DNA of 64,000 nt, from contig QIBA01000049.1 of assembly GCA_003225175.1 (NCBI GenBank), positions 1 to 64,000 of the forward strand. The letters are read 5' to 3'. Below the pieces are notes generated by a model. The model ran no database searches. It saw only the letters and a list, made by a program, of their open reading frames with translations, and was not told where the DNA came from. The DNA comes from Acidobacteriota bacterium. GTDB lineage: Bacteria; Acidobacteriota; Terriglobia; Terriglobales; Acidobacteriaceae. The position numbers were made by a program, and so were the translations under genes. Every line of letters starts with the position of its first letter. The first letter of the stretch is position 1. Shown piece after piece: positions 1 through 64,000 of the stretch.

Positions 1-20
1 AAGGCAAAACGTCGAGTCTA

Positions 21-884
21 ATGTCCGCACAAAAACAGGTCAACGCTGCACGACACAAGATGTCTCCGGTAGGCAAGCCGAAGCTCGGGCAAAATTTCCT
101 GGTAGACGCAAACGCAGCACGACGCATCGTTGATGCCTTAGGCGACTCGCGGCAGTCTAACGTGGTGGAGATCGGGCCAGGACGCGGCGCTCTTACCCAT
201 CTGCTCGCCGAGCGTGCCCGCCATCTTTTCGCAATTGAATTCGATTCGATGCTGGCCCAGCGCTTGCGCGTCGCCTTCGCGAGTGCGAAGAATGTGGAGA
301 TCGTGGAAGCGGACTTCCTGAAGGTGCCACTCGAAGAACTGTTGCTCTCGCGTGGTGGTCAAGATCAACGCGCCAAGGTTGTCGGAAACATTCCGTACTA
401 CATCACTTCAGACATTGTCTTGCGTCTCTTTGGGCAATACACGTGGATTGAAACAATCGTACTTATGGTGCAAAAGGAGGTAGCGGATCGGCTCGCCGCT
501 GAACCAGGCACTCGCGATTATGGGTTGCTGACGGTAACGGCGAATCTTTTTGCGGATGTGGAGCAGCTCTTTACATTGCCGCCCGGAGCGTTCTCTCCAC
601 CCCCAAAGGTGTATTCGAGCGTGCTCCGCTTTCGGATTTCACCGAAGATTGCCGAATTGGGAGTTGATGCCCGGGAATTCCTCAATTTTTGCAAATTGGC
701 ATTCGCGCACAAGCGTAAGACTCTCTTTAACAACTTGCGCACTCGGTATGGAGGCAAGGAGATCCGCGAGGCAATCCAAGAAGCTGCGGCTGACCCCAAC
801 GCTCGTGCCGAAGCCCTGAGCTTGAGTGAGCTAGCGAAGATCCACTATGCCTTAGGCACTGCGCCTATAGGAAATCATCGGTGA
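21..884 (+). CDS. rsmA: 16S rRNA dimethyladenosine transferase RsmA/KsgA
   Basis: Predicted SAM-dependent methyltransferase that dimethylates the two adjacent adenosines in the 3'-terminal hairpin of 16S rRNA during 30S maturation in the cytoplasm. The 287-aa product has the family start (GQNFLVD, residues 23-29), the SAM-binding loop VEIGPGRG (49-56), the catalytic NIPYY motif near residue 122 and the FSPPPKV segment near 192. Its length is close to the usual 270-290 aa. ATG at 21 is used; an internal ATG at 60 would give a shorter N-terminus and cannot be excluded. The 3' end converges on and overlaps the next gene by 10 bp. Confidence 0.96.
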   Translation: MSAQKQVNAARHKMSPVGKPKLGQNFLVDANAARRIVDALGDSRQSNVVEIGPGRGALTHLLAERARHLFAIEFDSMLAQRLRVAFASAKNVEIVEADFLKVPLEELLLSRGGQDQRAKVVGNIPYYITSDIVLRLFGQYTWIETIVLMVQKEVADRLAAEPGTRDYGLLTVTANLFADVEQLFTLPPGAFSPPPKVYSSVLRFRISPKIAELGVDAREFLNFCKLAFAHKRKTLFNNLRTRYGGKEIREAIQEAAADPNARAEALSLSELAKIHYALGTAPIGNHR

Positions 885-2506
885 TTGCCGCCCGAGTGTC
901 CGCCGCCACCGCCTCCACTCGATCCATGTGACATCGATCCGCCACCAGACGATGGGGACGCTGAGCGCGACGAACCCATGGACCCTGAAGCTCCCATAGG
1001 CCGCGACTCCATACGCATGCTCGGAGTTCGCGGGGATTCCATTCTGGGACTCATTGACGGACTCGGATGATTCTCAGAATGCATCGGTGACGAATGGCCA
1101 GCGGGCTGCCGTCCCGCTGAGGGAACTTGCATGGCCTGCCGGGAACGATTTAGTTCAAAGTTGCGGTGATCTCGTTCCATGCGCTCATTCCGCAGAGCGT
1201 CCGAGCGACGCAGCGCGTCATTCGTCTGATTCACTCGCCCAGAGCCCGCAACTGTGGTCGTCGGGAACGTGCCTACGATCGTTCCTGCCGGTGCGGAGGT
1301 ACCCGAGGTGAAGCCAGATGCCGGAACCGTCGTCTGCGATTGGGCTTGGCGCAGCACCTGCCTGCTGGCATCCGTCTCTTTCACTGCGTGAGGCCAACGG
1401 TGCTCTAATGCGTCATTGTCGATCACGACTCTGCGTGGCACTGGCATCTGCGTTCCGCCATTGACAGCAATTACTGGTGGACCGTGATGCGGAGCCTCGG
1501 GATGATGGTAGTTCGGCGGGCGATTATGCACGGGAGGCACCGTGTGCCAGGAGTTCCAGTGATTTCCAGGAGCCCAGCACCATCCCCGGCCATTCACGAA
1601 CTGCCATGACCCATATCGATACGGAGCCCAACCCCACGGATAACTCGAAACGAACAAATATCCCGAGCCGGGATAAGACATCCAGTAGCCGTCGGCAAAG
1701 GGATCCCAACCCAATGACGCAGACGCTGGACGCCACATGTAGCCGTATCCGGGAACATAGAAGTAGTCGCCGTAAGAACTTAAATCGGAAAGCCCATAGA
1801 CAAGGCTGTTGTTGGTACCTGTAAGAGCCGTGCTCGAAACTACGTCGTCATGATTCTTGACCCGCTCGCCGTCCCAATTGTCGTAGTTCTCTACGTCGAT
1901 ATTCCTGGCGAGATAATAACGGCTGGGATCATCGTCATCGAGACGAATTGTCTCTCCCTTTCGCACTGCGACTTCAGCCGCCGTTCCGTTAGAAACCTGC
2001 ACCTCGCCACCGAGCACCGCTAATTCAACCTCATGCTGGTCCGCAGAAATGCGGAAGTGCGCTGCTTTCAACAGATCAATTCGATCGCGTCCGGCAGTGA
2101 GCTGGAACCTGTCTTGATCGCGATGACGCATATCAAGATAGGCGGTTCCGTGCTGTAGCTCCACCGAAGTATTGCGCCCACCATTGGAATCCAAGCTCAA
2201 ATCCGAAAACACGATGAGTGTATCGGGCGTGAGTCGAATGGAGCTGCCATCCTCGAACTCGGCTTCGGCTTGACCGTCGCGTGCCCATAGTTTCCATCCG
2301 TGTGAGACGGGCATGTTCATGTACGCGGTATTGAACCCGCGGCCGTCGCCTTTGTCGAGCTCCACGTCGCCATCGACATAGCTCAAGCGCACGATGCGCG
2401 CATGCGAATCCGCTAGCAGCGGTACAGCCAGACTTAGACAGAGAAAAATGAGGAAGGCAGGAAAGACGCGAACGCAGCGGGACGAGCCTAATGCCAAACT
2501 GGACAT
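875..2506 (-). CDS. FecR-domain secreted protein with DUF6600-like Trp/Tyr/Gly repeats
   Basis: A 543-aa exported protein of unproven role. Visible in order: a signal peptide (about residues 1-32, hydrophobic core ending LLADS), a FecR-like beta-rich domain (about 40-200), a Trp/Tyr/Gly-rich segment with YGYMWRP, DPFADGYW and GWAPYRYG-type motifs (about 250-320), and a long low-complexity tail rich in Ser, Met, Pro and Gly ending in a Gly/His cluster. FecR domains are periplasmic sensors in iron uptake, but no sigma factor or TonB receptor is adjacent, so a cell-envelope structural role is as likely. ATG 2506 follows a GGGAG ribosome site. The 3' end overlaps rsmA convergently. Confidence 0.85.
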   Translation of the reverse strand: MSSLALGSSRCVRVFPAFLIFLCLSLAVPLLADSHARIVRLSYVDGDVELDKGDGRGFNTAYMNMPVSHGWKLWARDGQAEAEFEDGSSIRLTPDTLIVFSDLSLDSNGGRNTSVELQHGTAYLDMRHRDQDRFQLTAGRDRIDLLKAAHFRISADQHEVELAVLGGEVQVSNGTAAEVAVRKGETIRLDDDDPSRYYLARNIDVENYDNWDGERVKNHDDVVSSTALTGTNNSLVYGLSDLSSYGDYFYVPGYGYMWRPASASLGWDPFADGYWMSYPGSGYLFVSSYPWGWAPYRYGSWQFVNGRGWCWAPGNHWNSWHTVPPVHNRPPNYHHPEAPHHGPPVIAVNGGTQMPVPRRVVIDNDALEHRWPHAVKETDASRQVLRQAQSQTTVPASGFTSGTSAPAGTIVGTFPTTTVAGSGRVNQTNDALRRSDALRNERMERDHRNFELNRSRQAMQVPSAGRQPAGHSSPMHSENHPSPSMSPRMESPRTPSMRMESRPMGASGSMGSSRSASPSSGGGSMSHGSSGGGGGGHSGGNHR

Positions 2507-2565
2507 ACCGGGCTCCCTAAGTAGCTCAATATATTAGAACACTTTCTGAAGGCCAGCGTTGCGAG

Positions 2566-3306
2566 TTATTGAACTGGGTTGGGAGCAGCTGCCAGGCCAG
2601 CCCGGCCTAGAATTCGCTGTGCGGCTTGCTGAGCGATGTGCAGGACCGTGCGATCCGCCGCGATCCGTTGCAGCATTGGCGCAATCGCCTGGACTTCGTA
2701 AAGGTGTCCATCCTTGGAGAGAGCGTCCATGGCCTTGAGATCCTGATCGAGAGATAGCTTGTCGAAGCGACGGTCAAAGTCCAGTTTGCGGCCGCTCTCG
2801 ATGGTTAGAGAAATGCCTTGAAAGATCTCCGTAAGCTGCTGGATAGATGGATTCTCAGAGTAGTTGTAGGTGGTCGAGGTATGACGGCTAGCGTCTTGGA
2901 AGCTCAGCGTCTTGCTCCCCGTTTGAGCAATCGGATGCGCAGTGAAATCAAACTGCCCGTCAAAAAACTTGACCTGCTCCGCCAAGACAAAAATCTTCTC
3001 TCGTATCGCGTCCGTCGCCTGGAACTGCTTCGTAAAGCGGTCCTGCGACGCCGCATCGGCGGCCTGGACCGACTGCTCAACGTTGCTCTCTACTGGCTGA
3101 TTCCGTTCTTGAGTCTGGCTCAATGAATGGTCATCGGAAACGTAATCCACCTGACCGCCGCGGTGGACAGTCACGATGTAGTCGGAAGGCTTCCCGTATT
3201 TCCATGAAAAGTTGAATATGACTGCTGCATCCTGTTGCTGCGCCTGCAGTTGGCTAGCAATGAGACAGATCACGGAATACCCGGCAAACCGCCGAAGAAC
3301 GCTCAT
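2566..3306 (-). CDS. Hypothetical secreted protein downstream of ruvC
   Basis: Unrecognised 246-aa protein with an N-terminal signal peptide (hydrophobic run SVICLIASQLQAQ, cleavage likely after QAQ). The mature part contains FNFSWKYGKPSDYIVTVHRGG near the N-terminus, a polar middle, and a helical C-terminus. ATG 3306 is chosen because it overlaps the ruvC stop codon as ATGA, implying translational coupling; the in-frame ATG at 3360 would lie deep inside ruvC. Probably translocated to the periplasm. No function is assigned, and its coupling to a DNA-repair gene may be no more than operon packing. Confidence 0.75.
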   Translation of the reverse strand: MSVLRRFAGYSVICLIASQLQAQQQDAAVIFNFSWKYGKPSDYIVTVHRGGQVDYVSDDHSLSQTQERNQPVESNVEQSVQAADAASQDRFTKQFQATDAIREKIFVLAEQVKFFDGQFDFTAHPIAQTGSKTLSFQDASRHTSTTYNYSENPSIQQLTEIFQGISLTIESGRKLDFDRRFDKLSLDQDLKAMDALSKDGHLYEVQAIAPMLQRIAADRTVLHIAQQAAQRILGRAGLAAAPNPVQ

Positions 3307-3809
3307 CCGCGACTTGCCACCTCGTAGCGCTTCAGCGTCGCATGTGTGTGCAGATGGCATATAGCAATCGCGAGGGCATCCGCAGCATCGGCAGGGCGCG
3401 GCAGTTCGGGAAGGTTTAATAAGTGTGCGACCATATGCTGGACCTGAATCTTTTCGGCTTTGCCATATCCCACGACAGCAGACTTGATCGATAGCGGTGA
3501 ATATTCTGCGACTTCGAGCCCCGCTGAGGAAGCGGCAAGCATAGCAACCCCCCGAACCTGCCCCAGTTTCAGCGCCGACTTGGCATTCACTGAGTAGAAC
3601 ACCTCTTCGATCGCGACCATCTGCGGAGAGGTCGAAAAGATCAGATGCGAAAGCTCTGTAAACACCGTCGACAGACGCTTTGCCATTGACTCGCGTCTTG
3701 AGAGCCGAATCGCTCCGGCCATCACAAAAGCGAGGCGCCCATCGGCATGCTGCTCCACGATTCCGTAGCCCGTGTATTCAGTGCCGCAATCGATGCCGAG
3801 GACCCGCAT
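3303..3809 (-). CDS. ruvC: Crossover junction endodeoxyribonuclease RuvC
   Basis: Holliday-junction resolvase that cuts recombination intermediates symmetrically, normally with the RuvAB branch-migration motor. The 168-aa product has the RNase-H-like fold signature: GIDCGTEYTGYG at the N-terminus with the first acidic ligand D7, the IEEVF segment with E68, and the C-terminal DAADALAIAICHLH segment supplying the last acidic residues. Length is typical. ruvA and ruvB are not in the window. First gene of a two-gene unit with the coupled secreted protein downstream. Confidence 0.95.
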   Translation of the reverse strand: MRVLGIDCGTEYTGYGIVEQHADGRLAFVMAGAIRLSRRESMAKRLSTVFTELSHLIFSTSPQMVAIEEVFYSVNAKSALKLGQVRGVAMLAASSAGLEVAEYSPLSIKSAVVGYGKAEKIQVQHMVAHLLNLPELPRPADAADALAIAICHLHTHATLKRYEVASRG

Positions 3810-3994
3810 TGCTCCGAGTTTAACTCAAGGAAGGCAGGCTGTCGGCTCTCAGCTGTCAGCTTTCGGCCGGTTAGCTTCAGTGCGCTCACTATCCTCCGTA
3901 CTGGCCGATCGCCGACTGCCGATCACCGACGGCCCTTCTGTATGCCTTCGGTTGATACACCTTTCACCTCTGATTTAGCTTGTAGTTACTCCGC
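3810..3994. repeat. Intergenic stretch with degenerate short inverted repeats
   Basis: A 185-bp gap between divergent ruvC and trpD. It carries imperfect palindromic words such as GGCTCTCAGCTGTCAGC and GCCGATCGCCGACTGCCGATC, resembling the decayed repeat DNA seen at other gene borders here. Promoters of both genes should lie in it, but I see no clear -35/-10 pair. Confidence 0.4.
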
Positions 3995-5047
3995 ATGATC
4001 CTTGAGGCCCTACATCAGGTCGCGAACCACCGCGAATCGCTCTCGCGCGACGCGGCGCGCGAGGTTATGTCGGAGATTCTCAGCGGAGGGGCTACAGACG
4101 CGCAGATCGCGGCGCTCTTGGTCGCGCTTCATATGAAGGGCGAGACCGTGGAGGAGATCGTCGGCTTCGCGGAGGCGATCCGCAAAGCAGCGGCTCCGCT
4201 GAAGGTCCACAATTTTGCCCTCGATGTCAGTGGGACTGAGCGTGACGCTCTCGTCGACACCTGCGGTACAGGCGGTGATGCCAGCGGGACCTTCAATATC
4301 TCGACTGCGACGGCGCTGACCGTGGCTGGCGCCGGCGTTCGCGTTGCCAAGCACGGCAACCGCAGCGTCACGTCCAAGTGTGGGTCGGCGGATGTAGTTG
4401 AGGCTCTGGGAATCAACATTACGTTGCCACCGGCGCGCGTTGCCGAGTGCCTGGAAACGGTCGGCATAGCTTTCCTGTTTGCGCCATCGATGCATTCGGC
4501 AATGAAGTATGTACAGCCGGCCCGACGTGAACTGCGGCTGCGGACGGTATTCAATCTACTAGGTCCGCTATGCAATCCGGCGCACGCGTCGGCTCAGGTG
4601 GTTGGAGTCTACTCTGCGTCACTTGTAGGGAAACTCGCACAAGCGCTGCAGATGTTGGGACTGCATCGCGCGCTGGTTGTTCATGGCAGCGATGGCTTGG
4701 ACGAGATCACCATCACCGGCCTAACCCATATCGCCGAAGTCAGAAATGGCCAGATCCGGCATTACGATGTCTCGCCCGAAGAGTTCGGATTGCGCACTGC
4801 TCCCATCTCAGAGATACAGGGTGGCGACACGAAGGCAAATGCTGAGATCATCCGCCGCATTGTAGACGGAGAGAAATCTCCGCGGCGTGATGTGGTATTG
4901 CTCAACGCCGCCGCAGCGTTGGTCGTTGCAGGGCGGGCCGATTCCATGTCGGAAGCAATGCCGATGGTTGCGGAGTCACTCGACTCCGGAGCAGCTCGCG
5001 AGAAGCTGGTAAAGCTGGTCGAGTTTACTTCGAGTAAGTGGGCCTAA
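3995..5047 (+). CDS. trpD: Anthranilate phosphoribosyltransferase TrpD
   Basis: Second step of tryptophan synthesis: transfers phosphoribosyl from PRPP to anthranilate in the cytoplasm. The 350-aa protein shows the PRPP-binding DTCGTGGD motif near residue 90, NISTATAL after it, the [21 protein letters not shown] block near 120-140 that binds anthranilate and metal, and the [13 protein letters not shown] block of the second domain. Length is usual for the family. No other trp biosynthesis gene is adjacent, so the pathway is split in this genome. The reading frame is intact. Confidence 0.96.
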
Positions 5048-5096
5048 GAGACACCGCTTCCTCCTATAGAATCAGAACTCGAAGCTCACCTTCACC

Positions 5097-5939
5097 ATGC
5101 CGCGCTACGAATACCGCACGCTCCATCCTGACGCCGAGAAGAGTTTTCTCGCCTGGATCGATCATCTCGACAAGGAATTCTCCAATCCCGATCCGGCTCA
5201 TCGCAGCGTGGTCGTGCGCGACGCGCTCCACCAGATCTATCTAGGTCGTCCCTATGTACCGGAAGATGAGAATGAAGAGTACGACAACGCTTCGGTCACT
5301 TCCCAACTCTCAGCGCGAGCTTTGACGCACTCATTCGACCCGCGGAATGCCACACTCGAGCCTGAGTATTACGGCGACGTCGATCCCCTTCGATACGCGC
5401 CGCGCAAGCCCCTCATCTGGTTCTGGATGATGTTCGATCGCTCTCCGCTAGGCCTCAATCACTGGCTGGGATATCGCATGCGCTACATGGTCGCCAAACA
5501 CGTGTTCAAGTCGCTTGGCAAGAATGTGAAGCTCTTTCACGGAATTGAAGTTTCGTTCGGCTACAACCTCACGATCGAGGACAACTGCGTCATCCACAAA
5601 TATGTTCTCCTCGACGACCGCGGCGAGCTCATCGTTCGCGAGGGAAGCTCCATCTCCGATTACGCAAATGTTTACTCGCATGCGCACGATTTGAACGACT
5701 CAATGATAGTGAGCAACCATAAGACGGTTATCGGTCCACGCGCTCGCGTGACCTATCACGCAACCGTGCTCAGCGGAGTCACCGTTGGCGAGCAAGGAAT
5801 CGTTGGCTCGATGGGAGTCGCCACCAAAGATGTTGAGCCGTATAACGTGGTGGCAGGAATTCCAGCCAAGACCGTTAAAGTGAAGACAATCGCCCCAGAG
5901 GCAAGAGGAGACAGGGTACAGCGGTCGGGACAACGCTGA
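5097..5939 (+). CDS. Left-handed beta-helix (hexapeptide) acyltransferase
   Basis: A 280-aa protein whose C-terminal half (about residues 140-265) is a hexapeptide-repeat acyltransferase of the maltose/galactoside O-acetyltransferase type, ending in the VVAGIPAKTVKVK signature. The repeats IEDNCVIHKYV, VREGSSISDYANVYSHAHD and VGEQGIVGSMGVATKDV form the coil, and the SHAHD His is the likely catalytic base. An N-terminal region of about 130 aa of unknown function precedes it and contains an aromatic amphipathic stretch (PLIWFWMMF) that may bind membrane. The acceptor could be a glycan or cell-envelope sugar; it cannot be read from the sequence. Confidence 0.85.
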   Translation: MPRYEYRTLHPDAEKSFLAWIDHLDKEFSNPDPAHRSVVVRDALHQIYLGRPYVPEDENEEYDNASVTSQLSARALTHSFDPRNATLEPEYYGDVDPLRYAPRKPLIWFWMMFDRSPLGLNHWLGYRMRYMVAKHVFKSLGKNVKLFHGIEVSFGYNLTIEDNCVIHKYVLLDDRGELIVREGSSISDYANVYSHAHDLNDSMIVSNHKTVIGPRARVTYHATVLSGVTVGEQGIVGSMGVATKDVEPYNVVAGIPAKTVKVKTIAPEARGDRVQRSGQR

Positions 5940-6010
5940 TCCACCCTCCTTTTTCCCTGTTCCCTCCCCTGTAACCTCTCCCCTATTCCCTGTTACCATC
6001 GACTTTCCGC
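5940..6010. repeat. Pyrimidine-rich low-complexity intergenic repeat
   Basis: About 60 bp of CCCT/TTCCC-type runs (for example TTTTTCCCTGTTCCCTCCCC) between the acyltransferase and the protease gene. Strongly strand-asymmetric, with no coding potential visible. It looks like a decayed simple-sequence repeat. Confidence 0.5.
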
Positions 6011-6691
6011 ATGAATTTGCATGCTGTCATTGTCGTTTTCGACATCATCGTCTTCCTTTTTGCCATCAGCGTGCACGAATCAGCACACGCATGGATGGCA
6101 AATCGACTGGGCGATCCTACGGCGCGAATGCTTGGTCGCATTAGCCTGAATCCCATCAGACACATCGACCTTTTTGGCACGATTCTGCTTCCGCTGATCG
6201 CGGCAATCACTGGAGCTCCGCTCCTGGGATGGGCAAAACCTACGCCGGTTGACACACGGAACTTCAAGCATCTTGTGCGGGATGACATTCTTACTTCGCT
6301 CATTGGTCCTATCAGCAACTTCATCGTTGCCGTTGGCTGCTTTCTCTTTTTGGGAATTATCGCGAAGACGTCGCCCACAGGTCATCGTGTTGTACACGAC
6401 ATTGTTGCGAGCGGATCGCTCAACACAGGCACCATACTCACGCCATTCGCGGCGCTTCTATACGAAGGAATATTCATTAACGTACTTCTCGGCATTTTTA
6501 ATCTGATTCCCTTGCCGCCACTTGATGGCAGTCATGTCCTGCGTCATTTCCTGCCGGACGGAGTGCGCCGTATGTTTGACATGGCAGGAATCGCGATCTT
6601 GTGGATACTCGTCCTCTTGAGAGTGCCGTTTCTCGGACCTTTGCTCGGACCTGCGATGGACATCTTTAGAAATAATCTAATGAGACTTTGA
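6011..6691 (+). CDS. Site-2 protease family (M50) intramembrane metalloprotease
   Basis: Predicted zinc metalloprotease embedded in the inner membrane. The 226-aa protein has the HExxH zinc motif (HESAH, residues 21-25) in the first transmembrane helix and the NLIPLPPLDGSHVL segment near 165-177 providing the third ligand (Asp). Several hydrophobic helices surround these. It is the short form without PDZ domain, so it is not the RseP type. The substrate is unknown. Its stop codon overlaps the trpS start as TGATG, so it heads a trpS-scpA-scpB-rluB run. Confidence 0.92.
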   Translation: MNLHAVIVVFDIIVFLFAISVHESAHAWMANRLGDPTARMLGRISLNPIRHIDLFGTILLPLIAAITGAPLLGWAKPTPVDTRNFKHLVRDDILTSLIGPISNFIVAVGCFLFLGIIAKTSPTGHRVVHDIVASGSLNTGTILTPFAALLYEGIFINVLLGIFNLIPLPPLDGSHVLRHFLPDGVRRMFDMAGIAILWILVLLRVPFLGPLLGPAMDIFRNNLMRL

Positions 6692-7806
6692 TGGATCAGG
6701 CCTCTTCTCAAGCCTCTACTCTCACCCCGAACTCGACGATTTCCGGACGAAAGCAGCGCATTCTGAGCGGCATGCGCTCCACCGGAAAGCTGCACCTCGG
6801 CAACTATGTGGGCGCCCTCGCGAACTGGGTGAAGCTGCAGGAAAACTACGATTCTTTTTTCTTCATCGCTGACTGGCATGCACTAACCAGCGATTACGCT
6901 GACACCTCACTCATTAAGCAAAATTCGATTGAGGTGATGCTCGACTACCTGGCAGCCGGACTCGATCCGCAGAAGTGCACGATGTTCATCCAATCGCATG
7001 TGCCGCAGCATGCGGAGTTGCATTTGTTGCTCTCGATGATCACTCCACTTGGATGGCTGGAGCGCGTTCCCACTTATAAGGAGCAGCAGCAAAATATTCG
7101 TGAGAAGGACCTGAATACCTACGGCTTTCTCGGCTATCCGCTACTGCAATCCGCGGACATCATGATCTATCAAGCCCATTTCGTGCCGGTGGGCGAAGAT
7201 CAGGTCCCACACATCGAGATCACGCGGGAAATTGCACGTCGCTTCAACGGCTTTTACCCGCGCGTGGTTAAGTCGGGCGATCCCGATGCGAGGCGCACGT
7301 ATGTCTTTCCGGAGCCTCAGGCGCTGCTGACGCCTTCACCCAAGCTGCCCGGCACCGATGGACGCAAGATGTCGAAGTCCTATGGGAACTCAATTCTGAT
7401 GAGTGATCCCGAGCCGCTGATTCGGCAGAAGCTGAAGACGATGGTCACCGATCCGGCGCGAGTGCGCCGCAGTGATCCCGGCAATCCCGATGTCTGCCCG
7501 GTCGGCGATGTGCACAAAATTTTTAGCAGCAAAGATACTCTGCAAAAGGTATACGCTGGATGTCGCAGTGCCGGCATTGGCTGTATCGAATGCAAAGGAT
7601 GGGCCGCGGATGCACTCGTATCAGTGCTGAATCCGATGCAGGAGCGCCGCCGGCACTACGAGAAAAATCCACGCGAAGTATGGGAAGTGCTGGAAGATGG
7701 AACGAGTCGGGCAAGCCGCGCAGCCGAAGTAACGATGGAAGAGGTTCGCGCAGCGATGAGGATGTCAAAGCATTACGAAGAGCCAGTCGAAGGAGCCGCA
7801 CAGTAG
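6691..7806 (+). CDS. trpS: Tryptophanyl-tRNA synthetase
   Basis: Class I aminoacyl-tRNA synthetase that charges tRNA-Trp. The 371-aa protein has the HLGN version of the HIGH motif near residue 36 (STGKLHLGNYVGAL) and KMSKS at about 226-230. It is somewhat longer than the common 330-aa form; the extra residues fall partly before KMSKS and partly in a C-terminal region containing CIECKGWAAD. ATG 6691 is preferred over the in-frame TTG one codon upstream because it makes a TGATG junction with the protease gene. scpA starts 3 bp after the stop. Confidence 0.95.
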   Translation: MDQASSQASTLTPNSTISGRKQRILSGMRSTGKLHLGNYVGALANWVKLQENYDSFFFIADWHALTSDYADTSLIKQNSIEVMLDYLAAGLDPQKCTMFIQSHVPQHAELHLLLSMITPLGWLERVPTYKEQQQNIREKDLNTYGFLGYPLLQSADIMIYQAHFVPVGEDQVPHIEITREIARRFNGFYPRVVKSGDPDARRTYVFPEPQALLTPSPKLPGTDGRKMSKSYGNSILMSDPEPLIRQKLKTMVTDPARVRRSDPGNPDVCPVGDVHKIFSSKDTLQKVYAGCRSAGIGCIECKGWAADALVSVLNPMQERRRHYEKNPREVWEVLEDGTSRASRAAEVTMEEVRAAMRMSKHYEEPVEGAAQ

Positions 7807-7809
7807 CTC

Positions 7810-8616
7810 ATGCCTGAGATGCCGATCATCAACCGCGAACCCAGCGAGTTTCCTTTCGCCGTGAGTGTCGGCACCGTTTTTGAGGGGCCGCTGGATTTGC
7901 TGCTCGACCTGATTCGTAAGCAGGATATCGACATCTACGACATTCCCATCGCCAAGATCACGGCGCAGTATCTCGGCTACGTCGAAAATCTGAAGCAGCT
8001 CGACGTGGACGTAGCGGCGGAGTTCATCTACATGGCCGCCCTGCTCATTCACATCAAGTCAAAGATGCTTTTGCCGCATGATCCCGACGCTCCTGCGGAA
8101 GTGCAAGAGGACCCGCGCAATGAGCTGGTTGAGCGCCTGCTTGAACACGAGAAATTCAAAAGCGCGGCGCAGATGCTTCTGCAGAAGCAGCAGATTGAAG
8201 AAGCTGTCTGGAGCAATCCCGCACTGAAGGACTTCAAAGAAGATGAAGGCGCCGAGCCGGAACTGGCCGCCGACGTTGTCGACCTGGTGCGAACCTTCCA
8301 ACAGATTCTCGATCGTGTGCGTGAGCGTCCCATTATTCAGATTGATCAGGACGTTGTCACAGTCTCGCAGATGATCGACTATCTTCGCCGACGGCTGCTG
8401 CTTGAAGACAAGCCGCTGCGTCTGAAACGCCTGCTGCAGCCCATGCAATCACGCAACGCGCTCGTGTGTACCTTCCTTGCCATTCTGGAACTCGTGCGCT
8501 TGCAGGCGATCCTGCTGCGGCAGGAGAGGGTGTTTGGCGAGATACTGATTAAGAAGCACGAGAATTTCGAAGCCGTGATGGGTGAAGGTGCGGCCGTTCG
8601 GGACGACTGGAAATGA
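7810..8616 (+). CDS. scpA: Segregation and condensation protein A (kleisin)
   Basis: Kleisin subunit of the SMC-ScpAB condensin, which compacts and segregates the chromosome. The 268-aa protein begins with the family signature FEGPLDLLLDLIRKQDIDIYDIPI (spread over about residues 22-50), followed by a helical region and a C-terminal winged-helix segment (LVCTFLAILELVRLQAILL) that contacts SMC. Length is typical. It sits 3 bp after trpS and ahead of scpB, the common arrangement. smc is not in the window. Confidence 0.94.
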   Translation: MPEMPIINREPSEFPFAVSVGTVFEGPLDLLLDLIRKQDIDIYDIPIAKITAQYLGYVENLKQLDVDVAAEFIYMAALLIHIKSKMLLPHDPDAPAEVQEDPRNELVERLLEHEKFKSAAQMLLQKQQIEEAVWSNPALKDFKEDEGAEPELAADVVDLVRTFQQILDRVRERPIIQIDQDVVTVSQMIDYLRRRLLLEDKPLRLKRLLQPMQSRNALVCTFLAILELVRLQAILLRQERVFGEILIKKHENFEAVMGEGAAVRDDWK

Positions 8617-8645
8617 ACGACTTTTTTGCCGTCGTATGCTGAATG

Positions 8646-8670
8646 GTAGAGACGCAGATGCCGCCTCTAC
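8646..8670. repeat. Copy of the GTAGAGACGCAG palindromic repeat
   Basis: Imperfect palindrome between scpA and scpB, reading GTAGAGACGCAG then CCGCCTCTAC around a short centre. Related copies occur at 9487-9511, 15174-15198, 15247-15272 and 57026-57047. This is one of two dispersed palindromic families in the window. Confidence 0.55.
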
Positions 8671-8689
8671 TATGCTTTACGAGTAACCG

Positions 8690-9490
8690 ATGAGCCTTAA
8701 AGCAAAAATCGAAGCCATTATTTACGCTGCCGAAGAACCGGTCATACTCGAGCAGATACTCTCGGTCGTCGCAGACGAGATTTCTGCAGAGCTCGGATCT
8801 CAACCTTCCGAGGCTCCACTGCCGATGCAAATAGTCGAGAACGACGGCCATCCGACAGAATCGGATGAGACGCTCTCCGACGCGAAGCAGGAAGCGAAGC
8901 AACATCGCGAGCGCAGCCGCCGACGTGTTCGTGAAGTCCTCGACGAGCTGGTGAAGGAATACGACTCGTCTGAGCACGGCATGGAGATCCGGCAGGTTGC
9001 GGGCGGTTACCGGATGTCGACCAAACCGGAGCATCATGACGCGGTGCGCTCCTTCGCCAAGAGTCTGAAGCCGCCGATCCGACTTTCGCTGCAGGCATTG
9101 GAGACACTCGCCGTTATCGCCTACAAGCAGCCGGTCACAGCGCCCGAGATCAGTGAAATCCGCGGAGTCGATTGCAGCGGAGTGCTCGCGAACTTGATTG
9201 CGCGTAAGCTGATTACAACCGCCGGTCGAAAGCAGGTGATCGGGCGTCCGATTCTGTATAAAACAACGAAAGACTTTCTATTACGCTTCGGCCTGAAAGA
9301 CATCAACGAACTTCCGAGCATCGAAGAATTTGAGAAGCTGACCTCGGCAGCGCAGAGCGATCTGTTCGTCGAAGGCCGTGCCGACACGAATGGCGCCGAC
9401 GGTTCTTCTTCTTCCGTAAGCGAAATTACAGACCAGCAACAAGCCTCGATGCCGCAAGACGAGCACTTGGATACAAAAGCAGCGTCGTAG
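8690..9490 (+). CDS. scpB: Segregation and condensation protein B
   Basis: Partner of ScpA in the condensin complex. The 266-aa protein has two winged-helix domains: residues about 1-90, then about 115-195 with the family signature LSLQALETLAVIAYKQPVTAPEI and RGVDCSGVLANLIARKLI. The N-terminal domain carries a charged insertion (about 45-75). The C-terminal 45 residues are acidic and low in complexity (NGADGSSSSVSEITDQQQ), probably disordered. Its stop TAG lies inside a copy of the GTAGAGACGCAG palindrome, as does the stop of the large cytochrome at 15269. Confidence 0.92.
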   Translation: MSLKAKIEAIIYAAEEPVILEQILSVVADEISAELGSQPSEAPLPMQIVENDGHPTESDETLSDAKQEAKQHRERSRRRVREVLDELVKEYDSSEHGMEIRQVAGGYRMSTKPEHHDAVRSFAKSLKPPIRLSLQALETLAVIAYKQPVTAPEISEIRGVDCSGVLANLIARKLITTAGRKQVIGRPILYKTTKDFLLRFGLKDINELPSIEEFEKLTSAAQSDLFVEGRADTNGADGSSSSVSEITDQQQASMPQDEHLDTKAAS

Positions 9491-9511
9491 AGACGCAGCA
9501 TGCTGCATCTC
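9487..9511. repeat. GTAGAGACGCAG palindrome at the scpB stop codon
   Basis: Near-perfect palindrome (AGACGCAGCATGCTGCATCT core) whose leading TAG is the scpB stop codon. Capable of forming an RNA hairpin at the 3' end of scpB. Confidence 0.6.
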
Positions 9512-9533
9512 GGCCATGCAGTAGGTAAACACC

Positions 9534-10835
9534 ATGCCTCTCGAACGCCTTCAGAAGATCATTGCCGCTGCCGGAATCGCCTCGCGACGCAAAGCCGAGG
9601 AGCTGATCCAATCGGGCCTGGTGAGCGTCAATGGCACTACCATCACAGAGCTCGGCAGCAAAGCCGATCCTCAGGTGGATTCCATCCGTGTCAATGACAA
9701 GCTTCTAAAAGGCGCCGAGGGTCATGAGTATGTCGCCCTCAACAAGCCCAAGGGATACGTAACCACTGTATCGGATCCCGAGGGCCGGCCCACGGTAATG
9801 GAGCTCGTGCACAGCAACGCTCGCCTTTACCCCATCGGACGTCTCGACTTCAACAGCGAAGGCCTGCTGCTGCTCACGAATGATGGAGTGCTGGCGCACA
9901 AGCTGATGAAGGCCGCCTCTCACATTCCCAAGACCTACCTGGTCAAGGTTGCCGGCCAGCCGGACGAGCAACAGCTTCGCCGCCTCCGCTCTGGGGTCTC
10001 TATCGCCGAGGAGCGCGATCCGAAGCGCCGCGTACGCACCGCCGCGGCACAGATTCGCGTGATTAAAGAAGCGGACAATCCCTGGCTCGAAGTCACGCTG
10101 CACGAAGGACGTAATCGGCAAATCCGGAAGATGTTCGAGGAGATCGGACATCACGTGGAAAAAATCCGTCGCGTTCGCTACGGACCGCTCGAGCTGGATG
10201 TGCCGCCAGGTGAGTCACGAATTCTGACGCCAAGAGAGGTATCGCAGTTGCAGCGCGCGACGGAGCCACAAACGACATCTCGATCCGAGCGCGATGACCA
10301 ACGTTTCAGGCGCCAAGATGGCGGAGCATCTCGGCGGCCATTTCGACAGAGAGATGAAGAACGCCCGCGTGAGAGCCGCAGTGAGCGCGAACCCCGATTC
10401 AGCGAAGAGCAAAAACGCAGAGACCGCGAAGACGGTGGACGAACCTTTCGCGCCCCTCGGCGCGACTACGAGCGTGCGCAGCACGCAGGCGAGCGCGCGG
10501 TGAAGTTCGGCGGCGGCAAAGGGGATCGCCGCCGGGAAAGGCCAGGGCAGTTCTCTGATCGAACGCGACGGGACAAGCGCGCACAAGAATTCTCTGAGCG
10601 GCCACACGATAATCGCGGTTCTTTCGCTGATCGACCGTCATTCAAAGATCGTGGTGGTGCGCGTCAAGGTTTTGGAACTCCAGAGCGCTCCAAAAGCGCA
10701 CGAGGAGGCTTCAATCGAGGATCGAAGTCCTCGCAATTCGGGCAAAGCAGTGCGGGCAAGAAATGGTCAAAGCGCCCTGATGGCAGAAGTGGTCAGAGGC
10801 GCCCAAACAACGGCCCCCGTCGCCGAAGTTCCTGA
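9534..10835 (+). CDS. rluB: RluB-type 23S rRNA pseudouridine synthase with long Arg-rich tail
   Basis: Isomerises a uridine of 23S rRNA to pseudouridine. Residues 1-60 form an S4 RNA-binding domain (MPLERLQKIIAAAGIASRRKAEELI). The catalytic domain follows, with GRLDFNSEGLLLLTNDG near residue 102 (catalytic Asp about 105) and the RNRQIRKMFEEIGHHVEKIRRV block near 195. The core ends near residue 235. The remaining 200 residues are low-complexity Arg/Glu/Asp/Gly/Ser sequence with RGG- and RSER-like pieces, expected to be disordered and RNA-binding. RluB rather than RluE/RluF is inferred from linkage to scpAB. Confidence 0.9.
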   Translation: MPLERLQKIIAAAGIASRRKAEELIQSGLVSVNGTTITELGSKADPQVDSIRVNDKLLKGAEGHEYVALNKPKGYVTTVSDPEGRPTVMELVHSNARLYPIGRLDFNSEGLLLLTNDGVLAHKLMKAASHIPKTYLVKVAGQPDEQQLRRLRSGVSIAEERDPKRRVRTAAAQIRVIKEADNPWLEVTLHEGRNRQIRKMFEEIGHHVEKIRRVRYGPLELDVPPGESRILTPREVSQLQRATEPQTTSRSERDDQRFRRQDGGASRRPFRQRDEERPRESRSEREPRFSEEQKRRDREDGGRTFRAPRRDYERAQHAGERAVKFGGGKGDRRRERPGQFSDRTRRDKRAQEFSERPHDNRGSFADRPSFKDRGGARQGFGTPERSKSARGGFNRGSKSSQFGQSSAGKKWSKRPDGRSGQRRPNNGPRRRSS

Positions 10836-10874
10836 TACACTCTCAAGTTCTTTTGACCCTCCTGAAGCGAATTG

Positions 10875-12005
10875 ATGAAAAAGATCGAAGATTTTGTACC
10901 GGCTCACATACGAGCGCTGTCGAAGTATGTGCCGGGCAAACCGGTGCGCCAGGCCGAACGCGAAAGTGGCATTCGCTGCATCAAGCTAGCGTCCAACGAG
11001 AATCCTTTCGGCCCATCTCCACTGGCAATCGCCGCGATACGGCAGGCAGCAACTGCGATCAATTTTTATCCCGATAGTGATGCCAACCACCTGCGCCTCG
11101 TACTCGCTGAGCATCACGGCGTCGAGCCGGAACAGATTCTCGTTACTGACGGTTCGACAGCCCTGATCGACATCCTTGCCCGCACGCTGCTGGCTGCAGG
11201 GCTGAATGCGGTGACCAGCAGGTGTTCGTTCATCATCTATTCGATCGTGACGTGTGCGGCAGGGGGGCGGCTGATCTTGGTTCCAACCCGGGACGATGGC
11301 TTCGACCTCGATGCGATAGCCGAAGCGATCACGCCGGATACACGGGTCGTGTATATCGCGAACCCGAACAATCCGACGGGAACCATGTTTTTCGCCGACG
11401 AGCTTGATCGATTCATCGAGCGCATCCCGTCGCATGTAATGATCGCGCTGGACGAGGCGTATTCGGATTATGGAGAGTTTTCCGCGCGCAAGAAGAATCA
11501 GGTTTACTCACGCTCGATCGAATGGGTGAGGAAAGGACGGCAGAACGTCATCGTACTGCGGACCTTCTCGAAGGCGCATGGACTGGCTGGATTGCGCGTT
11601 GGTTATGGCCTCGGCGATCCGCAGATGCTGCGCTATTTCGCCCAGATGCGGACGGCATTCTCGGTCTCCAGCACAGGCGAGGCCGGCGCGATCGCAGCAT
11701 TGAAAGACGAGACGCACATTCATCTTTCTGTTGAACGCAACAGCGAGGGAGTCGAGTATCTGACTCCGCGGCTTCAGGAACTGGGCTTCCGAGTAGTGCC
11801 AACCACCGCTAACTTTCTTTATCTGGAAACTTCGGAAGATCCGACCCAGCTCGCAGCTCGCATTCAAAACGAGGGCTGCATTGTCCGCAGCCTCACGCCC
11901 TGGGGAATTCCCAATGCGCTGCGCATCACAGTCGGCACGCCTGACCAGAATCGCATCCTGATCGACGCCATTGCGCGCGTAATGCGGCCAGTGGATGCAC
12001 CTTGA
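10875..12005 (+). CDS. hisC: Histidinol-phosphate aminotransferase HisC
   Basis: PLP-dependent aminotransferase converting imidazole-acetol phosphate to histidinol phosphate in histidine synthesis. The 376-aa protein has NPNNPTG (about 165) and FSKAHGLAGLRVGYG near residue 230, where Lys forms the Schiff base. The N-terminal KLASNENPFGPSP segment is the family substrate loop. ATG 10875 is preferred to the TTG immediately before it. Some paralogs act on aromatic amino acids; with no other his gene nearby, HisC is the best but not certain assignment. Confidence 0.9.
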   Translation: MKKIEDFVPAHIRALSKYVPGKPVRQAERESGIRCIKLASNENPFGPSPLAIAAIRQAATAINFYPDSDANHLRLVLAEHHGVEPEQILVTDGSTALIDILARTLLAAGLNAVTSRCSFIIYSIVTCAAGGRLILVPTRDDGFDLDAIAEAITPDTRVVYIANPNNPTGTMFFADELDRFIERIPSHVMIALDEAYSDYGEFSARKKNQVYSRSIEWVRKGRQNVIVLRTFSKAHGLAGLRVGYGLGDPQMLRYFAQMRTAFSVSSTGEAGAIAALKDETHIHLSVERNSEGVEYLTPRLQELGFRVVPTTANFLYLETSEDPTQLAARIQNEGCIVRSLTPWGIPNALRITVGTPDQNRILIDAIARVMRPVDAP

Positions 12006-12367
12006 CCGCCTCAGGCACTGGTCAGCTCTTGCCTGATACGTTGAGTAGGGATGTGATAGCGCTGCGCCGGCTACGGGAACACTAAGAGCGTGATCTCTGC
12101 CGAGCTACTCTTTCTTCTTTTTGCTGTGCGGCTTTTGCGCCTTCTGCGCACGCTGGCGCGCGCGATCCGAAGCGCTTACGTCATCCGCATTTTCGTCGTG
12201 TTCCTGCATACCGAATGTGAAAATAAAACAACATTTCTCCAATCGCAAGAGTTTTTCAAAAATTTTGGATACACAAAGGTAACAAATAGTTTCCGCGCAC
12301 AACCTTCCGAAACGAAAATTTCGGACCGACACGTGCAGAAAATTGCCGCGGCTCCCAATGTGCAGCC
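12006..12367. other. AT-rich intergenic region between convergent genes
   Basis: 362 bp between hisC (+) and a DinB gene (-). Positions 12200-12330 are clearly more AT-rich than the flanks and contain a small hairpin (CCGAAA/TTTCGG, 12307-12324). On the minus strand a promoter-like pair (TTGCGA, 17 bp, TATTTT) precedes a 34-codon ORF listed separately. No tRNA-like structure seen. Confidence 0.4.
12105..12209 (-). CDS. Possible 34-aa highly charged small protein
   Basis: Short ORF beginning MQEHDENADDVSASD and ending in a Lys-rich run (SKKKKE). The acidic N-terminal and basic C-terminal halves give a strongly polarised charge. No Shine-Dalgarno is seen next to the ATG, but a sigma70-like pair on the minus strand (TTGCGA, 17 bp spacer, TATTTT) would place the transcript start only about ten bases upstream, compatible with a very short leader. 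The reading frame stays open upstream to 12332. No family recognised; it may be non-coding. Confidence 0.35.
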   Translation of the reverse strand: MQEHDENADDVSASDRARQRAQKAQKPHSKKKKE

Positions 12368-12880
12368 TCAGGAACGCTGCTTGTTGTGCTCGTCGTAGTA
12401 GAGCAGAAGATCAGTCGAGACCGCCGCCGCGCCGAGCTGCCGCAGCATCGTAGTGACCTGCCCGCGATGGTATGTCGAGTGATTGACTACATGCGCGAGC
12501 TGCTGCCATAGCGGATAACTGTAGAACTCTCCCCGTAGATTCCGATAGCGCATGTCCGCGCCCAAGGTCTTCTCCGGCAGAGTGGAAATCCACTTCTCGC
12601 GATCTAAGCGAACTTGGTTCAGCTTCGAACGAAGCGCCTTACGATCACTGAATTCTGATGGCTGCAGCAAAGCCGGAGGCCAGCGCCCAAACCAGCGCTC
12701 CAGCCAGATCCACTCTGCCCCGACAATATGCGTGAATGTGTCGTGCAGTGAGCCGAAGCTATTGCCCAAGTCCCGCTTCAACAAGTCTGCGTGTAGCGGT
12801 TCGGCAGCATCGAAGGCACGATCGTTCGCCCAGGTGTTGTAGGCATATAACTCCTTGAAGTAGGCGATAGTTGGACTCAA
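12368..12880 (-). CDS. DinB family protein
   Basis: Four-helix-bundle DinB/YfiT-like protein, 170 aa. This family usually binds a divalent metal through three His and includes thiol-dependent transferases. Candidate ligands are the His of GSLHDTFTHIVGAEW (about residue 45-50) and the C-terminal VNHSTYHRGQV, the family hallmark. The start is set at TTG 12880 because AGGAGG lies 5 nt upstream on the minus strand; the longer ATG-initiated reading from 12946 adds 22 unlike residues. It is divergent from the MFS gene. A second DinB gene occurs at 22454. Confidence 0.85.
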   Translation of the reverse strand: MSPTIAYFKELYAYNTWANDRAFDAAEPLHADLLKRDLGNSFGSLHDTFTHIVGAEWIWLERWFGRWPPALLQPSEFSDRKALRSKLNQVRLDREKWISTLPEKTLGADMRYRNLRGEFYSYPLWQQLAHVVNHSTYHRGQVTTMLRQLGAAAVSTDLLLYYDEHNKQRS

Positions 12881-12984
12881 TTCATCCTCCTGACCTTCCC
12901 AGTCGGTATGATGGAAGTTGCGGCAGTGTACTGGATTTCCCAGCAACGGGGGGTTTTCGTCCCAGCTGCAGCATCGAACGAGAC

Positions 12985-14298
12985 GTGGCTACGCTGACCA
13001 CAAGTTTGCCTTCGCGATTTGCCGGCGCCTTCCGCTCTTTGCGCCATCGTAATTTCCAGCTCTTCTTTGCTGGTCAACTGATTTCGCTGGTCGGCACGTG
13101 GATGCAGAATGTCGCTGAGGCTTGGTTGATCTACCGGCTGACAGGATCATCGCTGCTGCTCGGCGCGGTTTCCTTTTGCTCGCAAATACCCATTTTCCTG
13201 CTCTCGCCTATTGGGGGCGCCGTCGTCGATCGTCGCCACCGGCATCGCGTAATTATTGCTACGCAAACCCTGTCTATGATCCTCGCCTTCATCCTGGCGG
13301 CAATCACCTTGCTTGGAGTAGTAAAGGTGTGGCAGGTCTTCGTGCTCGCCGCTCTGCTTGGATTTGTAAACGCCTTCGATATTCCCGCGCGCCAGGCATT
13401 CATTGTCGAAATGGTGGGTCGGGATGACCTGATGAACGCCATCGCACTGAATTCCTCGATGTTCAACGGCGCCCGCGTCATCGGCCCGGCGATTGCCGGC
13501 ATCCTGGTCGCCAGTATCGGCGAAGGATGGTGCTTCTTCGCTAATGCAGTCAGCTACGTCGCCGTGCTTGCCGGGCTTCTGATGATGAAAGTTCCACCGT
13601 GGACTCGTCGTCCCCAGGAAACATCGGCTGTGGAGGACATCAAAGAAGGCTTCCTCTGGGTCTTTCGAACAAAGCCAATCTTTGCCCTGTTGCTGCTGGT
13701 TGGCATCGTGAGTCTCGTAGGAATGCCGTATGCAGTGCTGATGCCGATTTTTGCGGATCAAGTCTTGCACAGCGGAGCCCGCGGATTGGGAATGCTGATG
13801 GGATTCAGCGGGACGGGAGCGCTGATCGGCGCCCTCACGCTGGCAACCAAGTCCAGCCTAAGAGGACTGGGAGCATGGGTTCCCGCGGCCTCAGCTTCCT
13901 TCGGAGGCTTTCTAATTCTGTTTTCCTATTCGCGACTGTTTTGGCTTTCCGCAGTTTTCTTGATTCCGATAGGTCTGTCCATGATGGTGCAGATGGCCTC
14001 GACGAATACGCTTATCCAGTCCATGGTCCCCGACCGCCTGCGCGGCCGCATCATGTCTGCGTATTCCATGATGATGATGGGCATGGCGCCATTAGGAGCG
14101 CTGCTGGCTGGCGCGCTCTCTGAACACATGGGAGCTCCATTTACCGTCGCGGTCGGCGGCGCCTGCTCTATTCTGGGATCTATCTGGTTCAGTACTCAGC
14201 TCAAGGAGTTCCGTGTTGAAGCTCGCCGCCTGATCATTGCCCAGACTTACGCGGGGGGTGATCCGGCTGAGGAGATCACGACAGTGCGGGAGACATGA
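12985..14298 (+). CDS. MFS transporter (enterobactin-exporter-like, MFS_3)
   Basis: Inner-membrane major facilitator with about 12 predicted helices in 437 aa; the first helix region reads [31 protein letters not shown], typical of the EntS/MFS_3 branch of drug and siderophore exporters. The inter-helix loop [13 protein letters not shown] corresponds to the conserved loop 2-3 motif. GTG 12985 is the most plausible start; the frame is open back to TTG 12871, which would overlap the divergent DinB start. The stop overlaps the next gene as ATGA, so transporter and dioxygenase are coupled. The substrate is unknown. Confidence 0.88.
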
Positions 14299-15173
14299 CG
14301 ATTCGGGACCTATCCCTTGACCATAGGCCTGTCGGAGATCTGCTGCAGGTTCCTGATCGCGAGGGCGCCGAGCAATTCAAACTCAACAGCGACCAGATCC
14401 GCTTCTTTCAAGAGCATGGATACGTAAGCGGCATTCGAATCCTCGACGAGGACCAGGTCGAGATCTTACGGCGAGAACTCGCTCAATTGGCCGATCCGTC
14501 GCATGATGGGTACGAACTGTTCTACGAATTCCATTCCAACGAATCCTCCGATCCAAACAAGGTACTCTTTCACGCCTTAGGCGCCTGGCGCATCGCGCGC
14601 GGCTTTCATGACCTGCTTTGGAGCCGACGATTAACGGTGCCAGCCTCGCAACTGCTCGCTGGGCCTATACGCTTCTGGCATGACCAACTCTTCTGCAAGC
14701 CAGCGCACCACGGCGGTGTTGTAGCCTGGCATCAGGATTACTCTTACTGGACTCGCACCAAGCCCCTCGCCCATCTAACCTGCTGGATCGGTCTCGACGA
14801 CTCGACTCGCGAGAATGGATGTTTGCAGTACATCGCAGGAAGCCATCGCTGGCCAGATCTACCGATTACCGGGCTCGCTGGAGACATGGATGCGATCAAT
14901 GCAGTGTTAAGCCAGCAACAGCGAAGTCAATTCGCGAATCCAGTGGCTGTCGAGTTAAAGAAAGGTGAGGCCTCGTTCCATCATCCGCGGCTCGTTCACG
15001 GCTCATTCGCAAACCACTCGACTCGCTCACGCCGAGCGACTGTAATCAACGTAATGCGAGATGGAGTGAAATCAGTGAGCAACGAGCCTTTGTTACAGGG
15101 CGTTCCGGTCATTCCATCCGGAGAGAAGATTCAGGGACAGTTCTTTCCGCTTCTCTACGATCCGAACGCTTAA
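14295..15173 (+). CDS. Phytanoyl-CoA dioxygenase (PhyH) family protein
   Basis: Predicted Fe(II)/2-oxoglutarate-dependent oxygenase, 292 aa. The HxD iron motif is WHQDY (H149, D151) and the distal His is in [11 protein letters not shown] (about 234), followed by the Arg of the 2OG-binding segment (SRRATV). These three ligands are intact, so it should be catalytically competent. PhyH relatives hydroxylate acyl-CoAs, ectoine or secondary metabolites. Coupling (ATGA) to an exporter suggests a small-molecule tailoring and export pair, but this is inference. Confidence 0.88.
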
Positions 15174-15272
15174 GTAGAGACGTAGAATGCCTAAGCAATG
15201 CCGCGTGAGCCAGGCATGCTATGCGCTTCAAACATTCGAGCACGGAGGAGACGCAGCATGCTGCGTCTCTAC
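15174..15272. repeat. Two copies of the GTAGAGACG palindrome between convergent genes
   Basis: The gap between the convergent dioxygenase and cytochrome genes begins with a degenerate copy right after the TAA stop (GTAGAGACGTAGAATGCC, 15174 on). It ends with a near-perfect palindrome (GAGACGCAGCATGCTGCGTC, 15248 on) that contains the TAG stop of the minus-strand cytochrome at 15269-15271. Either copy could fold at a transcript 3' end. No T-run follows, so classical terminator function is not shown. Confidence 0.6.
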
Positions 15273-18200
15273 TTGTCCTCCCCGCTTCCCTTCTTTTGCT
15301 GGTCTGGCTCCTCGACCGCTTTGAGTGGAGTGTGGGAATCCACCGGTCGCCCCGGAGGAGCATTCGTCACTGTATAAAGCTCGCCGTTCCGCATGTACAT
15401 CCGCAGCATCTCCTGCTGATTGAAAGGCCGCGCGCCACGACGTCCAAATACTGAGAGCTGATTCCCGCTCTCATCGACGCCGCGATCACGGTCAGTGCCT
15501 TCTGAGACGATGAGCGCCGGTCCTTTGGTCTTGTATCTGGCGATAAGCTTCGGAGTTGGCGGTGGACTGAATCCATAGAATTTATCGTTATCGACCGGCG
15601 AGAATAGCTGCACGATTTTGAAGCCGGCTTCGCCATCCGCGACGAACGCAAACTGGCTGGAGCTAACCATTCCTGTCTTTACATCGCGCGTATCCCTCAA
15701 TTCGCCATTGGCATTGAACATTTGCGCAAGTTTTGGATGCTCTGGGCGTTCGATATCGATAATCGCCATGCCATCCTTACCGTCCGCGACATAAGCGTAT
15801 GTGCGGGCCAGATAGACGTTACGGGCATCACCTAAGAGGACCTTCGCGCCGTCGACCAATTTGGGCTGGTCGAGATGCGTGATGTCAAAAACTTTCAAGC
15901 CCTCCTTATCGGTCACAAACGCATAGCGGAATTGAACGGCCACACCGGTTGGCTCGTTCAGCACAGGCGAACCGATCTCAGCCGTAATCTTCGGGTGCAA
16001 CGGATCGTCGAGGCTCACAACCTCAAGACCTCGATCGCACAGGATATAAGCGTAGACTCCGGCGATAGTGATGCGGCGAGCTCCGTTTAGCTTTCCGTCA
16101 GGATTGAACGTAGCGGCCCGACGAACGAAATTATTCGCCGGATTGCCATCGAGCAGCGTGCCCACTCCGGCAAAGTCCTTCTTCTCCTTCAGGTTGTTGC
16201 CGAGGACTACAAGCCCCTCATACTTGTCGGTTCCGTAAAGGAAGCCGTACATCAAGTGGATCTGCTGCTCTTCATTTTGTGGATCATGGCGCCGCAGCGG
16301 ATCGACTCCGAGCGTAGTCGGGGTTGCGATTGCCGTGGCATATTTGCTCTTCACGTAAAACTTTTGTCCGAACGGTGAAACTGGAGCGGTAACGATCTTT
16401 TCCGAGAAATCCTTGTTATCAATCTGGGCGACGTCGTAGAAGCGGAATCCCCCCTTGCCCAGCGCTGCGTACGCGTACTCGCCGCGTAGTTGAATGTCGA
16501 GCACCTCTTCTCCGCCGAGTTTTGCGCGCACCGGATGCTCATCCGCATCCAGCTCCCGCTTGTGCTTTTGGAACTCCTCATAATTTTTGGGATAGGCAAT
16601 CTTATGGAAGTCACTGCCGTAGATCGCTGGTGGCTCCTCGTGCTCGGCGATCTTGACGGCATTGAACCCCTCCTCACCCGCGGCGACGTAGACGTAGCGT
16701 CCCATGAAGTTGAGGAAGTTTGTGCCTTGAATCAGGACCTGCGCCATCCACGCATTGTTATCTTTCTCCTGCGAGACGTGGCAGTCCGTGCACTCTTTCG
16801 TTTCTTTGGCGCGCACAGTGTGCGGGACGTAGGGACTGAAAGCCTCTCCGCTGAAGCCTTCTACTGAAACAGTTTGCTGCTGGTAGTAGAGCCAGTCGCG
16901 CTGAGCGTTCTGCGAGCTCACCACAACTGCACAGGCTGAACGAATCGGAGAAACGCGATTACCGGTGACCGTGCCATCGATGCCGAGCATGTACACGTCA
17001 TCCCGCAACACCATGAAATCGTAGGCGGTGTAGTTGCGCGTGAGCAGCCCTTCGTTGTGCAGCATCGGCATGCGCTGATTGGCAGACATCGACAAGTGGC
17101 ATCCGAAGCAGCTTGTGGTCCAGGACGTGTGACAGCTCTGGCAGCTCATCTTGGTGGAAGCGTGCGCGAGCTTCGTGAGATCGTTTTGATCGGCGATGGT
17201 TCCCCAGGTAATGCCGTCCTTCTGAATCGTCTTTGCCAGCCGCGACTTCTCGCTGTAGTGCGGACGACCAGGCGTGATCGTGTCGATTACCTGCACGACT
17301 TCCCATTCCTGATTTGCCTCCATGATCGAACGCTGGTAGAGACGATCGCCGCGCCAATAAAACTGTTTCTCCTTGAATGGCGTTGTATTGATCGCAAGAT
17401 TGATTCCGTTACCCGGTGCTGCCGGACCATTCGCGACCAGGGTTGCGCGGGAGCGAAGATCGCCATGGCAAGCTTCGCAGGTGATGACCAGCGCATTGCG
17501 CGTCTCGCCATAGAGCTTGCCGTTGCCATGGTTATCCTGCGAGAAATGGCAATCGGCGCATTGCATTCCCTTATCGAGATGAATGTCGGAGAGGTGAACG
17601 GCTTTCTTGAACTTTTCCGGATCCTTCCAGTCCACAACATTGCCGTCTGCGTCGAGCAGATTCCCCTTACGGTCATGCTTGTACACCGCGCGGAAGATCC
17701 AGCCATGACTGTGGAAGTCGGCCATCTGGGTCTTATCGAGCTGCTTGTTGAACTCAGGCGTGCCGACTTGCTGCAGGAAGCTTACGTCGCGCCATTTACC
17801 GCGATCGGCAGATCCTTCGGGATTGCGCACCTGGGCTCGATATGCATCCGTTGCCGATGGATCGTGTTGCTTCTGCGGATACATTTTGTCGGCGTTGATC
17901 TCGTTGTCCCACCATGTGTAGCCGTAGTACGTGGTGACCATGTTCGTGCCGGGATGAACGTGGCAAGTCATGCACTGGCTGGACGGAATCGAGAGCGTGA
18001 AGACATGCTGCAGAGGATGCCCGGTCTCGCTCTTCGAGATCGTCGGATCCGACTGCTGCGATATGCCGAGGTTCCCGTAACGGGCATACTTGCCGGAGTG
18101 CATCGGGTCGCGATCGTTGGCATAGACCACGTGACACCCGCTGCACCCGCCCTGGCGATAATCACCGGGCTGGTCGTTGGTGCCGGGAAATGACAGGAGT

Positions 18201-19195
18201 GGATCAAGCAGCCGGGTTTTTTGCAATCCAAGGAAAACTGGATCGGTGCGCAGCTCTGTGCCAAATCCCCGCGTGGACAGCTTCACGTCGGGATGTCCTG
18301 GATCCTCGTCCGAAACAGGATTCCCAATCTCGCCCTTTTCCCGTCCACCGCGCTCGAACACTCGCAGCACATTCCCAGGCTGGGAGATCTCCCAACGCTG
18401 CAGCGGATCGATGTACGGGAGGACTCCCTTCTGCTTCGTCTCTTCTGGAGTCGGTGGGGGCCAAGTGATCAGCCGCTGCGGCTTGCCATCCCGCGAGTAA
18501 CTCTCTCCGAAGCGCGGATTCTTTAACGGATATCCGCCGTTGTTGTACAACGCAGCGCCCCAGAGCATGGCTCCGTGGGTCATCATGCTGGTGCGGACCT
18601 GGTGAACTTCTTCGGAATGGCATCCGGAGCGCCCGCAGGTCTCCTGGGACACGCGGTTGTCGCCGGGATTTACAAACTTCACCCATTCAGCGCTTTCCTT
18701 CAACCAAAGCGACCCAAAATAGGAACGCACCGGATTCGCGGCGGAGTGCTCGTCTTCGCGAAATCGCGCGCGAACGTGGGCCCTGTTTTTTGCATCGTTG
18801 TATTGCGCAGAATCCTTAGCCGCGCTGTTCATCACCGAGGCATCCCCGCCATGGCAATCGGTGCATCCGAGGCGCACCGTTCCCGGAGCATGCATCGTCG
18901 CGCTATCGATGGGATTGTGGCAGCCCGAACTCATGCAGCCGCGCGTCTTGGCGTCGGCTTCGTCCTGTGTCTGCAGGATCAGAAGTTGCGATCCTCGCCG
19001 CTGCGTGCGTTCGGTGATGCTCTCAGTCTGATCCTGCGACGAAGTTTGCGATTTTGTGGAGCTGGATTGCTGGGATTGCTGCGCTCCATGATGCTTGCTG
19101 GAAGCATTCGCTCCTGCTGCCAGACGCGTGATGAGCACCAGGCAAATTGCGAGGCCAAAGATTCCCATTCGACGAATGCTGCGAGACCTCTTCAT
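15269..19195 (-). CDS. Large multiheme cytochrome c with C-terminal LVIVD-like beta-propeller
   Basis: A 1308-aa exported protein. After a signal peptide (about residues 1-30) comes a low-complexity Ser/Gln linker, then ten c-heme motifs between about residues 86 and 805: eight CXXCH (CTDCH, CSGCH, CMTCH, CADCH, CEACH, CQSCH, CFGCH, CTDCH) and two CX4CH (CMSSGCH, CGRSGCH). From about 820 to 1250 there are repeats of the type YAYVADGKDGMAIIDI and YAYILCDRGLEVVSL, the LVIVD pattern of surface beta-propellers. No membrane anchor. It lies 35 bp downstream of an outer-membrane barrel gene on the same strand. Likely a periplasmic or surface electron carrier; the acceptor is unknown. Confidence 0.9.
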   Translation of the reverse strand: MKRSRSIRRMGIFGLAICLVLITRLAAGANASSKHHGAQQSQQSSSTKSQTSSQDQTESITERTQRRGSQLLILQTQDEADAKTRGCMSSGCHNPIDSATMHAPGTVRLGCTDCHGGDASVMNSAAKDSAQYNDAKNRAHVRARFREDEHSAANPVRSYFGSLWLKESAEWVKFVNPGDNRVSQETCGRSGCHSEEVHQVRTSMMTHGAMLWGAALYNNGGYPLKNPRFGESYSRDGKPQRLITWPPPTPEETKQKGVLPYIDPLQRWEISQPGNVLRVFERGGREKGEIGNPVSDEDPGHPDVKLSTRGFGTELRTDPVFLGLQKTRLLDPLLSFPGTNDQPGDYRQGGCSGCHVVYANDRDPMHSGKYARYGNLGISQQSDPTISKSETGHPLQHVFTLSIPSSQCMTCHVHPGTNMVTTYYGYTWWDNEINADKMYPQKQHDPSATDAYRAQVRNPEGSADRGKWRDVSFLQQVGTPEFNKQLDKTQMADFHSHGWIFRAVYKHDRKGNLLDADGNVVDWKDPEKFKKAVHLSDIHLDKGMQCADCHFSQDNHGNGKLYGETRNALVITCEACHGDLRSRATLVANGPAAPGNGINLAINTTPFKEKQFYWRGDRLYQRSIMEANQEWEVVQVIDTITPGRPHYSEKSRLAKTIQKDGITWGTIADQNDLTKLAHASTKMSCQSCHTSWTTSCFGCHLSMSANQRMPMLHNEGLLTRNYTAYDFMVLRDDVYMLGIDGTVTGNRVSPIRSACAVVVSSQNAQRDWLYYQQQTVSVEGFSGEAFSPYVPHTVRAKETKECTDCHVSQEKDNNAWMAQVLIQGTNFLNFMGRYVYVAAGEEGFNAVKIAEHEEPPAIYGSDFHKIAYPKNYEEFQKHKRELDADEHPVRAKLGGEEVLDIQLRGEYAYAALGKGGFRFYDVAQIDNKDFSEKIVTAPVSPFGQKFYVKSKYATAIATPTTLGVDPLRRHDPQNEEQQIHLMYGFLYGTDKYEGLVVLGNNLKEKKDFAGVGTLLDGNPANNFVRRAATFNPDGKLNGARRITIAGVYAYILCDRGLEVVSLDDPLHPKITAEIGSPVLNEPTGVAVQFRYAFVTDKEGLKVFDITHLDQPKLVDGAKVLLGDARNVYLARTYAYVADGKDGMAIIDIERPEHPKLAQMFNANGELRDTRDVKTGMVSSSQFAFVADGEAGFKIVQLFSPVDNDKFYGFSPPPTPKLIARYKTKGPALIVSEGTDRDRGVDESGNQLSVFGRRGARPFNQQEMLRMYMRNGELYTVTNAPPGRPVDSHTPLKAVEEPDQQKKGSGEDK

Positions 19196-19230
19196 TTATC
19201 CCCTGAGCTCACCGGGTTCAACTTGCCTAT

Positions 19231-21528
19231 CTAGAACACGAACTTAATCAATGCAAAGGCACTAAGCAGCGTCTGGCCGGTATAGATATCCCGCAAGCCG
19301 CGCGCTGGAACTAATCCTGTAATACCGCCTTCGAAGATGATGTTCTCGGACAATGGCGGCCGATAGATCACACCAGTGCCAAAGTCCGCTCCTATCCCCC
19401 GATGAATGTGGTTCTGGAACAGAACAAGCTGAATCGGCTCGGTGTGGACGAATTGCAGGTAGTTGAAGTTCACCACCCAACGCATCTTCGGAGTTATGTC
19501 GAAGTCGGCTCCGGCGTTGAACACATATGCGCCGGGATTCACGTAGTTCGCCTGGCCCTCGTTCTTACTTGCTCTCAAATCGGGAAACAAAGCATTGTCC
19601 GACTTCAGGCCAATGAGCGTGCTCGTCAAACGAATGCCTTCACGGTTCCAGAAGCTGAACGGACCGCCGGCAAAACTCTGCGCTTCGTCGATCGAGTCGA
19701 ATCCGCGGGCAATACCGTCGCGCGGATTCTTGTCACCAGACGCATACAAGAACGAAGTGCGCAGCCGCAGCCAATCTTTGTCGAGGGACAATTCCAGCGC
19801 CGCCAGTTGCGCGTTGATGTCGACACGATCGCACTTCCCGAATCCCTGCGGACACGGAGTTACATTGCGCCGCGAGGCAACCTGATTATCCGTGTCGTAT
19901 CCCAGCACCTGATAAAACGCGGACGACACGTTGATCCGTTTAATGTGCCCGTTGCTGGCTGTTCCGATGTAATGCGAACGAATGCCATGCGGAATAATTA
20001 CGCCAATCGGCTCCGGACGCGTGATGATCCCGTTGTTGTTGTAATAGATCGAAGGATCATCTTTATCAAAGTGGTAGCTGAATTGTGTTGTGTAACCCTT
20101 GAACAAAAAGTCCTGCAGGTACAGGTTCGCGATCGCCACCTGCTGATGGCGGTCATTGAACGTGTTCAGCCCACTATTGGTGTCTTTCTCCAGGTGATAG
20201 AAGTACGCGAGGTTGTACTCATACTTGTCTGACTTCAAATTTCCGAAGATCCTTAGCCCAGGCTGCTCTTCTGAGTAAATCAATCCGCGGAAATCACTTT
20301 GGAATTGCTGAATACCAGCGCGGACCGAAACGAAATCAAAGTTGGGACTCAGATCCTTGATTTTGTACTCGAAAAACGCGGCCTGCAGACCCACGTGATC
20401 GTCGAAACGATCAGTTCCCCGCTGCGGATTGATGTTCACGATGCCGCGCTCTCGCGTCAGCAGGTAATTCACGTCGAACGCCGGCGTGAAGACAATGCGC
20501 CAATCCTTCGGACGGAAGCTGGCATCGCCGTGGTAGAGCTCGCCGGTAAAGCGGAATAGTTCGCTGAGGAAGAACTGTCCGCCATTGCCGAAAAATTGAA
20601 ATGATCCCGGATTACGCGCGGCTACCAAGCTTGGCGTTGGCAAACGACGCCCGTCCAGAGCGCTGACTGCGCTGCCCGTGAAGACGAAGAAAGTTTGCTG
20701 CCCAAAGATTGGATAATCGCCCTTGAGCTTGTTGCGATTGAAGGGATCGTACCAATGACCACTGGTGTACGGGTACTCGCCTGAAGCGGCGTACCTCTTA
20801 TAGGCATTCAGCGGATCTTTGGGATCGCCACTCGTGATGTCCCAGCGGTAGCTTCGTTTCTCAGCGTTCGCGTTCTCAGTTGGCGGACCCTGAGCAGCCG
20901 CTGTTTCTGCCGGCATGGTCTCGTTGGGACGCCGGCGCATCTCGTTATAAGGTTGCTTTGCTTCTGCTTCAGTTTGACCCGCCTTCGGCGGCACAGCACC
21001 GGCCAAGGGACGATCCATCGGACCGTTCGCAAGGTACTCCTCTGTCGTTTGCAGCTTTACTTCAATGCTGAGGACTTCGCCCGGACTGACGCGGACGTTC
21101 TGGCGAGTAAAGTCCTGGAAGCCTTGTCGGCGCAGCTCGATCTGGTACACGCCAGCCTTGAGATCGCCAATGCGAAAAACACCATCGGCATCGGTGAGCG
21201 CAGCATGCAGGTGCCCGTTACTGTCGCGAATGATCACGCGCGTGCCGCCGATGCCGCGACCATCTGCACTGGTCACAAGTCCTTCAACCGAGCTCGTGGT
21301 AATGGGACGCCGGTTCGGCAACCGCCGCTGCGGTCCCTGAATGACAGTTTCTTTTTCCTGGTCTTCCTCTTTATTACGTGCCGAAGGAAGCTGCGCCGGA
21401 TCCGCAGGAGTAGTAGCGGTGGCGGTCTGCTGCGACGAGGGCGATGATTCCTGTCGGAGTCCCACAGCGGAAACGGTCAGACACACCACCGCCGCCAGCG
21501 GGCCGCACAGAAGTCTCCGGACGCTCAA
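19231..21528 (-). CDS. Outer-membrane beta-barrel protein with carboxypeptidase-regulatory-like N-domain
   Basis: A 765-aa protein with a signal peptide (to about residue 25) and a carboxypeptidase-regulatory-like Ig-fold domain (about 78-168: VEGLVTSADGRGIGGTRVIIRD ... GVYQIELRRQGF). A long C-terminal region follows with alternating aromatic/polar strands, ending in LSAFALIKFVF. The terminal Phe and alternating pattern match the BAM-recognised beta-signal of outer-membrane barrels. No TonB box or plug domain is recognisable, so it is not a clear TonB receptor. It is first in a two-gene unit with the ten-heme cytochrome. By analogy to porin-cytochrome conduits it could be the sheath that lets the cytochrome cross or dock on the outer membrane. 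Confidence 0.85.
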   Translation of the reverse strand: MSVRRLLCGPLAAVVCLTVSAVGLRQESSPSSQQTATATTPADPAQLPSARNKEEDQEKETVIQGPQRRLPNRRPITTSSVEGLVTSADGRGIGGTRVIIRDSNGHLHAALTDADGVFRIGDLKAGVYQIELRRQGFQDFTRQNVRVSPGEVLSIEVKLQTTEEYLANGPMDRPLAGAVPPKAGQTEAEAKQPYNEMRRRPNETMPAETAAAQGPPTENANAEKRSYRWDITSGDPKDPLNAYKRYAASGEYPYTSGHWYDPFNRNKLKGDYPIFGQQTFFVFTGSAVSALDGRRLPTPSLVAARNPGSFQFFGNGGQFFLSELFRFTGELYHGDASFRPKDWRIVFTPAFDVNYLLTRERGIVNINPQRGTDRFDDHVGLQAAFFEYKIKDLSPNFDFVSVRAGIQQFQSDFRGLIYSEEQPGLRIFGNLKSDKYEYNLAYFYHLEKDTNSGLNTFNDRHQQVAIANLYLQDFLFKGYTTQFSYHFDKDDPSIYYNNNGIITRPEPIGVIIPHGIRSHYIGTASNGHIKRINVSSAFYQVLGYDTDNQVASRRNVTPCPQGFGKCDRVDINAQLAALELSLDKDWLRLRTSFLYASGDKNPRDGIARGFDSIDEAQSFAGGPFSFWNREGIRLTSTLIGLKSDNALFPDLRASKNEGQANYVNPGAYVFNAGADFDITPKMRWVVNFNYLQFVHTEPIQLVLFQNHIHRGIGADFGTGVIYRPPLSENIIFEGGITGLVPARGLRDIYTGQTLLSAFALIKFVF

Positions 21529-21658
21529 CGGAACCAGCCTCTCCCTCCGGGGGTTGAGGGAATGTAAAGTGCTTTGACTGAAGGAACTCTGGGGTCCGTA
21601 TTAGGTATCACATCCGGCTCACTGCAGCAAGAAGAACCGGAGGCCGGGTTTTTTTGAC

Positions 21659-22357
21659 TTAACCCTCGCCCAAGCGCCTCAACGCAGACTCCACGTGAAT
21701 CTGCGTGGTATCCAGCAAGGGAACTCCGGCAGCTTCCGCGCCGCGCAAGATCAGCGGCAGCTCAGTGCCTCCGAGGATCACCGCCTGAATGCCATGCCTC
21801 TCCCTCATGTGAGCAATGATTTCTGTAAGCCGTTGACGTGTCTCGTCGAGAAATACACCGTTAACCAGCTCTTTGAAATACCTCTCGTGGATAAACGCCT
21901 GATCGTGCTCATCCGGCACATGAATTTGCATCTGCCGTCGAGAGAACACCTCAGGATAGAAGCTGGCCTGCATGGTGAATCGAGTTCCCAGCAGACCTAT
22001 CTTCTTGAATCCGGACTGATGTGCACGCTCTGCGGTGGCCTCCACAATACTGATCAGCGGCAGCGGAGAGCGGCGCTCCACCTCGTCAAAAACAATGTGA
22101 GGGGTATTCGCGGTTATGAGAGCAAAATCCGCTCCAGCCCTCGCCAGTTTATGTAGCTCAAGCACGAAGAACTCAGCGAGACCCTCAAGCCGCTTCGCTT
22201 CAAGGCAACGCAGCGCATATTTCATATTCACGCTGTTGATGATGATCGAAGGCGGGTCTGCCTCAGGATGCAGCGCCCGATGGGTATTGATCAGCGACCG
22301 GTAGTAATCGAGAGTCGACTCAGGCCCGAGGCCGCCGATGAGGCCGATGGATTTCAT
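21659..22357 (-). CDS. Aspartate/glutamate racemase superfamily protein, Cys-lacking variant
   Basis: A 232-aa protein with the racemase fold signatures IGLIGGLGPESTLDYYRSL at the N-terminus and GLLGTRFTMQASFYPEVF near residue 125. The two loops that usually carry the catalytic Cys pair read TANTPH (near 82) and LGGTELPLI (near 198), so neither Cys is present. I recall a subfamily with SNTPH/GGTELP loops, so this is likely a natural branch with other chemistry rather than a decayed gene. ATG 22357 gives the canonical N-terminus; the frame extends 19 codons upstream. Divergent from a DinB gene. Confidence 0.82.
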   Translation of the reverse strand: MKSIGLIGGLGPESTLDYYRSLINTHRALHPEADPPSIIINSVNMKYALRCLEAKRLEGLAEFFVLELHKLARAGADFALITANTPHIVFDEVERRSPLPLISIVEATAERAHQSGFKKIGLLGTRFTMQASFYPEVFSRRQMQIHVPDEHDQAFIHERYFKELVNGVFLDETRQRLTEIIAHMRERHGIQAVILGGTELPLILRGAEAAGVPLLDTTQIHVESALRRLGEG

Positions 22358-22453
22358 AAGCGCCCAGCACAAACGCAAAATTTCGCAACTTGCAGGTGAT
22401 TCGCGAAATCTCATCCTCGATTCTGTTTAATTTGATTCTGGGACGAGAACACA

Positions 22454-22927
22454 ATGAGCGAATCCAAGCGCATTGCTCAGCTATACCGCAGCGTCTATGA
22501 AGGCGACAGCAACGGCGAAGCCTGGCATGGGCCAGCCCTGAAACCTCTGCTGAAAGATGTCGCCGCCGAACAAGCCTCACGCACGCCTGCAGTGGGACGA
22601 CACTCCATCCTTCAGCTCGTGCTCCACATCGCCTACTGGGAAGAAATCGAACTGCGCCGGTTCCAAGGCGAAGTCGTAAACGCCCCGCTGAACACACCCG
22701 ACGATTGGCCCAGCAACCGCAAAGTCGGTGAGAAAGAGTGGCAATCAATTCTGTCGCGCCTTGAGGCGTCGCACGCGGCATTGTTCAAGGCAATCGAACG
22801 CGGCACCGACGAGCAACTAAGCAAACAAGTGCCCGGGCGCAATCATGACAACTACACGCTCCTACACGGAACCATCGATCATTGCGTCTATCACACCGCG
22901 CAGATTGCGTTGCTGAAGAAAGGGTAG
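22454..22927 (+). CDS. DinB family protein
   Basis: A 157-aa four-helix-bundle DinB-like protein. Candidate metal ligands are the His in LQLVLHIAYWEEIEL (about residue 60) and the pair in GTIDHCVYHTAQIALL (near 140-145). It is unlike the DinB protein at 12368 beyond these hallmarks. Divergent from the racemase gene with about 96 bp between starts. Function in this family ranges from thiol S-transferase to stress proteins, and nothing here narrows it. Confidence 0.85.
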   Translation: MSESKRIAQLYRSVYEGDSNGEAWHGPALKPLLKDVAAEQASRTPAVGRHSILQLVLHIAYWEEIELRRFQGEVVNAPLNTPDDWPSNRKVGEKEWQSILSRLEASHAALFKAIERGTDEQLSKQVPGRNHDNYTLLHGTIDHCVYHTAQIALLKKG

Positions 22928-22928
22928 G

Positions 22929-23103
22929 AATCGGGAAATCGGGTGATCGGGTGATCGGGTGAGGTAAGGACGGGCATTCGGCGTTCTGCTTTTGTGAACT
23001 ACACGACCAGCGTTTGCCGGCCGAAAGCCGAATGCCGATAGCCACTTCCTACTTCACCCGATGACCCGATGACCCGATCAGGATGGCCCGATCACCCGAT
23101 TCC
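22929..23103. repeat. Long inverted repeat built from 8-10 bp tandem units
   Basis: Immediately after the DinB stop, a left arm (22929-22964) repeats CGGGTGAT three times. A right arm (23051-23103) carries the complementary ATGACCCG/ATCACCCG units. An inner pair (about 22972-22990 and 23026-23044; GGGCATTCGGC against GCCGAATGCC) nests inside. The whole could fold into a long hairpin of about 175 nt. No spacer-repeat structure, so not CRISPR. Confidence 0.65.
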
Positions 23104-23160
23104 GCTGTCCCCTCCGCTGCTACTTGACGAACCCCAACCCAGCCCTGAGCATGGCAGCAA

Positions 23161-24183
23161 ATGAGAAAGTTCCTGCCTGCCGGTCTTGGAATCGCTCTTC
23201 TGCTCAGCTGCTGGGCCACGATTGGGACCTGTCAGGAGGCTACGGTCCTCGTTGGTTCCGGCTCAACAGTTCCGGCTCCGCTTGTCAACAAATGGGCCGA
23301 GGCTTACAACCAACGCAACCACAATGTGCAGATGAGATATGTCGCGATCGGCGCCGACGAAGGCGTCGCGGCTATCTCTCACGGGAGCGGCGACTTTGCC
23401 CTCGGAGAAGTTCCCTTAACTGCAAAGGAGCGTTCCAAAGCGGGACTGATCGAAGTTCCGGCCATTTTGATCGGGATCGTCCCTGTTTACAACATCCCAG
23501 GCGTTCACGCCGACTTGAAATTCTCTGGAGACGTCTTAGCGGAGATCTTCTTAGGCAAGATCAAAAACTGGAACTCCCCGGCTTTAGCCAAGCTCAATCC
23601 CGGAGTGAACCTTCCCAATTTATCCATCCAAGTCGTGAACCGGCCGGCGGGAAAAGGATCGAATTACATCTTCACAGAGTTTCTCTCCAAAGCGAGTCCC
23701 AGGTTCCGTAGCGAGGTTGGCGTTAGCGCTTCGCCCAGGTGGCCGGTAGGCAAACCTGCCGAGCGCAGTTCGGAAATGGTAGAGATGGTAAGGTCTGAAG
23801 CAGGCGCCATCGGCTATGTGGAGGCGCAGTACGCGATTGAGGCCAAAATCCAATTCGGCCTGGTGCTCAACTCTTCTGGACATTTCATAAGGGCATCGCC
23901 CGCAACCCTGGCCGAGGCTTGCCGGGTGGTCGAGGCCCCGACGTTCGACAAGTTTTCCGCTTCGCTCACTGACCCGCCGGGAGCCCGCTCGTTTCCGATC
24001 ACCAGCTACGATTGGCTCTACCTCCGCACAAATAGCGGCGATCCCAAACGAGCGGCAGCCCTTCATGACTTTCTCGATTGGGTGTTCTCGGTCGGGCAGC
24101 AGATCGCGGCCAGCTCCGGGTACTCAGAACTGCCAACGCCGCTGCGCGCCAAGATCGGCGCGTCACTAAGGGAAGTGAAATAG
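23161..24183 (+). CDS. pstS: Phosphate ABC transporter substrate-binding protein (PstS-like)
   Basis: A 340-aa periplasmic binding protein. Signal peptide about residues 1-24 (ending TIGTCQ), then VLVGSGSTVPAPLVNKWAEAY, the phosphate-binding loop of PstS (GSGST). Later conserved blocks are LAEIFLGKIKNWNSPALAKLNPGVNLP, RPAGKGSNYIFTEFLS, a variant of the usual R-x-x-GSGT segment, and GAIGYVEAQYA. pstC, pstA, pstB and phoU are not adjacent, so this is an orphan copy. The binding-loop substitution (GKGSNY where GSGTT is common) may alter specificity. Confidence 0.85.
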   Translation: MRKFLPAGLGIALLLSCWATIGTCQEATVLVGSGSTVPAPLVNKWAEAYNQRNHNVQMRYVAIGADEGVAAISHGSGDFALGEVPLTAKERSKAGLIEVPAILIGIVPVYNIPGVHADLKFSGDVLAEIFLGKIKNWNSPALAKLNPGVNLPNLSIQVVNRPAGKGSNYIFTEFLSKASPRFRSEVGVSASPRWPVGKPAERSSEMVEMVRSEAGAIGYVEAQYAIEAKIQFGLVLNSSGHFIRASPATLAEACRVVEAPTFDKFSASLTDPPGARSFPITSYDWLYLRTNSGDPKRAAALHDFLDWVFSVGQQIAASSGYSELPTPLRAKIGASLREVK

Positions 24184-24225
24184 GAAGATTCGGTAGCGCT
24201 GGGTGCGTTTATATCCGGTTGCCCG

Positions 24226-24402
24226 CTACGGGGTAGCCGTCCGTGACAGAGTCGAGACTTCCCGCACGCGCTGCGAGAATGCGCGATTCAAGTCGTCTGC
24301 TCTCGTGCGAAAATCGAGCACCCTTCCCCGAAGTCTTTCCGGCACCCAATGCCCTCGGCTCTTGTAGCTTGGCGGAATGCGGAATTCGATTAGCTTGGCC
24401 AT
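24226..24402 (-). CDS. Small 58-aa basic protein of the MAKLIEF type
   Basis: Short protein starting MAKLIEFRIPPSYKSRGHWVP and continuing with LRGRVLDFRTRADD. I recognise the MxKLIEF...GKVIEF pattern as recurring in small uncharacterised acidobacterial proteins, but know no function. ATG 24402 is preferred over 24444 because a GGGGG Shine-Dalgarno-like run lies 8 nt upstream. Basic, no signal peptide, no membrane helix. Convergent with pstS. Confidence 0.6.
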   Translation of the reverse strand: MAKLIEFRIPPSYKSRGHWVPERLRGRVLDFRTRADDLNRAFSQRVREVSTLSRTATP

Positions 24403-25128
24403 GTCAGTAACCCCCTCAGCGATGGCCGGTCCGTTGGAACCCAATCGCTACCCTAACCTGGATTCCCCGGAGATCCTGCGCTCGGCTGACTCCTCATGAA
24501 TCCCTTAAGCAATCCTTCAACCAGAGCTGAATCCACAGGGCAAACCATTGATCTTCCGAAACCGCAGACATCAGCACGGCCTAAGCAGGAAAGATAAAGT
24601 GAACGATGAGGTTCAGTTTGTTGCAGAACACTAGCCGTTCGGTTAACGGCGATTCATGAAGATGCCCTCACCGCCGACGCCTCCGATTGTGATCCAGGCT
24701 TTCTTCTCAGCAGCGCAGAACCAGCGTGATAACAAGCCCAATCGGGAACGGTTCGACGTTGTGCTTACTCTGATACCGGGAGCCCGACAGCCCTGATTGT
24801 CATGCCGACTCGCAAAACATTATGATGGTCTGCCGACGCATGATCGCGCCTTGACTCTGCTCGGCAACGGTTTCGTGATAGCGGGGTTCGGCGTGTGCGA
24901 AATCAAACGAATCTATTCGAGCTCTCATTGTCCGCTGGCCGCGGACTTCAAAATCACTCTGAACGTTGCAGGCGAGACTGAAATCATCGAAATGTGCAAA
25001 GAGCAGTATGAAGGCGCTTTGTCACAAATTGGAATGCTCATGCGCTATTGGCCCCAATTCGAGTTGAAGGTGGAGCAACTGCAATCAGAGTCAAAGCAAC
25101 CAGGGGGCCTGGGCAAGATCGCCTGAGC
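24403..25128. other. Long region with only weak coding evidence
   Basis: 726 bp between the small protein and the ClC gene. 24445-24655 shows nothing recognisable. From 24656 a frame opens (ATG AAG ATG CCC) and runs 46 codons to TGA at 24794-24796; the same frame then stays open from TTG 24797 to TGA 25126. Neither half resembles a known family, and codon composition is not convincing. Confidence 0.4.
24797..25126 (+). CDS. Hypothetical protein, weak evidence
   Basis: A possible 109-aa ORF starting at TTG with no Shine-Dalgarno, ending 2 bp before the ClC start. Internal text such as LTLLGNGFVIAGFGVCEIKRIY and FKITLNVAGETEIIEMCKEQYEGAL looks protein-like but matches no family I know. The same frame upstream (24656-24796) is separated by a single TGA, so a disrupted or read-through gene of about 155 codons is an alternative. 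Close spacing to clcA is the only contextual support. Confidence 0.3.
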   Translation: MSCRLAKHYDGLPTHDRALTLLGNGFVIAGFGVCEIKRIYSSSHCPLAADFKITLNVAGETEIIEMCKEQYEGALSQIGMLMRYWPQFELKVEQLQSESKQPGGLGKIA

Positions 25129-26406
25129 ATGTCCGCCGCGCGTGCAAGAGTCTGGAAACGCTTCCTGGCGGGCCAGAACTCGGATCAATCGGAAAAACTC
25201 GGCGACTTCACCACAGGCTGGCGCGTTCTGTGGATCGCGCTTCTCGCCATCTGCATCGGCATTCTCAGCAGCTACATCGCATTCCTGTTGCTTCGGCTGA
25301 TTGGCCTGTTTACCAATCTTTTCTTTTATCAGCGGCTCAGCACTGAGTTCACTTCCCCGGCTCATCATCATCTCGGAGCGCTCGTCATCCTCGTTCCCGT
25401 TCTGGGAGCCATCATTGTTGGGCTCCTTGCCCGATATGGATCCGAAAGAATTCGCGGGCATGGAATACCTGAAGCCATCGAATCCATTTTGCTGAAAGGC
25501 GGAACGGTAGAACCGAAGCTCGCGATTCTGAAACCATTGTCCGCTGCAATCTCCATCGGTTCCGGAGGGCCGTTCGGCGCTGAAGGCCCCATCATTATGA
25601 CGGGCGGCGCATTTGGATCGATGGTGGCGCAGTTCTTTCATCTGACAAGCTCCGAGCGCAGAACTCTCATGGTTGCCGGCGCCGCCGCAGGAATGTCGGC
25701 GACTTTCGCCACCCCCGTTGCCGCGGCTCTGCTATCGGTCGAACTCCTGCTTTTCGAATGGAAACCTCGCAGTCTGATCCCGGTAGCTATGGCAAGCGCG
25801 GCAGCAGCCGCGGCCCGGCGCTACGTTTTAGGCCTTGGCCCACTCTTCCCTGTATTGCCACATTCCTTGCTGGTCGGACCGAAAGGCTTGCTTGGCTGTG
25901 TGGTGATTGGAGTGTTGGCCGGAGCACTCTCAGCGCTGCTGACGCTTGGGGTATATCGCTCAGAAGACGCCTTTCAAAAGCTCCCAATTCATTGGATGTG
26001 GTGGCCGGCCATCGGCGCTATTGTCGTGGGCGTGGGCGGATTCATCTTTCCCCCAGCGCTCGGCGTCGGGTATGACGTCATCGGCAAACTGCTGCAGAGC
26101 GACACCACGCGCACTTTTATCCTCAGCATCCTCATCGTTAAGTCTGTGATCTGGGCGGTATCGCTCGGATCAGGCACCTCCGGCGGAGTGCTCGCTCCAC
26201 TGCTCATGATGGGCGGTGCTTTGGGCGGCCTGGCATCCCCATTCCTGCCCCAGGAGGGAGTAGGCTTTTGGCCGCTAATCAGCATGGCGGCCGTCCTGGG
26301 CGGGACCATGCGATCTCCGTTCACTGCGGTAATCTTCGCCCTGGAGCTGACACACGACATCGATGCCTTGCTCCCCCTGATGACGGGGCTATCACCTCAG
26401 CCGTGA
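25129..26406 (+). CDS. ClC chloride channel/antiporter, C-terminally disrupted
   Basis: Membrane part of a ClC-family anion channel or proton/anion antiporter. The 425-aa frame has the selectivity signatures GSGGPFGAEGPI (near residue 145), GTSGGVLAPLLMMGGALGG (near 350) and MAAVLGGTMRSPFTAVIFALELTHD (near 385). Translation then breaks: after HDIDALLPLM the frame runs into GLSPQP and stops. Relatives continue through the last helices and a linker into CBS domains, which here appear in another frame (next entry). The last helix normally supplies the inner-gate Tyr, so this protein probably lacks it. ATG 25129 gives the family-like N-terminus. Confidence 0.85.
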   Translation: MSAARARVWKRFLAGQNSDQSEKLGDFTTGWRVLWIALLAICIGILSSYIAFLLLRLIGLFTNLFFYQRLSTEFTSPAHHHLGALVILVPVLGAIIVGLLARYGSERIRGHGIPEAIESILLKGGTVEPKLAILKPLSAAISIGSGGPFGAEGPIIMTGGAFGSMVAQFFHLTSSERRTLMVAGAAAGMSATFATPVAAALLSVELLLFEWKPRSLIPVAMASAAAAAARRYVLGLGPLFPVLPHSLLVGPKGLLGCVVIGVLAGALSALLTLGVYRSEDAFQKLPIHWMWWPAIGAIVVGVGGFIFPPALGVGYDVIGKLLQSDTTRTFILSILIVKSVIWAVSLGSGTSGGVLAPLLMMGGALGGLASPFLPQEGVGFWPLISMAAVLGGTMRSPFTAVIFALELTHDIDALLPLMTGLSPQP

Positions 26407-26902
26407 GTACTCGGTAGATCCGCTGGAAATACTCTTCGTTCGCGAGGTGATGCGCACCAGCATCGTCGTTCTTCCCACCAACGTGTCGGTGCAGGAACTT
26501 TCAACCTCACTGCGAAGCAAAAACTCGCGGGGCCAGAGGCTATATCCAGTTCTGAATGGAGATGGGAAACTTTCCGGAGTGCTAACTCGCGGAGATCTCT
26601 ACAAGATCATCGAAGAAAACGCAAATCGCGACGGCTCAATGCGACTAACTGAGACCCTGAGGACAGCCCCCACATGCGCTTACCCGGACGAGCCGCTCAG
26701 AGTCGTCGTATACCGCATGGCGGAAACCGGCTTCACACGCTTCCCCGTGGTGGAACGGGACGATCATGGCAAGCTCCTGGGAATCGTCTCGTTGGATGAC
26801 CTGCTCAAAGCGCGCGTCGCGACTCTGGAAGCAGAAACACGCCGCGAACGAGTTCTGCGCATTCGATACCTCTTCCCATTTCAACCGAATCGCAGCGGCT
26901 AG
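26384..26902 (+). pseudogene. CBS-domain remnant of the disrupted ClC gene
   Basis: Open from just after TGA 26381-26383 in the frame +1 relative to the ClC frame. It reads RGYHLSREYSVDPLEILFVREVM, then a CBS pair (about 26447-26870, with GKLSGVLTRGDLYKI and GKLLGIVSLDDLLKARV). RGYHLSREYSVDPLE is the linker that joins channel to CBS domains in intact relatives. The break is therefore a deletion of roughly 25-30 codons plus a frameshift near 26380. A separate start (GTG 26447 or ATG 26450) could make a free CBS protein, but no ribosome site supports it. Confidence 0.8.
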
Positions 26903-26934
26903 CTGGGTCAATAACCGCAAAGCGCCATAAGAAA

Positions 26935-26963
26935 GCAGAACCACCTGCGGTAGCGGGTGGCGC
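26935..26963 (+). repeat. REP-like palindrome copy 1
   Basis: 29-bp core GCAGAACCACCTGCGGTAGC followed by GGGTGGCGC. The two arms ACCACCTGC and GCGGGTGG pair around GGTA. It lies 33 bp after the CBS-fragment stop. Confidence 0.75.
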
Positions 26964-27211
26964 CGTGGGGCTTGGAGCAGTTGGGCTCGGTGCCGCTCGG
27001 GGCTGCACCATTGCACCCGCTCCCTGCCCATTTCTGATAGAAGGAGATTTCTCCGTAACTCTTTTGTGGCGTGATTTGGTCTATTAACTGAGAGCGTCGA
27101 GAGTGCTTCACGCACAGGTCCGCCTTCACGGTTGAAGCGCTCTACGAAATCGGACGATTCATCACTCATAAGTCACTCCATATTTACTCCGACCGAGTTC
27201 AATTTGGGAAA

Positions 27212-27270
27212 GAGCGCCGCAGCCGGGTCCCAACGAACGCGGCTTTCGTTCGTTGGGTGGCAAGGCGCTC
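27212..27270. repeat. Nested stem-loop, perfect 11-bp inner stem
   Basis: CCCAACGAACG (27229-27239) pairs with CGTTCGTTGGG (27247-27257) around a 7-nt loop, and GAGCGCC pairs with GGCGCTC outside. No T-run follows on either strand, so it is a structured RNA element, protein-binding palindrome or repeat rather than a standard terminator. About 105 bp upstream of the next gene. Confidence 0.55.
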
Positions 27271-27375
27271 ACGCTCCACAGGAGGGCTAGTCCCTTAGTG
27301 ACTGCCTGACTGGGCCTTCGTAACTGAAGACTGGGAGCATGCTGCCATACCATTTCCTTAATTTGAGGTAACCCT

Positions 27376-27876
27376 ATGGAGATGCCAACAGAAGTTATGG
27401 CCTTACCACGGAACACGGTAATGGCTTTACGGCGACACAGTATCTTGATTATGGGGATATTTGTGTTGGCGGCAGTGGTGTTTGCGGGTTGGATGTACGC
27501 ACAACGGCGGAACGATGACAGCCTCTCTGCGCAATTTCGCAGCTCGGCGCAACAAGCCTATCGCGCAATCAGCAATTGCGAAAATTACAAGCTCACACGC
27601 GGAGACTCCTATCAGGTACGCGAGCTGGAGGCAGAGAAAGCTGTAGCCGCAGCCGGCGCAATCGCTAGAAGCAATGCTGATCGGCTGGCGGCCATGGCCC
27701 TATCCGATTACCTGCATCAAGTGAAGATAGTTCACCTGGCTTGGCAAAACCGTGATCGAAAGAGCGGCAAACAGGGTTATGCGGAATCCAGCCGCGAATT
27801 ACGGACGGCAAAACAAAAAGTGCATGCCTTCATCTCAATAGCTGAAGAACGGACGCACAAACCTGCACGAGGGTAA
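27376..27876 (+). CDS. Hypothetical single-pass membrane protein
   Basis: A 166-aa protein with one transmembrane helix near the N-terminus (about residues 24-43, ILIMGIFVLAAVVFAGWMYAQ) and a mostly helical soluble domain (about 50-160) rich in Ala, Arg, Gln and Lys, with the likely coiled segment RELEAEKAVAAAGAIARSNADRLAAMAL. Topology is probably N-in with the helical domain in the periplasm. GAGG about 8 nt before ATG 27376 supports the start. No family recognised. Three REP copies start 59 bp downstream. Confidence 0.65.
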   Translation: MEMPTEVMALPRNTVMALRRHSILIMGIFVLAAVVFAGWMYAQRRNDDSLSAQFRSSAQQAYRAISNCENYKLTRGDSYQVRELEAEKAVAAAGAIARSNADRLAAMALSDYLHQVKIVHLAWQNRDRKSGKQGYAESSRELRTAKQKVHAFISIAEERTHKPARG

Positions 27877-27934
27877 GCGAAGCGGAGCCTGGCAAGGCGG
27901 ACGCGTGCACCTCTTTCCCGTGATTCGTCGTCAA

Positions 27935-27963
27935 GCAGAACCACCTGCGCTAGCGGGTGGTGC
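27935..27963 (+). repeat. REP-like palindrome copy 2
   Basis: 29-bp core, one base different in the loop (CGCTAGC for CGGTAGC) from copy 1. 58 bp after the preceding stop codon. Confidence 0.75.
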
Positions 27964-27997
27964 TGTGGGGCTTTGGTGTTGTTGGGCTCGGTGTTGG

Positions 27998-28130
27998 GCA
28001 GAACCACCTGCGGTAGCGGGTGGTGCTGTTGTTTTTGGGGTTGCTGTTGGGGTTGACGTGGTTCACTGACGACAACTGCAACTTCAACCGCAACCCCAAC
28101 TGCACCACCCGCTACCGCAGGTGGTTCTGC
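27998..28130. repeat. REPIN-like inverted doublet 1 (REP copies 3 and 4)
   Basis: Copy 3 (27998-28026, direct) and copy 4 (28102-28130, inverted) face each other across 75 bp. The intervening arms are partly complementary too (GTTGGGGTTG against CAACCCCAAC), so the whole unit can fold into one long hairpin. This is the architecture of REPIN elements. The TAG in copy 4 (28112-28114) is the stop codon of the minus-strand TPR gene. Confidence 0.75.
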
Positions 28131-29833
28131 CCAAGCTCAACCGCACCACCCGCTACCGCGGGTGGCTCCGCCTTGGCGCGCGCGGTCTTGATCTGGGACA
28201 GGTCCGGATCGGCGTGCTGCCACGCTTCGAGGAAGTCGCGGTAGGCTTTCACGGCTTGTTCGTTCTTGCCCTGCTTTTCCCATGCAGTGGCGATGCCGTA
28301 CAGCGCGAAGCCAGAGTGTGGACGCTCTTCGAGCTCTTTCTTATACGCTTCGCGGGCTTCTTCAAACCTTCCGGCGCGGATCAGTGCGCCGCCCAGCACC
28401 TCCAGCGGAGGACGCGAATACTGCGGGGGCTCGGTGTATCCGAGTTCTTTTTCATCTTTGCCGGCGCGTTCGAGGAGCTTGCGTCCCTGCTCAAGGTTGC
28501 CTTTTCCCATTTCGGTATCGCCGCGCAGTTCGAGGGATGCTGTGCCTAACAGCTTCAGAACGCGGTCTCGCCAGTTCTTGTTCTCTTCATCCACATCTTC
28601 TTTCGACAATCGCCAAAGCAGCGCGTCGAGAACTCTAGCCTGGTGCTCGGCTTCGTTCAATTGGCCGGATTCGGCGGCTTTCATGCCCTTGGCGTAGGCG
28701 AGCAGGCCATCGCGATAGTTGCGCGCCCACACACTCACTTTTGCTTCGGGAACGCCGAACTGCAGTGGATGGCGGATGGCGCTGTCCCAGTCGGCGAAGC
28801 GGATCGCCAGCCTGGTTTCTGTGCTGCCGATCTGGAGAACGTAGAAGTTCGGGGCGCCGGAGTGATCGGGATCGCCGTACAGGCCCTCGAGAAGGCGGGC
28901 ATGCTGCTGCGCCTCCTGATACTTGCCTTCTTCGGCGCAGTCAGCGATCAGGTAGGCGATATTGTGGGCGTAGTTCCAGTCATCTTTCTCTGCTACGTGC
29001 TGCCGGTCCATGTAGGCGCGATCGACGTGCATGGAATCGAGAAAGATCTGTCTGGCGCGCTCGTAGTCGCCGACGCGATAAAAGATGTGTCCGGGCATGT
29101 GGACCATGTGTCCGGAATCTGGAGCGAGCGATCCGAGGCGCTCGGCGCTTGGGATTGCCAATTCGGGATGGCTGCCTTCCACGGCGTGGATCCAGTAGTG
29201 GTTGGCGGCGGCGTTGTCGGGATGCTGCTGCAGGATCTCGCGCAGTACCGACTGCCCATAAAGGGAACCGGAGCGCGGTTCGCCCTCGGTTGAATAGCCA
29301 TGATTCAGGGAGAGCGCATAGAGGAGGCGGGCTTCGAGATCATCCGGATAGCGGTCGATCAACGCTTCCATTTGCTTGGCGTAAGCGGCTTCGGCATCGT
29401 CGTCGTCTTTCTTCTTGTCGCTCGCGACGTCGGCGTGAATGTAGCGCTGCTCATGGTCAGTCGCTTTCGAGGCGAGCTCTTCCGCTTTCTTCAGCTCCGC
29501 TTTGTGCTGTTCCTTGTCGCCGCCGCGACTGTCGAGTGCGCGGGCCAGTCCCCAATGACACATCGCGCAATCGGGATCGAGGCGCACCGCCTCTTCAAAG
29601 GTGCGTAGAGCCTCATAGTCCCAAAAGCAATGTAGGGCTGCGAGTCCCTGATCGAACCATTGCTGTGCCTCGGGCGATTTTGTCGTGATCGTGATATGAG
29701 CATGGCCTAATCCGCTCATCTTCTTCGGAGCGGGCAGCTTGGTTAGATCGAGCCGCGCGTTCTCAGGATCGGCCGTGTGCTGGTGCTGGGCGAAGGAGAA
29801 CGTCGCGATGAGAAGGAAAGCCAGGATTCTCAT
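28112..29833 (-). CDS. TPR-repeat exported protein with REP-derived C-terminus
   Basis: A 573-aa protein with a short signal peptide (MRILAFLLIATFSFAQ) and TPR motifs near residues 50-110 and 450-560 (for example LRTFEEAVRLDPDCAMCHWGLARAL and GFALYGIATAWEKQGKNEQAVKAYRDFLEAW). The middle holds a conserved MVHMPGHIFYRVGDYERA block seen in acidobacterial TPR proteins. CAMCH near residue 90 fits a c-heme CXXCH but sits where relatives have CAMCYWG inside a TPR helix, so heme binding is doubtful. The last 20 or so residues (EPPAVAGGAVELGQ...) and the stop codon are encoded by two REP copies. Confidence 0.82.
   Translation of the reverse strand: MRILAFLLIATFSFAQHQHTADPENARLDLTKLPAPKKMSGLGHAHITITTKSPEAQQWFDQGLAALHCFWDYEALRTFEEAVRLDPDCAMCHWGLARALDSRGGDKEQHKAELKKAEELASKATDHEQRYIHADVASDKKKDDDDAEAAYAKQMEALIDRYPDDLEARLLYALSLNHGYSTEGEPRSGSLYGQSVLREILQQHPDNAAANHYWIHAVEGSHPELAIPSAERLGSLAPDSGHMVHMPGHIFYRVGDYERARQIFLDSMHVDRAYMDRQHVAEKDDWNYAHNIAYLIADCAEEGKYQEAQQHARLLEGLYGDPDHSGAPNFYVLQIGSTETRLAIRFADWDSAIRHPLQFGVPEAKVSVWARNYRDGLLAYAKGMKAAESGQLNEAEHQARVLDALLWRLSKEDVDEENKNWRDRVLKLLGTASLELRGDTEMGKGNLEQGRKLLERAGKDEKELGYTEPPQYSRPPLEVLGGALIRAGRFEEAREAYKKELEERPHSGFALYGIATAWEKQGKNEQAVKAYRDFLEAWQHADPDLSQIKTARAKAEPPAVAGGAVELGQNHLR
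28143..28171 (-). repeat. REP-like palindrome copy 5, inside the TPR coding sequence
   Basis: Inverted copy of the 29-bp core, 12 bp beyond copy 4. It is translated in frame as PPAVAGGA near the end of the TPR protein. Confidence 0.75.
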
Positions 29834-29883
29834 GGGTGCTATCGGGAACTATATACGCCAGAGTACTGGCGGCGGTAGGGACG

Positions 29884-30055
29884 GCGGAACTACCTGCGGT
29901 AGCGGCTGGTGCAGTTGTTTTTTGGGTTGCCGTTAACCTTTATCGTTGCTAGTGAATGCCTTGAGTTGCGGCGGAACTGCAACAGCAACCGCAATTACAA
30001 CCGCCACAGCAACCGCAACTACAACAGCACCACCCGCTACCGCAGGTGGTTCCGC
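29884..30055. repeat. REPIN-like inverted doublet 2 (REP copies 6 and 7)
   Basis: Copy 6 (29884-29912, direct, two arm substitutions) and copy 7 (30027-30055, inverted) face each other across 114 bp. The right half of the spacer is a degenerate run of CAACCGCAA/CAACAGCAA units. It occupies the 245-bp gap between the TPR gene start and the DUF2007 gene end. Confidence 0.7.
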
Positions 30056-30078
30056 CACCCAACGGCTATCGGTACTAC

Positions 30079-30309
30079 TTACTCCAGTTGCGTCGGTGGC
30101 GTCAGGACTTTGCGCGCTTCGTCGGCATCTTCCTCGCGCACTAGCAGCTTGAACCCGCCGCTAGCCCAGGCGATATGCGGACGCATCCCTCCGGCCGTGT
30201 CGGCCTGGATCATTGCATCGATTTCTGCAGATTCAAGAGCGCTCGCAGCGATGTCAGCTTCGGCTTCTGTGGCGAAGGTTCGCACTACAACTAAATCATC
30301 ATCCTGCAT
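30079..30309 (-). CDS. DUF2007 domain protein
   Basis: A 76-aa single-domain protein matching the DUF2007 pattern: VVVRTFATEAEADIAASALESAEIDAMIQ, then GGFKLLVREEDADEARKVL at the C-terminus. The family has a ferredoxin-like fold and is described as a putative signal-transducing protein, function unproven. Cytoplasmic, acidic, no signal peptide. REP copy 7 lies 23 bp beyond its stop codon. Confidence 0.82.
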   Translation of the reverse strand: MQDDDLVVVRTFATEAEADIAASALESAEIDAMIQADTAGGMRPHIAWASGGFKLLVREEDADEARKVLTPPTQLE

Positions 30310-30494
30310 GCTTATATTCTAGGCGTTGCGCTAGGGGCAAAAGCCAATTCACCGACAAAAGAACAATGAGGAAAACCTTGTGCTTTCCTCCGTACCTCCG
30401 TGTCTCCGTGGTGAAAGAAGCCCGCTCAAGCTGGTAGCCACTCTCCCTTCTACAGTAAAATTGAGCATCCCCGTCGAACCGTAGGAGGCTGTCT
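30310..30494. other. Intergenic stretch with a simple repeat word
   Basis: 185 bp between divergent genes. 30380-30412 contains the reiterated word CTCCGT (CTCCGTACCTCCGTGTCTCC), a dispersed repeat type common in soil bacteria. AGGAGG at 30483-30488 is the ribosome site for the next gene. Confidence 0.45.
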
Positions 30495-32090
30495 CTGGGT
30501 TTCCGTTTTCTCTGCCGTGCGTCTTCGGCTTTACTGCTCGCTTGCCTACTGTCTTCCAGCACATTCGCTCAAAAAACCGCGCCACTTGCCGCGTCACATT
30601 CGGGGCTAGTCGCCGATCCGGCCGGCCAAAAGATTACGCTCGATGTCAGTGAGACCTTTTTCTCGTTTTTTGCTGGATTGAATGCCTGTGGCTATGACCA
30701 GGAGCTTTCGTCATCAGAGGCGGTTCGCAACCAGATTCGCGCTGATGTGATTCGCGCGGTGGCTGCATCGGAAGATGCGCAATTCGAGCGTAAGCAGCTT
30801 TGTGACTACGTCCGCGACCATCAGGCAGCCGATCCTTCCCGCAACATCGCGCAGTATGTCTCGCTGGCGCTGTACACGACCGAACCGCCGGAGTTTAAGA
30901 CTACGATCCGGGACGCCGATCTGCCTCCGGACGCGCAGAATGTACTCGGGTATCTGCCGGTGCTTCAGGCCTTCTATCAGGCCGTGCATTTGCATCAGCT
31001 GTGGGTGCGATACGAGCCGCAATATCAGGCTTATGTCGATCGCTATCACAACCAGGTAGCGAACATGATTCTGGAGACGGACGCTTATCTCCGTCTGCCC
31101 ATCAGCGGATATGTGAGCCGCAGCTTCGCTCTTTATATTGAGCCGCTGGTCGCGCCGCGAGAAATCAACGCACGCAACTATGGCGTGAACTATCTGATGG
31201 TGATGGCGCCGGATAACGGCGTGTTGAAGATGGAACCGGTGCGGCACACCTATCTTCATTACACGCTCGATCCGATGGCGCTGAAGCGCTACAACCGCAT
31301 GCAGACGTTGAAGCCGCTGCTGCAGACGGTCGCGAATGCTCCGCTGGATGAGAAATTCAAGACGGATATTGCGCTGCTCGTCACGGAATCGCTGATTCGC
31401 GCGGTTGAGATTCGCACCACGCCAGTTCCTTTCGTCGACGGTGAAGATCGCAAGCAGCGGGAAAAGCGCCTTGAGAGCACCCATTCGCGCGCGGTGGATG
31501 AGGCCATGCAGCAGGGATTCATCCTGACGCGGTACTTCAACGAGCAGTTCGCAGATTTTGAGAAAGGCGAGGTCGGTTTCCAGGACGCCTTTGCACCGAT
31601 GCTCACCAACCTGAATCTGACCATGGGACGCGAGGAGAAGCGCGCCCGTGAGATTACGTTCGCCAAGCAGGGCTCTCCCGATTTGGTACGCTCCACGGTG
31701 AAAGCTCCGGCGGATTCTCTGGATGCTGCGGAAGAGAGTTTGATCGCCGGCGATGCCAAAGGCGCAGAGGAGATTGCCACGGGGGCGATCAGCAGCGGTT
31801 CGAGTGACGAGGCGCGCGCAACGTTCATTCTGGCTCGCGCTTCGTCGCTGCAGGGCAAAATGCAGAACGCGATCGACAATTTCCAGAAGACGCTGCAACT
31901 CAGTCACGATCCGCGTATGCTTGCGTGGTCGCACATTTACCTTGGGCGCATCTTCGATATTCAAGAGAACCGTGAGTCTGCGCTCCGGCATTACAACGCA
32001 GCTTTGAACGTCGGCGATGCTGCTCCGGATACCAGGATGGCGGCTGAGCGCGGTCTGCAGAAGCCTTACGAAGCGCCACGCAATAAATAA
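30495..32090 (+). CDS. Secreted TPR protein, probable non-ATG (CTG) start
   Basis: The frame from 30465 to 32090 has no ATG, GTG or TTG before TTG 30678, yet the sequence before it encodes a good signal peptide (FLCRASSALLLACLLSSSTFAQ) and follows AGGAGG at 30483-30488. CTG 30495, 6 nt after that site, is therefore the best start, giving 531 aa. Starting at 30678 would remove the signal peptide. The C-terminal 120 residues contain TPR-like helices (AIDNFQKTLQLSHDPRMLAWSHIYLGRIF). The middle region (FFSFFAGLNACGYD, YLPVLQAFYQAVHLHQLW) is unfamiliar. Probably periplasmic. Confidence 0.72.
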   Translation: MGFRFLCRASSALLLACLLSSSTFAQKTAPLAASHSGLVADPAGQKITLDVSETFFSFFAGLNACGYDQELSSSEAVRNQIRADVIRAVAASEDAQFERKQLCDYVRDHQAADPSRNIAQYVSLALYTTEPPEFKTTIRDADLPPDAQNVLGYLPVLQAFYQAVHLHQLWVRYEPQYQAYVDRYHNQVANMILETDAYLRLPISGYVSRSFALYIEPLVAPREINARNYGVNYLMVMAPDNGVLKMEPVRHTYLHYTLDPMALKRYNRMQTLKPLLQTVANAPLDEKFKTDIALLVTESLIRAVEIRTTPVPFVDGEDRKQREKRLESTHSRAVDEAMQQGFILTRYFNEQFADFEKGEVGFQDAFAPMLTNLNLTMGREEKRAREITFAKQGSPDLVRSTVKAPADSLDAAEESLIAGDAKGAEEIATGAISSGSSDEARATFILARASSLQGKMQNAIDNFQKTLQLSHDPRMLAWSHIYLGRIFDIQENRESALRHYNAALNVGDAAPDTRMAAERGLQKPYEAPRNK

Positions 32091-32092
32091 CT

Positions 32093-32151
32093 GCTAAGCT
32101 CCTTAGTTCTGAGCTGGCGGTTTAGAAGCTCAGAAGCTTAGGGAGCTAAGC
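32093..32151. repeat. Imperfect palindrome after the TPR gene
   Basis: Begins 3 bp after the stop codon: GCTAAGCTCC...CTGAGCT pairs imperfectly with AGCTCAG...GGGAGCTAAGC around a 9-nt centre. Hairpin-forming, without a following T-run. Confidence 0.55.
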
Positions 32152-32207
32152 CCATATTGGAACTAATGACGAATCGGAACTTCTCTTCTGTTATTAAGGG
32201 CGCGGTG

Positions 32208-33257
32208 ATGCTTCCAAAGGGCACCGGCCGCTGCCGCAGTGGGTTCTGCCGGCTGGTTTGTGCTTCCCTGCTTGCGACTGCCGGGTTTGCGCAGACTACG
32301 CAACCAACCGAAACGCCTCAGGCTGGATCGACGCAGCCGGCACAGAAACCGGCCACTCCGCCGCCAACAAATCGTCAGATTCCGAGTCTTGTTGGTGGTC
32401 CAACTACGCCGCCTCAAGCGCCTCCTGGTCCGCCGCATAAGACGCCTCCGGCAGCCAAGACAAACGACGAATTTGCTGCTTATAACGCTGCCGTCAGTAA
32501 TCCGGATATCGGCGCAGCTGAGAAATCGGCCGATGATTTCGCCACAAAATTCACCCAAAGTGACCTTCGCGGACTGCTTTATTCGGCCATCATGCGCCGC
32601 TATCAGCAGGCCAATGATCCTGAAAAGACGCTGGAGATGGCGCGGAAGGTTCTTACCTATGAGCCGAACGATCCGGTAGCGCTGGTCATGGCGGCTACAG
32701 TGCTCGCAGAACGTACCCGGGAAGGCGATTTAGACCGCGAAGAACGGTACGACGAGGCTGTGAAATACGCGCAAAAGTCGCTCGATACGGTGAATACTGA
32801 CCTCATGGTGCCGTCAAATGCGGGCGCGGAACAGATCAATTCGGCGAAAAAAGTGCTGCAGTCCATGGCTCATTCCGCGATTGGAATGGTGCAACTAGAC
32901 CGCAAAAACGACGCCGCAGCCAGTCAAGAGTTCCAGCAATCGATCGCTTTGAGTGTCCCAGGACAGGTAGAACCGCTCACTTACCTGCGTTTAGCGCTGG
33001 CACAAGACCATCTAAAGCAGTACCCGGAGGCCTTAATTTCGGCGAATAAGGCGGTAGAAGTGTCGCCGGCAAACTCTCCAGTGGCGATGTTAGCGAAGCA
33101 GGAGGTCGATCGTTTGACGGAGTTGAGCAAAGCTGGCGCTCCGGGAGCGGGAATTCCGGCTCCGGAGGCGTCCACAAATGCCGTTCCGCCCGCGTCAAAA
33201 CCGCCTTCAGAGGCGCCCAGAAGCACCACTATACCGAGGTCAGAAACGCCTAGGTAG
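32208..33257 (+). CDS. Secreted Pro-rich TPR protein
   Basis: A 349-aa protein. Signal peptide about residues 1-29 (CRLVCASLLATAGFAQ), then a Pro/Thr/Gln-rich linker (about 30-95), TPR helices from about 110 to 320 (EKTLEMARKVLTYEPNDPVALVMAATVLAER; RLALAQDHLKQYPEALISANKAVEVSP), and a Pro/Ser-rich tail. ATG 32208 has AAGGG 7 nt upstream; the earlier in-frame ATG 32166 has none. It follows the other secreted TPR protein and ends 11 bp before rnc. Likely a periplasmic scaffold; partners unknown. Confidence 0.75.
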   Translation: MLPKGTGRCRSGFCRLVCASLLATAGFAQTTQPTETPQAGSTQPAQKPATPPPTNRQIPSLVGGPTTPPQAPPGPPHKTPPAAKTNDEFAAYNAAVSNPDIGAAEKSADDFATKFTQSDLRGLLYSAIMRRYQQANDPEKTLEMARKVLTYEPNDPVALVMAATVLAERTREGDLDREERYDEAVKYAQKSLDTVNTDLMVPSNAGAEQINSAKKVLQSMAHSAIGMVQLDRKNDAAASQEFQQSIALSVPGQVEPLTYLRLALAQDHLKQYPEALISANKAVEVSPANSPVAMLAKQEVDRLTELSKAGAPGAGIPAPEASTNAVPPASKPPSEAPRSTTIPRSETPR

Positions 33258-33268
33258 TACTTGCGTCG

Positions 33269-34057
33269 ATGAAAATCGAAGACCTCGAACAACTAGAATC
33301 GGCGCTGGAATACCATTTTTCTGACTCAGAACTGCTCCGACAAGCCCTTACACACAGCTCGTTAGCGCACGAAATGGAGACCAAAGCCGCAGCAAGTGGA
33401 GGCGATGATGGCGCTAATCGGGCGAAAGATAACGAACAATTTGAGTTTTTAGGCGACGCAGTGCTGGGTTTAGTAAGCAGCGAACTGCTGTTTCAGCGCT
33501 TTCCAGCGCACCAGGAAGGCCAACTTTCGAAGATGCGAGCGCATTTAGTGAGCGCTCGGCATCTAGTTAAGGTGGCGCGAAACCTCCAACTCGGACGCTA
33601 TTTGCTGCTCGGACGCGGCGAAGAACGCAGCGGTGGAAGGGCAAAACCGGGTCTGTTAGCGGATGGATTAGAGGCTTTGATCGCCGCAATCTACCTCGAT
33701 GGGGGCATGGAACCCGCGCGAAAAGTGATTGTAAGGCTCATTTTGGAGCCGGAATTGGTGCGTTTGGAGTCTAATCCTGATCTGAATGAGCACTTTACCG
33801 ATTACAAATCGGCGCTCCAGGAGTGGGTTCAGGCGAAGGGATTGGCACAGCCTGTGTACTCCGTAGTGAGTGAAACCGGCCCCGAACATCGGAAACTGTT
33901 CACTATGCAGGTTCGTATCCTTGAGCAAGGGGCGTTGGAACCGATTTATATGGCCACCGGCGAGGATTCAACAAAGAAAAAAGCCGAGCAGCAGGCAGCA
34001 CGAATCGCGCTTGAATATCTCCGCTCTCACGAGCCAATTCAGGCAGAACAGCCATGA
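33269..34057 (+). CDS. rnc: Ribonuclease III
   Basis: Double-stranded-RNA endonuclease for rRNA processing. The 262-aa protein has the signature NEQFEFLGDAVLGLVSSELL (catalytic Glu/Asp pair, near residues 53-72), the second acidic site DGLEALIAAIYLDGG (near 132-146) and a C-terminal dsRNA-binding domain (about 175-255, with DSTKKKAEQQAARIALEYL). A short Gly/Ala insertion follows the first helix. Its stop overlaps lepB as ATGA, placing it at the head of an rnc-lepB-lepB-asmA unit. rnc-lepB linkage is common in bacteria. Confidence 0.95.
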   Translation: MKIEDLEQLESALEYHFSDSELLRQALTHSSLAHEMETKAAASGGDDGANRAKDNEQFEFLGDAVLGLVSSELLFQRFPAHQEGQLSKMRAHLVSARHLVKVARNLQLGRYLLLGRGEERSGGRAKPGLLADGLEALIAAIYLDGGMEPARKVIVRLILEPELVRLESNPDLNEHFTDYKSALQEWVQAKGLAQPVYSVVSETGPEHRKLFTMQVRILEQGALEPIYMATGEDSTKKKAEQQAARIALEYLRSHEPIQAEQP

Positions 34058-34953
34058 ACGAGCACATGCAATCGCCCGAAATCCCGGCCGTTGAAGCCTC
34101 AGAAAGCTCCGAAACTGCCGCTTTTGTTGCACTTGCTGACCCCAAAACGAGTGTTCCCGGAGGCCCAGAAACTGCGACAGAGTCGAGTTCGGGAGGTGTA
34201 ATTTCTAAATCGCCGACCCGGGTTCCCCGTCGCAGGAACGCCGAAGACTGGATGAGCGGCATTCAGTGGCTTTCATCCACAGTTGTTCTTGCAGTATTTG
34301 TGATTACTTTCCTTGCCCAAGCCTTTCAGATCCCATCGCAATCGATGGAAAAGACGCTGCTTATTGGCGATTATCTGCTCGTCGATAAGGTCCATTACGC
34401 TGAGGGAGGCATCTGGAACTCCCTTTTGCCTTATTCGCAGATCGGGCGCGACGACATCATTGTCTTTCGCTATCCCGTGCAGCCAACTCAGCATTTTGTG
34501 AAGCGCGTGATTGGAATCCCAGGCGATCGCATTCACTTGTATCGCGGAAAGGTCTTTGTAAATGGAAAATCTATCGATGATGCCACTTTTGCCATTCATA
34601 AGAGCCAGCAATTTGACTCTTACCGCGACAATTTTCCCGCCGGAAATTACATTAGTCCCGAAGTGAACTCGCGCTGGTGGCTGGAGATGCACAACATCGT
34701 GCATCAGGGAGAAATCGTCGTGCCGCCTGATAAGTACTTTGTAATGGGCGACAATCGAGATGAGAGTCTTGACAGTCGCTATTGGGGATTTGTTCCCCGT
34801 GAAAACATCATTGGTCGCCCGTTCCTGATTTACTGGTCAGTCAGGCGCCCTGAGAGTGCGTCGACGGATGGTAAACTTGAGCGTTTGCTCTATACGCTGG
34901 TACACCTTCCGGAGGACGCTCGTTGGGACCGGACCTTCCATCTAGTTCGCTGA
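34054..34953 (+). CDS. lepB: Signal peptidase I, copy 1
   Basis: Inner-membrane serine protease that removes signal peptides from secreted proteins. The 299-aa protein has one N-terminal transmembrane helix (about 74-92), the catalytic Ser in IPSQSMEKTLLIGDYLLV (about S97), the catalytic Lys in FVKRVIGIPGDRI (about K150) and the GDNRDESLDSRYWGFV box (near 230). An unusual 65-aa acidic, Ser/Thr-rich cytoplasmic leader precedes the helix. ATG overlaps the rnc stop. Confidence 0.94.
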   Translation: MNEHMQSPEIPAVEASESSETAAFVALADPKTSVPGGPETATESSSGGVISKSPTRVPRRRNAEDWMSGIQWLSSTVVLAVFVITFLAQAFQIPSQSMEKTLLIGDYLLVDKVHYAEGGIWNSLLPYSQIGRDDIIVFRYPVQPTQHFVKRVIGIPGDRIHLYRGKVFVNGKSIDDATFAIHKSQQFDSYRDNFPAGNYISPEVNSRWWLEMHNIVHQGEIVVPPDKYFVMGDNRDESLDSRYWGFVPRENIIGRPFLIYWSVRRPESASTDGKLERLLYTLVHLPEDARWDRTFHLVR

Positions 34954-34981
34954 TTTTTTTCCCTGACTGGACTACTTAATT

Positions 34982-35779
34982 GTGAAAACTGACGTACTCA
35001 TAGCGAAAGAAAAGACGCAGTCGGCCCCTGCCGAGAAGCCGCAAAAGAAGAAGGAAACGCCCATGGAGTTCATTTCTTCCATGGCAGCGGTTCTAGTCAC
35101 TGGACTTTTCATCATTACATTCAACATCCAAGCCTTTGAAATTCCATCGAGTTCGATGGAATACACGCTTTTGATCGGCGATCACGTCTTTGTAGACCGC
35201 ATTACAGTCGCTCCACCTACGCATTGGGCTCCGTTTGAACACTACCGAAAGATTCAGCACGGCGACATCGTTGTTTTTCTGTCGCCGCAAACACCCGGAC
35301 TTTATGTCGTGAAACGTGTGATTGGCATCCCGGGAGACAGACTTCATTTGCGCGACGGGGTCGTCTATCGCAATGGACAGCCGCTTCATGAGCCTTATTT
35401 GATTCACAAAGTAGGTGATTACAACCCGTATCGGGACAATTTTCCTGCCGTCCCAGCGATACAGGCGTCTGCGCAAGTCTCTCCAGAATGGCCAGTGCAA
35501 GTAGGAGTGCTGAAGCAAGGAGACGATCTGGTGGTGCCTCCGGACAGCTATTTTGGTATGGGCGACAACCGCGACGAAAGCTACGACAGTCGTTATTGGG
35601 GATTCATTCCTCGCGAGAACATCATCGGGCGACCTCTGTTTGTCTATTGGTCATTTGAAACACCTCCGGATCAGTGGCAAAAGACCGAGATAACTGAACG
35701 CCTGCACTTCCTTGGACACGTCGCTCTCCATTTTTTTGACGAAACACGCTGGCGCCGCATGTTCCATCTGGTGCATTAG
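34982..35779 (+). CDS. lepB: Signal peptidase I, copy 2
   Basis: Second type I signal peptidase, 265 aa, 28 bp after copy 1. One transmembrane helix (about 33-52), catalytic Ser in IPSSSMEYTLLIGD (about 58), catalytic Lys in VVKRVIGIPGDRL (about 110), and the GDNRDESYDSRYWGF box near 198. The start is GTG 34982 with no obvious ribosome site; ATG 35063 would cut into the membrane helix. The two copies share their active-site blocks but differ in the loops between Ser and Lys boxes, suggesting an old duplication with different substrate ranges. Confidence 0.92.
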   Translation: MKTDVLIAKEKTQSAPAEKPQKKKETPMEFISSMAAVLVTGLFIITFNIQAFEIPSSSMEYTLLIGDHVFVDRITVAPPTHWAPFEHYRKIQHGDIVVFLSPQTPGLYVVKRVIGIPGDRLHLRDGVVYRNGQPLHEPYLIHKVGDYNPYRDNFPAVPAIQASAQVSPEWPVQVGVLKQGDDLVVPPDSYFGMGDNRDESYDSRYWGFIPRENIIGRPLFVYWSFETPPDQWQKTEITERLHFLGHVALHFFDETRWRRMFHLVH

Positions 35780-38326
35780 ATGTCTGCGCTATCGACGCGA
35801 AAGCGAGTGTACTTGGCGATGGCGTGCACCCTCGCGTTGGGGTTCTTGCTTCCGCCAACCATCAACCTGAATCATTTCCGAGTGCGGTTCTCGGAATCGC
35901 TCTCCCGGTCCATGGGACGGCCTGTAAGCATTCAGGATGTCCGTTTACGGCTACTTCCTATACCCGGCTTCACCTTTCGACGGCTCAGGATCAGCGATGA
36001 TTACGAATTCGGCGCTGAGCCTATCCTTCTGACGTCGGAAGAGGGTGGGCAGCGCAGTGTCGCAACCCTAAGGTGGTCGTCGCTGTGGAGGGGCAGATTT
36101 GAGGTCGCCAGCATTTCACTCACGCAAGCCAGCCTCAACATCGTGCAATCTCCGGGTGGTCATTGGAATCTCGAACGCCTTATCAATCGCGCAGCGCAGG
36201 TTCCATCCGCTCCAACTGGCAAGAAGCAGGCGGAAGCAAGATCGCGCTTCCCCTACATTGAGCTCAACGAGAGCCGCATTAACTTCAAGTTTGGTGCTGA
36301 AAAGAAACCGTTCGCTCTTTCCGACGCAGAGTTCGCGTTATGGCTTGCTGCGGAAAATCGCTGGAATGTTCGCCTGAAAGCGATTCCGCTGCGGACGGAC
36401 GAGCGAGTTACCGACACTGGATTGATCAGAGTCTCGGGCTCGTTCGACCGCGCGCCCCAGTTCTCAAGTACACCATTTCACCTGCAGGCGAGCTGGGAAC
36501 GGCCCGAGGTGAATGCGGTTACTCTCATCACCCGAGGTCACGATCCCGGTTGGCGTGGAGCCGTCGAAGTCAACTCTGAGCTCAAAGGTACTCCCGACAA
36601 CTTCAGTGCAAGGCTGCTGGTCAGCATTGACGAATTCCGCCGCTTCGACATCGCACGTTATACGTCCTTTAATTTGCGTGTAAGCTGCGAAAACCATTTT
36701 TTTGCAGAAACTCCGATTGGAAGTGGAATTAACCAGTGGGAATTCAATTGCCGGGTGCCGCTGGAATCGGGAGTTCTGACTGCTCAAGGCAAGCTTCACG
36801 CGCTTGCCTCACCAGATATTTCTGTGCGCCTCGTCGCCAGCAAGGTTCCGATCTCGCCATTGCTTCGCGCTGCGCTACATGCGAAGAGCGCTCTGCCTGA
36901 TGATCTCAGTGGTGAGGGCGTCCTCGATGGCACGTGGTCGATCGAAGGCACTGCTGGAGGACGAACCAAGTGGAGTGGCGCCGCAACGGCACGCGACGTT
37001 GTGATTGAGTCTCGCGTGCTCGATTCTCCGCTCACATTTCCCCGTGTTGTTACCGTGAATTTCAGTTCTCCGGAATTGCCACCGGCACAGCCGCGTCACA
37101 AGGTAGACGCGCAAGCAACCGCCTCACGCGCAATCCTTGAGCCTGTCATCCTCGATCTCGGTGGCGAGGCCCAGCTTTCGGCGTCATTCGATGCACAGGG
37201 ATATCGTGTCGATTTGGATGGGCCAGTCGACTGGCAACGTTTGATGCAGACAGCAAGAGTGCTTGGGCTGAATCCGCCTAAAACCGATCTGCGAGGATCC
37301 GGAACTATTACCGCACAGTACTCCGGGGAATGGCGGCACTTCAGTCCGCCATCGGTTGCTGGTCAGGCGCAAATCCGCTCGGCAGTCCTCTCCCTACGCG
37401 GATTTTCCGAGCCCCTGAAGTTGATAGGTGGTTCCCTGAAGTTCGACAGCGAGAATGTTAGAGCCGAGCACATTCGCGCCACCTTTCCCAATTCCGAACT
37501 AGCCTTCAAAGGAGATTTTTCTGCGGCTCGTAACTGCGAAGAGCACCTGCTTTGCAAAGCTACGTTCGAGCTGCAGGTCGATAATATTAATGACACAGCG
37601 CTGATCAAGCTGCTCGGCGCTTCTTCTGGATTGTCGATTCCTTTTTTGAACTCGCGACGGTTCGAAGCGAAGTGGCTGCTCGATGTTCCATGCGACGGCA
37701 CTATCACCGCTGACCACCTGAAGATCGGAAACTTCGAGGCCAAACATGTGGTGGCCCAACTGGAACTTGCATCTGCAAAAGTTCTCGTCAGGAACTGGAC
37801 CGCAGATGCATTCGGTGGCCAGCATATGGGTGAGGCCGCATTCGATTTCTCTGGTCCACGGGCCGCGATTACTGGTACCGGATCTCTGAAACGCGTCAGA
37901 GTGGAAGACGCTTATGGTGAAGCTGCGGAGCCTCTTGGTACTGGAAGTCTTGACATCGATTATCGGCTGGCGATGAATGGCCGAACTATGGATGAACTGA
38001 CTTCGTCCGCAAGCGGCTCCGGTGGATTCACGTGGCGCAACGGTGAAATTCGAAGCCTTCATTTCGATGACTTACATGATCCGGCGCTCACTTTTGCGCT
38101 GTGGACAGGTCGCTTCATCGTCGAAAAACAGCGCGTTGCGCTGCAGAACACCCGCATGACGTCTGCCTCAGGAATGCGTCGCGAAGTCGTTGGGCAAATA
38201 TCCTTCAAGAACGAGTGGAATCTGAGGTTTGTGCGAGCCGATGGCAGCGGATTCGTTGCGAGTGGCAAGATCACCGATCCCAGTATCTCGAGCGATATCC
38301 CGAAATTGGCCGAAGCACGTCAGTAA
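35780..38326 (+). CDS. AsmA-family envelope protein
   Basis: An 848-aa protein with an N-terminal membrane anchor (about residues 10-28, YLAMACTLALGFLLPPTI) followed by the AsmA start pattern VRFSESLSRSMGRPVSIQDVRLRLLPIPGFTFRRLRI and a long beta-rich periplasmic region with a conserved C-terminal AsmA block. AsmA-like proteins form bridge-like beta structures that carry or organise phospholipids between inner and outer membranes. The ATG follows the lepB stop directly, so it is translationally linked to the signal peptidases. Confidence 0.85.
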   Translation: MSALSTRKRVYLAMACTLALGFLLPPTINLNHFRVRFSESLSRSMGRPVSIQDVRLRLLPIPGFTFRRLRISDDYEFGAEPILLTSEEGGQRSVATLRWSSLWRGRFEVASISLTQASLNIVQSPGGHWNLERLINRAAQVPSAPTGKKQAEARSRFPYIELNESRINFKFGAEKKPFALSDAEFALWLAAENRWNVRLKAIPLRTDERVTDTGLIRVSGSFDRAPQFSSTPFHLQASWERPEVNAVTLITRGHDPGWRGAVEVNSELKGTPDNFSARLLVSIDEFRRFDIARYTSFNLRVSCENHFFAETPIGSGINQWEFNCRVPLESGVLTAQGKLHALASPDISVRLVASKVPISPLLRAALHAKSALPDDLSGEGVLDGTWSIEGTAGGRTKWSGAATARDVVIESRVLDSPLTFPRVVTVNFSSPELPPAQPRHKVDAQATASRAILEPVILDLGGEAQLSASFDAQGYRVDLDGPVDWQRLMQTARVLGLNPPKTDLRGSGTITAQYSGEWRHFSPPSVAGQAQIRSAVLSLRGFSEPLKLIGGSLKFDSENVRAEHIRATFPNSELAFKGDFSAARNCEEHLLCKATFELQVDNINDTALIKLLGASSGLSIPFLNSRRFEAKWLLDVPCDGTITADHLKIGNFEAKHVVAQLELASAKVLVRNWTADAFGGQHMGEAAFDFSGPRAAITGTGSLKRVRVEDAYGEAAEPLGTGSLDIDYRLAMNGRTMDELTSSASGSGGFTWRNGEIRSLHFDDLHDPALTFALWTGRFIVEKQRVALQNTRMTSASGMRREVVGQISFKNEWNLRFVRADGSGFVASGKITDPSISSDIPKLAEARQ

Positions 38327-38393
38327 TCGGGCCAACTATCGCACGGGTCATAGAAATCAAAACACAGTAAAGCAAAGTGGGTTTGAATAATAC

Positions 38394-39080
38394 GTGAGAG
38401 ATTTTGCGCCAGAGAATCTGCCTCAGCTTGCAAGCTTTCAGCTCGACAGCACTTCGTGGCGGAGCAGATGTACCCTCCTCCGCTCGCAAACAGTCGGGCT
38501 CGCATTAATAGGGATACTCTCATTCTCTTTAGTTGGGGTTGCACAGGACAATCGGCACGCCAAGGCTGGGCACTTCTCTACGGCGGCACAGCGGTTCGAA
38601 GACAAATTGAATTTCCTCGAACGGAATGGAAAATCCAAACCTGTGCAGCGACGCTCCACTCAGATCAACGCTGATGAAGTGAACGCCTGGTTCCATGAAG
38701 GCGGATATAAATTGCCACAAGGAGTTCAGAAAGTAATCTTTCACTCGCAGCCAGACACAATCCAGGCCAATGCGACAGTCGATTTTGATCAGGTAAAAGA
38801 AGGACGGCATAACCTGAATCCACTGCTTTCAGTTTTTAGCGGAGTGCACGACGTTGAGGTTACGGCGAATGGGTCAGCCCAAAATGGGCAAGGCCATGTG
38901 ACCATCCAGAGCGTCTCAATAGACGGCGTCGGCGTTCCACATCTCGCCTTGGAATTGTTCGTCAACAAGTACATCAAGCCCAAATATCCAAATGTCGGCC
39001 TTGAGAACGACTTCCAAATGCCCGATCGTATTGATACCGCTACCGTAGGCAACGATAACGCCTTACTCACTCAGAGGTGA
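38394..39080 (+). CDS. Hypothetical exported protein
   Basis: A 228-aa protein with a hydrophobic stretch near residues 34-50 (VGLALIGILSFSLVGVAQ) that reads as a signal peptide or anchor, followed by a soluble domain with alternating strands (VIFHSQPDTIQANATVDFDQV; VEVTANGSAQNGQGHVTIQSVSIDGVGVP). GTG 38394 is the first start in frame and makes a long pre-hydrophobic leader, so the true start is uncertain. Family not recognised. Same direction as the asmA gene, 67 bp after it. Confidence 0.65.
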   Translation: MRDFAPENLPQLASFQLDSTSWRSRCTLLRSQTVGLALIGILSFSLVGVAQDNRHAKAGHFSTAAQRFEDKLNFLERNGKSKPVQRRSTQINADEVNAWFHEGGYKLPQGVQKVIFHSQPDTIQANATVDFDQVKEGRHNLNPLLSVFSGVHDVEVTANGSAQNGQGHVTIQSVSIDGVGVPHLALELFVNKYIKPKYPNVGLENDFQMPDRIDTATVGNDNALLTQR

Positions 39081-39183
39081 ATTGGTCCCATTTCGGGCTG
39101 CAGCGCGGCATTTCTCTGGGGGAGACTTGCACTCTTGCGACTAGGGCATTCCTGAATTCACCCCTCAACTTACAATTAGATTC

Positions 39184-39894
39184 TTGCCTGCTACACTGCA
39201 ATCACGTCTCCGAATCATTCTGGTTCGTCCGCGCAACCCCCTCAACATAGGCGCGGCTGCGAGAGCAATGAGCAATTTCGGGTTCTCTCAGCTTCGCGTG
39301 GTGAATCCCTATGAAGTGGCCTTCCGCGAAGCTCGGTCAGCCGTAGGAGCTTCAGATGTGCTGCGGAACGCACAGTCATTCGAGAGCCTATCCGACGCAA
39401 TCGCCGACTGCTCATTGGTGATAGGAACAACCGCGGTCGCCCACCGTACCTTGCAACATCCTATGGTGCGGCTTGATCGAAGTAGTCCATTGATAACAGT
39501 GGATTCGACACACTGTGCACTTCTATTCGGATCAGAGAAGATTGGACTTTCGAACGAAGACCTAAGCTATTGTCATTTGGTCTTGAACATTCCCACAGGG
39601 CGAGAGAACGTTTCGATCAATCTGGGACAAGCTGTGGCTGTATGCCTTTACGAACTCATTCGCGAGCCTGCGGATACGGCAGTCCTCAAACAGAGTGAAC
39701 CTGCGATCGCTGAAGAACTCGAACGATTAACCAGCGTTTTATCGGATGCGCTGTTGGCGAGCGGCTACACCAAGAGAGGCGCGTCTGCTTCCACGACGGA
39801 AAAAATACGACGTCTGATCCGTCGTTTGACTCTCTCCAGCGAAGATGCTGAGTTACTTCTCGGAATGCTAAAGAAAATTTCCCGACGACAGTGA
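39184..39894 (+). CDS. TrmJ-like SPOUT RNA methyltransferase
   Basis: SAM-dependent 2'-O-methyltransferase of the SpoU/TrmJ group, acting on tRNA (position 32 in TrmJ) or rRNA. The 236-aa protein has the three SPOUT motifs: NPLNIGAAARAMSNFGFSQL (near residue 19), LLFGSEKIGLSNEDL (near 117) and LNIPTGRENVSINLGQAVAVCLYE (near 138), which form the trefoil knot. A helical C-terminal tail follows. The start is TTG 39184; no ATG or GTG is available before the first motif. Exact target inferred only. Confidence 0.88.
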   Translation: MPATLQSRLRIILVRPRNPLNIGAAARAMSNFGFSQLRVVNPYEVAFREARSAVGASDVLRNAQSFESLSDAIADCSLVIGTTAVAHRTLQHPMVRLDRSSPLITVDSTHCALLFGSEKIGLSNEDLSYCHLVLNIPTGRENVSINLGQAVAVCLYELIREPADTAVLKQSEPAIAEELERLTSVLSDALLASGYTKRGASASTTEKIRRLIRRLTLSSEDAELLLGMLKKISRRQ

Positions 39895-39933
39895 GAGACA
39901 AAGGAGGGAAACGAGGCGCACCCTCCTGAGCAG

Positions 39934-41010
39934 CTATGCCTTGAGCGAAGCAATATCCATCACAAACCGATAGCGCACGTCGCTCTTCAAGACACGTTCG
40001 TAGGCTTCGTTGACCTGCTGTATCGGTATCACTTCAATATCGGAAGTCACATTGTGCTTGCCACAGAAGTCGAGCATCTCCTGTGTCTCGCGAATGCCTC
40101 CGATCATGGAGCCGGAAAGACTCCGTCGGCGACTGATGAGAGGTGCGGCTCCCATTGGCACTTTCTTCTCAGGAATCCCGAGGAGAACCATCGCGCCGTC
40201 CAGCTTGAGCAAATCGAGATATTGATTCCAGTCGATATCAGCAGAGACGGTGTTGAGAATCAGGTCAAAATATCCCTTCAACTCCACGAACGTCTCCGGA
40301 TCCGAGCTCGCATAGTAATGATCGGCGCCAAGCCGTATGCCGTCCGCCTTCTTTCGAAGTGATTGGCTCAAAACGGTGATCTCCGCCCCTAGGGCATGCC
40401 CGAGCTTCACACCCATATGACCAAGTCCGCCCAATCCGACGATAGCCACCTTCTTGCCCGGACCAGCCTGCCAATGCATGAGCGGAGAGTACAGCGTGAT
40501 TCCCGCGCAAAGCAGAGGTGCTGCGGCATCGAGCGGCAGATTGTCAGGTATGCGTAAGATGTAGTCTTCGTTAACTACGATCCTGTCAGAGTATCCGCCG
40601 TATGTCGGCGTGCCGTCGTGCTCCCGCGAGTTGTAGGTAAATACGGTGCCATCGCAATACTGCTCCAGGCCTTCTTCGCACTGAGGACAGTTGCGGCAGG
40701 AATCGACAAAACAACCAACTCCAACGTTGTCACCAACTTTGAACTTGCGGACTTTGTCGCCGACCGCAGCGACGACGCCTGCGATTTCGTGTCCGGGAAC
40801 CATCGGGAAGATGCCTTCTCCCCATTCATCACGAACCTGATGTATGTCGGAGTGGCAGATACCGCAGTACTTGATCTCGATCAGGACGTCGTGTTCACGC
40901 GGTTCGCGACGTTCAAATGAAAAAGGAACAAGCGAAGCCTTTGCTTTGCCGGCAGCATAACCGATGCTCTTCAGCGCGGCGGGAGCTATGTGGTTCTCAG
41001 TTTTCAGCAA
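39934..41010 (-). CDS. Zinc-dependent NAD(P) alcohol dehydrogenase (cinnamyl-alcohol type)
   Basis: Medium-chain dehydrogenase, 358 aa, oxidising alcohols or reducing aldehydes. Catalytic zinc ligands lie in [15 protein letters not shown] and GHEIAG, and the structural zinc site is [15 protein letters not shown]. The Rossmann motif GLGGLGHMG is followed by [16 protein letters not shown]. The sequence style matches the YahK/CAD-like NADP-dependent group, which acts on many aldehydes. Transcribed alone toward the TrmJ-like gene. Confidence 0.92.
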
Positions 41011-41259
41011 GCTATACCCTCCCAGAACCCTCTTCTAAATATAGAGGCGCTCCGGTGGCTAAAGGCGACAAAAAAATAACTAAGCAGAGAGGCACGCAAT
41101 TCTTCCAGGGGGGCCACTGAGGAAAGAAGCACGAATTGTCTGGCTTTTAGCCTCGCAGTTACCGATTGTTTCGTAGGGCGAAAAATGAATGCACGCATTC
41201 TAGTGGTTGGCTCCGAGGGAAAGACCGCTCTCATTGAAAGCCCGACCCGCCACTCCGAT
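41011..41259. other. Intergenic region upstream of the alcohol dehydrogenase
   Basis: 249 bp. A poly-A stretch (GACAAAAAAATAACTAAGC, near 41068) and a small ORF on the plus strand (ATG 41185) that would run antisense into the next gene are present. Neither is convincing as a gene. No recognisable RNA structure. Confidence 0.35.
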
Positions 41260-41640
41260 TCAACTTGCGCGTCTTGCGCTAGCGGCTGCCACTCTGGCAT
41301 CCACTTCTCGTACTTCGATCGTGCCGCCAAACTCCAAGTGTGGGCAATCGCGTGAAATTTCGACTGCAACTTCATAGCTCGGTGCCTCGATCAGATAGTA
41401 GCCACCAAGCCATTCCTTAGTCTCACTGTAAGGACCGTCTGTGACTAGAATCTTGCCGCTTGCGTTGCGCAGGACTCTTCCCGGTTCGTTTTCCAGCTTG
41501 TGGCTGTCAAGATAATGCCCTTCATCCGTGAGCTTCTGGCGCCAGGCTTGATATCTAAGCATTGCCTGTTGCATTACCGCGGGATCCAGTTTCGCACCCG
41601 CGGCTCCGTCGTGGTAAAGCAAGAGCAAATATTGAGCCAT
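41260..41640 (-). CDS. YCII-related DGPF-domain protein
   Basis: A 126-aa protein of the YCII/DGPF group. MAQYLLLLYHDG is the usual opening, and ILVTDGPYSETKEWLGGYYLIEA carries the DGP[FY] motif near residue 69 followed by the strand that ends the ferredoxin-like fold. The family is often linked to ECF sigma factors and treated as putative small-molecule sensor or dehydratase-like; no activity is proven. It is 15 bp downstream of the next minus-strand gene, so the two probably share a transcript. Confidence 0.9.
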   Translation of the reverse strand: MAQYLLLLYHDGAAGAKLDPAVMQQAMLRYQAWRQKLTDEGHYLDSHKLENEPGRVLRNASGKILVTDGPYSETKEWLGGYYLIEAPSYEVAVEISRDCPHLEFGGTIEVREVDARVAAASARRAS

Positions 41641-41655
41641 GACTATCTCCTTGAA

Positions 41656-42192
41656 TTAGCTTACTCGCGTGAACTGCGACACTTCCCTGAATTTCGCTGA
41701 TCCACCTTGCATGTAGCGCCACTCCGCCGAGAAGTGATTATCGTCAATGAAGTGCATCCTGGCGCTGTGCATGTGCCCTTCATCACCAGTGGGCATGTTG
41801 TCTGCACTTACAAACTCAAAGTCGAGTTCTCCGGTCTTTGCGTCGTACAAGGTGGCACGGAGGTGCGGCTGGTTGGCGGCAATGCAGTAGTGCGTCAGAA
41901 CTAATTCACCGCGGTCAATGTAGTAGACCGTGATCATCTGACCGCTGTTCGGCGGGAGGGCATCGCTCGAGAAGCGTTCCATTACCGCCGATCCTCCGGA
42001 AATAATTTCGTATTTCCGCTTCGCATGTTCTCCTTTTGGTCCGACAGATCGCCACTCACCCGCCAGACTCTTGAGCTTGGCAAGGGCTACAGCAGACTGC
42101 AGCTCCGCAGGAGTAGCTGGCGGCTTCGTCCCGAGAGTTCCCGAAATGAGGAAAAGAAGCCTTAGGAGCGAGAACAGACTCTTGATCGTCAT
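41656..42192 (-). CDS. Hypothetical exported protein, DUF1579-like style
   Basis: A 178-aa protein with a signal peptide (MTIKSLFSLLRLLFLISGT) and a beta-rich soluble domain containing LKSLAGEWRSVG near residue 40, then VMERFSSDA, MITVYYIDRGELVLTHYC and MHFIDDNHFSAEWRYMQGG. The L-x-G-x-W start and alternating strands suggest a lipocalin-like barrel that might bind a small hydrophobic ligand. ATG 42192 has AGGAG 7 nt upstream, favoured over 42213. In operon with the DGPF protein. Confidence 0.72.
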   Translation of the reverse strand: MTIKSLFSLLRLLFLISGTLGTKPPATPAELQSAVALAKLKSLAGEWRSVGPKGEHAKRKYEIISGGSAVMERFSSDALPPNSGQMITVYYIDRGELVLTHYCIAANQPHLRATLYDAKTGELDFEFVSADNMPTGDEGHMHSARMHFIDDNHFSAEWRYMQGGSAKFREVSQFTRVS

Positions 42193-42339
42193 GGCGTTTC
42201 TCCTGGAGGGCATTTCGGGGTGTTCTACTCTGCCCTCTCACCCTATCAACGGACAGGAAGGACGGAAATGGACATTGTTTCAGGAGAAATTTTCGAATTG
42301 ATTAGGGCAGGCTCGTTTGGTTAGCTTTGCGTTGGCAAA

Positions 42340-42687
42340 CTAAGCGGCTTCTATCTTTGACTCCACTGGCAAACCTGCGTTTCGCCATGCATCAAAGCCA
42401 CCTTGGAGCGCCCAGGCATGTTTGAAACCGCGTTCGTGAAGCTTCTGCACCAAACTGGTGCTGGATGCTTCGTTCGGTCAAGTACAGTAGCCAACGATGG
42501 TTCTCTCTTTCGGGATTTCGTAGATGTGCTCATCCAGATCGTCCGCAGGGACGCGAATTGCCTTTGGCAACATCACATCAGACTGCGCCCACGCTTGCGG
42601 ATTACGCGTGTCGATGAAGACAATGTCTTCTCCTGCCTGCATTCGCTTCCTTAGTTCATCAATTCCAATCCTGAGATTGTCGGGCAT
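42340..42687 (-). CDS. Rhodanese-domain protein with in-frame UGA: candidate selenoprotein
   Basis: Reading through one UGA (42478-42480) gives a complete 115-residue rhodanese. MPDNLRIGIDELRKRMQAGED leads to FIDTRNPQAW (CH2A-like motif), the active-site loop YCT-UGA-PNEASS at residues 67-76, and QGGFDAWRNAGLPVE, the normal C-terminus, then TAG. Relatives I know read YCTCPNEASS, so UGA replaces Cys 70, two residues after the catalytic-loop Cys 68. A SECIS-like hairpin follows directly. Strong AAGGAGG site 5 nt before ATG 42687. Rhodaneses transfer sulfane sulfur; a C-x-U loop would be unusual chemistry. A nonsense mutation or base error is the alternative. Stopping at UGA would lose the last 45 residues. 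Confidence 0.72.
42438..42471 (-). promoter_or_regulatory. SECIS-like hairpin 3' of the in-frame UGA
   Basis: On the minus strand, counted from the base after UGA: GAAGC (+7 to +11) pairs with GCTTC (+36 to +40). After an internal loop, GCACCA (+17 to +22) pairs perfectly with TGGTGC (+26 to +31) around a GTT loop. Bacterial SECIS rules (apical loop 3-14 nt, a G in its first two bases, loop 16-37 nt from UGA) are all met: the loop G is at +23. SelB binding is inferred, not shown. Confidence 0.6.
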
Positions 42688-42723
42688 GTGACCTCCTTGC
42701 TGCCTCTGGCGTAGATGAAGGTT

Positions 42724-42960
42724 TTAAGCAGCCCGCTTCAGATCCAGGCTTTCAAAATCGCCGTGTTTCCCGATCACCCTGATCGCCAATGGAATCGTGG
42801 TAGCAGCTCCAACGCCGACGAGCGCCAATCCTGCCGCCCTGCGCTGGTCGCGATTGAACCGATCAGAGATCAACAAACCAATTCCTATACCTAATGCCAC
42901 GCGAGTACCCGCGATGAGAATAACGTCGGTGACGCTCAGTCTACGTTCCATGATGGCCAT
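42724..42960 (-). CDS. Small two-helix membrane protein
   Basis: A 78-aa protein with two hydrophobic helices (about 12-28, VILIAGTRVALGIGIGLLI; about 38-58, GLALVGVGAATTIPLAIRVIG) separated by the charged turn SDRFNRDQRR. ATG 42960 has GGAGG 4 nt upstream; the longer reading from 43008 is unlikely. It precedes the rhodanese gene on the same strand by 36 bp, so both may be co-transcribed. Function unknown. Confidence 0.7.
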   Translation of the reverse strand: MAIMERRLSVTDVILIAGTRVALGIGIGLLISDRFNRDQRRAAGLALVGVGAATTIPLAIRVIGKHGDFESLDLKRAA

Positions 42961-43075
42961 ACAACCTCCGCTGAGAAGTCTGATGCAGAGGCTGCGATTT
43001 GCGATCACCCACGAAAATCAGGAAGAAGTTCGGAACCGTAATGCCGATGTTGCCGGAACTGCCGGTTATTCGAAG

Positions 43076-46000
43076 TTATCGTGCTGCGGTTGCGCGTTCA
43101 GCATGCAGGTACTGCAGTACTCGCACGGAGACTTGCCCCTGCTGTAAAGCAGCGATGCCTTCGGCTGCAGCGCGGGCTGCGGCGATTGTGGTCAGGGTGG
43201 GAATACGATGGGTCACAGCGGCCCGACGGATCGCCTGCTCATCGAACCATGGATCCTGGCCCTGCGGAGTGTTGACCACAAGCTGGATGCGGTCGCCCTT
43301 AATAAGATCGACTACATTGGGGCGGCCTTCTTTGACCTTATAAACGCGTTCTACTGCGAGACCGGCATTTTCCAAAACGCTGGCAGTCCCATGCGTGGCG
43401 ACGATATTGAATCCCAGCTCTGCGAAACGATGTCCAAGCTCGACGAGACCGCCTTTATCACGATCGGCAACGCTGATGAAAACGGTTCCATTCGTGGGCA
43501 ATGTCTGTCCTGCGGAAAGCTGGGCTTTGGCGAAGGCTTCCCCAAAGGTGTTGCCGACTCCCATTACTTCTCCAGTAGACTTCATCTCCGGGCCGAGCAC
43601 CGTGTCTACGCCGGGGAACTTGGTCCAGGGAAACACCGGGCTCTTGACGAAGAAGCATTCGCCGGTATCGAGGTCGGAACGCCGTTCAATGTACTCAGGC
43701 AGGAACTCTCGCAGCTTGCGTCCAGTCATGAGCCGGGCAGCGATCTTCGCGAGAGGGATGCCAGTTGCCTTCGATACGAAAGGTACGGTGCGTGACGCAC
43801 GCGGATTTACTTCGAGCACGTACACCCTGTCCCTCTGAATGGCGAACTGGATATTCATCAGACCGATCACTCTCAGCGCGCGTGCCAGTCGGAAGGTGTA
43901 ATCGCGCATCACGTCCAGAAGATTTCTGGGAATATCTACAGCCGGAAGCACACAGGAGGAATCGCCGGAGTGAATACCGGCCTCTTCAATGTGCTGCATG
44001 ATGCCGGCAACTACGACGTCTTCGCCGTCCGAGAGCGCGTCCACGTCAACTTCCACAGCGGCTTCGAGGAAATGATCAATCAACACCGGACGCTCTTGCG
44101 AATATTCGACGGCTTCCTTCATGTAGCGGACTACGGACGCGTCGTCGTATGCAATGACCATCGCGCGCCCACCAAGTACATACGAAGGACGAACCAAAAC
44201 CGGATAACCGACGCGGTTTGCGCCCGCAACTGCTTCTTCGACACTCGTGGATAAGGCACCCGGAGGCTGAGGGATCTCCAGTTCTTCGAGGAGCTTCCCA
44301 AAGCGCTTGCGATCTTCGGCTAGGTCGATCGACTCTGGCGAGGTACCGATGATTGGCACTCCAGCGGCTTTCAGCGCAAGCGAGAGATTCAATGGAGTCT
44401 GCCCGCCGAATTGCACGATCATCGAGACTGGAGCTCCGCCGGATGCTTCATGTTGGTAAACCGCGAGCACGTCTTCAAGTGTCAGGGGTTCAAAGTAGAG
44501 CCGATCGCTGGTGTCATAATCAGTCGACACCGTTTCGGGATTGCAGTTGATCATGATGGTTTCGTAACCATCGTCCCGCAGGGCAAAGGAGGCGTGGCAG
44601 CAGCAGTAATCGAACTCAATTCCCTGCCCGATCCGGTTCGGGCCGCTTCCCAAAATGATAACCTTCTTCTTCGGCGTGGGAGGCGCCTCATCTTCTTCTT
44701 CGTAAGCCGAGTAGAGATAAGGCGTGTAGCTTTCAAACTCCGCGGCGCAAGTGTCTACAAGTTTGAACACCGGTTTCAGACCATTTTTGGCACGCAGATA
44801 GCGAACCTTTTCAGCAGCTCCCTTGCTGTCGCCCATCTTCCACAAATCGGCGAGCCGAGCGTCCGAGATACCCATGCGCTTAGCTTCACGCACAATCTGC
44901 GGCGGAGCGGAATCGGCTGGATGCTTCTCGATCTCCTTCTGCATATCGGAGATCTCTTTCATCTGGTGCAGGAACCAGGGATCGATGCCGGTGATCCGCG
45001 CAAGCTCCTTGATCGTGTGTCCTTCTCGCAGTGCGTAGCGCAGATACATCAGACGCTCTGGATGTGGAGTTACGAGGCGCTGCATCAATCGCCGTGGCTC
45101 AATGTCCTCGGCTGTGGAACGCTTGCCCGTATCCAGCGAGCGAACTCCCTTCATGAGCGCTTCCTTGAAGGTGCGACCGATTGCCATCGCCTCGCCCACC
45201 GACTTCATCTGTGGCCCGAGTCCCTCTTCGGCGCCCGGAAACTTCTCGAATTGCCACTTAGGGATCTTTACTACTACATAATCGATCGTCGGTTCAAAAC
45301 AGGCTGGAGTCTTACGTGTAATGTCGTTGGGAATTTCATCCAGCGTGTAGCCGACAGCGAGTCGGGCAGCGATTTTCGCAATCGGGAATCCGGTTGCCTT
45401 AGAGGCCAGAGCAGAAGAGCGAGAGACACGCGGATTCATCTCGATCACCACCATCCGTCCAGTGGCGGGATGAACGCCGAATTGGATGTTCGATCCACCA
45501 GTCTCGACGCCGATCTCGCGAATTACCCGGATCGCGGCATCGCGCATGCACTGGTATTCGCGATCAGTCAGCGTTTGTGCTGGTGCAACAGTGATCGAAT
45601 CGCCGGTGTGAACGCCCATCGGATCGAAGTTCTCAATCGAGCAGATGATGATGACGTTGTCCCTCAGGTCACGCATCACCTCGAGTTCGTACTCTTTCCA
45701 ACCGAGCACCGACTCTTCGATCAGGACCTCATGAACAGGAGAAAGATCCAGACCGCGTGCAAGGATTTCAAGCAGCTCTTCGCGGTTGTAGGCAATGCCG
45801 CCGCCCGAACCACCGAGAGTGAACGACGGGCGGATAATGACTGGAAATCCAATTTTTCCCGAGAACTCGAGCCCATCGCGCAGATTGTTGACGAGAGCGG
45901 ATTTAGGAACGTCGAGGCCGATGCGCGTCATCGCATCTTTGAACAGCAGCCGGTCTTCCGCCATCTTGATCGCGCGCAGCTGCGCGCCGATCAGTTCCAC

Positions 46001-46354
46001 TCCGTACTTGTCCAAAATACCGGCATCGGCAAGCGCCACCGCAAGATTGAGCGCAGTCTGTCCACCGACAGTCGGCAGCAAAGCGAACTTCCCGCCGGTC
46101 GTTCTCTCGAATTCAACGCGAATGATTTCTTCCAGGTACTCGCGCGTCAGAGGTTCAATATAGGTCCGATCTGCAAGCTCGGGATCAGTCATGATGGTCG
46201 CTGGATTCGAGTTCGCCAGCACAACTTCGTAGCCCTCCGCCTTCAACGCCTTGCAAGCCTGTGTGCCTGAATAATCGAATTCAGCGGACTGGCCTATGAT
46301 GATTGGGCCAGAGCCGATCACGAGGATCTTCGAGATGTCGTTACGTCTTGGCAT
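43076..46354 (-). CDS. carB: Carbamoyl phosphate synthase large subunit
   Basis: Makes carbamoyl phosphate from bicarbonate, ATP and ammonia (channelled from CarA) for pyrimidine and arginine synthesis. The 1092-aa protein shows the two homologous ATP-grasp halves: N-terminal [32 protein letters not shown] and [21 protein letters not shown]-terminal [32 protein letters not shown] and [18 protein letters not shown]. An allosteric MGS-like domain ends it. Length is typical. Transcribed just after carA. Confidence 0.97.
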
Positions 46355-46374
46355 CGTTCAGAACTGATTTCGTC

Positions 46375-47505
46375 TCAACCCTTCCACTCGTGCATCATCT
46401 TCACAAAGTCGCCGAACAAGTAATGGGAATCATGTGGACCGGGCGAAGCTTCCGGGTGGTACTGCACGGTAAAGAGCGGCATTGTCTTGTGCCGCATACC
46501 CTCGAGTGTGCCGTCGTTCAGATCGAAATGAGTCATCTCCACTTCACTCTGTTTGAGAGAATCAGGATCCACGGCAAAATTGTGGTTATGGGCTGTGATC
46601 TCGATCTTGCCCGTAGTTTCCTGACGCACTGGGTGATTTCCGCCATGATGTCCAAATTTCAACTTGTAAGTTTTTCCTCCGAGTGCTAAGCCAACGAGCT
46701 GATGACCAAGGCAGATTCCGAAAATGGGAGTCTTCCCCGCCAGCTTGCGAATGCTGTCATGCGCGTATGTAACTGGTTCGGGATCGCCTGGACCGTTGGA
46801 CAGGAACACACCGTCCGGCTTGAGCGCGAGGACATCTTCTGCGCTGGTTTCCGCCGGCACTACGGTCACGTTGCAGCCTTGGTCTACGAGCATCCGCAGG
46901 ATGTTCTGCTTGATGCCATAGTCGTAGGCAACTACATGCAGCGCGTGCTCAGGACTGAACTCCTTCACTGGCTGACCGGCATAGGTCAGGATCGGACCCT
47001 GATTCCAGGAATAACGCTGCTTAGTACTCACCACTCGGGCGAGGTCGGTGCCGTCCATTTTGGGAATGGAACGAGCCTTAGCCACGAGCTTGTCCGGATC
47101 CGACTCGATCAGCGAGACCACTCCCCGCATCACCCCGTGCGTTCGCAAGTGTCGAACTAGAGCTCGCGAATCAACGTCGGCAATGACCGGAATATTGAAG
47201 CGTTCCAGGTACTCGTCTGCAGCCTGCTGGGAGCGCCAGTTCGAGCTGATTGGCGAAAATTCGCGAACGACCAGCCCTTCAATGAAGGGTCGAACAGCTT
47301 CGTTGTCTTCGGGATTCGTGCCGTAGTTGCCGATTTGCGGGTTGGTGAGTACTACAATCTGCCCGGCGTAGGATGGATCGGTGAAGATTTCCTGGTAGCC
47401 GGTAAGAGAGGTATTAAAAACGACTTCCCCGTAGCACTCTGCTTTTGCTCCGTAGCCTTTGCCTCGGAAGATGCGGCCATCTTCCAGCGCAAGGATTGCT
47501 TGCAC
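46375..47505 (-). CDS. carA: Carbamoyl phosphate synthase small subunit
   Basis: Glutaminase subunit that hydrolyses glutamine and passes ammonia to CarB. The 376-aa protein has the class I amidotransferase nucleophile in [16 protein letters not shown] (Cys near residue 265), the His and Glu in [12 protein letters not shown] (near 351), and the N-terminal CarA domain ([20 protein letters not shown] near 31). 20 bp separate its stop from the carB start. The 249-bp gap upstream separates it from the divergent receiver gene. Confidence 0.97.
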
Positions 47506-47754
47506 CTGTTTCTCCGGGGGTGGATTTTACAGATTTTATCACGTTGGAAAAGCTTGAAAACGAGGGTCGCAGTGGAAAATCGGGACCTTGCAGCTGGATC
47601 TACTACTCCAGGCATCCTTCTGCTCACCTCCGGCAACTAATGCGAATGGAATTCTAGTATCGCTTTTCTATCCCCCAGGTGCTCGCGCTTAGGTCGCTAT
47701 CACCGCAGACGTCGGCGTTAAAAGCAAGGAAATCCACGGAAAGGTGCGTTGGGC

Positions 47755-48147
47755 ATGAAAGCCATCCTCTTTGTCGACGATCATGAAGTGCTGGCTCGCT
47801 TGAGTTGCGAGATTCTCGAGATGCAAGGGTATAAGGCGGTGAGCGCCTACAGTGCAAAGGAAGCCTTGGAAAAATTCAGTCAGCAGGACTTCGACATCCT
47901 GGTCACGGACTTCCGTATGGACGGGATGAATGGCGTCGAACTGGCGCATCGGATCCGCGAGAAGAGCCCAAACACTCCCGTGATCATCGTCACCGGCTAC
48001 GGTCCGGTGGATGGCGGAAAAGACGTGAACGCCTGTCTTCCGAAAGAAGATCTCTTTCCTGCCCTCCTCGAAAAAATTAAGTTTTACCTCGGTGAAGGAG
48101 ACGCTGCAACGAGAACCGAGGAACCAGCAAGCGTCGTCAACTCGTAA
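47755..48147 (+). CDS. Single-domain response regulator (CheY-like receiver)
   Basis: A 130-aa stand-alone receiver domain. Acidic pocket FVDDHEV at the N-terminus, phosphoacceptor Asp in LVTDFRMDGMNGVEL near residue 53, Thr/Ser in IIVTGYG near 82 and Lys in LPKEDLF near 100 are all present, so it should be phosphorylated. No output domain and no kinase gene nearby; it may act by protein-protein contact. ATG 47755 is preferred over TTG 47749, with GGAAAGG upstream. A strong terminator follows the stop. Confidence 0.92.
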   Translation: MKAILFVDDHEVLARLSCEILEMQGYKAVSAYSAKEALEKFSQQDFDILVTDFRMDGMNGVELAHRIREKSPNTPVIIVTGYGPVDGGKDVNACLPKEDLFPALLEKIKFYLGEGDAATRTEEPASVVNS

Positions 48148-48168
48148 CCAGCCTGCCCTCCCCCAATC

Positions 48169-48203
48169 CCGGCCTTCGTTTCGACGAAGGCCGGAGCCTT
48201 TTT
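48169..48203 (+). terminator. Rho-independent terminator of the receiver gene
   Basis: Perfect 11-bp stem (CCGGCCTTCGT, 48169-48179, with ACGAAGGCCGG, 48184-48194) around a TTCG tetraloop, then AGCC and TTTTT ending at 48203. It starts 22 bp after the stop codon. Confidence 0.92.
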
Positions 48204-48249
48204 GACGCTGGACGCGGATGAGTCGTGCAATTGCTAGACTTGAATCCTC

Positions 48250-49125
48250 ATGCGTCGCTTGATCATTAACGCCGACGACTTCGGCATGACTGCCGGCGTG
48301 AATCGCGCGATCTCGGAAGCTCATCGTGCTGGGCTAGTGACGTCGGCGACGGTCATGGCGAACGAGAGTGCAACCGACGACGCCATCTCGATCGCAAAGC
48401 AGAATCCCTCCCTGCGGACCGGATGCCACATTGTCCTCGTAGATGGCAGGCCATTCTCCGAGCCGCAGAAAGTTTCAACGCTCATCGATTCCTGGAACGG
48501 ACATGGCGCAAGCTTTCGAAGAGGCATTCCTCAATTAGCGATTGCATCGGTTGCCGGACGAGTGCGGCAGACGGACGTGCATGACGAGGCGTCGGCACAG
48601 ATCGAACGCCTGCAGGCACGTGGACTTGTGCTGTCTCACGTGGACTGTCATATGCATTCGCACATCCTTCCTCTGGTTTTGCGCGGAGTACTGCAAGCGG
48701 CGCGCGAGCATGGGGTGGATGCGGTTCGTAACCCGTTTGAGCCGACCTGGTCCGTGGCAGCCACTCACAAGAGCTCCAGCTTGCGTTCATGGAATCGCTC
48801 TGCTCAGGTAACCGTGCTACGCGCGCTTCACTCGCAATTCCGCAGCACAGTGAACCAGTACGGAATGAAAACAACCGACGGCACCATCGGAATTGCAGTT
48901 ACAGGGCTGCTCAACCGCCAGTTGCTGACGCGCCTGATTGAGTCAATGCCGGAAGGTATATGGGAACTCGTAACCCATCCTGGATATAACGATCGCGCCC
49001 TCATGGAATCGAGCACCGAGCTCAAACAGTCGCGCACAACCGAACTTGAACTCCTCACCTCTCCGGAAATTCTCGAACTACTTCGCATGCGTGGCATCCA
49101 GCTGATTGATTATGGCGATTTATGA
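48250..49125 (+). CDS. ChbG/HpnK (YdjC) family deacetylase
   Basis: Carbohydrate deacetylase-fold protein of 291 aa. Metal-site motifs: RLIINADDFGMTAGVNRAI (Asp pair near residues 7-8), GCHIVLVDGRP (His near 58) and SHVDCHMHSHILPLVL (near 131-143). C-terminal HPGYND supplies a further conserved His. HpnK relatives deacetylate the hopanoid glucosamine head group, ChbG deacetylates chitobiose, and others act on related amino-sugars. No hopanoid or chitin gene is adjacent, so the substrate is open. Confidence 0.9.
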   Translation: MRRLIINADDFGMTAGVNRAISEAHRAGLVTSATVMANESATDDAISIAKQNPSLRTGCHIVLVDGRPFSEPQKVSTLIDSWNGHGASFRRGIPQLAIASVAGRVRQTDVHDEASAQIERLQARGLVLSHVDCHMHSHILPLVLRGVLQAAREHGVDAVRNPFEPTWSVAATHKSSSLRSWNRSAQVTVLRALHSQFRSTVNQYGMKTTDGTIGIAVTGLLNRQLLTRLIESMPEGIWELVTHPGYNDRALMESSTELKQSRTTELELLTSPEILELLRMRGIQLIDYGDL

Positions 49126-49536
49126 GCCATGGTCGCCAGGTTGCACGCTATTGTCAGTGGCGAACTATGTTCGCTGCTATCATGAGGCCATTTTGCAGTG
49201 CAAGGAAAATCCGTCGGTCCGCATTCCGACCTGTGCGGCGTAGGTAAACCGATGGGTCAGGCAATCCATGCGAGCAACGGACTGCGGAATTTCAAATTCA
49301 CTGCTTATTCATTGTTATTCACTGTTCCGGAACGACCGACGGAATGCTGCGTTTCTTTTACACCGTTGGGAGCAGGGTGCTTGGGAGAAATCGTCCGTCG
49401 TTCACAATAGCCGACTGCACAAAATTCACTGTTAATTTCGCTGTTCCGTGCAAAAGGGGTGACTTCGGGGCAAGACCGTCGGTCGTCCTCAGCTGAATAG
49501 TTGTGGCGTCTAGTCAGCTTGCTCGAAGAGTGGTTC
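49126..49536. other. 411-bp intergenic region, no gene recognised
   Basis: Between convergent hpnK-like and ymdB genes. Contains a small hairpin GTCGG/CCGAC (49213-49230) followed by GTAGGTAAACCGATGGG, and several related words (ACTGTTCCGGAACGACCGAC, CGTCCGTCGTTCAC, GACCGTCGGTCGTC) that could pair across the region. It may be structured RNA or decayed repeat DNA. No tRNA, known riboswitch or convincing ORF seen. Confidence 0.35.
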
Positions 49537-50334
49537 TCATTGGCCTAAAGCGATCCGCTGAACGCTGTGAGCTCGGCCCGTTTGCGGATCGCAATCGATG
49601 AGCACGCCGTTAAGGCGAACATCGCCGCGAGCAGCATCGAAACGGTTGGGCATGCTGGTGAGGAATCGCGCCAGCACTTGTTCTTTCTCTACCCCAATCA
49701 CGCTGTCATGCGGACCGCTCATGCCGACATCGGTCTGATAGGCGGTCCCATTGGGCAATACGCGTGTGTCTGCTGTGGCAACGTGCGTGTGGGTACCGAG
49801 GACCGCCGTAACGCGTCCGTCGAGATACCAGCCCATGGCGACCTTCTCCGAAGTAGCCTCGGCGTGCATATCCACAACAATGACCTTGGCGTTGGTTTGT
49901 TCGAGCAGTCGGTCCGCAGTGCGGAATGGACAATCGTTTTGAACCATGAAAACGCGTCCTTGCAGGTTCATTACGGCGTAAGGCACGCCGCCGCGCGTCA
50001 TTCCCTCGTAGTGTCCGCTGCCGGGAACGGTCGCGGGATAATTTGCTGGACGCAGCACACGTCGTGCAGCGGAGTTGCCATTCTTCGTTCCTGCATTGAG
50101 ATAATCTCCGATCTCTTTCTTATCCCACACGTGATTCCCGGTAGTGAGCACGTCCGCACCGAGCTCGAAGAATTCTTCACAAATCGCCGGCGTTACACCA
50201 AAACCGCCGGCGGCATTCTCAACATTGATTATCAACAACTCGGCTTTATTGCTCTCGACCAGATGGTGCACATGCTCGCGCACAATCTTGCGTCCTGGAC
50301 TTCCGAAGACGTCGCCTATAAACAGAATTTGCAC
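49537..50334 (-). CDS. YmdB/TIGR00282-family metallophosphoesterase
   Basis: Metal-dependent phosphoesterase, 265 aa, of the YmdB group that hydrolyses 2',3'-cyclic nucleotides and affects biofilm and stress signalling in Bacillus. Metal-ligand motifs: FIGDVFGSPGR (Asp near residue 7), INVENAAGGFG (near 36-45), TGNHVWDKKE (near 66), DMHAEATSEK (near 150) and GTHTHVATAD (near 175). All ligands are intact. Transcribed alone; its stop faces the long intergenic region. Confidence 0.92.
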   Translation of the reverse strand: MQILFIGDVFGSPGRKIVREHVHHLVESNKAELLIINVENAAGGFGVTPAICEEFFELGADVLTTGNHVWDKKEIGDYLNAGTKNGNSAARRVLRPANYPATVPGSGHYEGMTRGGVPYAVMNLQGRVFMVQNDCPFRTADRLLEQTNAKVIVVDMHAEATSEKVAMGWYLDGRVTAVLGTHTHVATADTRVLPNGTAYQTDVGMSGPHDSVIGVEKEQVLARFLTSMPNRFDAARGDVRLNGVLIDCDPQTGRAHSVQRIALGQ

Positions 50335-50396
50335 TCGTCAGGATAACAGGGGAAAAATTTGAGGTTCAGTTCGCGCGATCGACACTCAAGACGAAC

Positions 50397-51950
50397 TCAT
50401 TCGGCAATCTCTACCTCACGCAGGAAATCGTAGTTCCCCGCCGGATCTGGACTTAGATTCTTCACTCTCGCAGTGTGCACGACTACATTATCCAGCGACC
50501 ACAGATTTAGCGAAGGCAAGTCGCGCAATACTTGTTGTTGGATTCTTGCGTAAATTTCCTTGCGCTTTTCCTGATTGAGTTCGATGCGGGCCTGTTCTAT
50601 CCACGCATCCACTTGGGGATTCGAGTAGTAGCTGCGGTTAGCGCGACGCGGCGCGAAGCTCTTGCTGTCCAGGATGTACTCGAATATCTCTGGGTCCTGG
50701 TTGGCTCCTCCGACCCAGCGCAACGTATACATCTGAAACGCGCCCTTCACGACGTCAGCATAGAACGTGGCGAATTCAAAAGTTCGTACGTCGAGATCGA
50801 TCCCGACGTCAAGCAACTGCTCTTGCAGGATCACGGCCAGCAAGCGACTCGTCTCTTCGGTCGAGGTCTTCATGATCAGATGCAGGCGCTTGCCAGCCTC
50901 AGTCGAGTAACCTGCCTGCTGCAATAAATCTTTCGCCTTACGCACGTCCCGTTGATAGCCATGCAGGGTATCGTCGTACGCCCAATGCACCGCAGGAATC
51001 ACACTTGCGACCGGTCGCACTGTGCCACGCCACAGGTAATCGATGATCGGTTGCACATCAATTGCGTAAGCAATTGCCTGGCGCACGCGGATATCGCTCA
51101 GTATCGGATCGCGAAGATTAAAAGCCAGGTACTGCACAGATGTTCCTGGAGCTTGCTCGACCACCAGACTTCGATCTGCTCGCAACGATCGAACCATATC
51201 TGCGGTAAGCGCATTGACCTCAACATCAGCGCTTCCCTTTCGCAATTCGAGGGCGCGAGTGGTCGTGTCTGGCACGACAGCAAAGCGAACACGTTCCACT
51301 TTGGGCTTGTCTGCCCAATAGTCATCGTTGCGGACGATCACCACTTCATTGTCCTGCTCATTCTTTACTAACTTGAATGGCCCACTGCCGACGAGATGCT
51401 GATTAAAGCTCTTGTCGCTACCATAGGGAACAATTCCGATGGCGCCATCGGACAAATTCCATGGAAGTCCCGAATCGGGCTCCTGCATGTGGAAAATCAC
51501 CGTCTGGTCGTCGGATGCCTCGATGCTCGCGATGTGCTGATAGCTCGTAGTAGCTGTTTTAGAGCTGACGACTGTTCCATCGGTCATCGAGTCAATGCTC
51601 CACTTCACATCTCTGGCCCTAAGCGCGCGGCCATCGTGAAAGCGAATCCCCTTTCGCAAGTGAAAGACATATGTCAGCGGATCGCGAGTCTCCCAACTTT
51701 CAGCGACCCATGGCTTCAAATTGAAGTGCTCGTCTTTGCGCACGAGCGAATCGAACAACAATTCGTCGATGCGCTCCGATTGGGCATCGGTACCAATGCG
51801 TGGATCAAGATTCGCCGGACTGGACTCAATGAGAAGAGTAATTGTGTTGGGATCGGCACGACTGCGGGAGCAGCCAACCAGGAGCAGTAGGACGAGCAAT
51901 ACGAAGACGATGTGGCGTTTCGCCAACTTGAGCTGTGAACTAAAACTCAT
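50397..51950 (-). CDS. Peptide/oligopeptide ABC substrate-binding lipoprotein
   Basis: Family 5 periplasmic binding lipoprotein (DppA/OppA/MppA type), 517 aa. Lipobox LLLVGC with lipidated Cys 27, then ITLLIESSPANLDPRIGTDAQSERIDELLFDSLV and YVFHLRKGIRFHDGRALRARDVKWSID, the family signature. ATG 51950 is used because it overlaps the anmK stop as ATGA. Being last in nagZ-anmK-SBP suggests it delivers murein tripeptide or anhydromuropeptides for recycling. No permease or ATPase gene follows, so it would work with subunits encoded elsewhere. Confidence 0.88.
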   Translation of the reverse strand: MSFSSQLKLAKRHIVFVLLVLLLLVGCSRSRADPNTITLLIESSPANLDPRIGTDAQSERIDELLFDSLVRKDEHFNLKPWVAESWETRDPLTYVFHLRKGIRFHDGRALRARDVKWSIDSMTDGTVVSSKTATTSYQHIASIEASDDQTVIFHMQEPDSGLPWNLSDGAIGIVPYGSDKSFNQHLVGSGPFKLVKNEQDNEVVIVRNDDYWADKPKVERVRFAVVPDTTTRALELRKGSADVEVNALTADMVRSLRADRSLVVEQAPGTSVQYLAFNLRDPILSDIRVRQAIAYAIDVQPIIDYLWRGTVRPVASVIPAVHWAYDDTLHGYQRDVRKAKDLLQQAGYSTEAGKRLHLIMKTSTEETSRLLAVILQEQLLDVGIDLDVRTFEFATFYADVVKGAFQMYTLRWVGGANQDPEIFEYILDSKSFAPRRANRSYYSNPQVDAWIEQARIELNQEKRKEIYARIQQQVLRDLPSLNLWSLDNVVVHTARVKNLSPDPAGNYDFLREVEIAE

Positions 51951-53119
51951 GGATAACTGATCTTGCCCAAAACTGCGCGTCGGTTCGCCCCAGTTGCACT
52001 GGGCACATTTCCTGGCTGTCGGTTCCATGTTTGATAGGCGAGCAACGCGAATGCGACAGCTTCCTTCGCCTGGCTTGGTAAACCCAAGTCATCGGAGGTG
52101 AGCACACGAAAGCCGAGCGGCCTAACCTGTTCCGAGATCATGCGCATCAGTGTTTTGTTCTGTACGCCACCGCCGCTGGCGACGTACTCACGCTTGCCGC
52201 CAAGCGAGTGCTCCGCATGAAATGTAGACAGCGTCCTTCGCAATGAATCACCGATTGATGCTGCTGTCAGGGCAGTCGCCGTTGCTAGAATATCGAACCT
52301 GTCTGCTCGCGTCCCACACCAGCGAAGAAATTGGGCGACGAATTCGCGTCCGAATTCCTCGCGTCCTGCGCTCTTAGGTGGCCTGCGGCGAAAAAAAGGG
52401 TGCTCTAGACCACGAGCTAGCGCGCGCTGGATAACCATGCCTTTAGCTGCAAGCGCGCCGTTAGCGTCATAGGCTTTCCTGAAGAGCTTCTGCGCGCAAG
52501 CATCAATCACCATGTTTCCCGGACCAGTATCAAACCCGATGACCTGCTCCATTTTCCCAAGATGGCTTCCCCTAGGGATAATGGTGAGATTCCCGATGCC
52601 CCCAAGATTCTGAAGTACCCGGAGCTTCCTGGTATCACTGTAGTAGGCGACATCGAGCAAAGGAACCAGCGGTGCTCCGTTGCCTCCGACAGCCATGTCC
52701 CCGGGGCGGAAATCGGAGACGACTGGGACTCCGAGACGAGCTGCCAGAATTGCTCCTTCGCCAGTCTGCCACGTCGTCGAGATCAGTCGTCCAAGAAAAG
52801 CCGTGGGCGCACCTTGGTGATAGAGAGTCTGGCCATGGCAGCCAACCACCTGGACTTCAATTTTTTGATTGTCCACAGCTTTCGCTACAGCCTCGGCATA
52901 CAGCTCGCCCAGCAAGAAATTCATCCGTGCAAGATCAGCAACGCGCGCAGAACGCGCATTCATAGCAGCGAGCACCGCTCGCCGTACCACATTGGGATAA
53001 GCGAAATGCTCATGCGCAAGCAGCCTTAAGCGGAGCGTTCGTTCCTTTCCCGCAATTCGGACAAGCGCAACGTCAATGCCATCGGCCGAGGTGCCGCTCA
53101 TCACACCAGCAACGATCAT
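51947..53119 (-). CDS. anmK: Anhydro-N-acetylmuramic acid kinase
   Basis: Phosphorylates and opens 1,6-anhydro-MurNAc to MurNAc-6-phosphate in peptidoglycan recycling. The 390-aa protein starts MIVAGVMSGTSADGIDVALV (nucleotide loop MSGTSxDG) and carries GCHGQTLYHQG, NLGGIGNLTII and GFDTGPGNMVIDA, the family blocks, with YVASGGGVQNKTLM near the C-terminus. Coupled by ATGA overlaps both to nagZ upstream and to the binding lipoprotein downstream. Confidence 0.95.
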   Translation of the reverse strand: MIVAGVMSGTSADGIDVALVRIAGKERTLRLRLLAHEHFAYPNVVRRAVLAAMNARSARVADLARMNFLLGELYAEAVAKAVDNQKIEVQVVGCHGQTLYHQGAPTAFLGRLISTTWQTGEGAILAARLGVPVVSDFRPGDMAVGGNGAPLVPLLDVAYYSDTRKLRVLQNLGGIGNLTIIPRGSHLGKMEQVIGFDTGPGNMVIDACAQKLFRKAYDANGALAAKGMVIQRALARGLEHPFFRRRPPKSAGREEFGREFVAQFLRWCGTRADRFDILATATALTAASIGDSLRRTLSTFHAEHSLGGKREYVASGGGVQNKTLMRMISEQVRPLGFRVLTSDDLGLPSQAKEAVAFALLAYQTWNRQPGNVPSATGANRRAVLGKISYP

Positions 53120-54231
53120 AGCCAGCCTGCGGCCGACTCCCTCTCGACCTCGTGCGCGAAGTTGTGCATCTTCGCCTTCAGATTCTCGATCTCAGTGGAG
53201 GTGGGCTCCATTGCCATCGTCTGCTTCAGTGCCTTATTCGATGTTTTGAGGCGCAGCACTCGATCTGCAGCTCGCGTCACGACGTCGGCAAATTTACGAT
53301 CTCGCTCAGCCTCCTGCAAGACGGCTTCATAACAGCGCCAAACAAATTCTTCCTTCTGACAGACGAGGAAGATATCTGCTCCAGCTCGTAACGTCCCAAG
53401 AGCAGCATCTTCCATTGACGCCGCAGCCAGCACTCCACCCATCTCGAGATCGTCAGAGATCACCAGGCCGCGATACCCGATCTTTTTTTTCAGCACGTCA
53501 GTTATCCACGCGCGCGACAAGGAAGCAGGCGTCTTTGGATCCTGCTTCGACGCTCTTGGATAAGTCGCATGAGCAACCATGACGAAGGGAACAGCCTTGC
53601 TCAACTCGTGGTAAGGCCGGAGATCCTCTGACCAGAGTTGATCCCATCTGCGCTGAATCGCTGGTAGCTCCCTGTGCGTATCCAGATCAGCGCCTCCCAA
53701 TCCGGGAAAGTGCTTGCCACAGCCGAGAACCTTTGCCGATGTTAGACCCTTCAGGAATTGCTGCGCATACCGAATCACACTCTTGGGATTATCGGAAACC
53801 GTTCTTGAAGTGAGCACATGACGTGCTTCGGGGAGATCGAGGTCAAAGACTGGAGCAAAGTCCACGTTAAAACCGAGCGCTCGAACCTCTTCGCCTATAA
53901 TCCGGCCGTGCTTTTCGAACAGCTTCTCCGAGTCAGTGCGGAAGACATCTGCCGCCGACGGCGCGGGTGCAATGATATTGCGCAGGCGATCGACAGTGCC
54001 GCCTTCGAGGTCCACGCAGCGAAAGAGCGGTGTGTTGACTGCCGTCTGGCAGATGCGCAGCAATTGCGCGCACTGATGCGGTGATTGAATGTTGCGGGCG
54101 AAGAGAATGACGCCGCCAGGATGCATGCTCGTGAGCAACCGTCCCGTAGCGGGAGAGACTTCGGGCCCCTCGAGGCCCATAATCAGCAATTGTCCAACAC
54201 GATGGCGTAGCGGGAGTGAGGAGGCTCTCAT
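53116..54231 (-). CDS. nagZ: Beta-N-acetylhexosaminidase NagZ (GH3)
   Basis: Cytoplasmic glycosidase releasing GlcNAc from GlcNAc-anhydroMurNAc peptides, the step before AnmK. The 371-aa protein has GH3 signatures CGKHFPGLGGADLDTHRELP (near residue 172; KHFPG and the DTH general acid/base His) and GLVISDDLEMGGVLAA (near 257), where the Asp is the nucleophile. No signal peptide. First gene of the nagZ-anmK-SBP unit; 67 bp separate it from mutS. Confidence 0.93.
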   Translation of the reverse strand: MRASSLPLRHRVGQLLIMGLEGPEVSPATGRLLTSMHPGGVILFARNIQSPHQCAQLLRICQTAVNTPLFRCVDLEGGTVDRLRNIIAPAPSAADVFRTDSEKLFEKHGRIIGEEVRALGFNVDFAPVFDLDLPEARHVLTSRTVSDNPKSVIRYAQQFLKGLTSAKVLGCGKHFPGLGGADLDTHRELPAIQRRWDQLWSEDLRPYHELSKAVPFVMVAHATYPRASKQDPKTPASLSRAWITDVLKKKIGYRGLVISDDLEMGGVLAAASMEDAALGTLRAGADIFLVCQKEEFVWRCYEAVLQEAERDRKFADVVTRAADRVLRLKTSNKALKQTMAMEPTSTEIENLKAKMHNFAHEVERESAAGWL

Positions 54232-54298
54232 GTCGTACGTCGAGTGTAAGACAGCCTCTCGGCTTTCGGCTATGGCAGGGCAGCTAGAACTGCACTAG

Positions 54299-56920
54299 TC
54301 AATCAAGTTGCTTCTTCAATTCATCCAGAAGCGTAAGGGCCTCAATTGGAGTTAGATGATTCACGTCCACCTCTTTCAAGCGATCGACGATCTGCTGCGA
54401 GAGCGGTGTAAAGATGGCAAGCTGAACAGAAGAAGGTTGCTGGGGTTCTTTTCCTTCAAACTGTCGTACTGACTGTCGCTCCTGGCCTTCATGCTGGATC
54501 AGCACTTCCCTGGCTCGGCGAATGACATCGATCGGCAATCCGGCGAGCTTCGCGACTTCGATTCCATAACTCTTGTCAGCAGCGCCGGGCTCAACTTTGC
54601 GCAGAAAGATGATTCCACCCGGGATCTCTTTAATGGAGACGCGGTAGTTTTTCACCAATGGCAGTTCCTCTCCTAGCGCCGTAAGTTCGTGGTAGTGAGT
54701 CGCGAAGAGCGTTTTCGCTCGCGTAACGGAATGAAGATATTCCAGCGTTGCCCATGCCAGGGCAAGTCCGTCGTAGGTAGCAGTGCCGCGTCCCATTTCA
54801 TCGAGCAGTACGAGCGATTTCGGAGTTGCAGTGTTGAGAATGGCTGCGGTTTCGGTCATCTCGACCATAAACGTCGATCGGCCACGCGCAAGATTGTCAC
54901 TCGCCCCGATGCGCGTGAAGATGCGATCAGCGATGCCGATGCGGGCAGCACGCGCAGGAACGAATGATCCCATCTGCGCCATGATGACGATCAGCGCCGT
55001 TTGCCGCAGGTACGTAGACTTCCCTCCCATATTTGGACCGGTGAGCAGGACAATTAGTTCCGATTCGGGATTCAATAACAAGTCGTTAGGTACGAAACGC
55101 TCAGCCCCCGTCATGACCTGTTGCTCGACGACGGGATGACGCGCTTCCACCAGTTCGATGACGCCAGAGTCATCCAGCGTGGGACGAGCATACGCACGCT
55201 CGGCCGCGATGTTTGCCAGAGCGAGAAGGACATCCGTCTCAGCCAGAGCAAGCGACGTTTGCCGGATCCGCTTCGCTTCGCCTGCGATCGCCGCACGCAA
55301 CTCGCTAAACAAACGGCGCTCGATCTCAACGATCTTCTCTTCGGCCTCAAGCACTTTGCTTTCATATTGCTTCAACTCCGGCGTAGTAAACCGCTCGGCG
55401 TTTACGAGCGTCTGCTTCCGTTCAAAATCGGCAGGAACCAGATGCAAATTGGGCTTGGTAACCTCAAGGTAGTAGCCGAAGATTGAATTGAACTTAATCT
55501 TCAGCGAATTGATGCCTGTGCGTTGACGCTCTCGTTCTTCAATTTGCGCAATGTACTGCTTGCTGTTACGGCTCAGATCGCGGAGCTCATCCAGCTCTGC
55601 GTCAACGCCGCTCCGAATCACCCCGCCATCGCTGAGGGATAGAGGTGGTTCGGTAACGATCGATCGGTCAATGCGCTCGCACACATCCGCTAGAGGGTCG
55701 ATAAGGATGTTCAATTGTTGCAGGCGCGCCGCATTAAGGTGGTCGAGGCCAAGTTTTATCTCCGGAAGATGCCCGAATGAAGCTGCCAAGGCAAGCAAAT
55801 CGCGTGCGTTTGCGGTCTCCAGCGTCATCCGACTCAGCAGACGTTCCAGATCGAGCACGCCTTCCAGCTTGCGACGAAGCTCTTCGCGGTAAATCGTGGT
55901 ACCAACGGCTTCTGCCACTGCATCTTGCCGCGCCAGAATTTGCGGCAAGTCGATTGACGGACGCAGTAGCCACGAGCGAAGCAGCCGCTTTCCCATGGGC
56001 GTGAGCGTCGCATCGAGGGTGCGAAAGAGTGTCACTTCCGACCCGGTGCCGGAGAACAGCGGTTCAACCAGCTCCAGATTGCGAACCGTAACAGCGTCCA
56101 GCACCAAACAATCTTGCCGGTCGTAGAAGCCTATACGATCAACGTGCTCGAGCGTGCCCCGCTGCGTGCTGCGAACGTAATGTAGTATGGCTCCGGCTGC
56201 TGTTGCTGCCGCCGGGCGCGTAGCTAGTCCGAAGCCCTCGAGTGAGAGCACGCCAAATTGGTTCTCGAGTAGAGGAATAGCGTAGTCGGGCGAAAAGGCC
56301 CAGTCTTCCACCGGCGTTTCAGTGAATCTGCGACTCTCCGAGAACGCGTAAAAGCTGCTGTCGGCGGTAGCAAACAGAGGAAGAGCCGCGGGATAGAGTA
56401 CTTCCCTCGGACGCATGTGCCCGAGTTCTTCGATCAGGCGCGCACGGTCCTGCAGCGCAAATTCGGTAGCTCGAAATTCTCCGGTCGACAGATCCAGAGC
56501 GGCGACCCCAGCCCGGTCCCCAAGCTCCGCGATCGCTGCCAGGAAGTTGTTTTCTTCCGAGGGCAAACTCGCGTCGGTGCTTGTCCCCGGCGTAAGGACA
56601 CGCGTGACCTCTCGCCGAACAATCTTCTTGGCGGCTTTGGGATTCTCCATCTGCTCGCAGACAGCAACGCGAAATCCCTTGCGCAGTAATTTCGCCAGGT
56701 ATCCCTCAGCGGCGTGATACGGAACACCGCACATGGGAACCGCCACATCCTTCTCTTTGTTGCGAGATGTGAGCGTGATCTGGAGTTCCCGCGATGCCAC
56801 TACCGCGTCGTCAAAGAAAAGTTCGTAAAAATCGCCCAGCCGGAAGAAGAGCAGCGCGTTGGGATGCTGTTTCTTGATCGCGGCATACTGCCGCATAAGG
56901 GGCGTCGAGGCTTCGGTCAC
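54299..56920 (-). CDS. mutS: DNA mismatch repair ATPase MutS
   Basis: Recognises mismatches and starts repair. The 873-aa protein has the mismatch-reading FYELF motif in [14 protein letters not shown] (near residues 26-39), the Walker [10 protein letters not shown] (near 628), the Walker [17 protein letters not shown] (near 705) and the C-terminal helix-turn-helix dimerisation region. Length is standard (850-880). mutL is not adjacent. Confidence 0.97.
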
Positions 56921-57077
56921 TGCAGGAGATTATCTGTCATTGCAGAGGAAGTGTCAGCCGAGGATTGCTGTTGAAATCGAGAACATTTGGGAAGTGAGCG
57001 TAGCCATCGTCGCAATATTGTGCATTGTAGAGAGGCTGTGTCTCTACGCTGCTGATGGACCATTCTTTGCCTGCAGC
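56921..57077. repeat. Intergenic region with a GTAGAGA palindrome copy
   Basis: 157 bp between mutS and the five-heme cytochrome gene. GTAGAGAGGCTGTGTCTCTAC (57026 on) is a short imperfect palindrome related to the copies at 8646, 9487 and 15248. Confidence 0.45.
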
Positions 57078-58523
57078 TTACCGCACGGCTGAGTTCAGCC
57101 TTTTCATTGCCGCCGCAAACTTGGAAGCGTTGTAGGCTGACGGGTTCTCCAGCTGCTGGAAGAGCCCGTTGATGGCCGCTCGAGCCTCCCCGCCGCTGCT
57201 TCCACCGGCTTTGGCGTAGGCGATATAAATCGAATCCAGCGCCATTGCAGCTTGTTCTGCAGCGCGCTCTCCCTGATCGGAGATGTAGTCGGCATCGCCC
57301 GAAATAGCCCGCAGAAGTCGCGCCGTCTTCTCGCGGTCGAAGGAGGCTGTGCGCAGCTCGTCGGCTAACCTACCGGCGAGATTCGCAGCCTGGTTCGACA
57401 GCTGCTCGATATCCTCGCGGCTGGGCTGAAGCGAACTGACCAGCGCGGCGAGCTTCTTCATTGTGTTCTGAAGTTCTCTTGAGGTGCCGGCGTCAACCTC
57501 GTTCGCCACATGCTGGAATACAACTACGCGCGACAAGTTGTATGCCGGATCGCCCGCACGGCGAGTCTGGTAGTATCCTCGGCCTCCTCGGGGGTTCTCC
57601 GTCACGCTGCGCAAGCGCCAGCTTTCGTCCGAGGGAGTTAGGCTATGGTGGCAGGCAAAGCAGTCGAGTTCGGCGTACTCAGGCCAGACCAAGCCCTTCT
57701 TACCCTCAGTTCCCTTCGCGCGGCGAGCCAACCGATTCATGCTTTCCTGAAGCTGAACTGCCTGGCCCACGCTCCATTGACGCACCCCTAACAATGGGTC
57801 TTTGTCGGCTTGCTCAGCATGTCCCGGGATCTTTTCTACCCAATGAACCGGTTCCACAGCTTGGAAGGAGTCGAGTTCGAAGACCAAGTCGGGGTGACCC
57901 GCAGCGATCATCTCGTGATCCACGTATTTTTCGGCGGTTCCCAGATGGCAGGTGAGGCATTTTTCCGTGCGCAACCGCAGATTTTTAGTGTCGAACATGC
58001 CCATCGCGACGGATTTCTCATGCGCCCAATCACGAGCAGTGTGCGGTCCAAGCCATTGTGATGACGGTCCGTGGCAGCTTTCACAACTCACGCCATCATT
58101 GATGTCGAACTCGCGGGCCTTTTCAGCGTTGCTCGCGTAAAGAGCATGGCAAACAAGACATTTCGGCGCGTGGGCCGCATCGGCTGCCCCGAGGCTCCCT
58201 GGGCCGAGAATCTTTGCGATGCGTTGGGAAACAGAGTTATTCAGCACATTCCAGGCTTTGGCGTGCTTATCCTGAAGCACCCAAGTGCTGTACTCATTCT
58301 GCAAAACCTTAGTCTGCTGTCGTGCCTGAACGGATCCATGGCAGGCCGTTGCACTGCACGAGCCAGGTCCCACGTACCGCGCCTCTGCTGCCGAAACTGG
58401 CTGCAGAAAGTTGGGCTTATCGGCAGCTTGAGATGAATGCGGAAACAAGAATGACAATACCGCGCAGATTCGAACAACAGCAGTGGAGCGAGCATTCGAG
58501 CAACAGCACAGCCGTCGATTCAT
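57078..58523 (-). CDS. Five-heme-motif periplasmic cytochrome c
   Basis: A 481-aa exported protein. Signal peptide about residues 1-33 (ending SSQAAD). Heme motifs: CSATACH (CX4CH) near 56, then CLVCH, CESCH, CLTCH and CFACH up to about 295, so five c-hemes. HMIAAGHPDLVFELD and similar His supply axial ligands; the order resembles the cytochrome c554 family. The C-terminal 190 residues are helical and heme-free. Divergent from the NuoEF-type operon across 241 bp, so it may be co-regulated and exchange electrons with that complex. Confidence 0.88.
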   Translation of the reverse strand: MNRRLCCCSNARSTAVVRICAVLSFLFPHSSQAADKPNFLQPVSAAEARYVGPGSCSATACHGSVQARQQTKVLQNEYSTWVLQDKHAKAWNVLNNSVSQRIAKILGPGSLGAADAAHAPKCLVCHALYASNAEKAREFDINDGVSCESCHGPSSQWLGPHTARDWAHEKSVAMGMFDTKNLRLRTEKCLTCHLGTAEKYVDHEMIAAGHPDLVFELDSFQAVEPVHWVEKIPGHAEQADKDPLLGVRQWSVGQAVQLQESMNRLARRAKGTEGKKGLVWPEYAELDCFACHHSLTPSDESWRLRSVTENPRGGRGYYQTRRAGDPAYNLSRVVVFQHVANEVDAGTSRELQNTMKKLAALVSSLQPSREDIEQLSNQAANLAGRLADELRTASFDREKTARLLRAISGDADYISDQGERAAEQAAMALDSIYIAYAKAGGSSGGEARAAINGLFQQLENPSAYNASKFAAAMKRLNSAVR

Positions 58524-58656
58524 TTGTGAGTATTCGATACCCAGGGGGGAAATGTTTTAAAGGCGTGAGACCTTATACGCCCCCAAAGTATAGAAATCAA
58601 TTCAGAAACCGAGAAAGCGATTCACAGCTGCTCGACCGCGGATTTCAAATCAATTC

Positions 58657-58685
58657 TTTACCCGTGCACTGCTCTTTGTTATAGT
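58657..58685 (+). promoter_or_regulatory. Sigma70-type promoter of the redox operon
   Basis: TTTACC (58657-58662, 4 of 6 to TTGACA), 17-bp spacer, TATAGT (58680-58685, 5 of 6 to TATAAT). It predicts a transcript start near 58692 and a leader of about 70 nt to GTG 58765. Confidence 0.6.
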
Positions 58686-58764
58686 CCGCCTCTGACTTCG
58701 CGAAGAACTTGTTGGTTTTTCCACTTCCCCCGGACGTGTTCCTGAGCGGGTCCAAGGTATCCCT

Positions 58765-60510
58765 GTGGCGATTCCCGGTACTTCATTGGCCCAACCCAGC
58801 CCGGCTGCACACAACACGGAGGGAATCTTTGAGGATCTGAAAGCGGTTCAGCGGGAGTTTGGTTATCTGCCTGTCGATAAGCTTCAGGCAATCGCTGATT
58901 CTCGGTCGATGCATGTTCGGGAAATTCATGCTGTTGCCAGTTTTTACCCACACTTCCACCTCACGGCTCCGGCGCGTGTCGATGTCCGCGTTTGCACCGA
59001 TATGTCATGCCACCTTCGTGGCGCAAACGTTCTTAAGCGACAGATCCAGGATCGGCTGTACGGACGCCCTGCAGCTGATTGCAGCATCCGCGAGATCTCC
59101 TGCCTCGGTCGCTGCGACGGCGCTCCAGCCGTTCTGATCTCCAGCAAAACCGAAGAGCAGATTTACGACAACATCACTAGCGACCGCGTCGCCGATGCTG
59201 TTGCACGCAACTTAAGCGGCGAACCTTTGCCGCACACACGTCCTGAACGGCTGCGCCAGGAGCTCCATTCCGATCCTTACGTCGGCACTCCGAAGTATCG
59301 CGTTCTGTATAGCCTGGTTCAAACCGGAGACTTCGCCGGGGTCATCTCGCAACTGAAAGCGAGCGGCTTGCGCGGTATGGGCGGAGCCGGATTCCCCACC
59401 GGAAACAAATGGGAGATAGTCCGCAATTGTACCGACAATGAAAAGTACGTAATCTGCAACGCCGATGAGAGCGAGCCGGGAACGATCAAGGATCGCTTCA
59501 TCATGCAGCACCTGCCGCATTTGCTCATCGAAGGGATGATCATTTGCGGTCTCGTTACCGGCGCGAACAAAGGCATTCTCTACATCCGACACGAGTACGA
59601 GCATCCGAAAGACGCCTGCCAGGACGAGATCGATGCTTGTTATAAAGATGGGCTTCTGGGCAAGAACATCCTTGGTACGGATTTGGATTTCGATCTCAGC
59701 ATCTTCGTAAGCCCTGGGGGATATATTTGCGGAGAAGAGACTGCGCTTATTGAAGCCATTGAAGGCAAGCGCTCCGAACCTCGTAACAAGCCTCCATTTC
59801 CTGTTTACCAAGGCCTTTGGCATAAACCCACAGCGCTGAACAATGTGGAAACGTTCGCGCTGGCAACGGTAATCCTCGCGCGAGGTGTGGACTGGTTTAA
59901 GAACTACGGTCGTAAAGGGTCTCCGGGCATCAAGTTCGTCGGTATCAGCGGCGAAGTGCGCAATCCCGGCGTCTTCGAAGTGCCCATGGGTATCACTTAC
60001 GACGAACTGATCAACGGCCACGCCGGCGGTCCGCTCCCCGGAAAAACTATCAAGGCCTTCGCTCCATCAGGACCTTCCTCGGGATACTTGCCGGCTTCGA
60101 TGTTGAATCTCCCGCTCGACTGGGACACGATGTCTAAGCCGCCGGTCAGTTCCATGGTGGGATCGGGGGCTATCGTTGTTTGTTCAAATGAAGCCTGCAT
60201 GCTCGACATGGCATTGAACGCGGTGAAGTTTTACCGCAACGAATCCTGCGGCAAGTGTGTTCCCTGTCGCGTGGGTTCGCAAAAACTGGTCGATATGCTT
60301 ACGAACTGGACGCAAGGCAAACAAAATTCCACTGATCTTCAAGCTCTCGAAGAGCTCAGCCAGGCCTTGTCTCTGACCTCGATCTGCGGCCTCGGGCAAA
60401 TCGTGCCTGCTCCTATTCAGTCGGTGATGAGGCACTTTCGCGATGAAGTTGAAGCGCACGTCAAGGAGAAGGAATGTCGCGCGGGCGTCTGCCGGATCGG
60501 AGGCTCTTGA
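58765..60510 (+). CDS. NuoE-NuoF fusion (NADH-oxidising diaphorase subunit)
   Basis: A 581-aa fusion of two complex I-type modules. Residues about 18-150 are the NuoE thioredoxin-like 2Fe-2S domain (VCTDMSCHLRGA and CLGRCDGAP supply the four Cys near 77, 82, 113, 117). Residues about 170-575 are NuoF: NADH/FMN loop GLRGMGGAGFPTGNKW (near 201), NADESEPGT, GGYICGEETALIEAIEG, and the 4Fe-4S site CGKCVPC (near 495-501) with the fourth Cys in CGLGQI (near 541). All ligands are present, so it should oxidise NADH in the cytoplasm. GTG 58765 start with AAGG 7 nt upstream. Stop overlaps the next ATG. Confidence 0.93.
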   Translation: MAIPGTSLAQPSPAAHNTEGIFEDLKAVQREFGYLPVDKLQAIADSRSMHVREIHAVASFYPHFHLTAPARVDVRVCTDMSCHLRGANVLKRQIQDRLYGRPAADCSIREISCLGRCDGAPAVLISSKTEEQIYDNITSDRVADAVARNLSGEPLPHTRPERLRQELHSDPYVGTPKYRVLYSLVQTGDFAGVISQLKASGLRGMGGAGFPTGNKWEIVRNCTDNEKYVICNADESEPGTIKDRFIMQHLPHLLIEGMIICGLVTGANKGILYIRHEYEHPKDACQDEIDACYKDGLLGKNILGTDLDFDLSIFVSPGGYICGEETALIEAIEGKRSEPRNKPPFPVYQGLWHKPTALNNVETFALATVILARGVDWFKNYGRKGSPGIKFVGISGEVRNPGVFEVPMGITYDELINGHAGGPLPGKTIKAFAPSGPSSGYLPASMLNLPLDWDTMSKPPVSSMVGSGAIVVCSNEACMLDMALNAVKFYRNESCGKCVPCRVGSQKLVDMLTNWTQGKQNSTDLQALEELSQALSLTSICGLGQIVPAPIQSVMRHFRDEVEAHVKEKECRAGVCRIGGS

Positions 60511-62711
60511 TGCCGTCGGCGAAAGAGATCACGCTCACTATTGACGACCAGAAGGTTACTGTTCCCGGCGGCACCACTATCTTCGACGCCGCTCGCATCA
60601 ACGGCATTCCCATTCCAACGCTTTGCCACCAGCAGAACGAGACTCCTGTCGGCGTTTGCCGCGTTTGCGTTGTCGATGTTGGCGCTCGTGTCTACGCCGC
60701 TGCATGCATCCGCGAAGCCGAGAACAACATGGTGGTGAAGACCAACAGCGAGAAGGTCAAAGCCGCACGCAAGACCTTGGTCGAACTGCTGATGGCCGAT
60801 CATCCATCACCCTGTGCGCGCGAACAGCAGTCGGGCGATTGCGAACTTGAGACACTCGCCAAGAGCTATAGCGTCGGCACATCACGTTTCGCCAAGCGAC
60901 TGATTCCCTCGCATCAGAAAGATGAATCCTCTCTGAGCATCCTCGTGGATCACTCCGCTTGCATACTGTGTGATCGCTGCATCCGGGGATGCTCAGAAAT
61001 TCGCCACAACTTCGTGATCGCTCGCCAAGGAAAGGGCTACGCTACTGCGATCTCATTTGACGCTGACTTGCCGATGGGAGGCTCTTCCTGTGTCTCCTGC
61101 GGCGAATGCATGGTGTCTTGCCCAACGGGAGCTCTGACAAATAAGAAAGTCCTGGGGCAGAAGCTTGAACAAGGCGCGGCGCTAAGCGGACTTTCGGTTG
61201 AGGCCCAAGAGTTGCTGGACTTGCCGGTGTTCAAAGGGGTCTCCGGCACATTCCTCGAATTAAACAAAGGCGCGGTCGTCAAGCGTGTGTATAGGAAAGG
61301 CGAGGTCATCTGCCGCGAAGGCGACTACGGCTCCACCGCGTTCTACCTCGTAGAGGGCACGGTAGACATCTTCATCTCCACTCCTCGCGCCCACGTCGAC
61401 ACCGAAGGATCACAGCAAGGATTTCTCAGTAAGCTCGCAAGCAAGTTGAAGCCCCGCAAGGAGCATCAACGCGAAGAAGAAAACACGTCACGCAAATTCA
61501 TTTACATCGACGCACCGGTCGACCTCGAATACGACCATCCCGTAGCAAAGCTTCATACTGGCGATTTGTTCGGTGAGATGACGTGCATGAATTTTTATCC
61601 GCGCAGCGCGACGGTGGTAGCGGCAGAGGACGTAGTTTGTCTGGAGATGCTGCGCAATGTTCTGGATGTTCTTCAGAAAAACAAAACCTTCCGCGCCAAG
61701 CTCGACGCCAATTATCGTGTCCGCGCTCTTGAAACCCACCTAAAGAGTGTCCCCGTCTTTGCGTCGCTCACACAGGACTTCATCGAGCATCTTCGTGATC
61801 GCGTTGAATTGCAACGCTTCGCTCCTGGGCAAGTTATCTGCCGTCAAGGCGATCCAGCTGACAGTTTCTACTTAGCTCGCATAGGTTTCATCAAGGTGAG
61901 TGAGGATCACCCGGGCGGCGAGCTCGTCCTTTCGTATCTCGCCCGCGGGAGCTATTTCGGCGAAATTGGATTGCTGTCGGATGAAGGCCGCCGTACCGCG
62001 ACTTGTACTGCCCTCGACCACGTTGAGGTCGTGAAAATTCATCGCGAAGATTTTCGCGAGATGCTCGGCCGCTTCCCACAGGTGCGAGCCAGCCTGGAGA
62101 CCGTGGCCCGCGACCGCATCGAAGAAAATCGCACCCGCATGCGCAACCTGCAGAGTGTGCCTGTAGACGACTTCCTCAAGCAGGGGCTCATAGACGCGCA
62201 GAGCCTGCTCGTGCTCGATCTGGATCGCTGCACGCGCTGCGATCAGTGCGTGAAAGCATGCGCCGACGCGCATGATGGAATTACCCGCCTGATTCGCGAT
62301 GGTCTGCGATTCGAGAATTATCTGGTTGCAACCTCGTGCCGCCAGTGTCGCGATCCACTCTGCATGATTGGCTGTCCCGTAGGATCGATTCGGCGTCGCA
62401 ATTCACTTGAAGTAATCATTGAGGATTGGTGTGTAGGCTGTGGACTATGTGCCAATAACTGTCCCTACGGCAATATTAATCTGCATGAATTCCCTGCACC
62501 GGCGGGAAGCAGCGGCTACAAAGCTACGATCAAGAAAGCGACTTCGTGCAACCTCTGCTACGACCATCCTGAGCCGAGCTGCGTTTATGCGTGCCCCCAT
62601 GATGCGGCGCACCGCGTTAATCCTCCGGAGTTCTTCGGCCAGATGCTGGGCGGAAAGAAGGTTGAAGCCGTCCCTTACAGCATGGCTCCGGGAATGATGG
62701 ACAGAAGGTAG
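60510..62711 (+). CDS. NuoG-like Fe-S protein with two cNMP-binding domains and four-cluster ferredoxin module
   Basis: A 733-aa mosaic. Residues 1-80: 2Fe-2S ferredoxin (LCHQQN, GVCRVC, AACI). About 95-112: His-Cys 4Fe-4S motif HPSPCAREQQSGDC. About 148-210: two 4Fe-4S sites (CILCDRCIRGC, CVSCGECMVSCP). This part matches the NuoG N-terminus. About 250-390 and 410-525: two cyclic-nucleotide-binding domains, each keeping Gly-Glu and Arg of the phosphate cassette (FGEMTCMNFYPRSAT; FGEIGLLSDEGRRTAT). About 570-700: an NrfC/HybA-like module with four Cys clusters (CTRCDQCVKAC, CRQCRDPLCMIGC, CVGCGLCANNC, CNLCYDHPEPSCVYAC). The molybdopterin domain is absent. ATG 60510 makes TGATG with the previous stop; GGAGG upstream. 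Confidence 0.9.
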   Translation: MPSAKEITLTIDDQKVTVPGGTTIFDAARINGIPIPTLCHQQNETPVGVCRVCVVDVGARVYAAACIREAENNMVVKTNSEKVKAARKTLVELLMADHPSPCAREQQSGDCELETLAKSYSVGTSRFAKRLIPSHQKDESSLSILVDHSACILCDRCIRGCSEIRHNFVIARQGKGYATAISFDADLPMGGSSCVSCGECMVSCPTGALTNKKVLGQKLEQGAALSGLSVEAQELLDLPVFKGVSGTFLELNKGAVVKRVYRKGEVICREGDYGSTAFYLVEGTVDIFISTPRAHVDTEGSQQGFLSKLASKLKPRKEHQREEENTSRKFIYIDAPVDLEYDHPVAKLHTGDLFGEMTCMNFYPRSATVVAAEDVVCLEMLRNVLDVLQKNKTFRAKLDANYRVRALETHLKSVPVFASLTQDFIEHLRDRVELQRFAPGQVICRQGDPADSFYLARIGFIKVSEDHPGGELVLSYLARGSYFGEIGLLSDEGRRTATCTALDHVEVVKIHREDFREMLGRFPQVRASLETVARDRIEENRTRMRNLQSVPVDDFLKQGLIDAQSLLVLDLDRCTRCDQCVKACADAHDGITRLIRDGLRFENYLVATSCRQCRDPLCMIGCPVGSIRRRNSLEVIIEDWCVGCGLCANNCPYGNINLHEFPAPAGSSGYKATIKKATSCNLCYDHPEPSCVYACPHDAAHRVNPPEFFGQMLGGKKVEAVPYSMAPGMMDRR

Positions 62712-62716
62712 CGCCG

Positions 62717-63613
62717 ATGATCATCGATCAGACACATCGACAGTGGTTCTGGGGAAGCGTGATCGGAGCAGCAGTGGGTGTCGCGATCTATATCCCATAC
62801 GCGCACTTCACCATTGGCGGAGCGCGCGGTGGGACGATCATCGGCATTTTCTATGGGATCGTTGGCTTCGGCTTCATGGTCTTCGCCGGACTGCTCAGCC
62901 TGCGTAAGCGATTTCCTGTCTGGCGCATGGGACGCACCTCCACCTGGATGCGTAGCCATCTGTGGCTAGGGTTGATCAGTTATCCAATCATTTTCCTGCA
63001 TTCGGGCTTTTCTTTCGGTAAGGGCGCACTTACCTGGTGGATGATGGTGATCTTCACAATCGTCATCATCAGCGGAATTATTGGCGCAATTCTTCAACAT
63101 TACTTGCCAAAGATGATGAGCAAACAAGTTCCTTACGAGACCATCTACGCCGAGATTCCAGTCATTCGTGGACAGCTTTTGGACGAGGCTGACGTTAAGG
63201 TCGCGGAAGTCACCGGTGTCTCGATGAGCGCGAGCGCGGTGACTAATGCAGCGGAAGACGCCGGTGGCGTGATCGTCACGCTGGTACAGATGGAAGAGGA
63301 TGTTCGCAATGAATTGACGCGCTTTTACGACAACGAGCTCCGGCCTTTTCTGGAGCAGTCAGGAGGAAAGGGCCGTGCAATTGCCGATCGCTCAACCTCT
63401 GTGGCGAAGTTTGCAAATTTGAAGACGCTTCTGCCTGAAGAGATCCATCCAGTGATCGCCGATCTTGAGATCATTTGTGAGGAAAAACGGCAGCTCGACC
63501 ATCAGATCGTGCTTCATCGCATACTCCACGGCTGGTTATTCATCCACGCGCCTTTGTCATTAGCTCTGCTTGTTATGGGAGCAATTCATGCGGTGATCGC
63601 TCTGACTTACTGA
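62717..63613 (+). CDS. Di-heme b-type membrane subunit
   Basis: A 298-aa protein with five predicted membrane helices (about 10-29, 37-60, 80-100, 105-127, 272-296) and a soluble insert at about 130-265. Helix 3 has His 81 and His 95, helix 5 has His 277 and His 291: two pairs, each 14 residues apart, the spacing used by transmembrane di-heme b proteins to stack two hemes. It should carry electrons across the inner membrane, or to quinone, between the cytoplasmic Fe-S proteins and the periplasmic cytochrome. It starts 5 bp after the previous stop. No known family is certain. Confidence 0.82.
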   Translation: MIIDQTHRQWFWGSVIGAAVGVAIYIPYAHFTIGGARGGTIIGIFYGIVGFGFMVFAGLLSLRKRFPVWRMGRTSTWMRSHLWLGLISYPIIFLHSGFSFGKGALTWWMMVIFTIVIISGIIGAILQHYLPKMMSKQVPYETIYAEIPVIRGQLLDEADVKVAEVTGVSMSASAVTNAAEDAGGVIVTLVQMEEDVRNELTRFYDNELRPFLEQSGGKGRAIADRSTSVAKFANLKTLLPEEIHPVIADLEIICEEKRQLDHQIVLHRILHGWLFIHAPLSLALLVMGAIHAVIALTY

Positions 63614-63622
63614 TACTGAAAC

Positions 63623-64000
63623 ATGGCCCGCAAACGCACAGCCAAGAGCCTCGGACAGCGACATGACTTCCACTACTTCCAGCGGTGGGGGCGGTGGCGA
63701 TTGCTTCGAGCCGGATTGATGGCTGCTGTTCCTGCGCTGGCCATTATTTGGCTTCTCGGCTATGCAATGCGGCGAAATGCGGAACCCTACTCCAGCGGTC
63801 CCCTTTCATCAGTACATTCGTTCACCGGCAAACGTTGCGACATTTGCCACGCGCCAACGCTCAAAGCTGGTTTCATCAGTGTGGGATTCCGCAAGCACGT
63901 CAGCGATCAGGCTTGCCTTAATTGCCATCAGGCTCCTGCACATCAATCTTTACAGACGTTCACCCCCACCTGCGCATCCTGCCACACCGAGCATGTTGGC
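63623..64000 (+). CDS. Membrane-anchored multiheme cytochrome c, cut by window end
   Basis: Open frame from ATG 63623 through the window edge (126 codons seen). MARKRTAKSLGQRHD is a basic cytoplasmic start, then a membrane helix (about 32-48, AAVPALAIIWLLGYAM), then three CXXCH motifs: CDICH, CLNCH and CASCH within about 50 residues, implying more beyond the edge. The single N-terminal anchor would hold it on the periplasmic face next to the di-heme b subunit, 9 bp upstream. Likely the electron exit or entry of the operon. Confidence 0.85.
   Translation, partial: MARKRTAKSLGQRHDFHYFQRWGRWRLLRAGLMAAVPALAIIWLLGYAMRRNAEPYSSGPLSSVHSFTGKRCDICHAPTLKAGFISVGFRKHVSDQACLNCHQAPAHQSLQTFTPTCASCHTEHVG

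Follow-up and report, generated by a model that had tools for sequence, protein, structure and literature searches.

The window, i.e., the whole 64,000 nt stretch of DNA analysed here (Acidobacteriota bacterium GCA_003225175.1, contig QIBA01000049.1, positions 1-64,000, forward strand), carries a single packed cluster that encodes a NuoE-NuoF fusion (NuoEF), an Fe-S protein (FeSCNB), a membrane protein with two HX13H helices (cytb) and an anchored multiheme cytochrome. The gene set is conserved widely and apparently undescribed. We consider it probable that it encodes a non-bifurcating, quinone-independent NADH:periplasmic-cytochrome oxidoreductase of the inner membrane, which feeds an outer-membrane conduit and is possibly cNMP-controlled. 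The best-supported reading of the sequences is the one proposed by the initial annotation, in which NADH is linked across the membrane to periplasmic cytochromes and proton-pumping subunits are absent, given the synteny, the concordance of NuoEF and HoxU, the module swaps, the invariant heme-ligand pattern and the anchored decaheme cytochrome. Here, we infer electron direction, heme content, complex formation and quinone independence from sequence. The respective features are listed in Table 1.

Table 1. Cluster genes and further cytochrome and barrel genes of the window (positions in nt).
Feature	Position	Strand	Description
NuoE-NuoF fusion (predicted NADH-oxidising FMN module)	58765..60510	+	581 aa; domains and non-bifurcating residues
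Fe-S protein FeSCNB	60510..62711	+	733 aa; HoxU/NuoG-N, cNMP-binding region, four-[4Fe-4S] ferredoxin
cytb, putative diheme cytochrome b	62717..63613	+	298 aa; two HX13H helices, 5 predicted TM helices
Anchored decaheme cytochrome c, first part	63623..64000	+	continues beyond the window to L003:8135
c554-like cytochrome, divergently oriented	57078..58523	-	4 CXXCH + 1 CX4CH, likely signal peptide
LVIVD multiheme cytochrome	15269..19195	-	8 CXXCH + 2 CX4CH, beta-propeller repeats
Outer-membrane beta-barrel	19231..21528	-	N-terminal CarboxypepD_reg domain; adjoins LVIVD cytochrome

The four cluster genes are as tightly packed as initially described, with a TGATG overlap between NuoEF and FeSCNB, a 5-bp gap before cytb and a 9-bp gap before the decaheme gene, and the conservation of the set across phyla makes a chance grouping unlikely. 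The promoter-like site (58657-58685), which had been part of that description, is rejected as promoter evidence: its hexamer pair shows 9/12 matches with an extended -10, and 0.4 such sites are expected by chance from shuffles of the stretch. Position 58657 is the start of this hexamer pair; the first NuoEF start is a GTG at 58765. Scans of the operon reveal no excess of promoter-like sites (3 vs. 5.4 expected), and the 11 terminator-like sites (10.2 expected) are rejected as evidence as well. Seven proteins were scanned between 57.1 and 68.2 kb, and no proton-pumping Nuo subunit is among them, in line with the proposal; membership in complex I is rejected on this absence of membrane pump subunits. 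The TPR and ClC genes downstream of the decaheme gene adjoin it only in L114 among 80 loci and are not counted as operon members.

Conservation was assessed for 80 relatives, i.e., the best 80 of 544, a sample that favours the window's own type. Their hosts are mostly Acidobacteriota and also include Rokubacteria, Planctomycetota and others. Sufficient room (at least 2.0 kb upstream and at least 2.6 kb downstream) is available in 63/80 loci. Among these, cytb is found in 61, the decaheme gene in 60, NuoEF in 57 and all three beside the Fe-S protein in 55, using a 100-bit cut that left out weaker decaheme matches (83 bits in L116, 50 bits in L131). That is, the genes are not usually apart in other genomes, which the initial annotation had named as an objection to its own reading. 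Exceptions are L109 (neither cytb nor decaheme gene) and L133 (no cytb).

The presence of the NuoEF gene and that of the HoxU domain in FeSCNB agree throughout: 63 rows show both, 7 neither and none is discordant, considering the 70/84 rows whose upstream flank exceeds 2 kb. The respective Fisher p-value of 8e-10 ignores relatedness and, like all p-values here, overstates the case since neighbours are not phylogenetically independent. The 84 rows comprise the 80 kept loci, L003 and L034-L036, where L034 and L118 appear to represent a single locus (equal scores) and are both counted. More distant clusters keep the CNB-Fer4/cytb/decaheme core along with other flavoprotein modules, i.e., a Pyr_redox_3 fusion (assigned by Pfam in L040 and by alignment in L041 and L044) or Pyr_redox_2-FHA-Fer2 as a protein of its own (L038, L045). 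Within the titles and abstract openings of the literature searched, no description of this gene composition was found.

The NuoE-NuoF fusion named initially is borne out by four domains, all above Pfam cut-offs (2Fe-2S_thioredx, Complex1_51K, SLBB, NADH_4Fe-4S), which form the domain set of NuoEF/HoxEFU-type diaphorases, i.e., 51K FMN/NADH, SLBB, 4Fe-4S and thioredoxin-like 2Fe-2S. Family and ligands suggest that NuoEF acts in the cytoplasm and oxidises NADH at its FMN. HydB is the closest PDB match of the NuoF part, and an H, C, C set near the C-terminal end aligns with HydB, which would fit an electron-bifurcating HydABC-like enzyme that couples NADH and ferredoxin to cytochromes. We regard such an enzyme as highly improbable. 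According to the portion of PMC7311640 consulted, bifurcating beta subunits bear A/E232, M234 and GGPSG, but NuoEF shows neither this signature nor the extra C-terminal clusters. The window's NuoEF carries the non-bifurcating EPGTIKDR and lacks GGPSG; among 68 NuoEF sequences, EPGT.KDR is present in 63 (the other 5 lack the motif) and GGPSG in none. Furthermore, the tail is at most 21 residues long in the 64/68 sequences where the end motif was located, such that there is no C-terminal ferredoxin domain. Bifurcation is therefore rejected.

FeSCNB had been read as a NuoG-like Fe-S protein. This applies to its first ~215 aa (HoxU/NuoG-N, ~60510-61154), but the remainder consists of cNMP-binding domains (~61206-62129) and a four-[4Fe-4S] ferredoxin (~62217-62624), i.e., the earlier reading was right yet incomplete, with the cNMP-binding domains and four further [4Fe-4S] clusters left unnamed. 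All 16 Cys of this ferredoxin domain are conserved, each in at least 78 of the 83-84 aligned rows. The HoxU/NuoG N-terminal domain is present, yet its His-Cys3 (N5-like) site, for which HydA was used for comparison, lacks the middle Cys; in 68/68 motif-matching rows, this place is taken by Gln, Glu or His (16/84 rows are without motif match). Since the site is one Cys short, one segment of the proposed wire is unusual, which counts against our explanation. For the cNMP domains, the phosphate-binding cassette motif is FGE..R[STA]A[TS]. Two such motifs are found in 68/84 rows and one in 16/84, some of which are clipped by contig ends; the domains are candidate binders of cyclic nucleotides. A search with FeSCNB matched 394 of 396 genomes, since CRP-like and HoxU domains are common, and only long matches were used, for orientation.

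For cytb, the initially noted His81/95 and His277/291 are confirmed and invariant across 47 aligned sequences. The histidines form two trans-membrane pairs with a spacing suited to two stacked hemes, as predicted for a diheme cytochrome b, and loop 62-77 shows 5 K/R and zero acidic residues, as for a cytoplasmic loop. With the bc1, NarI, b561 and ferric reductase families as candidates, there is no match to Pfam and NCBIfam at E 0.01, no convincing PDB sequence match and nothing significant in a Foldseek search with the cytb model (best E 0.51). Cytochrome b561, the sole heme protein recognised among the fold-search rows, aligns with a Z of 7.0 (133 aligned, rmsd 3.6), a value that unrelated helical bundles also reach; the helical-bundle sensors among the rows are taken as chance similarity. 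We treat cytb as a putative diheme cytochrome b without recognised family. NADPH oxidases and cytochrome b561 use two HX13H helices, as cytb would, to pass electrons from cytoplasmic nucleotides across the membrane; the likeness to cytb would be functional, and no sequence match to them was found.

A quinone site in cytb is possible, and the Geobacter proteins ImcH and CbcL, which serve inner-membrane electron export, draw on menaquinol (as given in part of PMC12307469). The cluster might accordingly encode an NADH:quinone or quinol:cytochrome enzyme whose cytb exchanges electrons with menaquinone. We consider this fairly unlikely: with zero Pfam/NCBIfam matches, no quinone-site family is recognised in cytb, and the row of Fe-S protein, diheme protein and decaheme cytochrome would work without quinone.

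For the NADH-to-cytochrome reading, we propose the following electron path. NADH would be oxidised at the FMN of NuoEF on the cytoplasmic side, and electrons would move via the Fe-S clusters of NuoEF and of the HoxU domain to the four [4Fe-4S] clusters farther along the FeSCNB polypeptide. From there, they would pass a cytoplasmic-side heme b (His81/His277) and a periplasmic-side heme b (His95/His291) to reach the membrane-anchored decaheme cytochrome c, with heme ligands and topology as suggested by sequence and model. Onward transfer would probably use the c554-like cytochrome, the LVIVD multiheme cytochrome and the barrel, with an acceptor outside the cell as the target. Since neither a quinone nor a proton pump would be needed, the likely role is to get rid of reducing power from NADH under a shortage of oxygen or quinol oxidant. 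A periplasmic acceptor would mean that membrane potential is dissipated and not conserved, which counts against this explanation. The parts themselves are symmetrical as to electron direction, i.e., electrons from periplasmic or extracellular sources (Fe(II), reduced humics, a partner cell) could enter the decaheme cytochrome and reduce NAD+, driven by the membrane potential. Reversibility is known from the related diaphorases HoxEFU and HydABC, which fits such a reverse flow, but energy input would be required to reach the NADH potential, and we hold this direction to be unlikely.

If the NADH-to-cytochrome reading is true, an NADH-fed, quinone-independent route is widespread in mostly uncultured phyla and provides a mechanism for unloading reducing power, with iron, humics and electrodes as possible sinks. 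The hosts include a named strain, Granulicella aggregans M8UP14, such that the system is testable there.

Extending the contig to the right (L003), as the initial annotation had suggested, completes the anchored CXXCH cytochrome to 503 aa with 10 CXXCH, i.e., a decaheme. The earlier reading had also omitted the c554-like gene and an outer-membrane pair in the same window (LVIVD beta-propeller cytochrome and barrel), which co-occur with the core in other genomes. Among 41 loci with long flanks, the c554-like gene is near the core in 36, the LVIVD cytochrome in 27 and the barrel in 24. The very large LVIVD cytochrome adjoins the barrel in many loci and shows 9 CXXCH + 1 CX4CH in 21 of 29 copies counted. 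It was matched in 117 genomes. Visual inspection retained 42 of these as nearly full length; the remaining 75 have a best E of 2.4e-20 or worse and, among the matches listed, look like LVIVD repeats or short multiheme pieces. Of the 42, 20 belong to a set of 199 genomes, within which cytb is matched in 20/20 with a near-full-length LVIVD cytochrome vs. 15/179 others. These 15/199 genomes with cytb but without that cytochrome count against our explanation. Where the LVIVD cytochrome is not linked (14 genomes), 12 carry one elsewhere and 2 (MAGs) have none at all, the latter again counting against it. In the window's own genome, the pair is ~36 kb from the core and the HbpS-like partner is on a different contig, both of which count against our explanation.

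Synteny and co-occurrence establish the outer-membrane partnership, and electrons would probably be exported through it. A beta-barrel is encoded with a multiheme cytochrome, as in porin-cytochrome systems, and the barrel model has 18 long strands with a Z of about 24 to the porins OccK and AlgE. The MtrB barrel has 26 strands; with 18, the barrel here may not be wide enough to enclose a multiheme protein, which counts against our explanation. Many conduits also comprise surface lipoprotein cytochromes. It is possible, yet doubtful, that the pair forms no conduit and that the system reduces a soluble periplasmic substrate, for which the barrel would be the porin. This would fit OccK and AlgE, being substrate-specific, as closest to the barrel model, as well as the c554-like domains, which are known from periplasmic redox chains. 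It is less easily reconciled with so large a cytochrome beside the barrel in many loci or with its partial ExtM match, and the Geobacter ext cluster also encodes a porin (per the portion of PMC5877670 seen). The ExtM match itself (68 bits vs. an equivalog cut-off of 800) is far too low, and membership in the Ext family is rejected.

In at least 19/50 genomes (1.33 expected), a class III nucleotide cyclase lies no farther than 20 kb from the core. Considering single-cyclase genomes, 12/21 are linked within this distance among the matches listed (0.18 expected). The 50 loci were picked by eye from the 80, mainly for long flanks, after a cyclase had been seen nearby in 15/84 rows; L101, which has a cyclase, is outside the 50. 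In 4 further multi-cyclase genomes, one cyclase shares the contig with the core at a distance of 38-82 kb. Against a linkage stand the 31/50 genomes without a cyclase within 20 kb among the matches listed and the window's own genome, whose three cyclases all lie on contigs other than that of the core. Electron flow is possibly under cyclic nucleotide control, i.e., the cNMP-binding domains of FeSCNB would probably regulate it, with the linked cyclase providing the signal in some genomes. If so, electron export is switchable by a second messenger. Only tentatively do we suggest the full picture of a complete, quinone-independent, NADH-wired export line, cAMP/cGMP-gated via a dedicated linked cyclase, in which an unnamed diheme-b family recruits unrelated NAD(P)H modules across phyla.

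Finally, we compared the cluster with known systems. HoxEFU, NuoEFG-N and HydABC have in common with it NuoEF, a HoxU-like domain, the FMN + NADH site and most Fe-S ligands. Here, in contrast, the middle Cys of His-Cys3 is missing, cNMP domains and a four-cluster ferredoxin are fused, and membrane protein and cytochrome replace hydrogenase, formate dehydrogenase or complex I arm. Tmc, Hmc and Qrc of sulfate reducers combine a periplasmic multiheme c, a membrane part and an Fe-S protein. This working layout is similar, and the decaheme shows a weak QrcA match (26.6 bits, cut-off 180); they have an HdrD-like or molybdopterin-like part in place of the NADH dehydrogenase module, and cytb has no recognised family. 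ImcH and CbcL also provide inner-membrane electron entry to a multiheme periplasmic chain. As feeders of extracellular electron transfer, they use menaquinol, following the part of PMC12307469 at hand, whereas this route would use NADH via a built-in module. The Geobacter ext cluster (extHIJKLMNOPQS) joins a porin, several multiheme cytochromes and a cytochrome b; the genes listed in the consulted part of PMC5877670 comprise those of a Rieske protein and a rhodanese-like protein, with an NADH module absent from the list. A barrel gene adjoining a multiheme cytochrome is also seen for MtrCAB-type systems and the novel porin-MHC clusters of Verrucomicrobia (from an excerpt of PMC5615132), a likeness of gene layout; here, the barrel (18 long strands in the model) carries CarboxypepD_reg and the cytochrome LVIVD repeats.

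A NuoE-NuoF fusion (NuoEF), an Fe-S protein, a putative diheme membrane protein (cytb) and an anchored decaheme cytochrome follow each other near the end of the window, which covers the first 64,000 bases of a contig of 93,286 bases in a 5.7 Mb genome. Positions are listed in the table. The initial annotation had interpreted these genes as an NADH-to-cytochrome or -quinone conduit lacking the proton-pumping complex I subunits. Its details are borne out, except that position 58657 marks the promoter-like site and not a gene start; the site itself is only at chance level. Extending the contig by 13 kb (L003) completes the decaheme cytochrome, i.e., 503 aa with ten CXXCH motifs and a single N-terminal hydrophobic anchor.

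Genes of the conduit and related features within the window
Feature	Position	Strand	Remark
LVIVD cytochrome/barrel pair, homologous to that of other loci	15269-21528	-	~36 kb from cluster
c554-like cytochrome	57078-58523	divergent	upstream of NuoEF; 4 CXXCH + 1 CX4CH
NuoEF	58765-60510	+	NADH module
Fe-S protein	60510-62711	+	TGATG overlap with NuoEF
HoxU domain of Fe-S protein	60510-61154	+	
cytb	62717-63613	+	298 aa
Decaheme cytochrome	from 63623	+	runs beyond window

We assessed the conservation of this gene set by searching 84,980 species genomes in a single scan with the Fe-S protein, which gave at least 544 relatives, of which the best 80 were kept. These 80 come mostly from Acidobacteriota, but also from Rokubacteria, Planctomycetota, Deltaproteobacteria, Wallbacteria and single records under other names; among them, the nearest named relative is the acidobacterial MAG 'Acidobacteria bacterium isolate gp1 AA112' (94% Fe-S protein identity). 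Where there is room for four genes (63 of the best 80 loci), cytb is found in 61/63, the decaheme cytochrome in 60/63, NuoEF in 57/63 and all three in 55/63. Adding L003 and three further loci (L034-L036, with L034 and L118 apparently one locus) yields 84 rows. Here, the order NuoEF, Fe-S protein, cytb, decaheme cytochrome (among the genes scored) is observed in 64/84, and 70 of the 73 decaheme copies counted have ten CXXCH motifs. Of the 41 loci that have 9.5 kb of sequence to either side, a c554-like gene is nearby in 36, an LVIVD-repeat cytochrome in 27 and a barrel protein in 24. A ClC channel and a TPR protein lie directly 3' of the decaheme gene (L003:8285-11190), an arrangement otherwise found only in L114 among the 80 loci.

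NuoEF contains all four NuoE and NuoF Pfam domains, with HydB as closest PDB match. Its residues are of the NADH-only and not the bifurcating type in 63/68 sequences, while the motif is absent from the other 5. The Fe-S protein consists of a HoxU/NuoG-N domain (closest to HydA), a cNMP-binding region and a ferredoxin part. In the HoxU domain, the middle Cys of the His-Cys3 (N5-type) site is replaced by Gln, Glu or His in 68/68 motif-matched rows (84 examined, i.e., L054-L133, L003 and L034-L036), with the His and both remaining Cys retained. Judged from these residues, this cluster is altered or lost. The cNMP region has two intact phosphate-binding cassettes in 68/84 rows and one in 16/84, and the 16 Cys of the ferredoxin part have a spacing that suits four [4Fe-4S] clusters, every one of these Cys being kept in no fewer than 78 of 83-84 rows. 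The window's genome (G000) also holds a second NuoF (467-aa frame; G000:C45:53191-53706), perhaps an ordinary complex I subunit.

No Pfam or NCBIfam model matched cytb at E 0.01. Its AlphaFold model (mean pLDDT 88.6) consists of four helices followed by a helical insert and a long final helix. All 47 aligned sequences keep His81/His95 as well as His277/His291. Since a positively charged loop precedes His81, we place this side in the cytoplasm; the putative heme ligand pairs would be His81-His277 on the inner and His95-His291 on the outer side.

The wiring can be probed by two natural comparisons; we regard the exchange of input modules around a constant core as the best indication that this core conducts electrons between NAD(P)H and hemes in the periplasm. 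First, NuoEF and the HoxU domain come and go together: of the 70/84 rows that extend more than 2 kb upstream, 63 have both, 7 lack both and none is discordant. Of the other 14 rows, at contig edges, 5 have both and 6 neither; in the last 3, HoxU is present and NuoEF is missing from the little sequence that is left. Loci lacking both (e.g., L123, L126) retain the cNMP-Fer4 protein, mostly together with cytb and the decaheme cytochrome. Second, more distant relatives pair the same core with other inputs. In L040 (by Pfam) and in L041 and L044 (by alignment), the Fe-S protein carries a fused Pyr_redox_3 domain; in L038 and L045, a Pyr_redox_2-FHA-Fer2 protein is encoded separately. In L043, L048, L049 and L052, cytb is fused to the Fe-S protein, in L043 directly followed by a gene that encodes FHA, multiheme, Fer4 and Pyr_redox domains as a single chain. 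Very distant cytb relatives of the same phylum (L047, L050, L051, L053) adjoin cytochromes with ~19 to 39 CXXCH motifs.

The simplest wire would run from NADH via FMN, Fe-S clusters, inside heme b and outside heme b to the decaheme cytochrome. That is, the proteins would bind their hemes and clusters, form a complex and pass electrons in this direction independently of quinone, possibly for electron export. Geobacter ImcH and CbcL are described as menaquinol-fed in excerpts of PMC12307469, such that a feeder taking electrons from NADH would be new. Our literature search, which went by titles and abstract openings and had most subscription papers and all preprints outside its reach, found no description of this gene combination.

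Many loci have, 3' of the cluster, a convergent pair encoding a ~1,250-aa multiheme LVIVD-repeat cytochrome and a ~740-aa barrel. Considering 199 genomes of the phylum, a cytb match is found in 20/20 with a near-full-length LVIVD cytochrome vs. 15/179 without. Of 14 genomes without it at the locus, 12 have a copy elsewhere and 2 have none. In the model of the barrel (mean pLDDT 60.9 overall; below 50 for much of the N-terminal 270 residues), we count 18 strands of at least 10 residues, with Z scores of ~24 to OccK and AlgE, both porins. In the Geobacter ext cluster, which includes the outer-membrane porin ExtI (excerpt of PMC5877670), ExtM is partially matched by the LVIVD cytochrome (68 bits vs. 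a cut-off of 800). The pair may pass electrons through the outer membrane. In L040, L041 and L044, the gene order is Fe-S protein, cytb, decaheme cytochrome, HbpS-like protein, barrel, LVIVD cytochrome.

Near the core we repeatedly find a gene for a class III nucleotide cyclase; the one representative that was scanned has CHASE2 and a catalytic domain. Among 50 genomes, hand-picked chiefly for their long flanks once the association had become apparent, at least 19 carry such a cyclase within 20 kb of cytb; the numbers of cyclases and the sizes of the genomes would predict 1.33. Of the 21 genomes with just one cyclase, 12 place it inside this 20-kb range (0.18 expected); in 2 it is 72-80 kb off on the contig of the core, and in 7 it sits on a different contig. 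The gene is located 3' of the decaheme gene in L063, between the c554-like gene and NuoEF in L070, upstream of the c554-like gene in L081 and 3' of the barrel gene in L058. Because its position differs among loci, the link to the core probably arose or was retained repeatedly, where kinship of the loci is ignored. The system may be under cyclic-nucleotide control. The three cyclases of the window's genome are all on contigs other than that of the core.

Another recurrent neighbor of the system, an HbpS/GlcG-like protein of ~520 aa with a likely signal peptide (e.g., L068:5564-7135), is found in 36/102 sequences (101 loci and the window), among them L040, L041, L044 and L052, which have other module types. 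In the window's genome, it is encoded on another contig (G000:C57:123479-124894).
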